From Prorocentrum cordatum (taxonomy: Eukaryota > Sar > Dinophyceae > Prorocentrales > Prorocentraceae), in assembly GCA_963575745.1 (NCBI GenBank), contig CAUYUJ010011514.1:62001-126000 (forward strand): a DNA stretch of 64,000 nucleotides, given 5' to 3'. The notes under the pieces are model-generated. The model searched no databases. It was not told where the DNA came from and saw nothing but the letters and a program-made list of their open reading frames with translations. Position 1 is the stretch's first letter, and every line of letters begins with the position of its first letter. The position numbers and the translations under genes were made by a program. This document shows, in pieces, positions 1-64,000 of the stretch.

Positions 1-654
1 TTGACAGACGCTCTCGGTTTTCTGTACTTAACTCGAGCTGTAGGGCAGCTAGAGGGCTCATTGTCACAGACATCGATGGGGAATCATCAGTCGCGTTCGT
101 CTACTGAACCGAGAGCTCTGAACTCGGCCTGCTGCCCGAGCTAGATTTGCGAAACTATTCGTATTGTTGAATGATCTTGAGAAGTGCTCTCTGTCTTCTG
201 CACTTAACTCGTGTTTGGGCCGGCTACAGTGCTGCGGGTCACATATATCGATTTGCACACATCAGGCGTGTTTGTCGATCGATTCCAGAGCTCGGAACTC
301 GGTCTGCTGCTCGAACTAGATCGGGAAAACTATTCTATTATTCGAGTCGATACTGTCGGTTTTCTGCACTTAACTCGGGCTGTAGGGGGGCTGCACGGCT
401 GGGAATCACATGAGTGGATTGACAGACATCAGACGCGGCCGCCTGTCGCATTCAGAGGTCTGAACTCGGTTTGATACCCGAACTCGGTTGCGAAACTGTT
501 TGTTTTTTGTTAACGTTATCTTGATAGGTCTGGAATCGCTTGGGCTGAAAAACTAGTCGTTCTTTGGAGTTTTTTCCCACACTTTATATTTTCAGGAAGC
601 TCTACGAGTCCCCCGGCGGTAAGAAAGGTTGACGGTTTACCGCCGGCGCCCAGT
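1..654 (+). repeat. HB element, 3' part (monomer array and terminal hairpin)
   Basis: About three diverged monomers of roughly 177 bp, recognisable by GAACTCGGTCTGCTGCCCGA, TTCGAGTCATCTTGAGA and CACTTAACTCGGGCTGTAG. They are followed by the HB tail: GGAAGCTCTACGAGT, then a hairpin with arms CCGGCGGTAA and TTACCGCCGG, ending in CCCAGT at 654. The 5' end lies outside the window. Short open frames here come from stop-poor monomers and are not genes. Confidence 0.8.
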
Positions 655-1204
655 CCATTGAACCGAGAGCTCTCAACTCGGCCTGCAATCCGAGCTAGCT
701 TCGCGAAACTATTCGTATTGTGCGTATTATCTTGAGAAATGCTTTTATTTTGCTGCACTCAACTCGTGCTGGGGGAAAGCTACAGTGCTGCGGTCCACAG
801 ATATCGATTGCCACACCCCAGGCGCGTCTGGCGGTCGATTCCAGAGCTCCGAACTCGGTCTGCTGCTCGAACTAGGTTCGCGAAACTATTCTGGTATTCG
901 AGTCGACACTGTCGGTCCTCCGCTTAGACACTCGGGCTTTGGGGGGGCTGCAGGGCGGGGAATCACATGAGTGTTTGCAGACATTAGACGCGCCCGCCTG
1001 TCGCATTGAGAGGTCTGAACTCGGCTTGATACTTGAAATGAGTTGCGAAACTGTTTGTTTTTTTGTTAGAGTCATCGAGGTCTGAAATCGCTTGGGCTGA
1101 AAAACTAGTCGTTCTTTAAATTTTTCCCACACTATATACTGTCAGGAAGCTCTACGAGTCCCCCGGCGGTAAGAAAGGTTGACGGTTTACCGCCGGCGCC
1201 TAGT
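655..1204 (+). repeat. HB element, 3' part
   Basis: Sequence resumes inside an HB monomer right after the preceding CCCAGT, runs through two monomers, and ends with the HB subterminal repeat and hairpin (1161-1204, ending CTAGT). It could be the interrupted remainder of an outer HB copy or a 5'-truncated copy. Confidence 0.75.
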
Positions 1205-1325
1205 AACTCGTAGAGCTTCCCTAAGCTAGTTGCTGAAAGCTTAAGAGTAATTCCGGCGCGCTGGAGAGCTAGTTGGCAAGAAAAATCTCGACGGAACTTT
1301 TGGTGACTTTTGGTCGGTTGAAAAT

Positions 1326-2786
1326 ACCTCGTAGAGCTCTTCGGCACCGATGAGCTAGAGAAATTCCGGCGCGGGGTGGAGCTAGTTCGTTGACCCGACC
1401 ACAACGGACAATGTGTTAACTTTTCGGTGATTTTGCGAATATTTGAAAGATATTTGACCATTTATTTTAAGAAAGCAGATTCTTCGCACCTGTAGTGGGT
1501 TATGGCGCGTCCGCCAGTAACATTTTCAGGCCCATAGGTGCAGTATTACTATCAAAACACTTGGAGGAACCGAGGTTGTATAAAAACAGAAAAATACGAT
1601 TTTTCGAGTTTTTTTGTTTCTCGCCTCAGAAGCTCTGTCCACTGGGCGCCGGCGGTAAACCGTCAACCTTTGTTACCGCCGGAGGACTCGTAGAGCTTCC
1701 TGACAACATATACTGTCGGAAAAAATTGCAGAGAACGAATAGTTTTTCAGCCCAACTCGAGTATCAGACCGAGTTCAGACCTCTGATTGCGACAGACGGA
1801 CGCGTCTGATTTCTCCGAATCGATTCCTGCGATTACCCGCCCTGAAGCCTCCCTACAGCCCGAATTATGCAGAACACCAAGAGTAGCTCTCAAGATGACT
1901 GGAAGAATACAAACAGTTTCGTGATTCTGGATCGCGCAACAGACCGAGTTCAGAGCTCTGGATTCAACAGGCGAACGCGCCTGATGATTCTGAGTGCGGT
2001 AGCTGTGCTTACCAGCACTGTAGCTGCCCTACAGCTCGAGTTAAGTAGAAAATACCGACAACGCGTATCAAGTTGACTCGAATAATACGAATAGGTTTGC
2101 GGACCTAGCTCGGCTAGCAGACCGAGTTTAGACCTATGGATTCAACAGGCGAACGCGTCTGATCATTCTGAGTGCGAGAGGAGTGCTTACCAGCACTGTA
2201 GCTGTCCTATATCTCGAGTTAAGTAGAACATACCGACAACGCGTATCAAGTTCGCTCGAATAATACAAACAGGTTTGCGGACCTAGCTCGGCTGACAGAC
2301 CGAGTTCAGACCTCTCGGTTCAACAGGCGAACGCGCCAAATCATTCTGCATGCGTTAGCTGTGCTTACCAGCTCTGTAGCTGCCCTAGAGCTCGAGTTAT
2401 GTTCAGAAAACCGTCAGCGCATATCAAGATGACTCGAAACGGTCGTTCCCGCCACCGTGCTTTTTGGCCTTCAAAGTCACCCGATCGAGCTGAGATCAAG
2501 ATGGAGAGCGGCAATAAGATCGAATATCACGGGAAAAAATACTAGAGCTCTAACGAATTGTCAAATTTCGAGAACGAAATTTTCAACCGACCAAAAGTCA
2601 GCAAAAGTTCCGTCGAGATTTTTCTTGCCAACTAGCTCTCCAGCGCGCCGGAATTACTCTTAGCTTCCAGCTATAACTAGCTAAGAGAAGCTCTACGAGT
2701 TATGTGTTCCGACGATCGCTGTGCAAGAAAAGAGCTCTACGAGGTTCCCGGCGATAACCAGGTTGACGGTTTACCGCCGGTTTCAT
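1326..2786 (+). mobile_element. HA hairpin-ended element interrupted by an inverted HB
   Basis: Begins ACCTCGTAGAGCTCTTCGGC and ends with AAGAGCTCTACGAGGT plus a hairpin (2747-2780). Its body has the HA signature GTGGGTTATG, then TATTACTATCAAAACACTTGG. Without the internal inverted HB (1641-2701) it is about 400 bp, the same as the other HA copies. Its 3' end is a variant, GGTTTCAT in place of CGCCCAGT. Confidence 0.75.
1641..2701 (-). mobile_element. HB element, complete, inverted orientation
   Basis: Read on the minus strand it starts AACTCGTAGAGCTTC near 2701 and ends GGCGCCCAGT at 1641, about 1.06 kb, with several monomers between. The empty site survives at about 7150-7155 in the duplicated locus: CTCTGTC then TATGTGTT there, split here by the element with no duplicated target bases. 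This pair defines both element ends. Confidence 0.8.
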
Positions 2787-3711
2787 TTTTGTTCTCGAAA
2801 TTTGAACATTCGTTAGAGCTCTAGTATTTTTTCCCGTGATATTTGATCTTATTTCCGCTCGCCATCTTGATCTCAGCTCGATCGGGTATCTTTTACTGCC
2901 AAAAAGCACTCAGGCGGGATCGGTCGTTTCGAGTCATCTTGATACGCGGTGGCGGTTTTCTCAAGATAACTCGAGCTTCAGGGCAGCTAAATAGCTGGTC
3001 AGCACAGCTTATGGATTCAGAATGATCAGGCGCGTTCGCCTGTTGAACCCAGAGGTCTGAACTCGGTCTGCTAGCCGAGCTAGGTCCGCACACCTATTCG
3101 TATTATTCGAGTCATCTTCACGGACGCTCTCGGTTTTCTCCTTAACTCGAGCTATAGGACAGCTACGGAGGTGATACGTGCAGAAACCGATTCCGAATTA
3201 TCAGTTGCATTCGTCTGTCGAATCTAGAGCTCTGGACTCGGTTTGCTGCCCGATCTAGAATCGCGAAATTATTCGTATTGGTCGAGTCATCTGGAGAAGT
3301 GCTCTCGGTTTTCTTCACTGAACTCGCGCTGACGGGGGCTACAGTGCTTGTTGTCACAGTAATCGATTTAAAGCCATCAGGCGCGTTCGCCTGTCGAATA
3401 TAGAGCTCTGAACTCTGTCTGCTGCCCGAACTAGGTCCGCGAAACTATTCTTATTCGTCGAGTCATCCTGAGAGCTGCTGTCGGTTTCCTGCACTTAACT
3501 CGGGCTGTAGGGGGGCTGCAGGGCTGGTAATGACAGGAGTCGATCCGTAGACATCCGACGCGTCGCCTGTCGCATTCAGTGGTCAACAAATACTCACTAT
3601 GAGTCGGAATGTTGGTAAGTGCAATCGGTTTCCTCAACTTAAGTCGAGCTAGGAAGCTCTACGAGTCTCCCGGCGGTAACCAAGGTTGACGGTTTACCGC
3701 CGGCGCCCAGT

Positions 3712-4216
3712 CCGGAGCGCTGGAGAGCTAGTACCTCGTAGAGCTCTTCAGCAAAGAGCTAAGAGGAATTCCGGCGCAGAGTAGAGCTAGTTGGCAGGCC
3801 CGACCAGAAGAGAGGATGTGGTAACCGGGGGTCGGTTTTTGTCTCTGTATGCAACATTTTGAAATTCGTTTTGAGAACCATATTTCTTCTCACGTGTAGT
3901 GGTTTTGCCGCGTCTGCCAGTAAAATTCTCAGGTCCGTAGCTGGAGTATTACTATCAAAAGTCTTGAGGGAACCGACTTTGGATAAACAAAGAATCGCGT
4001 TTTTTCGAGTTTTTCTGCTCTTGCTTCAGAAGATTCCTCATGTGTTCGGAGAAGCGCTGTGCAACGAAAGAGCTCTACGAGGTGCCCGGCGGTAACCTGG
4101 TTGACGGTCTACCGCCGGTTTCCAGTTGGCAAGAACAATCTCGACGGAACTTTTGCTGACTTTGGGTCGGTTGACAATTTTGTTCTGAAAATTTGAACAT
4201 TCGTTAGAGCTCTAGT
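3712..4216 (+). mobile_element. HA element (3733-4126) inside an HB 5' domain
   Basis: A stub of HB 5' domain (CCGGAGCGCTGGAGAGCTAGT) is followed by an intact HA of about 394 bp, from ACCTCGTAGAGCTCTTC at 3733 to the hairpin and CCAGT at 4126. HB sequence then resumes at TGGCAAGAACAATCTCGACG, exactly the continuation of GAGCTAGT. The same arrangement recurs at 8153-8658. No coding capacity. Confidence 0.75.
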
Positions 4217-6106
4217 AACTCGTAGAGCGTCCCTTAGCAAGTGATTGCTGGAAGCTTAATAGTAATTCCGGGGAGCTGGAGAGCTAGTTGGCAAGAAAAA
4301 TCTCGACGGACCTTTCGCTGACTGGGCGCCGGCGGTAAACCGTCAACCTTTCTTACCGCCGGGAGACTCGTAGAGCTTCCTGACAATGTATAATGTGGAA
4401 CAAATTTCAAAGAACGATGGTTTTCTGCCGAAGCGATTATCAACCTCTCAAGATGACTCTAACAAAACAAACGAACAGTTTTCCAATCGAGCTCGAGTAT
4501 GAAACCGAGTTCAGACCGCAAAAAACCGAGAGTACTTCTCAGGATGACTCGAATAATACAACAGTTTCGCGGATCTCGTTCGAGCAGCAGACCGAGTTCT
4601 CAGCTCTAGGTTCGACGAACGGACGCGCCTGATGTCTCGAAATCGATTCATGTGACCAGCAGCACTGTAGCCCTCCCCCAGCACGATTTAAGTGCAGAAA
4701 ACCGAGAGCACTTCTAAAGATGACTCGACCAATACCAATAGGTTCGCAAACCTAGCTCGGGGAGCAGTCCGAGTTCAGAGCTCTTGATTCAACAGACGAA
4801 CGCGCCTGATAATTCTCAATCGATTTCTGTGATTATCAGCTCTGTGGCTGCTCTACAGATCGAGTTAAGTATGAAAAACCGAGAGCGTCTGCTACAATGA
4901 CTCGAATAATACGAATAGGTGTGCGACCCTAGCTCGGCTAGCAGACCGGGGTCAGACCTCTAGATTCAACAGGCGAACGCGCCTGATCATTCTGGATGCA
5001 TTAGCTGTGCTGACCAGCTCTGTAGTTGTCCTGAAGCTCGAGTTATCTTGAGAAAACCGACAGCGCGTATCAAGATGACTCGAAACAGCCGTTCCCGCCT
5101 GCCTGCTTTTTGGCCTTCAAAGTTACCCGATCGAGCTGAGATCAAGATGGCGAGCGGGAGTAAGATCGAATATCATGGGAAAAAATACTAGAGCTCTAAC
5201 GAATGGTCAAATTTTGAGAACAAGGTTTTCAACCGACCAAAAGTCACTAAAAGGTCCGTCGATATTTGTCTTGCTAACTAGCTTTTCAGCGCCCCGGAAT
5301 TATTCTTAAGCTTCCAGCAATAACTTGCTAAGGGAAGCTCTACGAGTTACTTTTGGTCGGTTGAAAATTTTGTTCTCGAAATTCGAACATTCGTTAGAGA
5401 CCTAGTATTTTTTCCCATGACATTCGATCTTATTTTCGCTCGCCATCTTGATCTCAGCTCGATCGGGTACCTTTTACTGTCAAAAGGCACGCGGGCGGGA
5501 ACGGCCGTTTCGAGTCATCTTGATACGCATTGTCGGTTTTCTCAAGATAACTCGAGCTTGCAGAATGATCAGGCGCGTTCGCCTGTTGAATCCAGAGGTC
5601 TGAACTCGGTCTGCTAGCCGAGCTAGGGTCGCAAACCTATTCGTATTATTCGAGTCATTGTAGCAGACGCTCTCGGTTTTTCGTACTTAACTCGATCTGT
5701 AGGGTAGCCACAGAGCTGATAATCACGAAATCGATTGAGAATTATCAGGCGCGTTCGTCTGTTGAATCAAGAGCTCTGAACTCGGCCTGCTCCCCGAGCT
5801 AGGTTCGCGAACCTATTGGTATTGTTCGAGTCATCTTGAGAAGTGCTCTCGGTTTTCTGTACTTGAATCGTGCTGGGGGAGGGCTACAGTGCTGCTGGTC
5901 ACAGGAATCGATTTCGAGACATCAAACGCGTCTGTTCGTCGAACCTAGAGCTGAGAACTCGGTCTGCTGCTCGAACAAGATCCGCGAAACTGTTGTATTA
6001 TTCGAGTCATCCTGAGAGGTACTCTCGGTTTCCTGCACTTAACTCAAGCTGTATGGGGGGCTGCAGAGCTGGTAATCACAGGAATCGATCCGCAGACATC
6101 AGACGC
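4217..6106 (+). mobile_element. HB element, 3' end lost, carrying an inverted HB
   Basis: Starts AACTCGTAGAGCGTCCC at 4217. An inverted HB (4321-5348) interrupts it, and its monomers continue to about 6106, where GC-rich HD sequence takes over and the 3' hairpin is missing. The uninterrupted counterpart is 8659-9709. Confidence 0.7.
4321..5348 (-). mobile_element. HB element, complete, inverted orientation
   Basis: ACTGGGCGCC at 4321 is the inverted 3' end. The inverted 5' end GGGAAGCTCTACGAGTT closes it at 5348 (1,028 bp). Flanks CGCTG and ACTTTTGGTCGG are contiguous at 8731-8742 in the duplicated copy, so this is a second filled/empty pair with no target duplication beyond an ambiguous AGT. 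Confidence 0.8.
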
Positions 6107-6718
6107 AGTGCTAGCAGGCTTCTAGGCAGAGGTGTCGTGGTAGGTTTCACAGAGCCCCGCGCGTCGTAAAAGACGCCCTCGCAGGCGTCTCCTGCGAGGT
6201 TTCCAGCGCCCCACGCATCGTTCCAGGCTGCCTGGCAGAGGTCGCCGTGCGGCGCTTTGGAGCGCTCTGCGCTCCGCGCCTTGCCTCGCTATTCGGGTTT
6301 TTCCCGGACAGCTCCTTGGAGAGCTGAGGGTTTCAGATTAGAAGCCGGCTGTGGGTGGTGAGGAGGACACGCCCACGCTCGCCGGTCCACGCTTGCCGGA
6401 GCAACTCGCCGGAGTTCGCAGCGTGTCCGGGAGCGTGGCTTCCTAGCGTTTCCCAATACGCGTGGCTCCAGGGTGCGCGAAGCGCTTCGGCAGAGCTTCG
6501 GAAGAGCTTCGGCAGTTCTTCCAGGCTCCTAGGCAGATCTTCCTTGCGCGCTTTGCAGGGCCCCACGCATCGTAAACGGCGCCCCTGCAAGCGTCTCCTG
6601 CGAGGTTTCCAGCGTCCCGCGCATCGTTTCAGGCGGCCTGGCAGAGGTCCCCGTGCGGCGTTCCGCGCTTCGCTTCGCTATCCGGGTTTTGGACGCTTAC
6701 AAGTGGACGCTTACAAGT
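6107..6718 (+). mobile_element. HD element: GC-rich insertion ending in TTACAAGT
   Basis: A 0.6-kb block, far more GC-rich than its neighbours, interrupts an HB monomer after ACATCAGACGC. It holds a diverged internal duplication of about 100 bp (about 6155-6255 and 6560-6660; shared GCGTCTCCTGCGAGGTTTCC and GGCAGAGGTCSCCGTGCGGC). It ends with a doubled GGACGCTTACAAGT directly before a new HB start. The same terminus (GGACGCTACCAAGT or close) recurs at 10630, 10695 and 38146. Long open frames here on both strands reflect high GC and look like no known protein. Confidence 0.55.
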
Positions 6719-8152
6719 AACTCGTAGAGCTTCCCTTAGCTAGTTGCTGGAAGCTTAAGAGTAATTTCGGCGCGCTGGAGAGCTAGTTGGCAAGAGAAAT
6801 CTCGACGGAACTTTTGGCGACTTTGGGTCGGTTGAAAATACCTCGTAGAGCTCTTCGGCACCGATGAGCTAGAGGAACTCCGACGCGGGGTGGAGCTAGT
6901 TCGTCGACCCGACCAGAACGGACAATGTGTTAACTTTTCGGTGATTTTGCGAATATTTCAGAGATATTGGACCATTTATTTTAAGAAAGCAGATTTTTCG
7001 CACCTGTAGTGGGTTATGGGGCGCTAGGTAGTAAAATTTTCAGGCCCATATGTGCAGTATTACTATCAAAACACTTGGAGGAACCGAGGTTGTATAAAAA
7101 CAGAAAAACACGATTTTTCGAGTTTTTTGTTTCTCGCCTCAGAAGCTCTGTCTATGTGTTTCGACGATCGCTGTGCAAGAGAAGAGCTCTACGAGGTTCC
7201 CAGCGGTAACCAGGTTGACGGTTTACCGCCGGTTCCATTTTTGTTCTCGAAATTTGAACATTCGTTAGAGCTCTAGTATTTTTCCCGTGATATTCGATCT
7301 TATTTCCGCTCGCCATCTTGATCTCAGCTCGATCGGGTATCTTTTACTGCCAAAAAGCACTCAGGCGGGATCGGTCGTTCCGAGTCATCTTGATACGCGG
7401 TGGCGGTTTTCTCAAGATAACTCGAGCTTCAGGGCAGCTAAATAGCTGGTCAGCACAGCTTATGGATTCAGAATGATCAGGCGCGTTCGCCTGTTGAACC
7501 CAGAGGTCTGAACTCGGTCTGCTAGCCGAGCTAGGTCCGCACACCTATTATTATTATTCGAGTCATCTTCACGGACGCTGTCGGTTTTCTACTTAACTCG
7601 AGCTATAGGACATCTACGGAGGTAACACTTACAGAAACCGAATCCGCAGTTGCATTCGTCTGTCGAATCTAGAGCTCTGGACTCGGCTGCCCGATCTAGA
7701 ATCGCGAAATTATTCGTATTGTCGAGTCATCTGGAGAAGTGCTCTCGGTTTTCTTCACTGAACTCGCGCTGACGGGGGCTACAGTGCTTGTTGTCACAGT
7801 AATCGATTTAAAGCCATCAGGCGCGTTCGCCTGTCGAATATAGAGCTCTGAACTCTGTCTGCTGCCCGAACTAGGTCCGCGAAACTATTCTTATTGGTCG
7901 AGTCATCCTGAGAGCTGCTGTCGGTTACCTGCACTTAACTCGGGCTGTAGGGGGGCTGTAGGGCTGGTAATGACAGGAGTCGATCCGTAGACATCCGACG
8001 CGTCTGCCTGTCGCATTCAGTGGTCAACAAATACTCACTATGAGTCGGAATGTTGGTAAGTGCAGTCGGTTTTCTCAACTTAAGTCGAGCTAGGAAGCTC
8101 TACGAGTCTCCCGGCGGTAACCAAGGTTGACGGTTTACCGCCGGCGCCCAGT
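6719..8152 (+). mobile_element. HB element with nested HA (6840-7237); duplicate of 1205-3711
   Basis: AACTCGTAGAGCTTCCC at 6719 opens an HB interrupted at GAAAAT by an HA (ACCTCG at 6840 to CCGGTTCCAT at 7237). HB then resumes and ends at hairpin 8110-8152. It is nearly identical to 1205-3711 but lacks the inverted HB. A 66-codon antisense open frame is identical in both copies (2893-3093 and 7344-7544), which shows a recent duplication and not a gene. Confidence 0.75.
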
Positions 8153-8658
8153 CCGGAGCGCTGGAGAGCTAGTACCTCGTAGAGCTCTTCAGCAAAGAGC
8201 TAAGAGGAATTCCGGCGCAGAGTAGAGCTAGTTGGCAGGCCCGACCAAAAGAGAGGATGTGGTAACCGGGGGTCGGTTCTTGTCTCTGTATGCAACATTT
8301 TGAAATTCGTTTTGAGAACCATATTTTTTCTCACGTGTAGTGGGTTTTGCCGCGTCTGCCAGTAAAATTCTCAGGTCCGTAGCTGGAGTATTACTATCAA
8401 AAGACTTGAGGGAACCGACTTTGGATAAACAAAGAATCGTGTTTTTTCGAGTTTTTCTGCTCTTGCTTCAGAAGATTCCTCATGTGTTCGGAGAAGCGCT
8501 GTGCAACGAAAGAGCTCTACGAGGTGTCCGGCGGTAACCTGGTTGACGGTCTACCGCCGGTTTCCAGTTGGCAAGAACAATCTCGACGGAACTTTTGCTG
8601 ACTTTGGGTCGGTTGAAAATTTTGTTCTGAAAATTTGAACATTCGTTTGAGCTCTAGT
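8153..8658 (+). mobile_element. HA element (8174-8568) inside an HB 5' domain; duplicate of 3712-4216
   Basis: Same layout as 3712-4216: HB stub, a 395-bp HA (ACCTCG at 8174, hairpin 8527 to CCAGT at 8568), then HB continuation to GAGCTCTAGT at 8658, where the next HB is inserted. Confidence 0.75.
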
Positions 8659-9709
8659 AACTCGTAGAGCTTCCCTTAGCAAGTGATTGCTGAGAGCTAG
8701 TTGGCAAGAAAAATCTCGACGGACCTTTTGCTGACTTTTGGTCGGTTGAAAATTTTGTTCTCGAAATTCGAACATTCGTTAGAGACCTAGTATTTTTTCC
8801 CATGATACTCGATCTTATTTTCGCTCGCCATCTTGATCTCAGCTCGATCGGGTACCTTTTACTGTCAAAAGGCACGCGGGCGGGAACGGCCGTTTCGAGT
8901 CATCTTGATACGCACTGTCGGTTTTCTCAAGATAACTCGAGCTTGCAGAATGATCAGGCGCGTTCGCCTGTTGAATCCAGAGGTCTGAACTCGGTCTGCT
9001 AGCCGAGCTAGGGTCGCAAACCTATTCGTATTATTCGAGTCATTGTAGCAGACGCTCTCGGTTTTTCGTACTTAACTCGATCTGTAGGGTAGCCACAGAG
9101 CTGATAATCACGAAATCGATTGAGAATTATCAGGCGCGTTCGTCTGTTGAATCAAGAGCTCTGAACTCGGCCTGCTCCCCGAGCTAGGTTCGCGAACCTA
9201 TTGGTATTGTTCGAGTCATCTTGAGAAGTGCTCTCGGTTTTCTGTACTTGAATCGTGCTGGGGGAGGGCTACAGTGCTGCTGGTCACAGGAATCGATTTC
9301 GAGACATCAGACGCGTCTGTTCGTCGAACCGAGAGCTCGGAACTCGGTCTGCTGCTCGAACAAGATCCGCGAAACTGTTGTATTATTCGAGTCATCCTGA
9401 GAGGTACTCTCGGTTTCCTGCACTTAACTCAAGCTGTATGGGGGGCTGCAGAGCTGGTAATCACAGGAATCGATCCGCAGACATCAGACGCGTCTGCCTG
9501 TCGCATTCAGAGGTCTGAACTCGGTTTCATACTCGAGCTCGATTGGAAAACTGTTCGTTTGTTTTGTTAGAGTCATCTTGAGAGGTCTATAATCGCTTGG
9601 GCTGAAAAACTAGTCGTTCTCTGAAATTATTTTTCACATTATATATTGTCAGGAAGCTCTACGAGTCCCCCGGCGGTGAGAAAGGTTGACGGTTTACCGC
9701 CGGCCCAGT
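8659..9709 (+). mobile_element. HB element, complete and uninterrupted (1,051 bp)
   Basis: The best uninterrupted HB copy in direct orientation. It begins AACTCGTAGAGCTTCCC, continues through GAAAATTTTGTTCTCG, TATTTTTTCCCATG and GCTCGCCATCTTGATCTCAG, then monomers, then GGAAGCTCTACGAGT and hairpin 9668-9709 ending CCCAGT. The left flank CTCTAGT and right flank ATTTTTTCTCG are contiguous in the HB consensus, so it sits in another HB copy after a T. Confidence 0.8.
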
Positions 9710-10581
9710 ATTTTTTCTCGTGATATTCGATCTTATTCCTGCTCGCCATCTTGATCTCAGCTCGATCGGGTGAATATTACTGTCAAAAAGCACTCTGGCG
9801 GGATCGCCCGTTTGGAGTCATCTTGATACGCGCTGACGGTTTTCGGAACATAACTCGAGCTTCAGGGCAGCTACAGAGCTGGTAAGCACACCTATCGCAT
9901 CCAGAATCATCAGGCGCGTTCGTCTCTTGAATCCAAGGTCTGCTAGCCGAGCTAGGTCTGCAAACCTATTCGTATTATTCAAGTCATCTTGACAGAAACT
10001 CTCGGTTTTTGTACTTAACTCGAGCTGTAGGACAGCTGCAGAGCTGATATTTACAGAAATCGATTTAGAATCATCAGTTGCGTTTGTCTGTCGAATTCAG
10101 AGCTCTGAACTCGGTCTGCTGCCCGATCTAGAATCGCGAATCTATTCGTATTGGTCGAACCATCTTGAGAAGTGCTCTCGGTTTCCTCCAATCAACTCGC
10201 GCTGAGGGGAGCTACAGTGCTGGTGGTCACAGGAATCGATTTGAAGACATCAGACGCGTCCGCCTGTCGAATCCAGAGCTCGGAACTCGGTCTGTTGCCC
10301 GAATCAGGTCTGCGAAACTATTGTATTGTTGGAGTCATCCTGAGAGGTGCTGTCAGTTTTCTGCACTCAACTCGGGCTGTAGGGGGGCTGCAGGGCTGGT
10401 AATGACAGGAGTCGACTCGCAGACATCAGACGCGTCCGCCTGTCGCATTGAGAGGTCACAAAATATTCACTATGAGTCGGAATGTTGGTAGGTGCTCGGT
10501 GTTCTCAACTTCAGTCGAGCTGGAAGCTCTACGAGTCTCCCGGCGGTAACCAAGGTTGAGGGTTTACCGCCGGCGTTCAGT
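9710..10581 (+). repeat. HB element, right-hand part
   Basis: Resumes at ATTTTTTCTCGTGATATTCG, the continuation of the element interrupted at 8658, runs through monomers and ends at a hairpin variant (10539-10581, ending GCGTTCAGT). The last monomer is shortened and joined to AATATTCACTATGAGTCGGAA, a junction also seen near 3586, 8029 and 15009. Confidence 0.7.
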
Positions 10582-10773
10582 TTTCTGGTGTGTGTTCTCT
10601 GTGCTTTCCGGGTTTGGGACGCTACCAAGTGGACGCAATCGAGTTTTTCGTCGCCAAGGTCGTCCTCGCTCTCCGGATTTAGGTCGCTACCAAGTTGCTG
10701 GAAACTCTACGTGCGAACAGAGCTCCACAAGCTTTCCGGCGGTGGCTAGGTTGACGGTTCACCGCCAGCCAGT
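10582..10773 (+). repeat. HD element ends plus HA 3' end
   Basis: Two pieces ending in CGCTACCAAGT (10630 and 10695) match the 3' terminus of the HD block at 6107-6718. They are followed by an HA 3' end (GTGCGAACAGAGCTCCACAA and a hairpin ending CCAGT at 10773). Confidence 0.5.
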
Positions 10774-10855
10774 TCGGGGCGTCGGAGAGCTAGTGACTCA
10801 TCGAGCTTGACGCGTAGAGCTTTGCTAAGCTAATAACTCGTAGAGCTACCTTAGT
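10774..10855 (+). repeat. Pile of HB 5' ends
   Basis: Three successive short HB left ends with no 3' parts between them: one near 10795 (CATCGAGCTTGACGCGTAGAGC), one at 10835 (AACTCGTAGAGCTACC), then the complete HB at 10856. Each break falls after a T. This is the left side expected of repeated nested insertion. Confidence 0.6.
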
Positions 10856-12074
10856 AACTCGTAGAGCTTCCCTTAGCAAGTTATTGTTGGAAGCTTAAGA
10901 GTAATTCCGGGGCGCTGGAGAGCTAGTTGGCAAGAAAAATCTCGACGGACCTTTTGGTGACTTTTGGTCGGTTGAACATTTTTTTCTCGAAATTGAAACA
11001 TTCGTTTGAGCTCTAGTATTTTTTACCATGAGATTCGATCTTATTCCCGCTCGCCATCTTGATCTTAGCTCGATCGGGTGCCTTTTACTGCCAAAAAGCA
11101 GGCAGGCGGGATCGGTCGTTTCGAGTCATCTTGACACGCGATGACGGTTTTCTCAAGATAACTCGAGCTTTGGGACAGCTACAGAGCTGATAAGCACAGC
11201 TAATCGATGTAGAATGATTAGGCGCGGTCGCCTGTTGAACCCAGAGGTCTGAACTCGGTCTGCTAGCCGAGCTAGGTCCGCAAACCTACTCGTATTATTT
11301 GAGTCATCTTGACAGACGCCCTCGGTTTTCTGTACTCAACTCGAGCTACAGGACAGCTACAGAGCTGAGACGTAGAGAATATGATTCATAATCATTAGTG
11401 GCCGTTGTCTGTTGAATCAAGAGCTCTGAACTCGGTCTGCTGCCCGATCTAGAATCGCGACACTATTCGTATTGTTCGATTCATCTTGAGGGATCCTGTC
11501 GGTTCTCTGCACTTAACTCGGGCTGTAAGGGAACTGCAGGGCTTGTAATCACAGCAATCGATTCGGAGACATCAGGCGCGTCAGCCTTTCGAATCCAGAG
11601 CTCTGAACTCCTATCTGCTGCCCGAACTAGGTCCGCGAAACTATTCGTATTGTTCGAGTCATCCTGAGGGGTGCTGTCGGTTTTCTGCGCTTAACTCGGG
11701 CTGTAGGGGGGGCAGCAGGGCTGGTAATCACTGCAATCGATTCAGAGACATCAGAACGCCTGTTGTATGCACAGGTCTGAACTCGGTCTGGTACTCGAGC
11801 TAGGTTTGCCAAACTATTCGCATTGTTCGAGTCATCTAGAGAGGTGCTATCGATTTACGCACGTAACTCGGGCTGTAGGAGAGCCACAGAGCTCGTACAG
11901 AAGACAATCCAGAAGCATCTGGGGCGTTCGGCTGTTGCATCCGAGAGGTCTGAAATTGCTTGGGCTGAAAAACTATTTGTTCTGTGTAATTTTTTTCGAC
12001 ATTATATATTGTCAGGAAGCTCTACGAGTCCCCCCGCGGTAAGAAAGGTTGACGGTTTACCGCCGGCGCCCAGT
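10856..12074 (+). mobile_element. HB element, complete (1,219 bp)
   Basis: AACTCGTAGAGCTTCCCTTAG at 10856, 5' domain, about five position-specific monomers, the closing motif CTTGGGCTGAAAAACTATTTG, then GGAAGCTCTACGAGT and hairpin 12030-12074. No protein coding is supported. Confidence 0.75.
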
Positions 12075-13244
12075 CATATTTCTGGAGCTTAAGAGTAATT
12101 CCGGGGCACTGGAGAGCTAGTTGGCAAGAAAAATCTCGACGGACCTTTTGGTGAATTTTGGTCGGGTGAAAATTTCGTTCTCAAAATTTGAACATTCGTT
12201 AGAGCTCTAGTATTTTTTCCCATGATATTCGACCTCCCGCTCGCCATCTTGATCTCAGTTCGATCGGGTAGCTTTTACGGCCAGAAAGCACACGGGTGGA
12301 ATCGGCTGTTTCGACAAGCAACTTCAGACCTCTCGGATGCAACAGCCGAACACCCCCCATGCTTCTGGATTGTCTTCTGCACGAGCTCTATAGATCTGCT
12401 ACAGCCCAGGTTACGTGCGTAAATCGACAGCTCCTCTCGATATAACAGCCCGGGTTAAGTGCAGGAAACCGACAGCATCTCTCAGGATGACTCGAACAAT
12501 ACGAACAGTTTCGGGGACCTAGTTCGGGCAGCAGACAGATTTCGGAGCTCTTGATTCGAAAGGCGAACGCGCTTGTTTGCTGCAAATCGATTCCAGTGAT
12601 TACCAGCCATGTAGCTTCCTACAGCCCAAGTTAAGTGCAGAGAACCAAACAGCATCTCTCAAGATGACTCGAAAAATATGAATAGTTTCGTGATTCTAGA
12701 TCGGGACGCAGACCGATTCCAGAGCTCAGATTCCACAGACAACGGCCACTGATGATTCTGAATCAGATCCTGCAGCTCTGTAGCTGTCCTGTAGCTCGAG
12801 TTAAGTACAGCCCAAGTTAAGTGCAGAGAACCAAACAGCATCTCTCAAGATGATTCGAACAATACGAATAGTTTCGCGATTCTAGATCGGACAGCAGACC
12901 GAGTTCAGAGCTCTGGATTCGACAGATCACGGACAGAAAACCGAGAGCGTCTGTCAAGATGACTCGAATAATACGAATAGGTTTGCGGACCTGGCTCGGC
13001 TAGCAGACCGAGTTCAGACCTCTTGATTCAACAGGCGAACGCGCCTGATCATTCTGAATCGATGAGCTGTGCTTACCAGCTCTGTAGCTGTCCTGAAGCT
13101 CGAGTTATCTTGAGAAGACCGTGAACGTGTATCAAGATGAGGGCTGAAAATCTATTTTTCGGTGTGATTTTTTTTCGACATAATATGTTGTCAGGAAGCT
13201 CGAGCCCCCCGGCGGTAGTTGACGGTTTACCGCCGGCGCCCAGT
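12075..13244 (+). repeat. HB element with an internal inversion
   Basis: Starts within the HB 5' region and ends in a short-loop hairpin (13205-13244). Between about 12316 and 13139 the whole monomer block is reverse-complemented relative to both flanks. The left break lies within GTTTCGA / GTCATCTTGAT and the right break before GGGCTGAAAA. Inside the block a stretch with AAGTTAAGTGCAGAGAACC is repeated (about 12630 and 12808). Confidence 0.7.
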
Positions 13245-14105
13245 TGCTGGAAGCTTAAGAGTAATTCTGGCGCGCTGGAGAGCTAGTTGGCAAGAAACGA
13301 CGGAACTTTTGGTGACTTTTGGTCGGTTGACAATTTTTTTCTCAAAATTTGACAATTCGTTAGAGCTCTAGCATTTTTTCCCGTGATATTCGACCTTATT
13401 CCCGCTCGCCATCTTGATCTCAGCTCGATAGGGTGAATATTACTATCGAAAAGCACTGTGGCGGGATTGGCCGTTTCACGTCATCTTGATACGCGCTGAC
13501 GGTTTTCTGAACATAACTCGAGCTTCAGCTACAGAGCTGGTAAGCACAGCTAATCGATGTAGAATGATTAGGCGCGATCGCCTGTTGAATCGAGAGGTCT
13601 GAACACGGTCTGTTAGCCGAGCTAGCTCTGCAAATCTTATCGTATTATTCGAGTCATCTTGACAGGAACTCCTCGTTTTCTATTCTTAACTCGAGCTGTA
13701 GGACAGCTACAGGGCTGATATCTACAGGAACCGATTCAGAATCATCAGTTGCGTTGATTTGTCGGATCGAGAGCTCTGAACTCGGTCTGCTGCCCGATCT
13801 AGAATCGCGAAACTATTCGTATTGGTCGAGTCATCTTGAGAAGTGCTCTCGGTTGTCTTCACTCAACTCGCGCTCAGGGGGCCACTGTGCCTGTTGTCAC
13901 AGAACTCGATTTGAAGAGATCAGGCGCGTCCATCTGTCGAATCCAGAGCTCGGAACGGTCTGCTGCCCGAACTAGGTTCGCGAAACTATTGTATTGTTCG
14001 AGTCATCCTGAGAGGTGCTGTCGGTTTTCTGCACTTAACTCGGGGTGTAGGTGTACGAGTCTCCCGGCGGTAACCAAGGTTGACGGTTTACTGCCGGCGC
14101 CCAGT
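13245..14105 (+). repeat. HB element, right-hand part
   Basis: Resumes at TGCTGGAAGCTTAAGAG (the consensus continuation of CTAGT), runs through the HB 5' domain and four monomers, and ends in hairpin 14061-14105, where one arm has a mismatch (TTTACTGCCGG). Confidence 0.7.
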
Positions 14106-15135
14106 CCCTAAGCTAGCAGCTGGAAGCTTAAGAGTAATTCGGACGGACTGGCGGGCGAGTTGGCTCGAAAAATCTCGACGGAACTTTTGGTGACTTTTGC
14201 TCAGTTGAAAATTTTGTTCTCAAGATTTGACCATTCGTTAGAGCTCTAGTATTTTTCCCGTGATATTCGATCTCATTCCCGCTCGCCGTCTTGATCTCAG
14301 CTCGATCGGTAAATATTAAAATCGAAAAGCACTGTGGCGGGATCAGCCGTTTCGAGTCATCTTGATACGCGCTGACGGTTTTCTGAACATAACTCGAGCT
14401 TTAGGACAGCTACAGAGCTGGTAAGCACAGCTAGTCGATGTAGAATGATTAGGCGCGTTCGCCTGTTGAATCCAGAGGTCTGAACACGGTCTGTTAGCCG
14501 AGCTAGGTCTGCAAACCTATTCGTATTATTCGAGTCATCTTGCCAGAAACTCTCGATTTTCTGTACTTAACTCGAGCCGTAGGACAGCTACAGAGCTGAT
14601 ATTTACAGAAACCGATTGAGAATCATCAGTTGCGTTTGTCTGTTGAATCCAGAGCTCTGAACTCGGTCTGCTGCCCGATCTAGAATCGCGAAACTATTCG
14701 TATTGGTCGAGTCATCTTGAGAAGTGCTCTCGGTTGTCTTCACTCAACTCGCGCTGAGGGGGGCTACAGTGCTGGTGGTCACAGGAATCGATTTGAAGAC
14801 ATCAGGCGCTTCCGCCTGTCCAATCCAAAGCTCGGAACTCGGTTTGCTGCCCGAATTAGGTCTGCGAAACTATTGTATTGTTCGAGTCATCCTGAGAGGT
14901 GCTGTCGGTTTTCTGCACTTAACTCGGGCTGTAGGGGGGCTGCAGGGCTGGTAATGATAGGAGTCGATTCGCAGACATCAGACACGTCCGCCTGTCGCAT
15001 TCAGAGGTGAAAAAATATTCACTATGCGTCGGAATGTTGGTAGGTGCTGTCGGTTTTCTCAACTTAAGTCGAGCTAGGAAGCTCTACGAGTCTCCCGGCG
15101 GTAACCAAGGTTGACGGTTTCCCGCCGGCGCCCAG
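14106..15135 (+). repeat. HB element, right-hand part
   Basis: Resumes at CCCTAAGCTAGCAGCTGG and ends at hairpin 15092-15135. The monomer order matches the preceding copies, including the position-specific CGATCTAGAATCGCGAAACT monomer and the AATATTCACTATG junction. Confidence 0.7.
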
Positions 15136-16152
15136 TTGGCAAGAAAAATCTCGACGGACTTTTTGGTGACTTTTGGTCGGTTGAAAATTTTGTTCTCAAA
15201 ATTCAAAAATTCGTTTGAGCTCTAGTATTTTTTCGATGATATTCGATCTTATTTCCGCTCGCCATTTTGATTTCAGCTCGATCGGGTACCTTTCACTGCC
15301 AAAAAGCGTCTAGGCGGGATCGGCCGTTTCAAGTCATCTTGATACGCGATGGCGATTTTCTGAAGATAAATCGAGGTTTAGGACAGCTACAAAGCTGGTA
15401 AGCACAGCTAATCGATTCAGAATGATCAGGCGCGTTCGCCTGTTGAATCCAGAGGTCTGAACTCGTTCTGCTAGCCGAGCTAGGTCCACAAACCTGTTCG
15501 TATTATTCGAGTCATCTTAGTAGGCGCTCTTATTTTTTTGTACTTAACTCGATCTGTAGGGCAGCTACAGAGCTTATAGTCACAGAAGTCGATTGTGAAT
15601 CATCAGGCGCGTTCGTCTGTTGAATTGGCCTGTTGCCCGAGCTAGGTTCGCGAAACTATTCGTATTGTTCGAGTCATCTTGAGAAGTGCTCTCGGTGCTT
15701 AACTCGTGCTGGGGGAGGGCTACAGTGCTCCTGGTCACAGAAATCGGTTTGGGGATGTCAGGCGCGTCCGTCTGTCGAGCCTAGAGCTCGGAACTCGGTC
15801 TGCTGCTCGAACTAGGTCCGCGACACTACTGTATTATTCGAGTAATCCTGAGAGGTGCTGTCGGTTTTCTGCACTTAACTCGGGCTGTAGGGGGGCTGCA
15901 GCGCTGGCAATCACAGGAGTCGATTGCAGACATCAGACCCTGTCGCATTCAGAGGTCTAAACTCAGTTTGCTACTCGAGCTGGGTTGCCAAACTGTTCGT
16001 TTTCTTTGTTAGAGTCATCTTGAGAGGTCTGAAATCGCTTGGGCTGAAAAACTATCCGTTCTCTGGAATTTTTCCCACATTATATACTATCAGGAAGCTC
16101 TACGAGTCTCCCGGCGGTAAGAAAGGTTGACGGTTTACCGCCGGCGCCCAGT
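15136..16152 (+). repeat. HB element, right-hand part
   Basis: Resumes at TGGCAAGAAAAATCTCGACG, which follows GAGCTAGT in the consensus, and ends at hairpin 16109-16152. Monomers are as in the other HB copies. Confidence 0.7.
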
Positions 16153-17098
16153 AATTCCGGGGCGCTGAAGAGCTAGTTGGCAAGAAAAATCTCGACCGAC
16201 CTTTTGGTGACTTTTGGTCGGTTGAAATTTTGTTCTCGAAATTCCCCAATTCGTTTGAGCTCTGGTATTCCTTCCCGTGATATTCGATCTTATTCCCGCT
16301 CGCCATCTTGATCTCAGCTCGATCGGGAACCCAGAGGTCTGAACTCGGTCTGCTAGCCGAGCTAGGTTTGCAAACCTATTCGTATTATTCGAGTCATCTT
16401 GACAGACGCTCTCGGTTTTCTGTCCGTGATCTGTCGAATCCAGAGCTCTGAACTCGGTCTGCTGTCCGATCTAGAATCGCGAAACTATTCGTATTGTTCG
16501 AATCATCTTGAGAGATGCTGTCGGTTCTCTGCACTCAACTCGGGCTGTGGGGGGGCTGCATGGCTGGTAATCACTGGAATTGATTCGGAGACATCAGGTG
16601 CGTTCGCCTTTCGAATCCAGAGCTCTGAACTCTGTCTGCTGCCCAAACTAGGTCCTCGAAACTATTCGTATTGTTCGAGTCATCCTGAGAGGTGCTGTCG
16701 GTTTCCTGCACTTAACTCGGGCTGTAGGGGGGCTGCAGGCCTGGTAATCACAGGAATCGATTCAGAGACATCAGACACGTCCGCCTGTCGCATGCAGAGA
16801 TCTGAACTCGGTCTGATACCCGAGCTAGGTTTGCGAAGCTCTTCGGTTTGTTCGAGTCATCTTGACAGGTGCTGTCGATTTACGCACGTTACTCGGGCTG
16901 TAGGAGAGCTACAGAGCTCGTACAGAAGACAATCCAGAAGCATCGGGGGCGTTCGGCTGTTACATTGGAGAGGTCTGAAATTGCTTGGGCTGAAACTTTA
17001 TTTTTGTTGTGTATTTTTTTCGGCATTATATGTTGTCAGGAAGCTCTACGAGTCCCCCGGCGGTAACGAAGGTTGACGGTTTACCGCCGGCGCCCAGT
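16153..17098 (+). repeat. HB element, right-hand part
   Basis: Resumes at AATTCCGGGGCGCTG and ends at hairpin 17054-17098. The loop reads TAACGAAGG, the same variant as the hairpin that received LINE-1, so it serves as an empty-site model. A 225-codon open frame (16399-17076) spans four monomers and the tail; it is repeat-derived. Confidence 0.7.
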
Positions 17099-17148
17099 AA
17101 CTCGAAGAGCGTCCCTTAGCAAGCTATTGCTGGAAGCTCAAGAGTAAT

Positions 17149-17545
17149 ACCTCGTAGAGCTCTTCGGCATCGATGAGCTAGAGGAATTCCGGCGCGGGGT
17201 GGAGCTAGTTGGTCGACCCGGCCAGAAAGGACAAAGTGGTAACTTTTGGGTGGTTTTGCAATTTTTTGAAAGATATTTGACAATTTATTTTGAGAAAGCA
17301 GATTTTTCGCACCTGTAAACGACTATGAGGGCCTCTCTGTCTTAGTATGAGCTCTGTAGGCGCACTTTTACTATCAAAACACTTGGCGGAACCATCTTCA
17401 TGTCGACACGAAAAAATCAATTTTTCGATTTTTCGAGAAATGCTTCCAGAAGCTCTCTCTTTCGACTCCGAGCACTCGTACGCGTGAAATGAGCTCTACG
17501 AGGTTCCCGGCGGTGACCAGGTTGACGGTTCAGCGCCGGCGCCAG
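17149..17545 (+). mobile_element. HA element, complete (397 bp)
   Basis: ACCTCGTAGAGCTCTTCGGCATCG at the start, HA body (TGGTCGACCC, CTTTTACTATCAAAACACTTGG), then GAGCTCTACGAGGT and a hairpin ending CGCCAGT. It is inserted after a T of an HB element with no target duplication. Confidence 0.75.
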
Positions 17546-18520
17546 TTCCGGGGCGCTGGAGAGCTAGTTGGCAAGAAAAATCTCGACGGACATTTTGAGG
17601 AATTTTGGTCGGTTGAAAATTTTGTTCTCGAAATTCAACAATTCGTTTGAGCTCTAGTATTTTTTCCCATGATATTCGATCTTATTACCGCTCGCCATTC
17701 TGATCTCAGCTCGATCGGGTACCTTTTACTGCCAAAAAGCGTCCAGGCGGGATCGGCCGTTTCGGGTCATCTTGTCACGCGCTGTCGGTTTTCTCAAGAT
17801 AACTCGAGCTTTAGAACAACTACAGAGCTGGTAAGCACAGCTAATCGATTCAGAATGATCAGGCGCGTTCGCCTGTTGAACCCAGAGGTCTGAACTCGGT
17901 CTGCTAGCCGAGCTAGCCGAGCTAGGTCTGCAAATCTACTCGTATTATTCGAGTCATCTTGACAGACGCTCTCGATTTTCTGTACTTAACTCGAGCTACA
18001 GGACAGCTACAGAGCTGATACGCACAGAATCTGATTCCGAATCTTGAGTGACCGTTGTCTGTTGAATCCAGAGCTCTGAACTCGGTCTGCTGCCCGATCT
18101 AGAATCGCGAAACTATTCGTACTGTTCGAGTTATCTTGAGAGGTGCTGTCGGTTCTCTGCACTCAACTCGGGCTGTGGGGGGGCTGCAGGGCTGGTCATC
18201 ACAGGAATCGATTCAGAGACATCAGACGCGTCCGCCTGTCGCATGCAGAGGTCTGAACTCGGTCTGATACCCGAGCTAGGTTTGCCAAACTATTCGTATT
18301 GTTCGAGTCATCTTGAGAGGTGCTGTCGATTTACGCACGTAACTCGGGCTGTAGGAGAGCTACAGAGCTCGTATAGAAGACAATCCAGAAGCATCGGGGG
18401 CGTTCGGCTGTTACATCGGAGAGGTCTGAAATTGCTTGGGCTGGAAAACTATTTTTTCAGTGTAATTTTTTCCATATTATATGTTGTCAGGAAGCCCTAC
18501 GAGTCCCCCGGCGGTAACGA

Positions 18521-18546
18521 ACGGCTCAAGAACGTCTCGGCTCAAG
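18521..18546 (+). other. Truncated spliced-leader relics at the LINE-1 5' end
   Basis: GGCTCAAG, the last 8 nt of the dinoflagellate spliced leader, occurs at 18523-18530 and again at 18539-18546, each followed by AACGTCTC. They sit directly at the junction with the target hairpin, so the mobile RNA was probably trans-spliced. A tandem duplication of one 16-nt relic unit is the alternative. Confidence 0.6.
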
Positions 18547-18581
18547 AACGTCTCTGCCTGGGGAACCTCCAGACGTTCTAG
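18532..18581 (+). other. Inverted repeat in the LINE-1 5' UTR
   Basis: AGAACGTCT just after the second leader relic and AGACGTTCT at about 18572-18580 can pair over a loop of roughly 20 nt. No counterpart is evident in LINE-2, so a function is uncertain. Confidence 0.35.
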
Positions 18582-19074
18582 CGAGCCCTGGCCTCGGGGT
18601 GTGAGCCCGGCTTGCCTGGGTTCCCTCGAGGTTTTTGTCTGCTTACTCTACATCTCTTGTATTGTACGCTGTATTCTTCTTCGTGGTATTGAGATTCTCT
18701 GGTGTGCTGCACTGCTGTTCATTGTCTGTCTGCATTCATTACCTCTTATTGAACGAGTGGTAGTTACTTGTGTGTGGATCGTTGTTGACATCACGTCGTA
18801 CGACAGTCCTGAGGCTCAGCTGGCATTGAGGAGAGAGATAGGACTCGAGCATTGGGGTGAAAGTACTGAGGAGTGGTTTCGGCGTCAAAGGAATTTGGAC
18901 ATACCCACAGAAGACTACCAGGACGAGAGAGTCAACTTTGATTACCTTGAGGAATACCAGCCGTGGGATCAGAAAGATCTGCAGGCACTGGAGGCAGCAT
19001 CAAACAAACGTCAACGTGAGGACGATAGGAGCTGGTTAGATAAATACGGATTGAACGGTAATATTCTTGAAGAT

Positions 19075-20178
19075 ATGACTCATGTTGCAGCAGCGGCGGA
19101 TGCCGCGATGACTGGGGATGGTGAGACTCGATCCAAACGTGCACGTGGAACAGAGATTGAGGAGGAGAGGAAAGTGATGTTAGAAAAGGAGAAGGATCCA
19201 TTCAAACAGATGATGATGAAGCATGTTTGGAAAACGGAGGATGCCCATGAGGATCTCATCCATGTTGTTCAATCGACGAAGACGGACATCAAAAGAGTTG
19301 ATGACACACTCAAGTTGCATACGGAGAGAATGGACAAATCAGATGCACGGACAGATATTTTGGAGAAACAGGTTAAGCAAATTTTGGCTGGATCTCCTGC
19401 AGCTTCGGTTTCGACTAGTGTGGGCCCTGGTGGCTCCTCTGGTGGTGGTGGAGGTTCGATCCCTCGCGTGCAACAGGAGCGATCGAGCCAGTTCACACCA
19501 ACTTATCTCGAGCTGAAAGGGTGGGTTACGGATTGGTCGAATCAAGTAAATCGGGGAAATCAAATGATACCCTGGGCAGATGCGGCACAGCTAATATCAA
19601 ATATGATTGGGACACTTCAGGGGGAGGAAAGGAATGCTTACGATAAAGATAAAACTGAACGTTTAAACGGAGGAAGATATATGTACGGCAGTGTGAAGGT
19701 CGGTTTCAAAGAAGGGACACCACGGGACACTCTCTGGAGAATAAAGAAATGGATGGATATGGTATGTAAGGAACCCGCCGACCGCATTGCCCCGCCCCCA
19801 GGTTATACGTATCCAGATGCCGATGTTCTCACTCATGATATGGACACGCCAATCGATCTTAGAAAGATTCGTACGTTAGTGGAGTGTGCACCCTGGAAGC
19901 GTGATCATGTGAAAGCGGTTGCTCGTTTCTGTGGGACTTGGCGTAGTATGACCTCGGCTCATGTTCAAATCGAGATCCGTGGGGAGGTGGGGCCACCGAG
20001 AAGTCAGATTTGGACTCAAGCTGTTCCGAATTTCCGACCCGTCTGTTTTGCGACGTATACGAATACCACAGGGGCTTGGGTTCTTCATGCTGATGCATGG
20101 GCTCGTATTGTTTCTTTTTATCCGGCGCTGAAGGTTCCCATGAATGATATACTTCAGGAAGTGAATCGTAGGCAGTGA
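19075..20178 (+). CDS. LINE-1 ORF1 protein (coiled coil)
   Basis: Likely the RNA-binding or chaperone-type ORF1 product of a non-LTR retrotransposon. The first AUG in the whole element is at 19075 and gives 367 residues, close to the 358 of the LINE-2 counterpart. The frame is open upstream to the element start, and a short motif before the AUG (WLDKYG here, FLEQWG in LINE-2) is shared, so a non-AUG start upstream is possible. Order: basic SKRARG patch (possible nuclear signal), acidic/basic helix, heptad-patterned coiled coil (KTDIKRVDDTLKLHTERMD), Gly/Ser linker, then a C-terminal domain shared with LINE-2 (FTPTYLELKGW, APWKRDHVKAV, GPP). I see no zinc knuckle or clear RRM. It ends in UGA, with ORF2 continuing in the same frame. 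Confidence 0.75.
   Translation: MTHVAAAADAAMTGDGETRSKRARGTEIEEERKVMLEKEKDPFKQMMMKHVWKTEDAHEDLIHVVQSTKTDIKRVDDTLKLHTERMDKSDARTDILEKQVKQILAGSPAASVSTSVGPGGSSGGGGGSIPRVQQERSSQFTPTYLELKGWVTDWSNQVNRGNQMIPWADAAQLISNMIGTLQGEERNAYDKDKTERLNGGRYMYGSVKVGFKEGTPRDTLWRIKKWMDMVCKEPADRIAPPPGYTYPDADVLTHDMDTPIDLRKIRTLVECAPWKRDHVKAVARFCGTWRSMTSAHVQIEIRGEVGPPRSQIWTQAVPNFRPVCFATYTNTTGAWVLHADAWARIVSFYPALKVPMNDILQEVNRRQ
20176..20178 (+). promoter_or_regulatory. Candidate UGA readthrough site between ORF1 and ORF2
   Basis: Context CAG TGA CGT. ORF2 follows in the same frame with no further stop. The first in-frame AUG of ORF2 (residue 32) lies inside the endonuclease, after the SWNLN motif, so ORF2 must start by readthrough or at a non-AUG codon. 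LINE-2 has the same arrangement at 45702-45704. Confidence 0.6.
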
Positions 20179-23100
20179 CGTTTGCGGCGCCTCGTCCGAG
20201 GCATACGCTTGGCGAGCTGGAACCTGAACAAAGCAGGGGAGGCTCATTTCAAATGTGCTGAGATTCTCCATCATATGAGGGCATGTGGTGGGCTCTTTGC
20301 ATGTCAGGAAACTCAATACCTAGTGCACGGGGAATTTGAACGCTTGGGGTGGCGCATCAAAACTAGTTCGTGTAGTAAGGCAGCTCTCATCTTCGACAGA
20401 TCTTGGGCGGCTGCCGTCCGTATGTTTTTCACTTGTTTCACGAGGTTCGTTATCGGTGTCTTTGGGTCAGAGAAGTCACCACTCATTATTGTGTCAGCGT
20501 ATTTGCCAGACCCTCATGTGGAGGATTGTGTAGAGATTGCTGCGGAGGTATATGAGCAGATCGGTCGTGCTCGCAATGTTCTCCGCACTAAGTTTCCTCA
20601 GGCCAGCTTTTGTGTTCTGCTAGATGCAAACGTGGAGATTCCGCCTGGATGCAGATTTACGTATAATGGGGAGGAGTATGAGGCTACTGGAAAGGAAGGT
20701 ACTCGTACGGACAGAAGGTGGGAGAGAGGAGGAGACGGTACACAGCAGATTGAAAGGAGGAGTCGGAGGAGGAGGCTGAAGGAGCTGCTGTTAGAGTTCA
20801 TGGAATCGCATGGACTGAAGGCCGCCAACACTTTCTGTACTAGGAGGCATACCTGGGAGTCGTGGGGGGAGAACAAGTTTCTGACTTCGAAGAGGGTCCT
20901 GGATTACCTAATGGTCCCTCACCGTTGGGAGTTCTCGGATCTGGAGGTGAAGTGGTGTTTCAAGAGGGGTGGGAAGAAGCAGTTCAGTAGATTATCCGAT
21001 CACGCAATCATCACGGCGAGTTTCACTGACCCTGGGAACGTGATTGTTCGTCGCCCTGACCCCCAGCCTGGTCAGAAGTCTAGGCCGTCTCTGGTCGGAT
21101 ACAAGTGTTCGACTTGGGCTGATGAGCATCAGGCTCGACAGCATGTGGATTCGTATCTAGGCGGTGCTGCCTTTTCAAGGTGTCCGTCTGTGACCTGTCC
21201 ACAGGGTCTGGAGAGTACTATGCTGGAGGCGTACTTGTCACCGACGGTGGACTACTCCACCACGGGTGCGAGAAGACCGAGAGAGCCGTCCAGGCCGGTG
21301 CAGCTCACAAGAGCGGAGGAGGAGGTTAAGATGTGTCCGAAGGAGGAAGTGGAGAGGTTGAGGAGGTTAAAGAATGAGGCTAATCGTCTACGCAGAGGTT
21401 ATCGACGTGATATGATTATGTGCAGATGTCCCCCAACAAAACGAAAGGTCAGATATACTATCAAACATTTAGTGGTGGATGGGAGGGAGACGGAGGACCG
21501 TGAGGAGTGGAAGGAGGAGCTCGACAAGTTCGTTCGTTGCAAGGTGTCGTCCGAAGAGATACGCAATTCCACCAACAGTATGATGGAGGAGATCAGGATG
21601 AGGGCTGTACATGAGATACGTTCCACATCAGTTGTGGGAATTAGTATGGCGCTGCTTCTCAGAGCACGAGCTCGGCTGAAGACCCAGAGGGCTACTGGGC
21701 CAGACGGGATACCGTGCGAGATTCTAAGGAGCTTGCCGTGGTGTGCTCTCAGAGCGATCCAGAAGTTGTTCGATAAAATCATCAAGCTCACGATTCCGTA
21801 TCCTCAGTCGTGGCGTGAGATTCTCGTCTCTTTTATGCCAAAAACTCCAGGGATTACTAAGTTAAAAGACGGACGTTTGCTGTGTATGCAGAATGCTGTT
21901 TCGAGATGGTTCAGTTCCTGTGTTGTTCTCTTGGTTGAGGGTCATATTGAAAGAAAAGGAGTGTTTCGTCATATTGGGTTGTATGGTTTCCAGGAACACC
22001 GTCGTACACACGAAATCACGGCTAGCATCAAACACATAGGTCAACATGCTGCACAATGGGGAAAAGGGGAAACGGCACACTTGGCGAACGCTGATGTCCT
22101 TCAGGCGTTCGATCACTGCACGGTGGCCAATGTCAGGCGCGGGTTGGATCATGCGGATGTACCCCTTTACCTACAGTATGCTCTACTTGACCCCTTGTGC
22201 GAATGTGTAGGCACTGTCTATTATGATGGGATTGAGGTGGTGGAGGTTAGGTGGGACAAATGTATTCGGACGGGAGGGCCCGAGGGACCGTTGGCCTTCA
22301 ATCTCATCGTTGCTGCTATGTGGGGCTCCACGATTCGAGAATGGGACGTACTAGGACTAGGTTATCGTATTGAGTATGTGACTGGCTCGACTAGCTGTGT
22401 TTCGATTATTAATCATTTCCTTTGGGCTGACAACTGTTATGTATTGGCTCGGAGTCGAGAAGAACTCACGCGCATGTTACACGGTCTAACTACACAGTTA
22501 CATGATTATGGCATGAGATGGAAGGAATCCAGCCTACTGTACATGGTGTTCGGGGTCGAGCCGCCGCGAGATGTGGAAGGGGAAATACTTCACACTGCTG
22601 ATCTTGTCCTCTCGGTGGGGTCGGAGGAGTCTGGAGTGTATCGATTTAGAAGGACGACGGAGATGGAGGTGCTGGGGGCTTATATTTGTTCTGAACTACA
22701 TGTGAATGAACATCATGATTTGGATGCTCGTATTGACTGTGCTCGCAGGGCCTTCTGGGGGCAGGCGACCTTCTTCCGCTCCACGGCCATCCCGTTGAAA
22801 GATAAATATGAGAGGTATGCTCAGAGAGTTCAGAGCATTGTGCTCTACGCGGCGGAAGGATGCACGGTCGATTCAAGTTCATTGAGCGCCCTTCATATCT
22901 TTGAGGGCAAGTGCCTGTCTGTAATGTCTCGCTGTATACGGAGGGAGGGGGAAAGTTGCCAGGAATGGAATACGAGGAGGTATGAACGTGCGAGACAAAA
23001 ATTTCATGACGCTCACTTCGTGGGCATTGTACAGAAGTTTCTCAGAGTGCATTGGATGTGGGCAATTGACATCCAGGACTTTGCACACAGGCTGATCACA

Positions 23101-24132
23101 GATCGGGGGGAGTTGGAGGCGAACTCGATGAGAGCTTGGAGAGATTCTCGTTTCTCATGTCTGGCGTTTGGCCGACTGTGGGATAGAATGAGGACGGATT
23201 CAAGTGAGGCTCTCAGATGTTGGGGAAACTGGAAGGAGGCCAGCTCTATGAAAAGGCATCGGGGGGGACAAGAGAGCGTCGGACTCCGTCCGTGGTATTA
23301 TGCATTGGAATCGTTTTACGGTTTATCCTGGTGGGAGTTCTTTGCTGGAAGTTTTGAGCATTTCATGGATTTCGCTACTAATGTTTGTTCAAGTACTATG
23401 TTGAAGTACTTCCAAAAGAAGTGTAAAGGTTTGGCGTCCTCAGGGGTGCCTGTATTCTTGAACTTGGATGAGGATGGAGGGGCTCATATCGGTCAGGATC
23501 GGGAGGATACACCAGCATATAAGGATCGCCTCAGCAAACGTATTGCGTTGCATAATATGCGTTGTACACAGTGGGACCTCGATACAGATGGGATACCACT
23601 GGGCATCCAAGGGGACTCACTGCTTGTTATTAACTGGCTCTGCGGGAAATGGAAAGTATTAGCTCAGGTTTATCAGAAAAGGGTGGATACTCTGATTAAT
23701 AAGTTGGACGAAATGCAGGAAACTTACTTGGTGAGGCCTCCAGAGGCCGGCCGTGACTTCTTCTCTCATTCGTTTCGGGAATGGAACCAGAAAGCTGACT
23801 TACTGACCCATCAGGCCCGTCAGGGCCATGTGTACGCCGATTTCGTTTATCTCAACGACTTTGAATCTCAGTGTTATATGCCTTGCCTTATCAAAGCCGG
23901 CTTTGATGGGGGAGTTTGTAGCCGCGGAAGTGCCTGTGGTGCATGGATACAGATTGGTCTGCGAAACAAGTATATCTTCTCGCGGACCGACATCATTTTC
24001 AAGGATGTGTATCTTGCGGCTTGGTGTCTACCACCGAGCGCCACTGTTACAGATGCGGAACTATCGGCGGCGGAGCGCATATGCGAGGTGCTCCCACAGG
24101 TTGTGCAGACCTTCTTTGATCATTCGCAGTGA
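20179..24132 (+). CDS. LINE-1 ORF2: EEP endonuclease, reverse transcriptase, permuted RNase H
   Basis: About 1,317 residues, uninterrupted, numbered here from the TTG codon at 20182. Residues 8-280 form an EEP-type endonuclease: SWNLN (12-16), CQET with metal-binding E43, LLDANVE with D148 and N150, and SDH at 272-274. Residues of about 490-800 form the RT: the GPDGIPCEIL region, motif A DVLQAFD (D638), motif B GGPEGPLAFN (698-707), motif C WADN (748-751) and RWKESSLLY after it. Motif C lacks the usual second Asp. The C-terminus carries RNase H motifs in rotated order: GDSLLVINW (D1145), REWNQKADLL (D1206), FDGG (D1242), AELSAAE (E1293). Expected role: nick the target, copy the element RNA by target-primed reverse transcription and degrade RNA. 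Translation probably depends on passing the ORF1 UGA. Confidence 0.85.
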   Translation, partial: RLRRLVRGIRLASWNLNKAGEAHFKCAEILHHMRACGGLFACQETQYLVHGEFERLGWRIKTSSCSKAALIFDRSWAAAVRMFFTCFTRFVIGVFGSEKSPLIIVSAYLPDPHVEDCVEIAAEVYEQIGRARNVLRTKFPQASFCVLLDANVEIPPGCRFTYNGEEYEATGKEGTRTDRRWERGGDGTQQIERRSRRRRLKELLLEFMESHGLKAANTFCTRRHTWESWGENKFLTSKRVLDYLMVPHRWEFSDLEVKWCFKRGGKKQFSRLSDHAIITASFTDPGNVIVRRPDPQPGQKSRPSLVGYKCSTWADEHQARQHVDSYLGGAAFSRCPSVTCPQGLESTMLEAYLSPTVDYSTTGARRPREPSRPVQLTRAEEEVKMCPKEEVERLRRLKNEANRLRRGYRRDMIMCRCPPTKRKVRYTIKHLVVDGRETEDREEWKEELDKFVRCKVSSEEIRNSTNSMMEEIRMRAVHEIRSTSVVGISMALLLRARARLKTQRATGPDGIPCEILRSLPWCALRAIQKLFDKIIKLTIPYPQSWREILVSFMPKTPGITKLKDGRLLCMQNAVSRWFSSCVVLLVEGHIERKGVFRHIGLYGFQEHRRTHEITASIKHIGQHAAQWGKGETAHLANADVLQAFDHCTVANVRRGLDHADVPLYLQYALLDPLCECVGTVYYDGIEVVEVRWDKCIRTGGPEGPLAFNLIVAAMWGSTIREWDVLGLGYRIEYVTGSTSCVSIINHFLWADNCYVLARSREELTRMLHGLTTQLHDYGMRWKESSLLYMVFGVEPPRDVEGEILHTADLVLSVGSEESGVYRFRRTTEMEVLGAYICSELHVNEHHDLDARIDCARRAFWGQATFFRSTAIPLKDKYERYAQRVQSIVLYAAEGCTVDSSSLSALHIFEGKCLSVMSRCIRREGESCQEWNTRRYERARQKFHDAHFVGIVQKFLRVHWMWAIDIQDFAHRLITDRGELEANSMRAWRDSRFSCLAFGRLWDRMRTDSSEALRCWGNWKEASSMKRHRGGQESVGLRPWYYALESFYGLSWWEFFAGSFEHFMDFATNVCSSTMLKYFQKKCKGLASSGVPVFLNLDEDGGAHIGQDREDTPAYKDRLSKRIALHNMRCTQWDLDTDGIPLGIQGDSLLVINWLCGKWKVLAQVYQKRVDTLINKLDEMQETYLVRPPEAGRDFFSHSFREWNQKADLLTHQARQGHVYADFVYLNDFESQCYMPCLIKAGFDGGVCSRGSACGAWIQIGLRNKYIFSRTDIIFKDVYLAAWCLPPSATVTDAELSAAERICEVLPQVVQTFFDHSQ

Positions 24133-24393
24133 TTTGACACACATTGTTTCTTCTTTTCCGTGTCTTGTATATTCCTGCAGCTTCGCTGCTCACTGGCTTC
24201 CTCGTTTATCTGTGTGTACTTTGCGTTTGATTGTGTCATTGCGGCATGTGATTCTCTTTATTCCTTCAGCTTCGCTGTGTGGTATAAGAGCTGGCTGCTT
24301 GCGTGATGAATAAGAGGCTCTGTTTTGCCTGAGACTTTGTTGGACCTGGCCTCAGTGGCCAAGACGGTCCCAGCAAAAGACGCAAAAAAAAAA
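24133..24393 (+). other. LINE-1 3' UTR with terminal stem-loop and A tail
   Basis: Contains CAGCTTCGCTG-type motifs that recur in the LINE fragment at 40520-40875. Near the end TGGCC (24347-24351) pairs with GGCCA (24357-24361) over a 5-nt loop. The tail follows (AGACGGTCCCAGCAAAAGACGC and ten A). All other LINE 3' ends in the window have a comparable stem-loop, so it may be the site the RT recognises. Confidence 0.65.
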
Positions 24394-24425
24394 CGAAGGT
24401 TGACGGCTTACCGCCGGCGCCCAGT

Positions 24426-25100
24426 ACCTCGTAGAGCTCTTCGGCAAGATGAGCTGAGAGGAATTCGGGCGCAGGTTGGAGCTAGTTGGCCCAGCCGACC
24501 TTAAGAGACAATGTGACGACTTCGGGTCGGTTTTCCTACCTTTGCGTAAAATTTGGAAGTTCGTTTTAAGAACATGTATTTTTCCCATATGTAGCGGGTT
24601 ATGCCGCGTTTGCCAGTTAAAATTTCAGGTCCGTAGCTGCAATATTACTATCAAAAGACTTGAGGGAATCGTCGGCCGTTTCGAGTCATCTTGGTTTTCT
24701 GGACTTAACTAGAGAAAAAAAGGCAGCTACAGAGATTATACTTACAGAAAATAATTCAGAATGATCAGGCGCTTTCGTCTGTTTCATCGAGGGGTCTGAA
24801 CTCGCTCTGCCAGTCGAGCTAGATCCACGAAGCTATTCGTATTATACGAATAATTTTGACGAGTGCTGTCGGTTTCTCTTAACTGCAGATCTAGAATAGC
24901 TAAAGAGCTGATACGCATATGAACCGATCCAGTGTCCGAACTCGGTCTGCACTCGAGCTAGGTCCACGAAGCGAAGATGGGAAATGTTTTTACGCTCGAG
25001 AAAGCTTTGTGCGAGTGCTGCGAACAGCGCCGCGTGAGAAAAAGAGCTCCACGAGGCTCCCGGCGGTTGCCTGGTTGACGGTTTACCGCCAGATCGCAGT
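24426..25100 (+). mobile_element. Long HA-type element with monomer-like insert
   Basis: Starts ACCTCGTAGAGCTCTTCGGC straight after the preceding CCCAGT and ends AAGAGCTCCACGAGGCT plus a hairpin (to GCAGT at 25100). At about 675 bp it is longer than typical HA. The extra length is two short sequences related to the HB monomers (TTCGAGTCATCTTGG, GGTCTGAACTCG). Confidence 0.65.
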
Positions 25101-26168
25101 TTTGTTTTCGAAATTCAACCATTCGTGAAAGCTCTAGTATTTTTTCCCGGGATATTCGATCTTATTCCCGCTCGCCATCTTGATCTCAGCTTGATCGGGT
25201 ACCTTTTACTGCCAAAAAGCGTCCAGGCGGGATCGGCCGTTTCGGGTCATCTTGTCACGCGGTAGGATAACTCGAGCTTAAGGACAGCTGCAGAGCTGGT
25301 AAGCACTACTAATCGATTCAGAATGATCAGGCGCGTTCGCCTGTTGAAGCCAGAGGTCTGAACTCGGTCTGCTAGCCGAGCTAGGTCCGCAAACCTATTC
25401 GTAAAATTCGAGTCGTCTTGACAGACGCTCTCGGTTTTCTGTACTTAACTCGAGCTACAGGACAGCTACAGAGCTGATACGTACAGAATCTGATTCAGAA
25501 TCATCAGCGGCCGTTGTCTGTTGAATCCAGAGCTTTGAACTCGGTCTGCTGCCCGATCTAGAATCACGAAACTATTCGTATTGTTCGAGTCATCTTGAGA
25601 GATGCTGTCGGGTCTCTGCACTCAACTCGGGCTGTAGGGGGGCTGCATGGCTGGTAATCACTGGAATGGATTCAGAGACATCAGGTGCGCCCGCCTTTCG
25701 AATCCAGAGCTCCGAACTCTGTCTGCTGCCCGAACTAGGTCCGCGAAACTATTCGTATTGTTCGAGTCATCCTGAGAGGTGCTGTCGGTTTCCTGCACTT
25801 AACTCGGGCTGTAGGGGGGCTGCAGGGCTGGTAATCACAGGAATCGATTCAGAGACATCAGACGCGTCCGTCTGTTGCATGCAGAGGTCTGAACTCGGTC
25901 TGATACTCGAGCTAGGTTTGCCAAACTATTCGTGTTGTTCGGGTCATCTTCATAGGTGCTGTCGATTTACGCACGTAACTCGGGCTGTAGGAGAGCTACA
26001 GAGCTCGTACAGAAGACAATCCAGAAGCATCGGGGGCGTTCGGCTGTTACATTGGAGAGGTCTGAAATTGCTTGGGCTGAAAAACTATTTTTGTCAGTGT
26101 ATTTTTTTTCGACATTATATGTTGTCAGGAAGCTCTACGAGTCCCCTGGCGGTAACGAGGCGCCCAGT
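25101..26168 (+). repeat. HB element, right-hand part, hairpin half deleted
   Basis: Resumes at TTTGTTTTCGAAATTCAACC, then monomers and GGAAGCTCTACGAGT. The hairpin reads GGCGGTAACGAG then jumps to GCGCCCAGT, so the right arm is missing. This is the clearest hairpin loss among the HB copies. Confidence 0.7.
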
Positions 26169-27774
26169 AATTCCGGCGCGCTGGAGAGTTAGTTGGCAAG
26201 AAAAATTTCGACAGACCTTTTGATGACTTTTGGTCGGTTGAAAATTTTGTTTTCAAAATTCCTCAATGCGTACCTCGTAGATCTCTTCGTTATCGATGAG
26301 CTAGAGGAATTCCGGCGCGGGGTGGAGCTAGTTGGCCCACCCGGCCAGAAAGGACAAAGTGATAACTTTTGGTCGGTTTTGCCATTATTTGAAAGATATT
26401 TGACAATTCATTTTCAGAAAGCAGATTTTTCGTACTTTTAGACGAATGTGAGGGCCTCTGCGTCTTAATATGAGCGCTGTAGGCGCACTTTTACTATCAA
26501 AACACTTGGCGGAACCAACTTCATGTCAACATGAAAAAAAATACATATTCATTTTTTTCGAAACTGCCTCCAGACGCTCTCTCCTTCGACTCTGAGCACT
26601 CTTGCGCGTGGAAGGAGCTCTACGAGGTTCCCGGCAGTGACCAGGTTGACGGTTCACCGCCGGTGCCAGTTTAAGCTCTAATATTCTTTTCTCGTGATAT
26701 TCGATCTTATTTTCGCTCGCCATCTTGATCTCAGCTCAATGGGGACCTTTTACTGCCAAAAAGCACACTGACGGGATCGACCGTTTCGAGTTATCTCGAT
26801 ACGCGCTCTTGATATATTGGACTTAACTCGAGATACAGGACAGCCACAGAGCTGGTAAGCACACCTCATCGATTCAGAATGATCAGGCGCGTTCGTCTGT
26901 TTCATCCAGAGGTCTGAACTCGGTCACCTAGCCGAGCTAGGTCCACAAACCTATTCGTATTATTGGAGTCATCTTGAAAGGCACTCTCGGTTTTCTGACT
27001 TAACTCGAGCTCTAGGACAGTTACAGAGCTGATACTTACAGAAACGGATTCAGAATCATCAGTCGCGTTCGTCTGTTGAATCCAGAGCTCTGAATTCGGT
27101 CTGTTGCCCGATCTAGAATCGCAAAACTATCCGTATTGTTCGAGTCATTCTGAGAAACACTGTCGGCTCTGTACTTAACTCGGGCTGTAGAGGGGCTCTC
27201 CTGCTGGTAGTGACAGGAGTCGATAAAGAGACATCAGGCGCGTCCGCCGCTCGAATCGAGAGCTCGGAACTCGGTCTGCTGCCCGAACTAGATCCGCGAA
27301 CTGTTCGTAGTATTCGAGTCATCCTGAGAGGTTTATTCGGTTTTCTTGACTTAACTGGGGCTGTAGGGGGGCTGCAGGGCTGGTAATCACAGGAATCGAG
27401 TCGGAGACATCAGGCGTGTGCGCCTGCGAAATCGAGAGCTCAGAACTCGGTGTGCTGCCCGAGCTAGGTTCGCAAAACTATTCTTATTCTTCGAGTCATC
27501 TTGAGAGGTGCTGCTCGTTTTCTGCACTTAACCCGAGCCGTAAGGGGGCTGCAGGCTGGTTATCACTGGAATCGGGTCGGAGACATCAGACGCGTCGCCT
27601 GTCGCATGCAGAGCTCTGAACTCGGGGGCGTTTGGCTGTTGCATCGAGAGTCTGAAATTGCTCGGACTGAAAAACTCTACGTTCTCTGCAATTTGTTTTC
27701 CAGATCATATATTGTCAGGAAGCTCGAGTTCCCCGGCGGTAAGAAAGGTTGACGGTTTACCGCTGGCGCCCAGT
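26169..27774 (+). mobile_element. HB element with nested HA (26272-26670)
   Basis: HB 5' domain (26169-26271) is interrupted after CTCAATGCGT by a 399-bp HA (ACCTCGTAGATCTC to hairpin ending GCCAGT at 26670). It resumes at TTAAGCTCTAATATTC, the consensus continuation. Monomers follow to hairpin 27731-27774. Confidence 0.7.
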
Positions 27775-28867
27775 TTTGTTCTCGAAATTCAAGCATTCGT
27801 TAGAGCTCTAGTATTTTTCCTGACCACATTCGATCTTATTCCCGCTCGCCATCTTGATCTGAGCTCAATCGGGTAGATATTATTGCAAAAAAGCATCACG
27901 GCGGGATCGGCTGTTTCGAGTGATCTTGATACGCGTTGTTGGTATTTTGTATTTAACTCGAGCTGTAGGGCAGCTACAGAGGTGATTCTTACAGAAATCG
28001 ATTGCGAATCATCAGGCTCGTCTTTTCCATCTAGAGGTCTGAACTCGGTCTGCTGCCCGAGCTAGGTTCGCGAAACTATTCGTGTTGTTGGAGTCATCTC
28101 GAGAGGTGCTGACAGTTTTCTGCACTTAACTCGGGTTGTAGGGAGGCTACAGTGCTGGTAATCACAACAATCGATTCGGAGAGATCAGGCGCGTCCGCCT
28201 GTCGAATCCAGAGCTCGGAACTCGGTCTGCTGTCCGAACTAGGTCCGCGAAACTGTTCGTATTGTTCGAGTCATGCTGAGGGGTGCTGTCGGTTTTCTGC
28301 ATTTAACTCGAGCTGTAAGGGGGCTGCAGGGCTGGTAATCACTGGCATCGATTCAGAGACATCAGTCGCGTCCACCTGTCGCATTCAGAGCCCTGAACTC
28401 GGCCTGCTGCCCGAGCTAGATCCGCGAAACTATTCGTATTGTTCGAGTCATCTTCAGAGGTGCTGTCGATTTTCTGCACTTAACTCGGGCTGTGAGGGGC
28501 TGCAGGGCTGGTAATCACAGGAATCGTTCGGGAGACATCAGGCGCGTCCGCCTGTTGCATTCAGATGTCTGAACTCGGTCTGATACTCGAGCTAGATTCG
28601 CGAAACTATTTGTATTGTTCGAGTGATCTTGAGAGATGCTGTCGATTTTCGCGCGTAACTCGGGCTTTAGGAGAGCTACGGAGGTCGTGCGCACAGAAAA
28701 CGATCCAGAAGCATGAGGGGCGTTTGGCTGTTGCATCGAGAGGTGTGAAATCGTTTAGGCTCAAAAACTATTTGTTCTCTGCATTTTTTCGACATTATAT
28801 ATGCTCAGGAAGCTCTACGAGTCCCCCGGCGGTAAGGAAGGTTGACGGTTTACCGCCGGCGCCCAGT
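27775..28867 (+). repeat. HB element, right-hand part
   Basis: Resumes at TTTGTTCTCGAAATTCAAGC (after GAAAAT in the consensus), five to six monomers, hairpin 28822-28867. This and the next units form a sub-family with TTTTTCTGACCATATTCG in place of TTTTTTCCCGTGATATTCG. Confidence 0.7.
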
Positions 28868-30017
28868 TGGCAAGACAAATCTCGACGGACCTTTTGCTGA
28901 CTTTTGGTCGGTTGAAAATTTTGTTCTCGAAATTCAACAATTCGTTTGAGCTCTAGTACTTTTTCTGACCATATTCGATCTTATTCCCGCTCGCCATCTT
29001 GATCTCAGCTCGATCGGGTAGATATTTCTGCAAAAAAGCGTCGCGGCGGGATCGGCTGTTTCGAGTCATCTTGATACGCGTTGTCGGTATTTTGTACTTA
29101 ACTCGAGCTGTAGGGCAGCTACAGAGCTCATTCTCACAGAAATCGATTGCAAATCATCCGGCGCGTTCGTCTGTTCCATCTAGAGGTCTGAACTCGGTCT
29201 GCTGCCCGAGCTAGGTTCCCGAAACTATTCGTATTGTTCGAGTCATCTTGAGAGGTGCTGTCAGTTTTCTGCACTTAACTCGGGCTGTAGGGGGGCTACA
29301 GGGCTCGTGCTCACAGAAATCGATTCGGAGACATCAGGCGTGTGCGCCTGCGAAATCGAGAGCTCAGAACTCGGTGTGCTGCCCGAGCTAGGTTCGCAAA
29401 ACTATTCTTATTCTTCGAGTCATCTTGAGAGGTGCTGCTCGTTTTCTGCACTTAACCCGAGCCGTAAGGGGGCTGCAGGCTGGTTATCACTGGAATCGGG
29501 TCGGAGACATCAGTCGCGTCCGCCTGTCGCATCCAGAGCCCTGAACTCGGTCTGCTGCCGAGCTGAAGCCGCAAAGCTATTCGTATGATTCGAGTCATTC
29601 TGATTGGTGCTGTCGGTTTTCTGCACTCAGCTCGGGCTGTAAGGGGGCTGCAGGGCTGGTAATCACAGGAATCGATTCGGAGACATCAGGCGCGTCCGTC
29701 AGTTGCATTCAGAGGTCTGAAATCGGTCTGATAGTCGAGCTAGATTCGCGAAACTATTTGTATTGTTCGAGTGATCTTGAGAGGTGCTGTCGATTTTCGC
29801 ACGTAATTCGGTCTGCAGGAGAGCTACGGAGCTCGTGCGCACAGAAAGCGATCCAGAAGCATGAGGGGCGTTCGGCTGTTGCATCGAGAGGTCTGAAATC
29901 GCTTGGGCTGAAAAACTATTTGTTCTCTGCAATTTTTGTCGACATTATACATGGTGAAGAAGCTCTACGAGTCCCCCGGCGGTAAGGGAGGTTGACGGTT
30001 TACCGCCGGCGCCCAGT
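28868..30017 (+). repeat. HB element, right-hand part
   Basis: Resumes at TGGCAAGACAAATCTCGACG; hairpin ends at 30017. A block of about 270 bp near 29307-29560 matches about 27390-27600 almost exactly, including the unusual GTGTGCGCCTGCGAAATCG, which suggests local duplication or gene conversion. Confidence 0.7.
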
Positions 30018-31299
30018 TCCGGCGCGCTGGAGAGCTAGTTGGCAAGAAAAATCTCGACGGACTTTTTGCTGACTTTTGGTCGGTTGAAAATTACTCGTAG
30101 AGCTTCCCTGAGCTATTTGCTGGAAGCTTAAGAGTAATTCCGGCGCGCTGGAGAGCTAGTTGGCAAGAAAAATCTCGACGGACCTTTTGCTGACTTTTGG
30201 TAGGTTGAAAATTTTGTTCTCGAAATTCAACAATTCGTTTGAGCTCTAGTATTTTTTCTGACCATATTCGATCTTATTTCTGCTCGCCTTCTTAATCTCA
30301 GCTCGATCGGGTAAATATTTCAGCAAAAAAGCATCGCGGCGGGATCGGCTGTTTCGAGTCATCTTGATACGCGTTGTCGGTATTTTGTACTTAACTCGAG
30401 CTGTAGGGCAGCTACAGAGCTCATTCTCACAGAAATCGATTGCAACTCATCAGGCGCGTTCGTCTGTTCCATCCAGAGGTCTGAACTCGGTCTGCTGCCC
30501 GAGCTAGCTTCGCAAAACTATTCGTGTTGTTCGAGTCATCTTGAGAGATGCTGTCAGTTTTCTGCACTTAACTCGCGCTATAGGGGGGCTACAGGGCTCG
30601 TACTCACAGGAATCGATTTGGAGACATCAGGCGCATCCGCCTGCCGAATCCAGAGCTCAGAACTCGGTGTGCTGCCCGAGCTAGGTGGGGGAAACTATTA
30701 GTATTCCTCGAGTCATCCTGAGAGGTGCTGTCCGTTTTCTGCACTTAACTCGAGCTGTAAGGGGGCTGCAGGGCTGGTAATCACTGGAATGGATTCGGGG
30801 ACATCAGTCGCGTTCATCTGTCGCATTCAGAGCCCTGAACTCGGTGCTGCCCGAGCTAGAAACTACTCGTATTGTTCGAGTCATCTTCAGAGATGCTGTC
30901 GATTTTCTGCACTTATCTCGGGCTGTAAGGGGGCTGCAGGGCTGATAATCACAGGAATCGATTCGGAGACATCAGGCGCGTCCGCCTGTTGCATTGAGAT
31001 GTCTGAACTCGGTCTGATACTCGAGCTAGATTCGCGAAACTTTTTGTATTGTTCGAGTGATCTTGAGAGGTGCTGTCGATTTTCGCACGTAACTCGGGCT
31101 GTAGACAGCTACGGAGCTCGTGCGCACAGAAAACGATCCAGAAGCATGCGGGACGTTTGGCTGTTGCATCGAGAGGTCTGAAATCGTTTAGGCTGAAAAA
31201 CTATTCGTTCTCAATTTTTTTCGACATTCTATATCGTCAGGAAGCTCTACGAGTCCCCCGGCGGTAAGGAAGGTTGACGGTTTACCGCCGGCGCCCAGT
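30018..31299 (+). mobile_element. HB element (from 30093) nested in another HB
   Basis: An outer HB stub (30018-30092, ending GTTGAAAATT) is followed by a complete HB starting ACTCGTAGAGCTTCCC at 30093 and ending at the hairpin, 31299. The outer copy resumes at TTTGTTCTCG at 31300. Confidence 0.7.
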
Positions 31300-33404
31300 T
31301 TTGTTCTCGAAATTCAACCATTCGTTAGAGCTCTAGTTTTTTTTTTCCGTGATATTCGATCTTATTCCCGCTTGCCATCTTGATCTTTGCTCGATCGGGT
31401 ACCTTTTACTGCCAAAAAGCGTCCGGGCGGGATCGGCCGTTTCGAGTCATCTTGATACGCGCTGTCGGTATATTGGACTTAACTCGAGATACAGCACAGC
31501 TAAAGAGCTGTTTAGCAGACCTTATCGATTCAGAATGATCAGGCGCGTTCGTATGTTGTATTTAGAGGTCTGAACTTGGTCTGCTAGCCGAGCTAGGTCC
31601 GCAGACCTATTTGTATTATTCGAATCATCTTGACAGGCGCTCTCGGTTCTCTGCACTTAACTCGAGCTATGGACCGCTACAGAGCTGATACTTGCAGAAA
31701 CCGATTCAGAATCATCAGTCGCGTTTGTCTGTTGAATCCAGAGCTCTGAACTCGGTCTGCTGCCCGATCTAGAATCGCGAAACTATTCGTATTGTTCGAG
31801 TCATCTTGAGAGGTGCTGTCGGTTTCTGCACTTTACTCGAGTTGTAGGGGGGCTACTGTGCTGGTGGTCACAGAAATCGATTTGAAGACATCAGGCGCGT
31901 CCGCCTGTCGAATCCACAGCTCGGAACTCGGTCTGCTGCCCGAACTAGGTCCGCGAAACTATTCGTATTGTTCAAGTCATCCTGAGAGGTGCTGTCGGTT
32001 TTCTGCACAAGAACTCGGGCTGTAGGGGGGGCTGCAGGGCTGGTAATCACAGGAATCGATTCGGAGACATCAGACGCGTCTCGTTCAGAGGTCTTCGAGT
32101 CATCTTGAGAGGTGCTGTCGATTTACGCACGTAACTCGGATATAGGAGAGCTACAGAGCTCGTACATAAGAATCCAGAAGCATGAGGGGCGTTCGGGTCT
32201 GAAAAACTATTCGTTATCTGATTTTTTTTCGACATTTATATTGTCAGGAAGCTCTACGAGTCCCCCGGCGGTACGAAAGGTTGACGGTTTACCGCCGGCG
32301 CCCAGTTTTGTTCTCGAAATTCAACAATTCGTTTGAGCTCTAGTATTTTTTCTGACCATATTCGATCTTATTCCCGCTCGCCTTCTTAATCTCAGCTCGA
32401 TCGGGTAAATATTTCTGCAAAAAAGCATCGCGGCGGGATCGGCTGTTTCGAGTCATCTTGATACGCGTTGTCGGTATTTTGTACTTAACTCGAGCTGTAG
32501 GGCAGCTACAGAGCTCATTCTCACAGAAATCGATTGCGAATCATCAGGCGCGTTCGTCTGTCCCATCTAGAGGTCTGAACTCGGTCTGCTGCCCGAGCTA
32601 GGTTCGCGAAACTATTCGTGTTGTTGGAGTCATCTTGAGAGGTGCTGACAGTTTTCTGCACTTAACTCGGGCTGTAGGGGGCTACAGGGCTCGTACTCAC
32701 AGGAATCGATTCGGAGACATCAGGCGCGTCTGCCTGCCGAATCCAGAGCTCGGAACTCGGTCTGCTGCCCGAGCTAGGTTCGCAAACTATTCGTATTCGT
32801 CGAGTCATCTTGAGAGGTGCTGTCCGTTTTCTGCACTTAACTCGAGCTGTAAGGGGGCTGCAGGGCTGGTAATCACTGGAATCGAGTCGGAGACATCAGT
32901 CGCGTCCACCTGTCGCATTCAGAGCCCTGAACTCGGCCTGCTGCCCGAGCTAGGTCCGCGAAGCTATTCGTATTGTTCGAGTCATCTTCAGAGGTGCTGT
33001 CGATTTTCTGCACTTAACTCGGGCTGTAAGGGGGCTGCAGGGCTGGTAATCACAGGAATCGATTCGGAGACATCAGGCGCGTCCGCCTGTTGCATTCAGA
33101 TGTCTGAACTCGGTCTGATACTCGAGCTAGATTCGCGAAACTATTTGTATTGTTCGAGTGATCTTGAGAGGTGCTGTCGATTTTCGCACGTAACTCGGGC
33201 TGTAGGAGAGCTACGGAGCTCGTGCGCACAGAAAACGATCCAGAAGCATGAGGGGCGTTTGGCTGTTGCATCGAGAGGTCTGACATCGTTTAGGCTGAAA
33301 AACTATTCGTTCTCTGCAATTTTTTTCGACATTATATATGCTCAGGAAGCTCTACGAGTCCCCCGGCGGTAAGGAAGGTTGACGGTTTACCGCCGGCGCT
33401 CAGT
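31300..33404 (+). repeat. Two HB right-hand parts in series
   Basis: Unit 31300-32305 resumes at TTTGTTCTCG, and its last monomers carry several small deletions (for example around 32085-32200). Unit 32306-33404 also resumes at TTTGTTCTCG and ends at hairpin 33359-33404. A 245-codon open frame over 32635-33372 is made of four monomers plus the tail and is not a gene. Confidence 0.7.
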
Positions 33405-34545
33405 AATTCCGGCGCGCTGGAAAGCTAGTTGGCAAGAAAAATCTCGACGGACCTTTTGGTGACTTTTGGTCGGTTGAAAATTTTGTTCTCGACATTCCTC
33501 AATTCGTTTGAGCTCTAGTATTTTTTCCCGTGATATTCGATCTTATTCCCGCTCGCCATCTTGATCTCAGCTCGGTCAGGTACCTTTTACTGGCAAAAAG
33601 CACACTGGCGGGATCGACCGTTTCGAGTCATCTTGATACGCGTTGTCGGTATTTTGTACTTAACTCGAGATAGAGGACAGCTACGTAGCTGGCAAGCACA
33701 CCTAATCGATTCAGAATGATCAGGCGCGTTCGTCTGTTGCATCCAGAGGTCTGAACTCGGTCTGCTAGCTGAGCTAGGTCCGCAAACCTGTTCGTATTAT
33801 TTGAATCATCTTGACATGCGCTCTCGGTTTTCTGTACTTAACTCGAGCTATATGACAGCTACAGAGCTGATACTTACACAAACCGATTCAGAGTCATCAG
33901 TCGCGTTCGTCTGTTGAATCCAGAGCTCTGAACTCGGTCTGCTGCCCGATCTAGAATCGCGAAACTGTTTGTATTGTTCCAGTCATCTTGAGATGTGGTG
34001 TCGGTTTTCTGTACTTCACTCGGGCTGTATGGGGGCTACAGTGCTGGTAGTCACAGGCATCGATCTGGAGACATCAGGGACGTCCGCCTGTCGAATCGAG
34101 AGCTCGGAACTCCGTCTGCTGCCCGAACTAGGTTCGCGAAACTATTCGTATTGTTCGAGTCGTCCTGAGAGGTGCTGTCAGTTTTCTGCATTTGACTGAG
34201 GCTATAGGGGGCTGCAGGGCTGGTAATGACAGGAACCGATTCGGAGACATCAGACGCGTCCGCCTGTCGCATTGAGAGGTCTGAACTCTGGTCTCATACT
34301 CGAGCTAGGTTTGACAACTATTCCTATTCTTCGAGTCATCTTGAGAGGTGCTGTCGATTTACGCACGTAACTCGGGCTGTAGGAGAGCTACAGAGCTCGT
34401 TCAGAAGACAATCCAGAAGCATCGGGGGCGTTCGGGCTGAAAAACTGTAGTTCTCTGCAATTTTTTTCGACAGTATATATTGTCAGGAAGCTGTGCGAGT
34501 CTCCAGGCGGTAAGAAAGGTTGACGGTTTACCGCCGGCGCTCAGT
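33405..34545 (+). repeat. HB element, right-hand part
   Basis: Resumes at AATTCCGGCGCGCTGG, complete 5' domain, monomers, then a variant tail (GGAAGCTGTGCGAGTCTCC) and a hairpin ending GCTCAGT at 34545. Confidence 0.7.
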
Positions 34546-37500
34546 TGGTCGACCCGACCAGAAAGGACAAAGTGACAACTTTGCTGTGGTTTTGCGAATA
34601 TTTGGAAGATATTTGACCATTTATTTTAAGAAAACAGATTCTTCGCACCTGTAAGCGATTGTGAGGGCCTCTGCGTCTTAATATGAGCTCCGTAGGCGCA
34701 CTTTTACTTTCAAAACACTTGGAGCAACCAACTTCATGTCGACATGAAAAAAATCAATTTTGCCTTTTTCGAGAAATGCTTCCAGAAGCTCTATTTTCTG
34801 ATTCTGAGCACTCTTACGTGCGAACGGAGCTCTACGAGGTTTCCGGCGGTGGCTAGGTTGACGGTTCACCGCCGGCGCCAGTTCGGGGCGCTGGAGAGCT
34901 AGTTGGCAAGAAAAATCTCGACGGACCTTTTGCTGACTTTTGGTCGGTTGAAAATTCTGTTCTCGAAATTCAACCATTCGTTAGAGCTCTAATATTTTTT
35001 CCCGTGATATTCGATATTATTCCCGCTCGCCATCTTGATCTCAGCTCGATCGGGTACCTTTTACTGCCAAAAAGCACACGGGCGGGATCGACCGTTTCGA
35101 GTCATCTTGATACGCGCTGTCGGTATATTGGACTTAACTCGAGATACAGGACATCTACAGAGCTGGTAAGCACAGATTATCCATTCAGAATGGTCAGGCG
35201 CGTTCGTCTATTGCATCCAGATGTCTGAACTCGGTCTGCTAGCCGAGCTAGGTCCGGAAACCTATTCGTATTATTCGAGTCATCTTGACAGGCGCTCTCG
35301 GTTTTCTGTACTCAACTCGAGCTATAGGACAGCTACAGAGCTGATGCTTACAGAAACTGATTCAGCATCATCAGTCGCGTTTCTCTGTTGAATCCAGAGC
35401 TCTGAACTCGGTCTGCTGCCCGATCTAGAATCGCGAAACCATTCGTATTGTTGTAATCATCTTGAGAGGTGCTGTCGGTTTCCTGCACTTAACTCGGGCT
35501 GTAAGGGGGCTGGAGCGCTGGTGGTCACAGGAAACGATTTGAAGACATCAGGCGCGTCTGCCTGTCGAATCCAGAGCTCGGGACTCGGTCTGCTGCCCGA
35601 ACTAGGTCCGCGAAACTATTCGTATTGTTCGAGTCATCCTGAGAGGTGCTGTCGGTTTTCTGCACTTAACTCGGGCTGTAGGGGGGCTGCAGGGCTGGTG
35701 ATCACAGGAATCGATTCGGAGACATCAGACGCGTCCGCCTGTCGCATTCAGAGGTCTGAACTCGGTCTGCTACTCGAGCTGGGTTCGCGAAACTATTCTC
35801 ATTGTTCGAGTCATCTTGAGAGGTGCTGTCGATTCACGCACGTAACTCGGGCTGTAGGAGAGCTACAGAGCTCGTACAGAAGACAATCCAGAAGCATCGG
35901 GGGCGTTCGGCTGTTGCATCGAGAGGTCTGAAATCGCTTGGGCTGAAAAACTATTCGTTCTCTGTAATTGTTTTTCGACATTATATATTGTCAGGAAGCT
36001 CTACGAGTCCCCCGGCGGTAAGAAAGGTTGACGGTTTACCGCCGGCGCCCAGTTGGCCCACCCGGCTGGGGCGGACAAATTTATGACTTTTGGTCGGTTT
36101 TGCGAAAATTTGAAAGATATTTAACCATTTATTTTGAGAAAGCAGATTTTTGCGCGTCGCATTGGCATATAAACTCCTCTGCGACAGCAGCTCAGCTCTC
36201 CCGATGCATTTTCTTAGGAGTTGACTTCCGGGAGCTGAGCAAATATGAGCATCGAAAAAATCGAAAATACAGATTTTTGAAAAATCTTTTTTTTTTGACT
36301 CTGCTCCGATTCTCAGCGCTCTTACTAGAATAAGGAGCTCTACGAGGTTCCCGGCGGTGACTAGGTTGACGGTTCACCGCCGGCGCCAGTTCCGCGGCGC
36401 TGGAGAGCTAGTTGGCAAGAAAAATCTCGACGGACCTTTTGGTGACTTTTGGTCGGTTGAAAATTGTGTTCTCGAAATTCAACCATTCGTTAGAGCTCTA
36501 GTATTTTTTCCCGTGATATTCGATCTCATTCCCGCTCGCCATCTTCATCTCAGCTCGATCGGGTACCTTTTACTGCCAAAAAACACTGCGGCGGGATCGG
36601 CCGTTTCGAGTCATCTTGATATGCGCTGTCTGTATATTGGACTTAACTCGATCTTTAGGACAGCTACAGAGCTGGTAAGCACACCTTATCGATTCAGAAT
36701 GAGCAGGCGCGTTCGTCTGTTGCATCCAGAGGTCTGAACTCGGTCTGCTAGCCGAGCTAGGTCCGCAAACCTATTCGTATTGTTCGAGTCATATTGACAG
36801 GCGCTCTCGGTTTTCTGTACTTACCTCGAGCTATAGGGCCTCTACAGAGCTGATGCGACAGAACTCGATTCAGAATCATCAGTCACGTTCGTCTCTTGAA
36901 TCCAGAGCTCTGAACTCCGTCTGCTGCCGATCCAGAATCGCGAAACTGTTCGTATTGTTCGAGTCATCTTGAGAGGTGCTGTCGGTTTTCTGCACTTAAC
37001 TCGGGGTACGGGGGCTAGAGTACTGGTGGTGACAGTAATCGATTCGGAGACATCAGACGCGTCCGCCTGTGATATCCAGAGCTCGGAACTCGCTCTGCTG
37101 CCCGAACTAGGTCCGCGAAGCTGTTCGTATTGTTCGAGTCATCCTAAAGATGCTGTCGGCTTTCTGCACTTAACTCGGGCTGTAGGGGGGCTGCAGGGCT
37201 GGTAATCACAGGAATCGATTCGGAGACACCAGACGCGCCCGCCTGTCGCATTCAGAGGTCTGAACTCGGCCTGATACTCGAGCTGGGTTGCCAAACTATT
37301 CGTTTTGTTCGAGTCATCTTGAGAGGTGCTGTCGACTAACGCACGTAGCTCGGGCTGTAGGAGAGCTACAGAGCTCGTACAGAAGACAATCCAGAAGCAT
37401 GGGGGGGGGCGTTCGGCTGTTGCATCGAGAGGTCTGAAATCGCTTAGGATGAAAAACTATTCGTTCTCTGCAATTCTTTTCGACATTTTTTGTTGTCAGG

Positions 37501-37558
37501 AAGCTCTACGAGTCCCCCGGCGATAAGAAAGGTCGACGGTTTACCGCCGGCGCCCAGT
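34546..37558 (+). repeat. Alternating HA and HB right-hand parts
   Basis: Four units in strict alternation: HA 34546-34882 (resumes TGGTCGACCCGACC), HB 34883-36053 (TCGGGGCGCTGG), HA 36054-36390 (TGGCCCACCCGG), HB 36391-37558 (TCCGCGGCGCTGG). Every resume point follows a T in the family consensus. Alternation fits HA inserting into HB and HB into HA, with the matching left ends upstream. Confidence 0.7.
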
Positions 37559-38146
37559 TGGCCGACCCGACCTTAAGAGACAATGTGGTAACTTTGGGTC
37601 GGTTTTGCAATCCTTGTGCAAAATTTTAAAGTTCGTTTTGGGAACTGGTATTTTTCTCATCTGTAGTGGCTTGTGCCGCGTCTGCCAGCCAGTGAAACTC
37701 TCAGGTCCGTAGCTGCAAAATTATTATGAAAAGATTTGGGAAGCGTCGGCCGTTTCGAGCATCTTGACACGCGTTGACGGTTTTTTGTACGCCTCAAGAT
37801 TTAGGAGAAGTACAGAGCTGCTACTTACAGAAACCGATTCAGAATCATCAGGCGCGTTTGTCTGTTCCATCGAGAGGTCTGAACTCGGTCTGCTACTCGA
37901 GCTAGATCCGCAAAGCTATTCGTATTACACGAGTGATCTGAGAGGTGCTGTCGGTTCCCCACTTGAATCAGCCGACTTGCGGTGAAAGCTGAAAAAACGT
38001 AATTTTTAAAGCTTTTTAGCTCACGCGTAAGAAAGCTTTCCCCATGTGTTTCAAGCAGCGTCGTGCAGACAAGAGCTCTACGAGGCTCCCGGCGGTAATC
38101 TGGTTGACGGTTTACCGCCGGCTCCTAGTTTTGGACGCTACCAAGT
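37559..38146 (+). repeat. Long HA-type right part plus HD 3' end
   Basis: Resumes TGGCCGACCCGACC, includes monomer-like sequence as in 24426-25100, and ends at a hairpin (CTCCTAGT, 38129). It is followed by only the terminal 17 bp of an HD element (TTGGACGCTACCAAGT, ending 38146). Confidence 0.6.
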
Positions 38147-39365
38147 AACTCGTAGAGCTTCCCTTATTGTTGCTGGAAGCTTCAGAGTAATTCCGGGGCG
38201 CTGGAGAGCTAGTTGGCAAGAAAAATCTCGACGGACCTTTTGCTGACTTTTGGTCGGTTGAAAATTTTGTTCTCGAAATTCAACCATTCGTTAGAGCTCT
38301 AGTATTTTTTCCCGTGATATTCGATCTCATTTCCGCTCTCCATCTTGATCTCAGCTCGATCGGGTACTTTTTACTGTCAAAAAGCGTCCAGGCGGGATCG
38401 GCCGTTTCGAGTCATCTTGATACGCGTTGTCGGTATGTTGGACTTAACTCGAGATACAGGACAGCTACAGAGTTGGTAAGCACACCTTATCGATTCAGAA
38501 TGATCAGGCGCGTTCGTCTGTTGCATCCAGAGGTCTGAAACCGGTCTGCTAGCCGAGCCAGGTCCGCAAACCTATTCGTATTATTCGAGTCATCTTGACA
38601 GGCGCTCTCGGTTTTCTGTGCTTAACTCGAGCTATAGGACAGCTACAGAGCTGATACTTACAGGAACCGATTCAGAATCATCAGTCGTTTTTGTCTGTCG
38701 AATCCAGAGCTCTGAACTCGGTCTGATGCCCGATCTAGAATCGCGAAACTATTTGTATTGTTCGAGTCATCTTGAGAGGTGCTGTCGGTTTTCTGCACTT
38801 AACTCGGGCTGTAGGGGGGCTACAGTGCTGGTGGTCACAGGAATCGATTCAAGACATCAGGCGCGTCCGCCTGTCGAATCCAGAGCTCGGAACTCGGTCT
38901 GCTGCCCGAACTAGGTCCGCGAAACTATTCGTATTGTTCGAGTCATTCTGAGAGGTGCTGTCGGTTTTCTGCACTTAACTCGGGCTGTAGTGGGGCTGCA
39001 GGGCTGGTAATCACAGGAATCGATTCGGAGACATCAGACGCGTCCGCCTGTCGCATTCAGAGGTCTGAACTCGGTCTGATACTCGAGCTCGGTTTGCCAA
39101 ACTATTCGTTTTGTTCGAGTCATCTTGAGAGGTGCTGTCAATTTACGCGCGTTTCTCGGGGGGCTGTAGGAAAGCTACAGAGCTCGTGCAGAAGAGAATC
39201 CAGAAGCTTTGGAGGCGTTCTGCTGTTGCATCGAGAGGTCTGAAATCGCTTGGGCTGAAAAACTATTCGTTCTCTGCAATTTTTTCCCGACATTATATAT
39301 TGTCAGGAAGCTCTACGAGTCCCCCGGCGGTAAGAAAGGTTGACGGTTTACCGCCGGCGCCCAGT
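38147..39365 (+). mobile_element. HB element, complete (1,219 bp)
   Basis: AACTCGTAGAGCTTCCC at 38147 to the hairpin and CCCAGT at 39365, with the usual 5' domain and five monomers. Its length equals that of the copy at 10856-12074. Confidence 0.75.
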
Positions 39366-41525
39366 GATTTTGACCATTCATTGTGAGGAAGCAGATTTTG
39401 ACGCGTAGCACTTGTATCTGAACCTTATCCTCAAAGCAGCTTAGCTCTCCAGAGAGAGTTTTACTGTCCGAAAATGAGCGGGAATCGACATGAGAGCGAC
39501 GTCGAAAAATTAAAAGTTGACGTTTTTCGAGAACGACCGCGAGAAGCTATCTGCTTGATCCTGAGCACTGCAAGGAGCTCTACGAGGTTTCCGGCGGTGA
39601 CTTGATGCCTCGTAGAGCTCTTCGGCAAGATGAGCTAAGGGGAATTCGGGCGCAGGGTTCGCCGACCGAACCTTAAGAGACAATGTGGTAACTTTGGGTC
39701 GGTTTTGGAATGTTTGTGCAAAATTCTAAGTTTGTTTTGGGAACCATGTTTTTCTCACCTGTAGTTGGTTGTGTCGCGTCTGCCAGTGAAATTCTCAGGT
39801 CCGTAGCTGCAGTATTATTATCGAAAGACTTGAGGGAACCGTCAGCCGTTTCGAGCATCTTGACACGCGTTGACGGTTTTCTATACTTCTCAAGATTGAG
39901 GAGAGATACAGAGCTGCTACCTACATAAATCGATTCAGAATCATCAGGCGCGTTTGTCTGTTCCATATCGAGAGGTCTGAACTCGGTCTGCTACTCGAGC
40001 TAGATCCGCGAAACTGTTCGTATCATACGAGTGATCTGAGAAGTGCTGTCGGTTCCCCACTTGAATCAACCGGCTTTCGGTGAAAGCTGAAAAACGTAAT
40101 TTTTTAAGCTTTTCAGCTCACGCGTAAGAAAGCTTCCATCATGTGTTCCAGCAGCGTCGTGCAGACAAGAGCTCTGCGAGGCTCCGGGCGGTGACCTGGT
40201 TGATGGTTTACCGCCGGCTCCCAGTTGACGGTTCACCGCCGGCGCCAGTGATAATTTTTGGTCGGTTTTGCTAATATTGGAAAGACATTTGATCTTTCAT
40301 TTTGAGAAAGCAGATTTTTTGCACCTATAAGCGATCATAAGGGCCTCTCCGTCTTAATATGAGCTATGTACGCGCACTTTTACTATCAAAACACTTGGCG
40401 GAACCATCGTTATGTTGACATAAAAAAATTGCCTTTTTCGGGAAATGCCTCCAGAAGCTCTGTCTTTCGACTCTGAGCACTCTCACGCGTGGAAGGAGCT
40501 CTACGAGGTTCCCGGCGGTTCCCTTCCGGTTCCCGTGGAAGGCGCTCTTATCTGCATTCTGACCCTTAATCTCTTGTGCATTCTCAGTGGTGTTGAGACG
40601 GTAATCGCTGTATAAACCAGTGGTTACTGTATGGTCTCTCACTGCTTCTCGTGTGGTCGCTGTATAAACCAGTGGTTACTGCGTTTCACTGTTTTGGTGT
40701 TGTATTCTTGTGTATGGGCAGTCTTGTGCATATCTGTGCAGCCTCGCTGTTTGATGCACCTCTGCTTTAATCTTTGCAGCTTCGCTGTCTTCCTGTACAG
40801 CTTCGCTGTTTAGGTTCTTTGTGTTTAGGCCTGCTCCCATGGGAGCTCGAACCGGCCTTCGCAAAAGACGCAAAAGACCAGCGACGGTTCACCCCGGCGC
40901 CAGTCCGCGAACGCAGACACCGCAGACCAGGTTGACGTTTCACCGCCGGCGCCAGTTGGTCGACCCGACTAGAAAGGACAATGTGGTAACTTGGGCTGGT
41001 TTTGCTAAGATTTATATCAAACCATTTATTTTGAGAAACCAGGTGTTATTCTACGTCCAGCATTAGTGTTTAAATCTTATTCTAAGAGAGAATCAGCTCT
41101 CTAGAGAGAGTTTTACTATCAAAACATTTGGAGCAACCGCCATCAGGTTGACACCGAAAAATGCAAATTTGACATTTTTCTAGAAATGCTCCGAGAAGCC
41201 GTCTGCTTCAATTCTGAGCACTCTTACGCGCGCAAGGAGCTCTACGGCGTTCCCCGCGGTGACCAGGTTGACGGTTCACCGCCGGCGCCAGTTGGTCGAC
41301 CTGACCAGAAAGACAATGTGACAACTTGGGTATGGTTTTGCCAAGATTCCAAAGATATTGGACCATTCATTTCAAGAAGCCAGATTTTTCGCACCTCTGA
41401 AAGACTATGAGGGCCTCTCTGCTTTAGTATAAGCGCCGTAGGCGCAATTTTACTATCAGAGCGCTTGGCGGGACCAACTATCAAAACACTTGGCCCGCTG
41501 CGCTTCTACGACCCGGCTCTAAATG
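39366..41525 (+). repeat. HA-type cluster with LINE tail insertion
   Basis: Several HA-type units: a fragment with half a hairpin (39366-39604), a long HA (from GCCTCGTAGAGCTCTTCGGC at 39605 to CCCAGT at 40225), an isolated right arm (40226-40249), an HA hosting a LINE fragment (40250-40904), a very short unit (40905-40955), then two HA right parts (40956-41292, 41293-about 41490). The last is joined to CCCGCTGCGCTTCTACGACC, a stretch also found at 50342-50372 just before another HC element. Confidence 0.6.
40520..40875 (+). mobile_element. 5'-truncated LINE fragment in an HA hairpin
   Basis: The flanks are GGCGGT on the left and GACCAG..ACGGTTCACC on the right, the two halves of an HA hairpin. 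The insert ends GCAAAAGACGCAAAA, as LINE-1 does, and contains CAGCTTCGCTG motifs and a 14-bp perfect palindrome (40833-40846). A 25-bp block (TCGCTGTATAAACCAGTGG...) is repeated at about 40605-40629 and 40658-40681. It probably derives from the 3' UTR of a LINE-1 relative. Confidence 0.65.
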
Positions 41526-42962
41526 ACTCGTGGGTGGAGCTTCCTTAAGAGCGTTAGTGGCGAAGCTAGAAGAGTATATTGAAGTTTTGTATAATTCTAC
41601 TCGGTTGAAATTCGATTTCTCGAATTGAACCATTCGTTAGAGCTCTTATATTTTTCTCTTCATATTCGATTTTATTTTTGCTCGACGTCTCAATCTCAGG
41701 TCGATCGGGTACCTACTACTGCCAAAAAGCACTCAGGCGGGATCGGCTGCTTCGAGTCATCTTGACAGGTGCTGTCGGTTTTCTCTACTTAACTCGAGCT
41801 GTAGGTTAGCTACAGAGCTGGTAGGCGCACGTAATCGATCTAGAATCGTCAGACGCGTTCGTCTCAAGTATCGGTCTGCTACTCGAGCTAGGTCCGCGAA
41901 ACTATTTGTACTCTAGTATTTTTTTGGGAGATGATGATGCGTTTCTTGAACTTGAGCTGGAGATGAGCGACAGAGCTCTTCGGCACCTCAATCGGAAGGA
42001 ACTCATCAGGCGCGCTAGTTTAAAGTATCCAGACGCCTGCAATCCGTCTGCTATCAACCCTGGAGCCGAACAACGATTCGTACTCTCCTGTTTTTTCTGG
42101 AGATGTTGATGGTTTTCGTGACTTAACTCGAGCTGCAGATGTGCTACAGAGCTGTTCGGCACAGCAATCGGAAAGAGATCGTCAGGCGGTCTACTTCAAA
42201 GAATCTAGACGCCTGAGATCAGTCTTCTAGCGCTGTATTCTGCTATTTTTTTGAAGATGGTAATAGTTCTCTTGACTTAATTCGAGCTGCAGATGAGCTG
42301 CAGAGCTGTTCGGCACAGTCATCGGAAGAACATCATCAGGCGTGCTGGTTTACATCATCTAGACGCCTGACCTCGGGTTGCTATTAGCGCTGGGGCCGAC
42401 ATATTATTCATACTGTGCTATTTTTGTGCAGATGGTTATGTTTTTCTTGACTTAACTCGAGCTACATATGAGCTACAGTTCGGCACAGCAATCGGAAGGA
42501 GGTCATCAGGCGCGCTAGTTCAAAGACGCCTGAATTCGATTTGTTATCAGCGCTGGGTCTGAAAAACTATTCGTACGCTGTTTTTTTAGGTATAGAAATG
42601 GGTTTGCTTGACTTAAATCGAGTTGCGGACGAGCTGCAGAGCTGTTCGGCACAGCAATTGGAAGGGACTAATCAGGCGCGCTAGTTTAAAGTATCTAGAC
42701 GCGTTAACTCGGTCTGTTACCAGCACTGGGGCCGAACAACTAATTGTATTTTTTTGGAGATTTTTAAAACAAAAAAGGTTGTTCGACATAGCAATCGGAA
42801 GGAATGAAGAGGCGCGTAGCTGAAAGTGTCCAGACGCCTGAACTCGATCTGGTATGCCTATTTTTTTCTAGATGCTTTTCCCTCGCTGCTTCTTCTCTGC
42901 CACGTACTCCTCCATGAGACCGCGCCCTCGCGCGCGCAATGCGAAGCTCTACGAGTTCCCTG
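41526..42962 (+). mobile_element. HC hairpin-ended element, hairpin occupied by LINE-2
   Basis: Starts ACTCGTGGGTGGAGCTTCC, has a 5' domain related to HB, then about seven monomers of 155-175 bp marked by GAGCTGTTCGGCACAGCAATCGGAAGG and AGACGCCTGAACTCGGTCTG. It ends with a GC-rich stretch (ACCGCGCCCTCGCGCGCGCAA) and GAAGCTCTACGAGTTCCCTGGC, the left hairpin arm. The rest of the hairpin is at 50078-50109 beyond LINE-2. Confidence 0.65.
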
Positions 42963-43141
42963 GCTTGTGGCAGCCAAGCGTTCATAGCGACGTTGCTTTT
43001 CGATCCTGCCCCACGCCACCCGCCCAGAAACGCTTTTGTTACCTCGCAGGGATCACTGGCTCTGTGGCAGCCATGCTAGTGTTCACAGCGTTCGTGTTCT
43101 TGCTTTTCTCCTCCTTTAATGTCTTCTCTCCCTACCCTTGA
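42872..43141 (+). CDS. Small open frame with one predicted membrane segment (doubtful)
   Basis: 89 codons that start in the HC tail and cross into the 5' extra sequence of LINE-2. The C-terminal part has a strongly hydrophobic stretch (AGITGSVAAMLVFTAFVFLL) suitable for one transmembrane helix. I do not recognise it. Since its start lies in repeat DNA it may be a chance frame or a captured exon fragment. Confidence 0.2.
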   Translation: MLFPRCFFSATYSSMRPRPRARNAKLYEFPGLWQPSVHSDVAFRSCPTPPAQKRFCYLAGITGSVAAMLVFTAFVFLLFSSFNVFSPYP

Positions 43142-44268
43142 GGCGCAGAAGTCCCAAAGTGTCTTCAATCAGCGTGGCTTCCTGGTCCTCCCCGATGGCA
43201 AACCTTCATCAAGTATCAACCTTAAAGCAGCGAGGCCTTACGAGAAGGTCTCTTGGGCAATCTTTTGTCGGCGTCGCTTGGAAATTCGAATTTCGGGCGC
43301 CGGCGGGTACGGGCGCGGAACCCGGCCCGAACGCTGGCTCGCGCGCCGGCCCGGGCGTCCGGCCCGAGAGCTGGGCCGGGTGCCAGCCGGGTGTCGGCCC
43401 GGGCTCCGGAATCGGCTTAGGACGGAATCGGCCCAGGACGGCGTCCGGGCGCCGGAAGCAGAAATTCAGCATTTTCGAAAGAACAATGTGTATTGGAATG
43501 GCCTTTTTTCGGCGCCGCCTCGGAACTCGATTTTCATGCGCCCGGGCGCCGGCTCGGGCGCCCGCCCCGAGCATCCGGCCCGGGAGCCGGGCCGGGTGCC
43601 GGCCCGGGCTCCGGAATCGGCTCGGACGGCCTCCCGAGCGCTGGAAGCAGAAATTCAGCATTTTCGAAAGAAAAATGTGTATTGGAATGGCCTTTTTTCG
43701 GCGCCGCCTCAGAACTGGATTTTCCGGCGCCCGGGCGCCGGCTCGGGCGCCGACCCGGGCGTCCTGCCTGGAAGCCCGGCCGGGTGCCGGCCCGGGTGCC
43801 GGCCTGGGCTCCGGAATCGGCTCGGACGGCTTCCCGGGCGCCGGAAGCAGAAATTCAGCATTTTCGAGAGAAAAATGTGTATTGGACTGGCTTTTTTTCG
43901 GCGCCGCCTCGGAACTCGATTTTCCGGCGCCCGGGCGCCGGCTCGGGCGCCGACCCAGGCGTCCGGCCCGGGAGCCAGGCCGGGTGCCGGCCCGGGCTCC
44001 GGAATCGGCCTGGACGGCTTCCCGGGCGCCGGAAGCAGAAATTCAGCATTTTCGAAAGAAAAATGTGTATTGGAATGGCCTTTTTTCTCGGAACTCGATT
44101 TTCCGGCGCCCGGGCGCCGGCTCGGGCGCCGACCCGGGCGTCCGGCCTGGGAGCCGGGCCGGGTGCCGGCCTGGGTGCCGGCCCGGGCTCCGGAATCGGC
44201 CCGGACGGCCTCCCGGGCGGCGGAAGCAGAAATTGAGCATTTTCGAAAGAAAAATGTGCATTAGAATG
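42963..44268 (+). other. Extra 5' sequence upstream of the LINE-2 spliced leader
   Basis: It lies between the broken hairpin arm (to 42962) and the leader at 44269. The first 300 bp are not repetitive in this window. From about 43290 to 44262 there are five tandem GC-rich units of 187-200 bp. A spliced mRNA should not contain sequence 5' of its leader, so this may be template-switched cDNA, read-through transcription from an older insertion site, or an independent insertion. Confidence 0.5.
43290..44262 (+). repeat. Tandem array of five GC-rich units (187-200 bp)
   Basis: GGAAGCAGAAATTCAGCATT recurs at about 43455, 43643, 43843, 44032 and 44222, each followed by TTCGAAAGAAAAATGTG and a block rich in GGCGCC, CCGGGC and GGCCCGG. 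Units are well conserved with small indels; one has lost GGCGCCGCC near 44088. Long open frames on both strands follow from this composition. The position upstream of a retrotransposon resembles promoter monomers, but I have no evidence for promoter activity. Confidence 0.75.
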
Positions 44269-44290
44269 GCCGTAGCCATTTTGGCTCAAG
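44269..44290 (+). other. Dinoflagellate spliced leader (DinoSL), complete 22 nt
   Basis: Starts GCCGTAG and ends GGCTCAAG; all 22 positions fit the published DinoSL consensus, whose first base is variable. It is embedded in genomic DNA ahead of LINE-2, so it derives from reverse transcription of a trans-spliced mRNA and is not an SL RNA gene: no donor GT follows it. Confidence 0.9.
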
Positions 44291-44320
44291 CCATTTTGGC
44301 TCAAGCTCTACGAGCTCAAG
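44291..44320 (+). other. Older spliced-leader relics and possible host flank
   Basis: 44291-44305 is CCATTTTGGCTCAAG, the part of the leader left when a new leader is spliced to the AG inside an old one. Next comes CTCTACGAG (44306-44314), identical to the subterminal repeat of the hairpin elements, then CTCAAG (44315-44320), possibly a third and oldest relic. Confidence 0.65.
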
Positions 44321-44627
44321 TGCAGAGAGGTGCCCTTTTGTTCCTCTTAATGTACACGGTGCCTCAGTGTCGGTTTTGCCTGAGTGCCTTTGGATCCAGA
44401 TTACACATTGACAGTCCAGATCGTTGGAGTACTGTTTACTTCTTGTGAGGACATCAATTTCTTGTGAGGACATCTGTACTTTCTTGTGAGGTCATCTGTA
44501 CTTCTTGTGAGGACATCTGTTCGACACGACGACAGATTCTAAGCGTTCGCGTGAGGACATCAATTTCTTGGAACAGTGGGGGTTTCCAGAGGAGTTCAAG
44601 TATTCGAACACCGTCACTTTTGCAGCG

Positions 44628-45704
44628 ATGTCTCAGCAAAACCCAGCAGGTGAGCCCTGTTGTAACAAGAGTAAGGCTGAGGGTGAGGATGAGGATATGA
44701 TTCAGGCAAGCAGTGAGGAGGAGGAGCAGTTCGGGGAATTTGATGACGGCAATCCTATGAAGCAACAGTTTGCTATGATGAAGGCTATGCTAGCTAAGCA
44801 GAACACTCAGAAGAAAAGAATTTCACGGATTGAGCAGGATGTGAAACGGATCGACCAGCGTGGTGAGAAGAATGAGGCTGACATCGCAGCTATGCAGCAG
44901 CAGATCCGTTCGCTTCAGCAGAAGGGTCCACCCAGTGATGCAGGATCAGGGCCCACGGATGCTTGGAGTAACTATGCGGGCCCTGCGGGCTCCTCTGCTA
45001 CGGCCACTGCTCCCAGGTATGGTAATCGTACGCCAGTTCGCGAATGGAATCGAGTGCGGGAGGATTTCACACCGACCTTCATCCAACTCACAGGTTGGGC
45101 GCGAGGTGGAGTCGGCAATCTCAAGACTCGTTCATCGGATATGCTCTCCTGGGACCATGCTCTGCCTGTCATTCGTAAATTTGTCCGTGGCACAGGAAAG
45201 ATGACTGAGGAGCATTTCGACACGAGTAGGATCGAGCGGGAGCACAAAAATAAACCATATGGTCTTTATCGTATACGATTCTATGTTATAAGTGGCAAGT
45301 TGACGAACGATGAAATTTGGGAGATGCGCAATTCTTGGGCCGTCGAGCTTGAGAATGACACGCACGACTTGAAGCAAATCACTCCCATCCTGGCCAACAA
45401 GCGTCTCGGCGTATCCTGTGAACCAGCACCCTGGAAGCAGCCACATGTATCTGCCGTGGGTCGTTGTCAAGCTATCTTTGCTACTCTCAGGAGTGGCTCC
45501 CAGTGGCTGAAGGGTGAGATGGGTCCTCCTGTCAGCTATGTGCGGGGCTACCCTTCGGCCACGACGCCGAAGACGGATGGAGTATGCATTGCCGCTTTTG
45601 ATCCTAACTTGGGGTGGAAGGTTGATGCCGAGCTGCTGCGTAAGGTCGATGACAAGTTGGATTGCGAGGCCTTTCTGGCCAAGCTCAACTTTCGTACCTG
45701 GTGA
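44628..45704 (+). CDS. LINE-2 ORF1 protein (coiled coil)
   Basis: 358 residues from the first in-frame AUG; the frame is open back to 44511, and FLEQWG just upstream resembles the LINE-1 sequence before its AUG. Order: acidic N-terminal part (EEEEQFGEFDD), Met/Gln/Lys-rich heptad region (KRISRIEQDVKRIDQRGEK...) predicted as coiled coil, Gly/Ser/Ala linker, then the conserved C-terminal domain: FTPTFIQLTGWA, APWKQPHVSAVGR, EMGPP. Expected to bind the element RNA in a ribonucleoprotein with ORF2. It is intact although ORF2 is broken. It ends in UGA (45702-45704), and ORF2 continues in the same frame. Confidence 0.7.
   Translation: MSQQNPAGEPCCNKSKAEGEDEDMIQASSEEEEQFGEFDDGNPMKQQFAMMKAMLAKQNTQKKRISRIEQDVKRIDQRGEKNEADIAAMQQQIRSLQQKGPPSDAGSGPTDAWSNYAGPAGSSATATAPRYGNRTPVREWNRVREDFTPTFIQLTGWARGGVGNLKTRSSDMLSWDHALPVIRKFVRGTGKMTEEHFDTSRIEREHKNKPYGLYRIRFYVISGKLTNDEIWEMRNSWAVELENDTHDLKQITPILANKRLGVSCEPAPWKQPHVSAVGRCQAIFATLRSGSQWLKGEMGPPVSYVRGYPSATTPKTDGVCIAAFDPNLGWKVDAELLRKVDDKLDCEAFLAKLNFRTW
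45702..45704 (+). promoter_or_regulatory. Candidate UGA readthrough site in LINE-2
   Basis: Context TGG TGA AGG. The downstream frame is open through the endonuclease start, and its first in-frame AUG (45756) is late. An out-of-frame AUG at 45712 gives only nine codons. The layout is the same as at 20176-20178. Confidence 0.55.
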
Positions 45705-46330
45705 AGGTGCCATGGCGCCATCGTGGGCACGGATAACGTGAGGCGCTGTGGCAGCATGAACAGCCACGACTTGCTTGCTCAGATCAAGACCTCGAATTCG
45801 GAAGTTCTCGCTTTGCAGGAGTGCCAGTTCCTTGGAATAGGTAGGTGCTCTGAGCATGGTTTCACCTTAACTCTTTCTAATGATGGGAAGGCGGGGGTTC
45901 TCTACAAGAGGGTGTGGAGAGCCTCCATACGTGAATGCATCAGGGGTAATCGTTATGTCATTCTCGTGTTTCAATCGTTGATTGTTGCCAGCTTGTACTT
46001 ACCACATGCGCCGAACAAGGGGGATCACAATATCTTATTCACACAAACATTGCAGTCGTTTCGAAAGGATTTGGATACGCTCCGAGTTAGGTTTCCCAAG
46101 GAAGGGTGGGGCTTGTTGATCGGGATCGATGCCAACGTTGAGCTTCTGCCTCACGCGGTCTTTGGAGATGTTGCTTTGACTGGTTCTGCAGTACAGGGTG
46201 AGAGATTTGAAGATGGGGGCAATGAAGGAGGAGGTGGACGTGGAAGTTTCCAGCAGGGTAGGAGGAGGATGCAACAATACATGTGTGACGAGCTCTGTGA
46301 ATGTATGTGGCATTATGGTTTGTTGTTTTT
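45705..46330 (+). pseudogene. LINE-2 ORF2, segment 1: EEP endonuclease N-terminal part
   Basis: Matches the LINE-1 endonuclease: LALQECQF (metal-binding Glu), LLIGIDANVELLP, and the RRMQQYMCDELCECM helix preceding the first break. The initial SWN motif is replaced by GTDN, which may be decay. The frame shifts near 46319-46330 in a GTTTGTTGTTTTT run, where LINE-1 is continuous; the original frame stays open to 46403 but no longer matches. Confidence 0.7.
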
Positions 46331-48252
46331 CGAATTCTTTTGGGGCCCGTCGTGCGACCTGGAAGGCCAAGGAGGAGACGGAGGAGGAGGACAAGTTTCT
46401 TGATTACCTGTGTATTCCGAGCTCCTGGGAAAGGCCTCAGTGGGAGGTGTCGTGGTTAAGGCCAACACTCAGGGGCTCCGTGGACCCCAGAAAGACCCGC
46501 CTGTCGGACCATGCCCTGCTCACCTTGCTTGTCCCCGAATCGGCCGCTCCGACTCGACGTTGGAGAACGAAGCCACGACAGACGTTCACTCATTGGTGCT
46601 GCGACGAGGCCTCGGAATTGCAAGTTTCGGCTAACCTTGATCGTCGTTTGCACGCTGCAGCTCGTTACCCATCTGGTCTCTGCCCGGATGAATTGGCTCC
46701 TGTTATTTTGGATGCATGTACACAGGACAAGGAGTCGTACACCAATGTCCCAAAGAAAATGCAGATCCCCAAAAAGACAGATCGTCATAAGGAACTTGAT
46801 GATGAATATCGCCGACTGCGTCGTGAAGGAGGGGGGGAGGAGGAGCTCATCAGGGTTAAGAAGGAGAGAAGGAAGGAGATGCGTGCACACACTCGTCGTC
46901 GACCCGAATACGATCATCGTGACGGGAAGCTCGCTCGGACGGTGGTGGACAAATTGAGTTATGACAATGTGCTCACGGAGGATAGGGAGTTGTGGGAGAA
47001 GGCGCTCTATGCTCACGGGTTCGCCAAGTACCACTGTGCTGCGCAATGGATACGTAACGTGGAGTGTATCGAGGAGAGGAGGGGGAGGAGGTTGCAGGAC
47101 ACGAACACTGTGGACGTCTCCCCCATTTCCATGTCCGTATTGTTACAGGCACGATCACGCTTAAAGTGTGGTAAGGCGGTGGGTAAGGACGGAGTTTCTC
47201 CTTCTATGTTGAAACGTATCACGTGGGTAGGTTTGCGTCATATTCTTCGGTTATTCCAGGACCTGTATCTTCAACGGTATCCTACTCATCGGATTTGGTC
47301 TGAGTTGCTTGTGGTGTTGATGCCGAAAGCTAAAGATATCACTAAGTTGTCTGATACTCGTGCTCTCGTCTTACTTAGCAGCCTGAGCAAATGGTATACT
47401 TCATGTTTGGTTGAGATTGCTGAAGATTATCTGAAAAGGGTCCCACAATATCTACATAACTACGGATTTGGCAAGGGAAGGCGCACGCACGAGATCACTG
47501 CCATGCTTAAGCATGTCACCACACACGCTCTGGAGTGGGGGAAAGATGAGGCCCTGCACCTCGCGTCATTAGATGTGCAGACTGCCTTTGATAACGTCAC
47601 GGTTGAGAAGGCCAGTCGGGCCTTGGATGCCACCCCTGGGTTCCCCAATGACCTTGCGTTGGCGCTGCTCGCTCCCAGTATCCTGGACGCAGCGGACTTT
47701 ACCTTTCAGGACTCCACGGCGACGGGTATTCCCTGGGATGCATGTGTACGTACTGGCAGTGTGGAGGCCCCCTTCCTGTGGAAGTGTGTGACACTACTGA
47801 TGTGGGATAGGATTGTACTGAATTGGGAGGAGGAGAAGCTGGGGTACGATTTGGGGGAGGAGGCTGGTGGGAGGTATCTTACTCATGCGCTCTGGGCCGA
47901 TAACATTTTGCTTTTCTCGAAATCAAAGACTGAGCTCACACGTATGGTGGGGGACTTCTCGGCTCAGCTGTATACACACGGCTTCAGATGGAAAGATTCC
48001 TCACTACACTATCTTGCCTTTGGGGAGGACTCTGAAGGCGCCTCGACGGGGAACCTCGTTGTCCAGGTGAACGATCTCGGTGCCCTGTGTCTTCCGCGAT
48101 GCTCTGAAATGGAGTGCCTGGGTTGCCTGGTCACGACCAAGACTGACAAAGACCATGATGTGGCTTGGAAATTGGCTCGGGGTTGGAAGCGATTCAATCA
48201 GTTCCGCAAGTTTTATACGAATCGTGCTTTACCCTTCCAGAGGAAAATCTAG
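46331..48252 (+). pseudogene. LINE-2 ORF2, segment 2: end of endonuclease and reverse transcriptase
   Basis: Begins with SFGARRATWKAK, continues through the endonuclease SDH motif (D codon at 46507) and an Arg-rich linker into the RT. RT landmarks: GKDGVSPSMLKR, DTRALVLLSSLSKWY, GRRTHEITAMLKHV, motif A DVQTAFD (first D codon at 47572), a motif B region diverged to TGSVEAPFLW, motif C WADN (D codon at 47899) and RWKDSSLHY. WADN is shared with LINE-1. The segment ends in a stop at 48250-48252 where LINE-1 reads on, so a second frameshift lies at about 48236-48272. Confidence 0.75.
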
Positions 48253-49064
48253 GTTGCGTAGTTTTGTATTTTTTCGGAGTTGAAGGCATGCCAGCGGACC
48301 ACCACACCTTGAAACAGTTGCACACGTGGGCAGGTAAACTATTGTGTTCTATGGTACGCCGCCCGAAACCTGCCGACATGGATTGGAGTATATACTTATG
48401 CAACTTGTACAGACGTGGGCGGCGTATGCTCCTGGAGTTGGGACGGCCGTCTCTTGTGCAGCTATTCTTGTTTCGTCAGTGGCAGTGGGCTCAGGACTGT
48501 GCGTTTGCTGTGAAACGCCTGAACCCAACGCCCGCGCAGATTCCTCCAGGTACTTTTGATTCTTCAGGCAAGCCTGGCCCCAACGTCTTTGCTGCGTGTG
48601 AGCCACCGCCGGCCAAGAGACAACGTCAGGATGATCCCATGTATGTGCTACCAAGTATTGCGTGCTCGACATCAATGGGATGTCATCCTGACGTGTGTGA
48701 GACGATGCATGCTGTTGATTCCTTTGAGCTCCCTGGTTCTAAGACACAATTACCCGCGCATCGGCGCAATCTGATTTCCCAGATGCATAAGCGTGCAAAG
48801 CCATCCCATCCATCTCAGGATTCTCTGTCGCAGAAGCGTTCCTCTGTTGAGTTGCCGTCGCAGGAAATAGCTGCAAACAAGCGGCGACGGGTGGCTCCAC
48901 CTCATCATCGTAGCACAGGGGGCTCGCATATGCAGGCTAGAGAATGTATTTTTGCATGGTCGGGGGAGTGGACTGACCGACGGCAGGCCTTCATTGCATC
49001 ACTGCCTTGGGAAGATCGCCCATTAATGACACGTCGGCATGAGGGGGGAGACCACTGGCGTTGA
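48253..49064 (+). pseudogene. LINE-2 ORF2, segment 3: region between RT and RNase H
   Basis: In another frame the match to LINE-1 continues: LHTWAGKLLCSMVRR beside its IFEGKCLSVMSRCIR, and FLFRQWQWAQD beside its FLRVHWMWAID. A long insert follows that LINE-1 lacks. It is rich in Ser, Pro and basic residues, with two basic clusters (AKRQRQDD, ANKRRRVAPP) that look like nuclear localisation signals. It ends GGDHWR at 49064, where the frame changes again. Confidence 0.65.
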
Positions 49065-49861
49065 GAAACTTCCATTACATTTTCGAGTTGGTATCAGGGA
49101 AGGATTGGTATCATACGTTATCCTTTTCACGTCAGGGATGGAAAGAATTTCTGAAGCGGGCACTGGATGTTACTAACATGGAGGAGGCGTGGGGGTACTG
49201 TTATTTCAAACATGCACAACCTGCGGGATATGCTAGGGAGGAGGAGGAGAGGGAGAAGACGGAGGAGCAGCAAAGGAAGGAGGACGAGAAGATGGAGAAA
49301 CGACTTGCGTACATTAATGAACATGCATCGGAGTGGAATGCGGAGCCTCGGGACTCGATACCGATGGAATTGATTGGTGACTCCTCCACAGGGGTGAATT
49401 GGATTAACGGTCTCTGGGCAACATCCAATATTATCTACAAGCACATTCTTGGCGACATTCAAAACAGGCTGGAGCATATCTCTGTGTTGTATGGTATGAG
49501 GCCTCCGAGTTGGGGCCACAATATGTTCAAGTGGATCTATCGAGAAGGAAACGAAAGAGCTGACAGGCTGACATGGTTGGCCAGAACCAAAAATAGTTAC
49601 GTTACGTTCCATACCTCACTTATTGAACATGCGAGTAAAACAAAACTAGACGGCCTCCGTGGATTCTTCGACGGAGGTCGCTCTGTGGAGGGATGTGCTG
49701 CAGGATGGTGTATAGATTTGTGTGTACACGGGACGTGGCAGTTGGTGGCGGAGGAAGCTTTCTCGCTTGCTTCTGTCATGTTTTGTGAGATGATTGCAGC
49801 ACAACGGCTCTGTATGGCCGTGGAGCACATTTTGGGTTGCATCTTTCATCCAAGCAGCTGA
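49061..49861 (+). pseudogene. LINE-2 ORF2, segment 4: permuted RNase H
   Basis: It overlaps the previous segment by four bases (TTGA). An acidic/basic helical insert (EEEREKTEEQQRKEDEK) is followed by RNase H motifs in rotated order: ELIGDSSTGVNW (D codon 49379), REGNERADRLTW (D codon 49562), FFDGGRS (D codon 49670), FCEMIAAQRL (E codon 49787). Spacings of 61, 36 and 39 residues compare with 61, 36 and 51 in LINE-1. The protein ends 24 codons after the Glu codon. All four catalytic acids are kept despite the frameshifts upstream. Confidence 0.75.
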
Positions 49862-50077
49862 CTCATTTCATCTTGCTTGGAGCTCTCCAACACCTTTACA
49901 ATTTCACATGTTGTGCTGCATCCTTTTCCTTGTTCCTGCATCTCATTCCGTTGCCTATGCCTCAGTGGCTCGGCAGTGTGATGATGAGAGATGCCCTCTC
50001 TAGCTACCCTGTGCTCCGTTTGGGAGTCTTAGGGCTCAGCTGTCACAGCTGTCCGCGCCCTGACTCAAACTCAAAAA
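49862..50077 (+). other. LINE-2 3' UTR with stem-loop and tail
   Basis: The distal part is closely repeated at about 51780-51970. The stem-loop is CAGCTG (50037-50042), TCA, CAGCTG (50046-50051), followed by TCCGCGCCCTGACTCAAACTC and five A. Confidence 0.7.
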
Positions 50078-50373
50078 CCAAGGTTGACGGCTTACCGCCC
50101 GCTCGCAGTTCAAGATTTTACGAAATTCTTTTGCGAAGTTTTCTGCATCGGTTCTGAGCGCTCTTACGCGCGCAAGGAGCTTTACGAGTTTCCCGGCGGT
50201 GACCAGGTTGACGGTTCACCGCCAGCGCCAGCTATTTCGAAAGTCAAGCCAGCCCCACGGCACGGCGACCCCAAAACCCACCGCAAGGTAAGGAAGAACG
50301 CGCGAGCGTATTCAATCGCATACGCCAGATTGATAGCCGCAGCCCGCTGCGCTTTACGACCCGGCTCTAAATG
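50078..50373 (+). repeat. HC hairpin right half, HA 3' end and unassigned spacer
   Basis: 50078-50109 completes the hairpin broken by LINE-2. An HA 3' end follows (hairpin to about 50231). 50232-50341 matches nothing else I can see. 50342-50373 (CCCGCTGCGCTTTACGACCC) is shared with 41491-41525, again just before an HC start. Confidence 0.55.
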
Positions 50374-51558
50374 ACTCGTAGAGCTTCCCTAAGAGCGTTA
50401 GCGGCGAAGCTAGCAGAGTAATTCCGGCGCGCCAGAGGGCTAGTTGGCAACAAAAAGACCTCGACGGATGTTCTGTCTTTTGTTGACTTATTTAAGTTCG
50501 AATTCTCGAAATTCGAACATTCATTAGAGCTCTAGTATGTTTCTCCTCATATTCGATCTTTTTCCCGGTCGCCATCTTAATATCAGGTCGATCGGGGACC
50601 TATTACTGCAAAAATGCACTGGGGCGGGATCGTCATCTTGACAGGTGCTGTCGGTTTTCTGTTCGAGCTGTAGGATAGCTACAGAGCTTGTAGGCACACC
50701 TAATCGATCTAGAATCGTCAGGCGCGTTCGTCTGAAGTATCGAGATGTCTGAACTCGGTCTGCTACTCGAGCTAGGTCCGCGAACCTGTTCGTACTCTGC
50801 TACTTTTGTTGGAGATGATGATGAGTTTCTTGACTTAACTCGAGCTCCAGGTGAGCTACAGAGCTCTTTGGCACAGCAATCGGAAGGGAACCATCTCGCG
50901 CGATTGTCTGAAGTATCTAGACGCCAGAATTCGGTCTGCTATCAGCGCTGGAGCCGAAAGACTATTCGTACTCTCGTATTTTTCTTGAGATGGTGATGGT
51001 TTTCTTGACTTAAATCGAGCTGGTGATGGGCAATAGAGCTGTTCGGCACAACAATCGGAAGGAAATCATCAGGCGCGCTAGTTTAAAGTATCTAGACGCC
51101 TGAACTCGGTCGTTCATCAGCGCTGGGGCTGAAAAACTATTCGTAGTCTCATGATTTTTGGGAGATCGTCATGGTTTTCTTCACTGAACTTGAGCTGGAG
51201 TTCAGAAACAGAGCTGTTCGGCACAACAAGCGGAAGGAAATCATCAGGCACGCTGGTCTGCTATCAGCGCTGGGTCTGAAAACTATTCGTTCTCTGCTAT
51301 TTTTTTGGAGATGATTGACTTAACTCGAGCTGGAGATGAGCTACATAACTGTTCGGCAAGAAGGAAATAATCAGACGCGTTAGTCTAAAGTATCTAGACG
51401 CCTGAACTCGGTCTGCTATCACCCTGGGGCCGAAAAACTATTCGTACTCTGCTAATTGTTAGAGATGGTGATGGTTCCCTTAAACAGAGCTGTTCGGCAC
51501 ATGAATCGGAAGGAAATCAACCGGCGCGCTAGCTCAAAGTATCCAGACGCCTGAACTC

Positions 51559-51559
<1 letters not shown>

Positions 51560-51613
<54 letters not shown>
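51560..51613 (+). repeat. Poly(T) run, 54 bases
   Basis: Uninterrupted T inside an HC element after GCCTGAACTCG. On the minus strand it yields lysine-rich false open frames. Confidence 0.9.
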
Positions 51614-51614
<1 letters not shown>

Positions 51615-51761
51615 GTATTTTTCTCTTCTTCTTCTCCTTCCTTCTCTCTAGAGATGCTTTCCCCTCGCTCCTTCTTCTCCTCCACGCCCTCCTCCATGAG
51701 ACCGTGCCCTCGCGCGCGCGCTGCGAGATAGCCGCGCCCGCATTGCGCGAGGGAGCTCTAC

Positions 51762-51970
51762 ACCATTCTCTAACCTGTTCCAACACCTTTGCATTCTCAC
51801 ATGTTGTGCTGCATCCTTTCCCTTGTTCCTGCCTCCTATTCCGATGCCTATGCCTCAGTGGCTCGGCAGTGTGATGATAAGAGGTGCCTTCTCTAGCTAC
51901 CCTGTGCTCCGTTTGGGAGTCTTAGGGCTCAGCTGTCACAGCTGTCCGCTCCCTGACTCAAACTAAAAAA
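51762..51970 (+). mobile_element. 5'-truncated copy of the LINE-2 3' UTR
   Basis: From about 51780 it matches LINE-2 49890-50077 closely (CCAACACCTTTGCATTCTCACATG, GTGCTCCGTTTGGGAGTC, the CAGCTG stem-loop at 51930-51944, tail CAAACTAAAAAA). It is inserted in an HC hairpin at the same loop position as LINE-2. It has the structure of a dead-on-arrival retrotransposon copy. Confidence 0.8.
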
Positions 51971-52061
51971 ACCAAGGTTGACGGTTTACCGCTGGCTCCC
52001 AGTATAGCATAGTTTTTGCCTTCAAGCCATCGGTAGTCTGCTTCATAATGCTGCCCCGCTG

Positions 52062-52453
52062 AACTGGCGCCGGCGGTGAACCCTCAACCTGGTCCCCGCC
52101 GGGGACCTCGTAGAGCTCCTCGCGCGCTCGAGAGTGCTCGGAAAAGAATTTCTAGAAAAGCGTCAAATTTGTATTTTTCGGTGTCGACCTGATGTCGGTT
52201 GCTCCAAATGTTTCGATAGTAAAGCTTTCTCTACAGAGCTGATTTTCTCTCAGAATATATTCTTTTAACACTCATGCTGGGAGTAAAAATCTAATATTTC
52301 AAAATAAATGGTTAAATATGTTTCAAATCTTAGCAGAACCGACTCCGAGTTGTCACATTGTCCGTCCGGGCCGGGTTCGCCAACTAGCTTTACCCCGCGC
52401 CGGGATTCCTCTAGTTCATCGATGTCGAAGAGCTCTTCGAGGTACTTGAGAGC
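52062..52453 (-). mobile_element. HA element, complete, inverted orientation (392 bp)
   Basis: Read on the minus strand it runs from ACCTCGAAGAGCTCTTCGAC at 52453, through the HA body, to GGAGCTCTACGAGGTCC, a hairpin and GGCGCCAGT at 52062. It confirms the HA ends independently of neighbouring units. The 58 bp before it (52004-52061) are unassigned. Confidence 0.7.
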
Positions 52454-53220
52454 GAAGCAGCGAAGCCAGAGAGTGACTCGTAGAGCTTCCCTAACAACGA
52501 AGCGACGCAGCTAGAGAAATTCCGGCCGCTGGGGGGCTAGTTCGCAAAACAATCTCGACAAATGACTCGTAGAGTCTCCCTTAGAGCGTTAGCGGCGAAG
52601 CTAGAGCGTAATTCCTGCGCGCTGTGGCAGATGCTGTCGGTTTTCTGTACTTACCTCGAGCTGTAGAAGGGCTACAGAGCTAGTAGGCACAGCTAGTCGA
52701 TCTGGAATCATCAGCCGCATTAGTCTGGAGTGTCTAGATGTCCGAACTCCGTCTCCTGCCAGAGCTGGGTCCGACAACCCATTTGTATTGCGTTTTTTTT
52801 TTTTTTCCGAGATGATTAATTTAATTCGAGGTGCAGTTGAGCTACAGAGCTGTTCGTCGCAACAGTCAGAGGGAAATCATCTGACGCGCTAGTTTCTGAT
52901 GCCCGAACTCGGTCTGAAACCATAACTGGGTATGAAAAATATCTTGTAGAGCTTCTCTAAGAGCGTCAGCGGCGAAGCTAGAATAACACGGCGTTGAGCT
53001 TTTCGGCATTGATGAGCTCGAGGAATTCTGGCGCGGGCTGCAGCTAGTACCTCGTGGAGCTCGTCGGCATCGATGAGCTAGAGGAATTCCAGCGCGGGAT
53101 GCAGCTAGTTGGCCCACCCGGTCCGGGCGGACAATGTGGGAACTTTGGGTCGGTTGGGCGAAGATTGTGAGATATTCGAACGTTCGTTTGGGAACCAGTA
53201 TTTTTCGCACTTGTAATACC
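52454..53220 (+). repeat. Pile of HC and HA left ends with partial HC body
   Basis: Several 5' ends follow each other (ACTCGTAGAGCTTCCC near 52482, ACTCGTAGAGTCTCCC near 52565, CTTGTAGAGCTTCTC near 52942, ACCTCGTGGAGCTCG near 53049), separated by short 5' domains or a few monomers (52625-52920). No 3' hairpin occurs here. Confidence 0.5.
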
Positions 53221-55482
53221 TCGTAGATCTCTTCGGCATCGTTGAGCTGGAGGAATTCCGGCGCGGGGTGGAGCTAGTTGGCCCAGCCGGCCCAGACGGG
53301 GAACGTGACGATCTGGGGTCGGTTTTCGGAAGATCGTGAGAGATTCGCTTTGGGGGCCGGTGCCTTTAGCACCTGTAGTGGGTTATGCCGCGTCTGGCAG
53401 TGAAATTCTCAGGTTCGTAGCTGTCAAAACATTGGGGGAACGAACTTTGCATAAGAAACAGAAAAACGTGTTATTTTTCGAGTTTTTTCAGCTCGCTCTT
53501 GAGGAAGCTTTTCCATGTTCCGACCAGCGCCGCGCCAGAAAAGAGCACTCTGAGGCTCCTGGCGGTAACCTGGTTGACTGTTCACCGCCGGCTCCCAGTT
53601 GGTTATGCCGCGTCTGCCAGTGAAATTCTCACGCTCGTAGTTGCAATATTACAACAAAAAGCTCGGAGCAACGGACTTTGGATGAACACCAGAAAAGGCG
53701 TTTTTTTCCATCAATTTTTCAGCTCACGCTTGAGGAAGCTCCTTCCATGTGTTTTGAGCAGCACCACGCGTGAAAAGAGCTCTACGAGGCCGCCGGCGGT
53801 AACCTGCTTGACCGTTTACCTCCGGCTCCCAGTGTCTCGTAGAGCTCTTCGACGAGATGAGCTAAGAGGAATTCGGGCGCAGGGCGGAGCTAGTTGGTCG
53901 ATCCGGCCAGAACGGACAATGTGGTGACTGGGAGTCGGTTTTTCGAAGATCCTCAGAGATTTGAAAGTTCGTTTTGAGAATCCAGATTTTTGTCCCTGCT
54001 GTCGATCATGACGCGTTCGATGGTGCAATTCTCAGGAGTATACCCCGTAGAGCTCTTCGACGAGATGAGCTAAGAGGAATTCAGGCGCAGGGTGGAGCTA
54101 GTTGGTCGACCCGGCCAGAAAGGACTATGTGGTGACCTGGAGTCGGTTTTTCGAAGATTGTAAGAGATTTGAAAGTTCGTTTTGAGAATTTTGATCTTTG
54201 TTCCCTGCAGTCGATCATGGCGCGTTCGATGGTGCAACTCTCAGGACTATAGGTTCATTAATTCGATTAAAACATTTGGAGGAACCGACGTTGTTCGTGT
54301 CATTTTCGCAGGTGCTGTCGGTTTTTGTACTTAACTCGAGCTGTAGGATAGCTACAGAGCTGGCAGGCAACCTAATCGATCTAGAATTTTCAGGCGCGTA
54401 AGTACCTGCTCTTCGACGAGATGAGCTCAGGGGAATCCGGGCGCAGGGTGGAGCTAGTTGGTCGACCGGGCCAGAACGGACAATGTATGACCTGGGGTCG
54501 GTTTTTGAAACATTGTGAGAGATTTGAAAAATCGTCTTGAGAATTCAGATTTTTGTTTCCTTCCCGGCGGCAACCTGGTTGACGGTTTACCGCCCGCTCC
54601 CAGTTGGCCCACCCGGCCCGGGCGGACAATGTGACAAGCTGGGGTCCGTTTTTGGACTACTGTGAGATATTTGAAAATTCGTCTTGGAAAACAGATTTTC
54701 ACACTCAGCATTCTGAGAGAAGATCAACTCTCTTGCGGCAGTTTGACTATTGGTTCACTTCCAGTAGCCGACATCATGGTGCAAAAAAGAAATGCAAATT
54801 CGGAGAATAAGAAAACTCTACTAGGAACACTCTGCTTCGATTCTGAGTACTTCTGTGAGTGCAAGGATCTCTTATGCCGCGTCTGCCTGTCGAATTATCA
54901 GGTCCGCAGCTGCACGATTACTGTCAAAAGACGTGAAGACACCGATTTTTTATAAACCCAGAAATCATGTTGCGAGTTGTCGCGCTGCGCTCTGAGAAAT
55001 CGTCAGTCTCACAATCTGAGCACTCATTGGCGTAGAAAGAGCTCTACGAGGGTTCCGGTAACCTGGTTGACGGTTTACTGCCGGCTGCCAGTACCTCGTA
55101 GAACTCTTCGGCATCGATGAGCTAGAGGAATTCCGGCGCGGGGTGCAGCTAGTACCTCGTAGAACTCTTCGGCATCGATGAGCTAGAGGAATTCCGGCGC
55201 GGGGTGCAGCTAGTACCTCGTAGAGCTCTTCGGCATCGATGAGCTAGACGAATTCGGGCGCGGGGTGCAGCTAGTTGGCGGACCCAGCCCGGGCGGAGAA
55301 TGTGTCAACATGGGGTCGGTTGCTCCAAGAGTGTGAGAGATTCTAACACTCGTTTTGAGAACCGGTATGTCTCGCACCTGTAGTGGGTTATGCCGCGTCT
55401 GCCAGTGAAATTCTCAGGTTCGTAGCTGCAATATTATTATCAAAACAGTTGAAGCAACCGACTTTGGATGAAAACCAAAGAA
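53221..55482 (+). repeat. HA-type cluster
   Basis: Consecutive HA units and fragments with hairpin ends near 53599, 53833, 54604 and 55092. Recurrent HA motifs are GTGGGTTATGCCGCGTCTGCC, GTCGATCATGGCGCG and AGCTCACGCTTGAGGAAGCT. Between 55093 and 55275 three HA left ends of about 61 bp are stacked directly (ACCTCGTAGA...GCAGCTAGT), then a fuller HA follows. Confidence 0.6.
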
Positions 55483-56017
55483 CATTCGCCCCGAGTGGAG
55501 ATCAGAATTCAAGATACTTGGATGCGTTATCAGACATTCAGTGATCCGAGAGTTACTTTTCTTCGCCTCGTGTAACTGCCCGCTCGGGCAACGACATAAG
55601 TCAGGAGTGTCTTGGGCTGGAGCCCCACATCTTCGGTCCGCTGCGGGCCACCAGTGTATCGGGAGAGTATTGGGCCGTACGCCCCACGTGTTTCAGGTGA
55701 CGTTCTTCCACGGGTTGTTTCCAGTCTAATTCGTTGATTACTTCGCATGTGACGTTGAGCATAAGCCTCTTGTCATACGGCGGGTTGAACATGCGTATCT
55801 CGGATGTGTGTTGTTGTGATTTGTGATTGTTGCTCGCTCATGCCATGCTTGTGCGTGTCGTGCGTGCGCGCTTGACTTCACACACACTCATAAGAGCTTA
55901 GGTTTCCGCCTCTGATCATTTGGATCGGTGAGGCGTCCGCCTGCTCCCGATACGTCCGCCTCTTGCTCCGACTAGGCTGGAAAGCCTGCACAGTCGACCG
56001 CAAAGTCCGCAAAAAAA
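55483..56017 (+). mobile_element. LINE 3' fragment of a third subfamily
   Basis: About 0.53 kb of sequence unlike the surrounding repeats. It ends with stem-loop AGGCT-GGAA-AGCCT (55974-55987), CACAGTCGACCGCAAAGTCCGC and seven A. The right flank CTTGGTTGACGG is the hairpin right half. On the left the HA body stops after GGATGAAAACC with about 130 bp of HA missing, so the 5' junction deleted target DNA. No ORF is recognised. Confidence 0.55.
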
Positions 56018-56044
56018 CTTGGTTGACGGTTTACTGCCGGCTTC

Positions 56045-56319
56045 CAGTACCTCGTAGAGCTCTTCGGCGTCGATGAGCTAGAGGAATTTCGGCGCGGGAT
56101 GGAGCTAGTTGGCCGACCCGGCCCGGGCGGGCAATGTGTCAACCTGGGGTCGGTTTTTCGAAGATGGTTGGAGATTTTGAAATTCGTTTTGAGAACCGGT
56201 ATGTTTCGCACCTGCAGTGGGTTATGCCGCGTCTGCCAGTGAAATGCTCAGGTCCGTAGCTGCAGTATTACTAGGAAAACTCTTTGGGGAACCGCCTCTT
56301 GATGAAAACCCCAAAACAC

Positions 56320-56410
<91 letters not shown>

Positions 56411-57102
56411 TTTTTTTCCCTCTCTCTCGAGTTTTTTCGAGTTTCTTCGGCTCACGCTTGAGAGAACTTCCTCCATGTGTTCCGAGCAGCGCCGCGCGAG
56501 ACAAGAGCTCTACGAGGCTCCTGACGGTAACCTGGTTGACCATTTACCGCCGGCTCCCGGTTGGCTCATCCGCATCGGACGGACAATGTGACAACCTGGG
56601 GTCGGTTTTGCCTCGTAGAGCTCTTCGGCATCGATGAGCTAGAGGAATTCCGGCGCGGCTGGAGCTAATTGGCAATCCGGCCCGGGCAGCATCGATGAGC
56701 TCGAAGAGTACCTTGTAGAGCTTTTCGACTAGATGAGCTTAGAGGAATTCGGGCGCGGAGTGGAGCTAGTTGGCCGACCCGGCCAGAACGGACAATGTGA
56801 TAACCTGGGGTTGTGTTTTGAAGATTGTGAGATATTTGAAACTCGTTTTGAGAATCCAGAGTTTTGTTCCCTGCAGTCGATAAAGGCGCGTTTGATGATG
56901 TAATTTCTGGGATCTAGGTGCAGTATTACTATCGAAACATTTGGAGGAACAGTCGCCGTACAAAACCAGAAAAATACATGTCCCGAGTTTTGCTGACATT
57001 CGAGAACGCTCTCTCGTCGTTATCCCACACTGGTTCTCTGTTTTCAGAGCTCTCCGAGGGTCCCGGCGGAACCTGGTTGACGGTTTACTGCGGGCTCCCA
57101 GT
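56045..57102 (+). repeat. HA-type cluster with T(89) run
   Basis: HA units starting near 56049, 56605 and 56705, with hairpins near 56525-56561 and 57063-57102. A pure T run of 89 bases (56321-56409) expands the natural T run of the HA body and produces false lysine/phenylalanine frames on the two strands. Confidence 0.65.
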
Positions 57103-58539
57103 AATTCCGGCGCGCTGGGGGGCTAGTTGGCAAAAACATCTCGACGGAATGTTTGCATAATTTTGCTCGGTTTCAATTCGATTTCTCAAAACTCAACAAG
57201 TCGTTAGAGTTCTAGTATCTTTTCTCCCATCTTCGATCTTATTCCCGCTCGGCATCTTAATCTAAGGTCGATCGGGTACCTATTACTGCCGAAAAGCACT
57301 CAGGCGGGATCGGCTATTGAGTGTCAACTAGGCAGGTGCTGTTAGTTTTCTTTCCTTAACTCGAGCTGCAGGAGATCTACAGAGCTGGTAGGCACACCAT
57401 CGATCTAGAATCGTCAGGCGCGTAAGTCTGCAGCTAGATGTCGAAACTCGGTCTGCTACCAGTGCTATGTCGGTGAAACTATTCGTACTCTATTTATTTT
57501 TAGGAGATAATGATGAGTTTCTTGCCTTAACTCGAGCTGCAGATCAGCTACAAAGCTGTTTGGCGCAGCGATCGGGAGGAAATCCGCGCGCTAGTTTAAA
57601 GTATCTAGACGGCTGAACTCGGTCTGCTATCAGAGCTGGGTCCGAAACACCATTCGTGCCCTGCTAATTTTTTAGAGATGCTGATGGTTTTCTAGACTTA
57701 ACTCGAGCTGCAGATGAGCTACAGAGCTGTTTGGCACAACATTCGGAAGGCAATCATCAGGCGCGCTAGTTGAAAGTAGCTGGACGCCTTAACTCGGTCT
57801 TATATTCGGGCTGGGTCCGACAACCTATTCGTACTCTGCTATTTCCTCAGAGATGGTGATGTTTTCTTGACTAAACTGGAGCAGGCAAGCTAGAGAACTG
57901 TTGGGCACAGCAACCAGAAGAACATTGTCAGGCGCGCTAGTCTAAAGTAGACGCCCGAACTCGGTCTATCAGAGCTGGGTTCAAACAACTATTCGTACTT
58001 TTTTTTTTTTTTTTCAAAAAAAAAAGACATGGTGATGGTTTTCTCGACCCAACTAGAGCTGGAGATGAGCTACATAGCTGGTTGTTATATCAGTCGGACG
58101 GAATTCATCAGGCGCGCTAGTTCAAAGTATCTAGACGCCTGTATTCAGTCTGCTACCAGAGGGGTCAGAACAACTATTCGTACTCTGCGAAATCTCAGGA
58201 AGATGATGGTAATTTTTCTTGAGGTATCTCGAGCTGCAGAGGAGCAACATAGCTGTTTGGCACAGAATCGGAAAGAATCCATCAGACGCGCTAGTTTCAA
58301 GTATGCAGATGCCAGAACCCGAAAACTATTCGTACTCTGTCATATTTTTCCAGAGATGCTTTCTCCTCACTTCTTCTTCTCCTCCGAGACCGCGCCCTCG
58401 CGCGCGCAAAGCGAGATTGCCGCGCCCGCAATGCGCGAGGAAGCTCTCCGAGTTCCCGGCGACTGGGCCTGACGGCCCGCACAGTCGACCGCAAAGACCG
58501 CAAAAAGCAAGGTTGACGGTTTACCGCCGGCTCCCAGTT
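57103..58539 (+). mobile_element. HC element with a minimal LINE tail in its hairpin
   Basis: Resumes AATTCCGGCGCGCTGG, HC 5' domain (TCGATCGGGTACCTATTACTGCC), about six HC monomers, GC-rich tail (GACCGCGCCCTCGCGCGCG), GGAAGCTCTCCGAGTTCCCGGC, then the LINE tail (58463-58506), then AAGGTTGACGG to CCCAGT at 58537. Confidence 0.65.
58463..58506 (+). mobile_element. 44-nt LINE tail insertion
   Basis: Consists only of stem-loop GGGCC-TGAC-GGCCC (58465-58478), a linker GCACAGTCGACCGCAAAGACCGC and five A, placed in the hairpin loop. The linker nearly equals that of 55988-56010. It is consistent with target-primed reverse transcription that stopped after about 40 nt. Confidence 0.65.
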
Positions 58540-58692
58540 AACTTGCTTTAAAGTTTCGTTGGAAGTCAAAGTGAAAGTCGAGGTCGACTTTGACTTTGAC
58601 TTTCAAAGAGGGTTTAAAGTGGGTTTCAAAGTCAAAGTGCAAGTCTATCGAACCTTGATTTTGGGTTTCAAAGTCAAAGTGAAAGGTGACCT
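58540..58692 (+). repeat. Degenerate CAAAGT/ACTTTG hexamer region with inverted repeat
   Basis: TTCAAAGTCAAAGTG recurs at about 58626 and 58667, and AAGTCAAAGTGAAAGTC faces GACTTTGACTTTGACTTTC across GAGGTC near 58580, giving a potential hairpin. It marks the boundary between the repeat nest and the unrelated downstream sequence. Confidence 0.6.
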
Positions 58693-59719
58693 GGCCGGAG
58701 CCTGAGCCGTGGCTGGAGCGGGAGTCGCAGCCGAGGCCAGATCGCGGTGGTTTTCTTCTGCCGCGGAAGACGTTGGCCTCGGACAACCGCGGCGTGCTGG
58801 GCCCTCTGCGCGGGCAGCAGAGCGCTCGGCTCGGATACGGCATGGGCATCTACTAGGAGACGCTGGCGAGGTGGGTCAACGCGCGCGCTCGTCGGGACGC
58901 ATGACGTCTTGGCGTGGCCTTCGTTTTCCTGCAGGCCGTGGATGAGTGGAGTGCAGCGCGTTCCACGGCGATCCCGATGCGGGTCGGCACTTCCTGAACG
59001 GTCCGAGCGTGCACCAGGCGGGGAGACAGGGGACATCCATGGCGTCTTACCAGCTCGCGTCGGCATGGAGGTTCAGCTCGCGGCCGTGCAGGAGTAGTTG
59101 AAAAAGAAGTTGGGTCTCGTGCAGGAGCAGCGGGCCACTATCGTATCTTTCGAGTGTGAGCACGCGGACGAGCGGCGGTGCAACGAGTCCGGCCCAGGCC
59201 AGCTCTTCCGCCTCCTTTTCTACCGCGGGGAGCTGGCCTCAGGTGCGTGCCTTCGCGGGGTCCCCGATCTACTAGGAGGTCGCCCAGCTGCTGCAACAGT
59301 GCGCCGACGGCGCTGGCGAAGTGGGCCAGGCCAACGCGCGGTCGCGGTGCTTGCTCACGCCCAGCGAGCAGGAGTTCACGCGGCTGAGCTCGGGGCCACG
59401 CGCCGTGCGCCGCTCGGCCGTCACCCTGGCGCGCGCGTCCTACCTGGCCTCCGCGCTGTCGCAGGGTCAGACACTGCGCAAGGGCGTCCCAATTGACGGC
59501 GGCAGGGATGGGGGCGCGGGCCGCACGGGTATGTCGGACGAGCAATGGTTGCTGCGCCTCTACGTCGTGCTCTCCCGCGCCGCGTGCGTGTGGAAAATGC
59601 TGATCCTGCGGCCGCCTTGCGCGAGTTCCCGGGGCGCGGGCCGCCGGGGAGGCCGAGCAGCTCGCCGCAGATCTTGGCTTCGTGCCGCCCCCCGCTTGGT
59701 CGCCGCGGTGCGCAGCTAG
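58693..59719 (+). pseudogene. GC-rich, coding-like but interrupted sequence
   Basis: Successive pieces on the plus strand have very GC-rich third positions, as dinoflagellate exons do, but lie in different frames: about 58740-58860 and on to 58910 (LGPLRGQQSARLGYGMGIY, stop, ETLARW), 58970-59090, 59068-59260 (stop near its start, then QEQRATIVSFECEHADE) and 59240-59719 (IY, stop, EVAQLLQQ, ending in the 59321-59719 frame). Three of the breaks are TAG codons in positions where Gln is plausible. I do not recognise a family. It could be a pseudogene, exons with unrecognised introns, or sequence with errors. Confidence 0.35.
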
Positions 59720-60180
59720 ATGCCCGCGGGGTTGTCCCAGCGGCTTGATCTCGCGCCCCAGCAGCCCGATGCGTTGGTCTCGGCGACCTGGCCCGCGGGG
59801 TTGCCCCAGCGGCTTCGCGACCGGGCCGTCGGAAAACTGACTCCTGCCGACCGATGCGGCGACGGCGCCATGCAGAAATCAAATCGAGTGCCCTTGCTAT
59901 ATGGGCTGGGGGCGAGGTGGGCGGGGGCAAGAGGCAGGAGGGCGAGAAGGGGCAAAATCAGGGGGCAGGATGAGGGCCTCCGCCAGGGCAGAAAGGAGAA
60001 GCGCGATGAGGAGACGGGCTGAGAGCTCCTGCAGTCAGCGGGACGACGATGAGGTTTGCAACCAGATTCGTTTGGGGATTTTCATGCGGGGTCCTCCCGT
60101 CGGAGTCATTCAAGGATCCCCATCGACGCCAGCTTTGAGCGTGCATTTCGCAATGCTCACGGCAGGTTCCCGGGAGTTTG
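59720..60180 (+). other. GC-rich sequence without a recognised gene
   Basis: A 20-odd-bp motif (CCCGCGGGGTTG.CCCAGCGG) occurs twice about 68 bp apart (near 59723 and 59791). Purine-rich sequence follows (59905-60030). Open frames exist on both strands, but none has supporting features. Confidence 0.4.
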
Positions 60181-60187
60181 GCAGGCT

Positions 60188-60262
60188 TTTTTGTTTTTTT
60201 TTTTTTTTTTGGGGGGGGGGGGGCATTTTTTTTTTTTGTTTTTTTTTTTTTTTTTTTTTTTT
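60188..60262 (+). repeat. T and G homopolymer tracts
   Basis: Runs of T, then about 13 G, then T again, interrupted by single bases. They create low-complexity frames on both strands. Confidence 0.85.
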
Positions 60263-61400
60263 GCCATGCGTGCGCGCATTGTAAGAATGCATGTGAGGGG
60301 TGTGTTGGGTATATGGTGTTCTTTGATGTAGGTTTCCTTGTTACTGCATGAACCGCATCGTTTTCGCAACAGGGCCCCCTATCGGACTTTGGGTCGCTCG
60401 CGGAGGAAGAACTTGTCCATCGCGGCGTAGCCTTGCACAGTGAATAGCTCGAGTCCGCATCTGAGCTCGCGCCAGATAGTTGGATTCCATGCAAGATAGA
60501 TGTTGGACCCCACGCGGATGTGAGCACGCCAGACAATGCCCGCGCCGAGTCCGCCCGGTCGGTGGGGGAGGAGGAGGGAATCATGATCATAAGCGGTTGG
60601 TGTTCGTGAGGAACGCAGTCGAACACGGCCGAGTAAATGGGACCAACAGTTTGCATGCGTGCTTGTCATTGCCGCAGTTTTCTCCCACACATTTTCAATC
60701 GGAATTTCCGTTGGAATAAAGGGTGCGAATGAATTCCTTTCCGTGCCTCGTGCCACCGTGGGTTGTCCAATGGCAGAGGTATCGGCGCCAAACGCCAGTC
60801 AAGTTTAATTGGCGAACGTATGAAACATTTTATGCACGCGTTGGTGATTTCCTACGCCCAGTGGTCAGGCACTACCACCAAATGCATTGGTCGTTCGGGT
60901 TCGTGTATTTTTTTCTCAATGCCAATGATCATGGTGTATTTTTGGTTACTTCGTCATTAATCCCGCCCGCCGTCTGACTGGTAGGGCCTGGATCGTTCTA
61001 CCCGTAAGTTCACCGAAGCTTTTCAGTTTGTGTGCTCGCATGGGTATATTTCCCAATTGATTTCAATGGGTCATGTTGACGACTGTCGTGAAGTGGCTGT
61101 TTCTTCTGCAACTACTGGGTCTACACTTTAGCGAAACGACATTCGAAGTTTGTTGTGATATGTAGTATCCGATATACATGTAAATGTATACATATGATGT
61201 GTGCTTGTGTCTGTGTGTGTTTTACATTTATGTATATGTTTTCATGCAGTTTCGCCGTGTGTGCTGATTGAATGTGCTGGCGTCGGGTGCTTGTAACATT
61301 CCAGTTGGCGCATTTGGGCGTAACAGATCGCATGTTGTGACTGCGCGCTGCTCGCGAAGTTGTGCGATTTGTTGATGCGTTTCGGTATTGCGTGGAACCG
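60263..61400 (+). other. Unassigned unique sequence
   Basis: No repeat family from the rest of the window and no convincing gene. Open frames at 60723-60977 (plus) and 60379-60756 (minus) overlap only at their ends and have no recognisable motifs. A TG-rich stretch lies near 61190-61220. Confidence 0.4.
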
Positions 61401-61870
61401 GCACGCAATCAGGTTGGTATTTCTATTCGTTGTGTGTGTGTGTGTGTGGTAGCTGCCAGGGCTCGATCTGTAATGCGTTCTCTTGCTGTGTTCTGTGCCG
61501 TTGTTTGTTTGTTTCCTGTAACCGCTTGTGCGGCGCCAAAGGAACACCACTGGTCGGATGCCGGTTAAGCAGGGACGTCATAAACATGTGCAAGCTGGGA
61601 CTACCGCATCTCCTCATTTCTCTTTTAGCAGCTCCTGTCCTTCGAAGTGTGAGTTGCATGTTCAGCTGAGTGTAGTCCGATTCTGCAACAGCTGCCTGGC
61701 CAAGGGGCTTCGAGTAAGCCGAGACGCTTCGCGTATCCCCTTCAACCCATCCAGAAATGGTCGCCAGTCGAATTGCCCTGATCAGGGAACTGTAGGAAAA
61801 CCTGGGGGAACAGAAAAATGAGTCAGCCGTGAAGCTCATGCTAGGAATCCGTTCGAGCATGCCCCATAGG
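61401..61870 (+). other. Unassigned sequence with a short GT repeat
   Basis: (GT)n at about 61431-61448. Downstream frames at 61528-61821 (plus) and 61423-61860 (minus) are unsupported. Confidence 0.4.
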
Positions 61871-61879
61871 CAGTAGCAT

Positions 61880-62047
61880 TGCGGAGCCTGTGGCCGAAGG
61901 AGGAGGATGCGGTGAGGAACGTGAAAAGGAGGAATGGGAGTAGGGAGGAGGATACAGAGGGAGGTGGGAGACGGAAGAGGAGGATGAGGAACAATAGCAA
62001 GAGGAGCAATAATGGGACGACAACGACATCAATGCAAATGATGATGT

Positions 62048-62092
<45 letters not shown>

Positions 62093-62435
62093 CGATGACG
62101 ATGCTGCTGATGATGATGAGGATGACGATGACGATGATGCTGATGATGCTGATGATGCTGATGATGATGCTGATGCTGATGATGATTGATGCTGATGATG
62201 GTGATGATGATGGGCATGATGATGGTAATGGTGATGGTGATGATGATGCTGAGCGCTGATGATAATGCTGGTGATGATGCTGGTGATGATGCTGATGCTG
62301 ATGATGCTGATGCTGATGATGCTGATGATGATGCTGATGATGCTGCTGCTAATGATGATAAGGATGCTGATGATGATGATGAGGAGGAGGAGGAGGAGGA
62401 GGAGGAGGAGGAGGGGGAGGATGAGGAGGAGGATT
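61880..62435 (+). repeat. GAT/GCT/GAG trinucleotide repeats
   Basis: Purine-rich lead-in, then pure (GAT) near 62039-62090, imperfect GAT/GCT to about 62375, then (GAG)n to 62432. Every frame reads as low-complexity protein (poly-Met/Asp, poly-His, poly-Ser), so long open frames here are not evidence of genes. Confidence 0.85.
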
Positions 62436-62930
62436 ATTAATAATATGAATAAGGCGCACAATATAACAATACGACAAATATTACTATTACTAGTATTATT
62501 AATGAAAAGACTAATGATACTACACATAGTAAGACTAATACTACGAACCATGATAGGGATACTAATAGTATTAATGCTACTAATAGTGATAATAATGCTA
62601 CTCGTACGACTGACTATTCAGAATAGTACAAATTATGATAATACTATTTTTATGGTGAAGGATAAGAGTAATAATGGTAATGATACTAATAAACTCACAA
62701 CACTACTACTCACACTACTACTGATCATAATAACAACAGTTCTAACATTTATAATGATAATACAAGTAATTATAAGCTTAATAATAATATTACTCTTACT
62801 AATAACACTAATATTAATAATATTACCACTAATAACAATACATAGGAATAGTAATAATGATAAAAGGAGGAGGTGGAGGAGGAGGAGGAGGAGGAGGAGG
62901 AGGAGGAGGAGGGGGAGGAGGGCGACGACT
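62436..62930 (+). repeat. AT-rich AAT/ACT trinucleotide region and (GGA)n
   Basis: Degenerate triplets of AAT, ACT and ATA continue the three-base phase over about 430 bp and end in (GGA)n at about 62865-62922. It is probably one decayed compound microsatellite with the preceding block. Confidence 0.75.
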
Positions 62931-63500
62931 GCAGGAATCAACGATGAAAACCTTCGCGGATCTTGCGCTCTCCGACCCTCTTGGAAGCCGCTTGGAGCTA
63001 TCTTAGGGCACTCTTGGGGCCCTCCTCCACCCTGGCGGCCATGCAGGCGTGTTCCCCACGTCTCCGATTTACTCGATGTTGCAGGGAGCTGGCGCTCTCT
63101 TAGGCTCCTTTTCGGAGCCCAGCAGGCGCTCGAGGGGCCCTCTTGGGGCCATCTTGGGTTTTTTTGTGGGGCTTCTGTGTTTTGGCCTTTGGAGGCATCT
63201 TGGAGTCTATCCTGAGCCGTCTTGTGTTATCTTGTGCGATCTTGGGGGACAGCTTTGGCTGTCTCGAGCCCTCTATGGACCATCTTGGGATACAATAAAA
63301 CCCTCTGATCCCTCGCCGGAGGAGGGGTCCAGACCCAGGCGAGGGGGTGGAGGGAGGGGTCAAGTTTCAAGCGGCACCGCCACAGGCTGTCTCGCTCACC
63401 CGCCCTCCCACGACATTAGCACCTGAGTCTCAGTATAAGCAGTGGCTGACATCGACAACCATCGGGTTCCAGTGAGGATGCTGGCCAGGAGCTCGACGCC
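62931..63500 (+). other. Unassigned sequence with CTTGGG.C motifs
   Basis: CTCTTGGGGCC, ATCTTGGGTT, ATCTTGTG and similar 15-25-bp variations recur between about 63005 and 63295, suggesting an old degenerate minisatellite. No gene is recognised. Confidence 0.4.
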
Positions 63501-63710
63501 TGCGAGGTGCTCCTCGCGTGCCAGGTGCGCCACGCGCGCCGGGTGTGCCGGATGCCCATGGGCCCGAGCGTGCCAGGCACACCTCGTGCGCTAAATGCGC
63601 CACGTGCTCCATATGCGCCCAGTGTGTCGCGTGCTCCGGCCGAGCCAGGTGCGCTGAGTGCGCGTCGCGCGTAAGAGTGCGCGCAAGAGTGCGCCAAGCA
63701 CATGTCACAG
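63500..63710 (+). repeat. Degenerate GC-rich minisatellite
   Basis: Variants of GTGCCAGGTGCGCCACGCGC / GTGTGCCGGATGC recur every 15-30 bp. Open frames on both strands follow from composition. Confidence 0.5.
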
Positions 63711-63769
63711 CGCACATCGGGCATGACGTCGCTCCCCCCGCCATCCCGGTGGGTGTGTTGTGCGAACCA

Positions 63770-64000
63770 CTGCTTCGCATCCTTTGGCATTGTTTGGCAT
63801 TGTTTGGCATTGTCTTTTGTATTGCTTGGCATTGCTTCGCGTTGCTTGGACTCGTCGCTTCGCGTTTCTTGGCGTTGCTTTACTTTGCTTGACGTCGCTT
63901 TTCATTGTTTTGCTTTGTATTGAATTGCTTGGTATTGATTGATGTTGTTTTCATTTCTTGGTATGGCCTTGTTTTGCTTGACGTTCCTTGGTATTGCGGG
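63770..64000 (+). repeat. Degenerate TTGCTTGGCA short repeat to window end
   Basis: TTTGGCATTG three times in a row, then TTGCTTGGCATTGCTTCGCG and decaying variants about every 10-12 bp up to the end. Confidence 0.7.

Follow-up and report, generated by a model that had tools for sequence, protein, structure and literature searches.

The C-terminus of ORF2 of a LINE in the window (the whole 64,000-nucleotide stretch of DNA that was analysed) very probably corresponds, as judged from its sequence, to an archaeal-like RNase HI (aRNH subtype, D-E-D-R-D) that has undergone natural circular permutation. The order of its motifs is conserved, both of its halves are under purifying selection, and its match to RNase H profiles is strong for one half and appears moderate for the other. 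It is likely that the permutation is natural, old and functional, that it was fixed before the radiation of an entire clade of dinoflagellate LINEs, and that, within the literature searched, it has no precedent in any reverse-transcribing element.

The LINE copy in the window and the motif order of ORF2

The preliminary description of this DNA had placed the C-terminal motifs in the order GDS (D1145), AD (D1206), DGG (D1242) and E1293, with a distance of 61 residues between D1145 and D1206 compared to 64 between D70 and D134 of E. coli RNase HI, and the ORF2 translation showed both the order and the distances to be correct (Table 1). Residues 10/48/70/124/134 of E. coli RNase HI (L031) are D/E/D/H/D. 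The protein was also found to end right after the Glu helix, the stop being located 23 residues past E1293, and to contain no second FDGG upstream of GDS, both as described previously; an upstream FDGG does occur once in the related protein P0008, at the place of AGS in the window protein.

Table 1. Features of the two LINEs in the window (positions are those of the window).
Feature	Position	Strand	Basis or remark
Whole LINE copy	18522..24393	+	Flanks compared by eye to the array unit at 17071, which is uninterrupted; alignment of 3′ ends from 30 copies
ORF1, part inside the element	18522..20178	+	Mechanical ORF begins at 18481 in the flanking repeat; ends with TGA; same frame as ORF2
ORF2, 1316 aa	20182..24132	+	Stop 24130-24132
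Reverse transcriptase region, residues 481-880 (limits by eye)	21622..22821	+	PF00078; motif C WADN
RNase H half that is second in canonical order but encoded first here, residues 1136-1217	23587..23832	+	hhalign; RNase H matches in PDB
D1145 codon	23614-23616	+	GDS
R1199 codon	23776-23778	+	RExN
D1206 codon	23797-23799	+	AD
Linker from old C-terminus to old N-terminus, residues 1218-1235	23833..23886	+	Low identity
RNase H half that is first in canonical order but encoded last here, residues 1236-1316	23887..24129	+	DGG (D1242), TD.ELSA (E1293), stop
D1242 codon	23905-23907	+	DGG
E1293 codon	24058-24060	+	ELSA
C-terminal piece of second, decayed, distantly related LINE, permuted order	49061..49861	+	Six-frame scan with canonical profiles
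Second LINE, first D codon	49379-49381	+
Second LINE, second D codon	49562-49564	+
Second LINE, third D codon	49670-49672	+
Second LINE, E codon	49787-49789	+

Residues 1136-1217 contain GDSLLVINW..GKW.V and H.FREWN..AD.LTHQAR, and residues 1236-1316 contain AGFDGGV..G...G.W and ATVTDAELSAAE, a segment that we read as the putative first half, with β1, β2, β3 and helix A. The linker between them (residues 1218-1236 in this comparison) showed 12-47% identity and was the least similar of seven regions in three of four comparisons. The window protein has 21 acidic residues within 1136-1316; across P0001, P0002, P0003, P0015 and P0016 only D1145, E1200, D1206, D1242 and E1293 were invariant. Because only these five acidic positions are invariant across five long relatives, the motif set is more than chance. 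A complete canonical-order RNase H within the same ORF, which the preliminary description had named as evidence against a permutation, was looked for by profile and was not seen in scans of ORF2 or in a six-frame scan of the window.

Upstream of this region, ORF2 is organized into an endonuclease-like N-terminus (by eye), a reverse transcriptase (RT) region and a conserved middle region. The N-terminal motifs LASWNLNKAG and SDHA were recognized by eye, and Pfam gave no endonuclease match; the first ATG of ORF2 is found at residue 32, past the first of these motifs (window 20182-20274). PF00078 matched window ORF2 with 26.8 bits (E 4.9e-6), which is below the curated cut-off of 29.6, and precomputed PF00078 matches were present on P0002, P0003, P0015 and P0016. 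The usual form of RT motif C is xADD. In the window it reads WADN (D750 N751, 22429-22434), and W-A-D-N was invariant in five long relatives.

The A-run at 24384-24393 forms the 3′ end of the window copy, and an A-rich tail was also present in the fetched copies (3′ ends of 30 copies). A likely 4-base duplication (CGAA; 18518-18521 and 24394-24397), seen by eye in the window copy only and of uncertain exact length beside the A-run, flanks the element. ORF1 and ORF2 share one frame and are parted by a single TGA (20176-20178) in all 30 copies (context AGGCAGTGACGTTTG), at which readthrough or reinitiation is possible; in just 8 of the 30 copies did the 498 codons upstream of this TGA lack a stop in this frame. 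The element showed a strong target preference: GGTTGA(C/G)GG was located within 70 bases of the tail-opening GACGCAA in 24 of 30 copies, the window's own included, and mostly directly after the A-run (window 24384-24417 and the 3′ flanks of L001-L030). The six copies without the exact sequence contained one-base variants (L003, L019, L020, and L030), a partial one (L010) or none (L006). Besides, a repeat array extends across 627-58530 of the window, in which GGTTGACGGYTYACCGCCGG occurs 51 times (at most two mismatches; none expected), often at a spacing of about 1 kb. In uninterrupted array units the insertion site of the LINE was visible by eye inside the near-palindrome CCGGCGGTAA..TTACCGCCGG.

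Copies, relatives and purifying selection

A search of the own genome with window ORF2 scored 35 places, namely the window copy and 34 others at 98-99% identity, and 32 of the 35 lacked an internal stop. Thirty near-identical copies, the window copy among them, were fetched, and all 29 that could be scored by position carried D, D, D and E at the motif positions; the remaining copy (L022) is two residues shorter and was left unscored by position, and its printed stretches contain DGG and ELSA. Database searches gave 15 related proteins (P0002-P0016). Twelve of these contained the four motifs in permuted order (P0002-P0005, P0007, P0008, P0010, P0011, and P0013-P0016), with N in place of D1206 in P0011, three were incomplete (P0006 loses the frame before the Glu, P0009 is without the second half and P0012 reaches no motif), and none was canonical. 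Two proteins named Prorocentrum cordatum, P0004 and P0005, were 93% and 81% identical to the C-terminal region of ORF2, and the permuted order was also kept in P0015 and P0016, which are 34% and 29% identical overall. In P0016, an insertion of nearly 400 residues with His/Thr/Ser repeats (residues ~800-1180) is located between the RT and the permuted RNase H.

Searches of the same genome with three of these proteins gave at least 36 places for P0003 (97-99% identity, none with a stop), at least 119 places scored among 5818 candidates for P0014 (64-71% identity), and at least 101 places scored among 6376 candidates for P0010 (40-53% identity). The motif order was read in 11 stretches fetched from these searches (L128-L138) and was intact in 10 of them, L137 being broken by stops and frame changes; L136, reached via the P0010 search, was close to P0002. 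The final set comprised 14 sequences (P0001, P0002, P0003, P0007, P0008, P0010, P0013, P0014, P0015, P0016, L128, L129, L134, and L135). P0004 and P0005 (near P0001, with altered or cut ends), P0006, P0009, P0011 and P0012, the near duplicates L130-L133, L136 and L138, and the decayed L137 were omitted from it.

All 14 chosen sequences, the window included, showed the permuted order, at a lowest overall identity of 29%. The spacing was 60-61 residues for D1145-D1206 and 46-72 for D1242-E1293, with 19-28 residues after the Glu, and the positions GDS, W, G.W, R, G, H..RE.N..AD.LT, R, DGG, G, G.W and T..EL.A were invariant. Thus, the four catalytic carboxylates D-E-D-D of RNase HI were present and invariant in 14 of 14, and so was R1199, an active-site Arg ahead of the last Asp. 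In the accessible part of PMC5348765, such an Arg is assigned to the aRNH subtype and a His to the fungal/metazoan-like subtype. The linear aRNH order β1(D)-helix A(E)-β4(D)-AD(D) is not the one found in window ORF2, and since the order GDS, AD, DGG, E was found in all 14 sequences, the domain would be a permuted variant and not an ordinary aRNH member.

No canonical-order relative of window ORF2 was detected among the database proteins found and the genome stretches fetched, and among viral contigs 74 stretches fitted a pattern and none was a relative. That the motifs arose by chance or reflect a single aberrant copy is ruled out by the 35 places at 98-100% identity together with the divergent relatives. 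The search for relatives, which the preliminary description had proposed for other dinoflagellate genomes, gave permuted relatives in the same genome and among database proteins.

The same permuted order (GDS, RE.N..AD, FFDGG, FCEMIAA) was shown for the second LINE of the window. A six-frame scan with the canonical profiles described below matched 49043-49858 by the second half (E 0.0012 with the combined, 0.57 with the dinoflagellate and 0.28 with the prokaryotic profile). Read in pieces and unmended, this LINE includes an ORF1 (44568-45704), endonuclease and RT pieces (45723-48252) and the C-terminus listed in Table 1, and it was 24-33% identical to other members over matches of at least 130 residues, with up to 39% in shorter pieces.

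Both halves are under purifying selection. In the pairs L128/L129, L129/L130, L128/L132, L135/L138 and window/L136, dN/dS was 0.13, 0.12, 0.15, 0.12, and 0.16 for the first half (DGG..E) and 0.06, 0.06, 0, 0.08, and 0.16 for the second half (GDS..AD), these being point estimates from non-independent pairs, some with few changes or a dS near saturation. A sixth pair (window/L133) was saturated, and in the youngest family the variants were too sparse per half to judge selection.

Profile comparisons of the two halves

Three canonical profiles were used: a prokaryotic profile of 79 sequences (78 of 80 prokaryotic loci and E. coli RNase HI), a dinoflagellate profile built from 15 canonical-order loci of the same genome minus L123, leaving 14 domains, several of them near-identical, and a combined profile of the dinoflagellate set and every fourth of the 79 prokaryotic sequences. 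The GDS..AD half of the 14-sequence alignment appears to be a strong match to canonical RNase H, with hhalign E-values of 1.2e-13 (combined), 6.7e-11 (dinoflagellate) and 4.3e-12 (prokaryotic) when aligned alone; compared to PDB (E up to 10) it gave 13 matches, six of them of the RNase H set (best E 0.0026). Pfam gave no RNase H match in window ORF2, and a permutation of its halves would explain why the domain escapes this standard annotation. When single members were compared to PF13456, one of seven matched in swapped order (by its second half only), one of seven in native order and two of 11 as longer sequences, with a best E-value of 0.0027, below the cut-off.

The match of the DGG..E half would be moderate, weaker than that of the GDS..AD half and clearly so compared to prokaryotic RNase HI. 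Alone, this half was aligned with E-values of 0.01-0.04, and with 0.27 in the case of the prokaryotic profile, where DGG was unaligned (14 sequences). The comparison with the halves swapped, as proposed in the preliminary description, spoke for the permutation with the combined and dinoflagellate profiles, and with the prokaryotic profile swapped and native order were about equal. For the 14 sequences, the scores of the second half alone, the native order and the swapped order were 75.1, 78.1, and 86.3 with the combined profile, 61.6, 62.9, and 73.7 with the dinoflagellate profile, and 66.7, 72.4, and 72.7 with the prokaryotic profile. With column shuffling of the first half, the swapped score was attained in 0 of 200 cases (combined; best 85.3), 0 of 200 (dinoflagellate; best 68.3) and 2 of 200 (prokaryotic). 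In a 7-sequence round with the combined profile only, none of 300 shuffles reached the real score of 70.4 (best 69.9), and in a 9-sequence round 2 of 300 (combined), 2 of 300 (dinoflagellate) and 11 of 300 (prokaryotic) reached the swapped score, native order scoring higher than swapped with the prokaryotic profile (67.8 vs. 67.0). With this profile the swapped match extended to helix A only and left DGG unmatched, for 9 as well as for 14 sequences, and a single-sequence HMM rotation scan compared to prokaryotic RNase HI gained about 1 bit.

When 92 overlapping windows of ORF2 (residues 145-1135) were used as a substitute first half, none was as good as the real one (60.4 vs. at most 55.4; 3-sequence alignment, combined profile). 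In a doubled native alignment, where no order is forced, the match ran from the DGG region over the junction to AD with the combined profile, and started at β3 with the dinoflagellate and at helix A with the prokaryotic profile. The top place in a scan of the whole ORF2 with the combined canonical first half was 1240-1297, with both catalytic residues, D and E, in register (E 0.038), and with the dinoflagellate-only first half it was 1241-1254, the DGG strand alone (E 0.086). Upstream of GDS no first-half signal was detected by profile comparison or by the whole-ORF2 scan, and added native upstream residues gained nothing. A conserved helix before GDS (RLSKRIALHNM..T.WDL) was considered as a leftover helix A and was without profile support.

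The swapped 7-sequence profile gave six PDB matches (E up to 10), five named as RNase H or RNase H-related and ST0753, which we take to be an RNase HI. The best was 3u3g (E 0.0013), whose alignment crosses the junction into helix A, but three residues out of register, with E1293 opposite an Asn and not the catalytic Glu. The native-order profile also gave six matches (E up to 10), five of the RNase H set and AcrIIA5, with a best E-value of 0.038. With the swapped 9-sequence profile, 3u3g was matched with an E-value of 0.00079, and six of eight matches at E up to 1 belonged to the RNase H set.

These results bear on whether GDS..AD might be the remnant of a truncated RNase H, followed by an unrelated conserved C-terminal extension whose likeness to a first half is coincidental. 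We consider this improbable: the only two invariant acids of the last segment (five long relatives) are those missing from the other half, this segment contains the place in ORF2 that best matches a first half, in register (combined profile), and the shuffle and window controls and the low dN/dS in both halves also argue against it, although the last segment alone had no RNase H match in Pfam or PDB (two PDB matches, neither RNase H) and the prokaryotic profile shows no preference for the swapped order. Motif order, conservation and profiles together support the reading of the preliminary description, a predicted circularly permuted RNase H at the C-terminus of the LINE ORF2.

Proposed fold and comparison with known systems

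For the permuted domain we infer a fold, strand assignment, activity, role and origin as follows. The chain would enter the fold at the β4 strand (GDS) and continue through helices to the HxxRExN..AD segment; a linker of ~20 residues would come next, and then β1 (DGG), β2, β3, and helix A (ELSA) at the chain end. The permutation would thereby put the new ends at the helix A-β4 connection, with the linker joining the old ends, and, as in RNase HI, the five catalytic residues would be expected to come together in a standard two-metal site. The most likely role would be to strip template RNA from the RNA:DNA hybrid of target-primed reverse transcription. Duplication followed by partial loss is the usual proposed route to a circular permutation; here, a canonical RNase H may have been duplicated and its outer halves lost, and no canonical or tandem duplication intermediate was seen among the relatives found.

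An RNase H fold without cleavage, serving as a binding or tether domain, is quite unlikely. Degenerate RNase H domains of this kind are known in some LTR elements and lose their catalytic residues, according to the part of PMC5348765 that was available, whereas the five aRNH catalytic residues are kept without exception in the 14 chosen sequences. Least credible is a domain-swapped dimer, in which the halves pair between two ORF2 molecules: order alone cannot separate cis from trans, but the linker of ~20 residues seems long enough for a connection in cis, and a plain permuted monomer would be simpler.

RNase HI has served as a classic model for studies of folding and two-metal catalysis, and to our knowledge few catalytic domains are circularly permuted in nature. 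A permuted RNase HI in many intact copies under selection would offer a natural way to ask whether folding and activity are constrained by chain topology. If the proposed permutation is correct, a two-metal nuclease can arise, spread and stay under selection with its chain opened between helix A and β4, and the failure of standard annotation suggests that searches tied to one linear order may overlook RNase H domains of further elements. The repeated acquisition of RNase H by LINEs is called enigmatic in the accessible part of PMC5348765; a permuted RNase H that is kept intact bears on why it occurs.

In the openly licensed PMC literature, none of the matches listed reports a retroelement with a permuted RNase H, and the available main text of a superfamily survey (PMC3985635) contains no word starting with "permut". 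In the available part of the CIRPIN preprint (PMC12667903), an RNase H-like pair related by circular permutation is similar in this respect to the window domain; the pair consists of AlphaFold cluster representatives, with no retroelement or RNase HI named in that part, unlike the case of the window. The aRNH of plant Ta11 and oomycete L1 elements, as presented in the part of PMC5348765 seen, resembles the window domain in being a C-terminal RNase H of a LINE ORF2 with an active-site Arg (D-E-D-R-D). It differs in its catalytic order (D-E-D-R/H-D) and in the CCHC motif upstream: the halves are swapped in window ORF2, where no CCHC motif was seen by eye.

Compared to the prokaryotic RNase HI structures 3u3g, 4e19, and 2ehg (PDB), the second half of the window domain aligns directly and the swapped profile aligns over the junction into helix A; the first half is at the opposite end of the chain and its match does not extend to DGG, and the DGG loop is without their RGNPGP stretch. 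One LINE ORF of the same genome (L127 890-4879; G000:C13383:81600-86800) contains a canonical-order RNase H and a Cys-rich stretch apparently inside the RT (motifs by eye), this insert being located between a finger-like stretch, KSCCSEGMVVTEML, and RPLAIVPVLPKMVG. Its RT is distant from that of the window (BLASTP E 6e-5) and has WSDN as motif C. Among the canonical-order RNase H domains of the same genome (L112-L122 and L124-L126), only L112, which equals L127, was shown in a LINE ORF, and there, unlike in the window, the domain is inside the RT region and not C-terminal. These domains differ from that of the window in their order, but they resemble it in FDG..G and, in L113-L117, in DAE(W/R) and GKW.V, and they make up the profile that gave the clearest gain from the DGG..E half.
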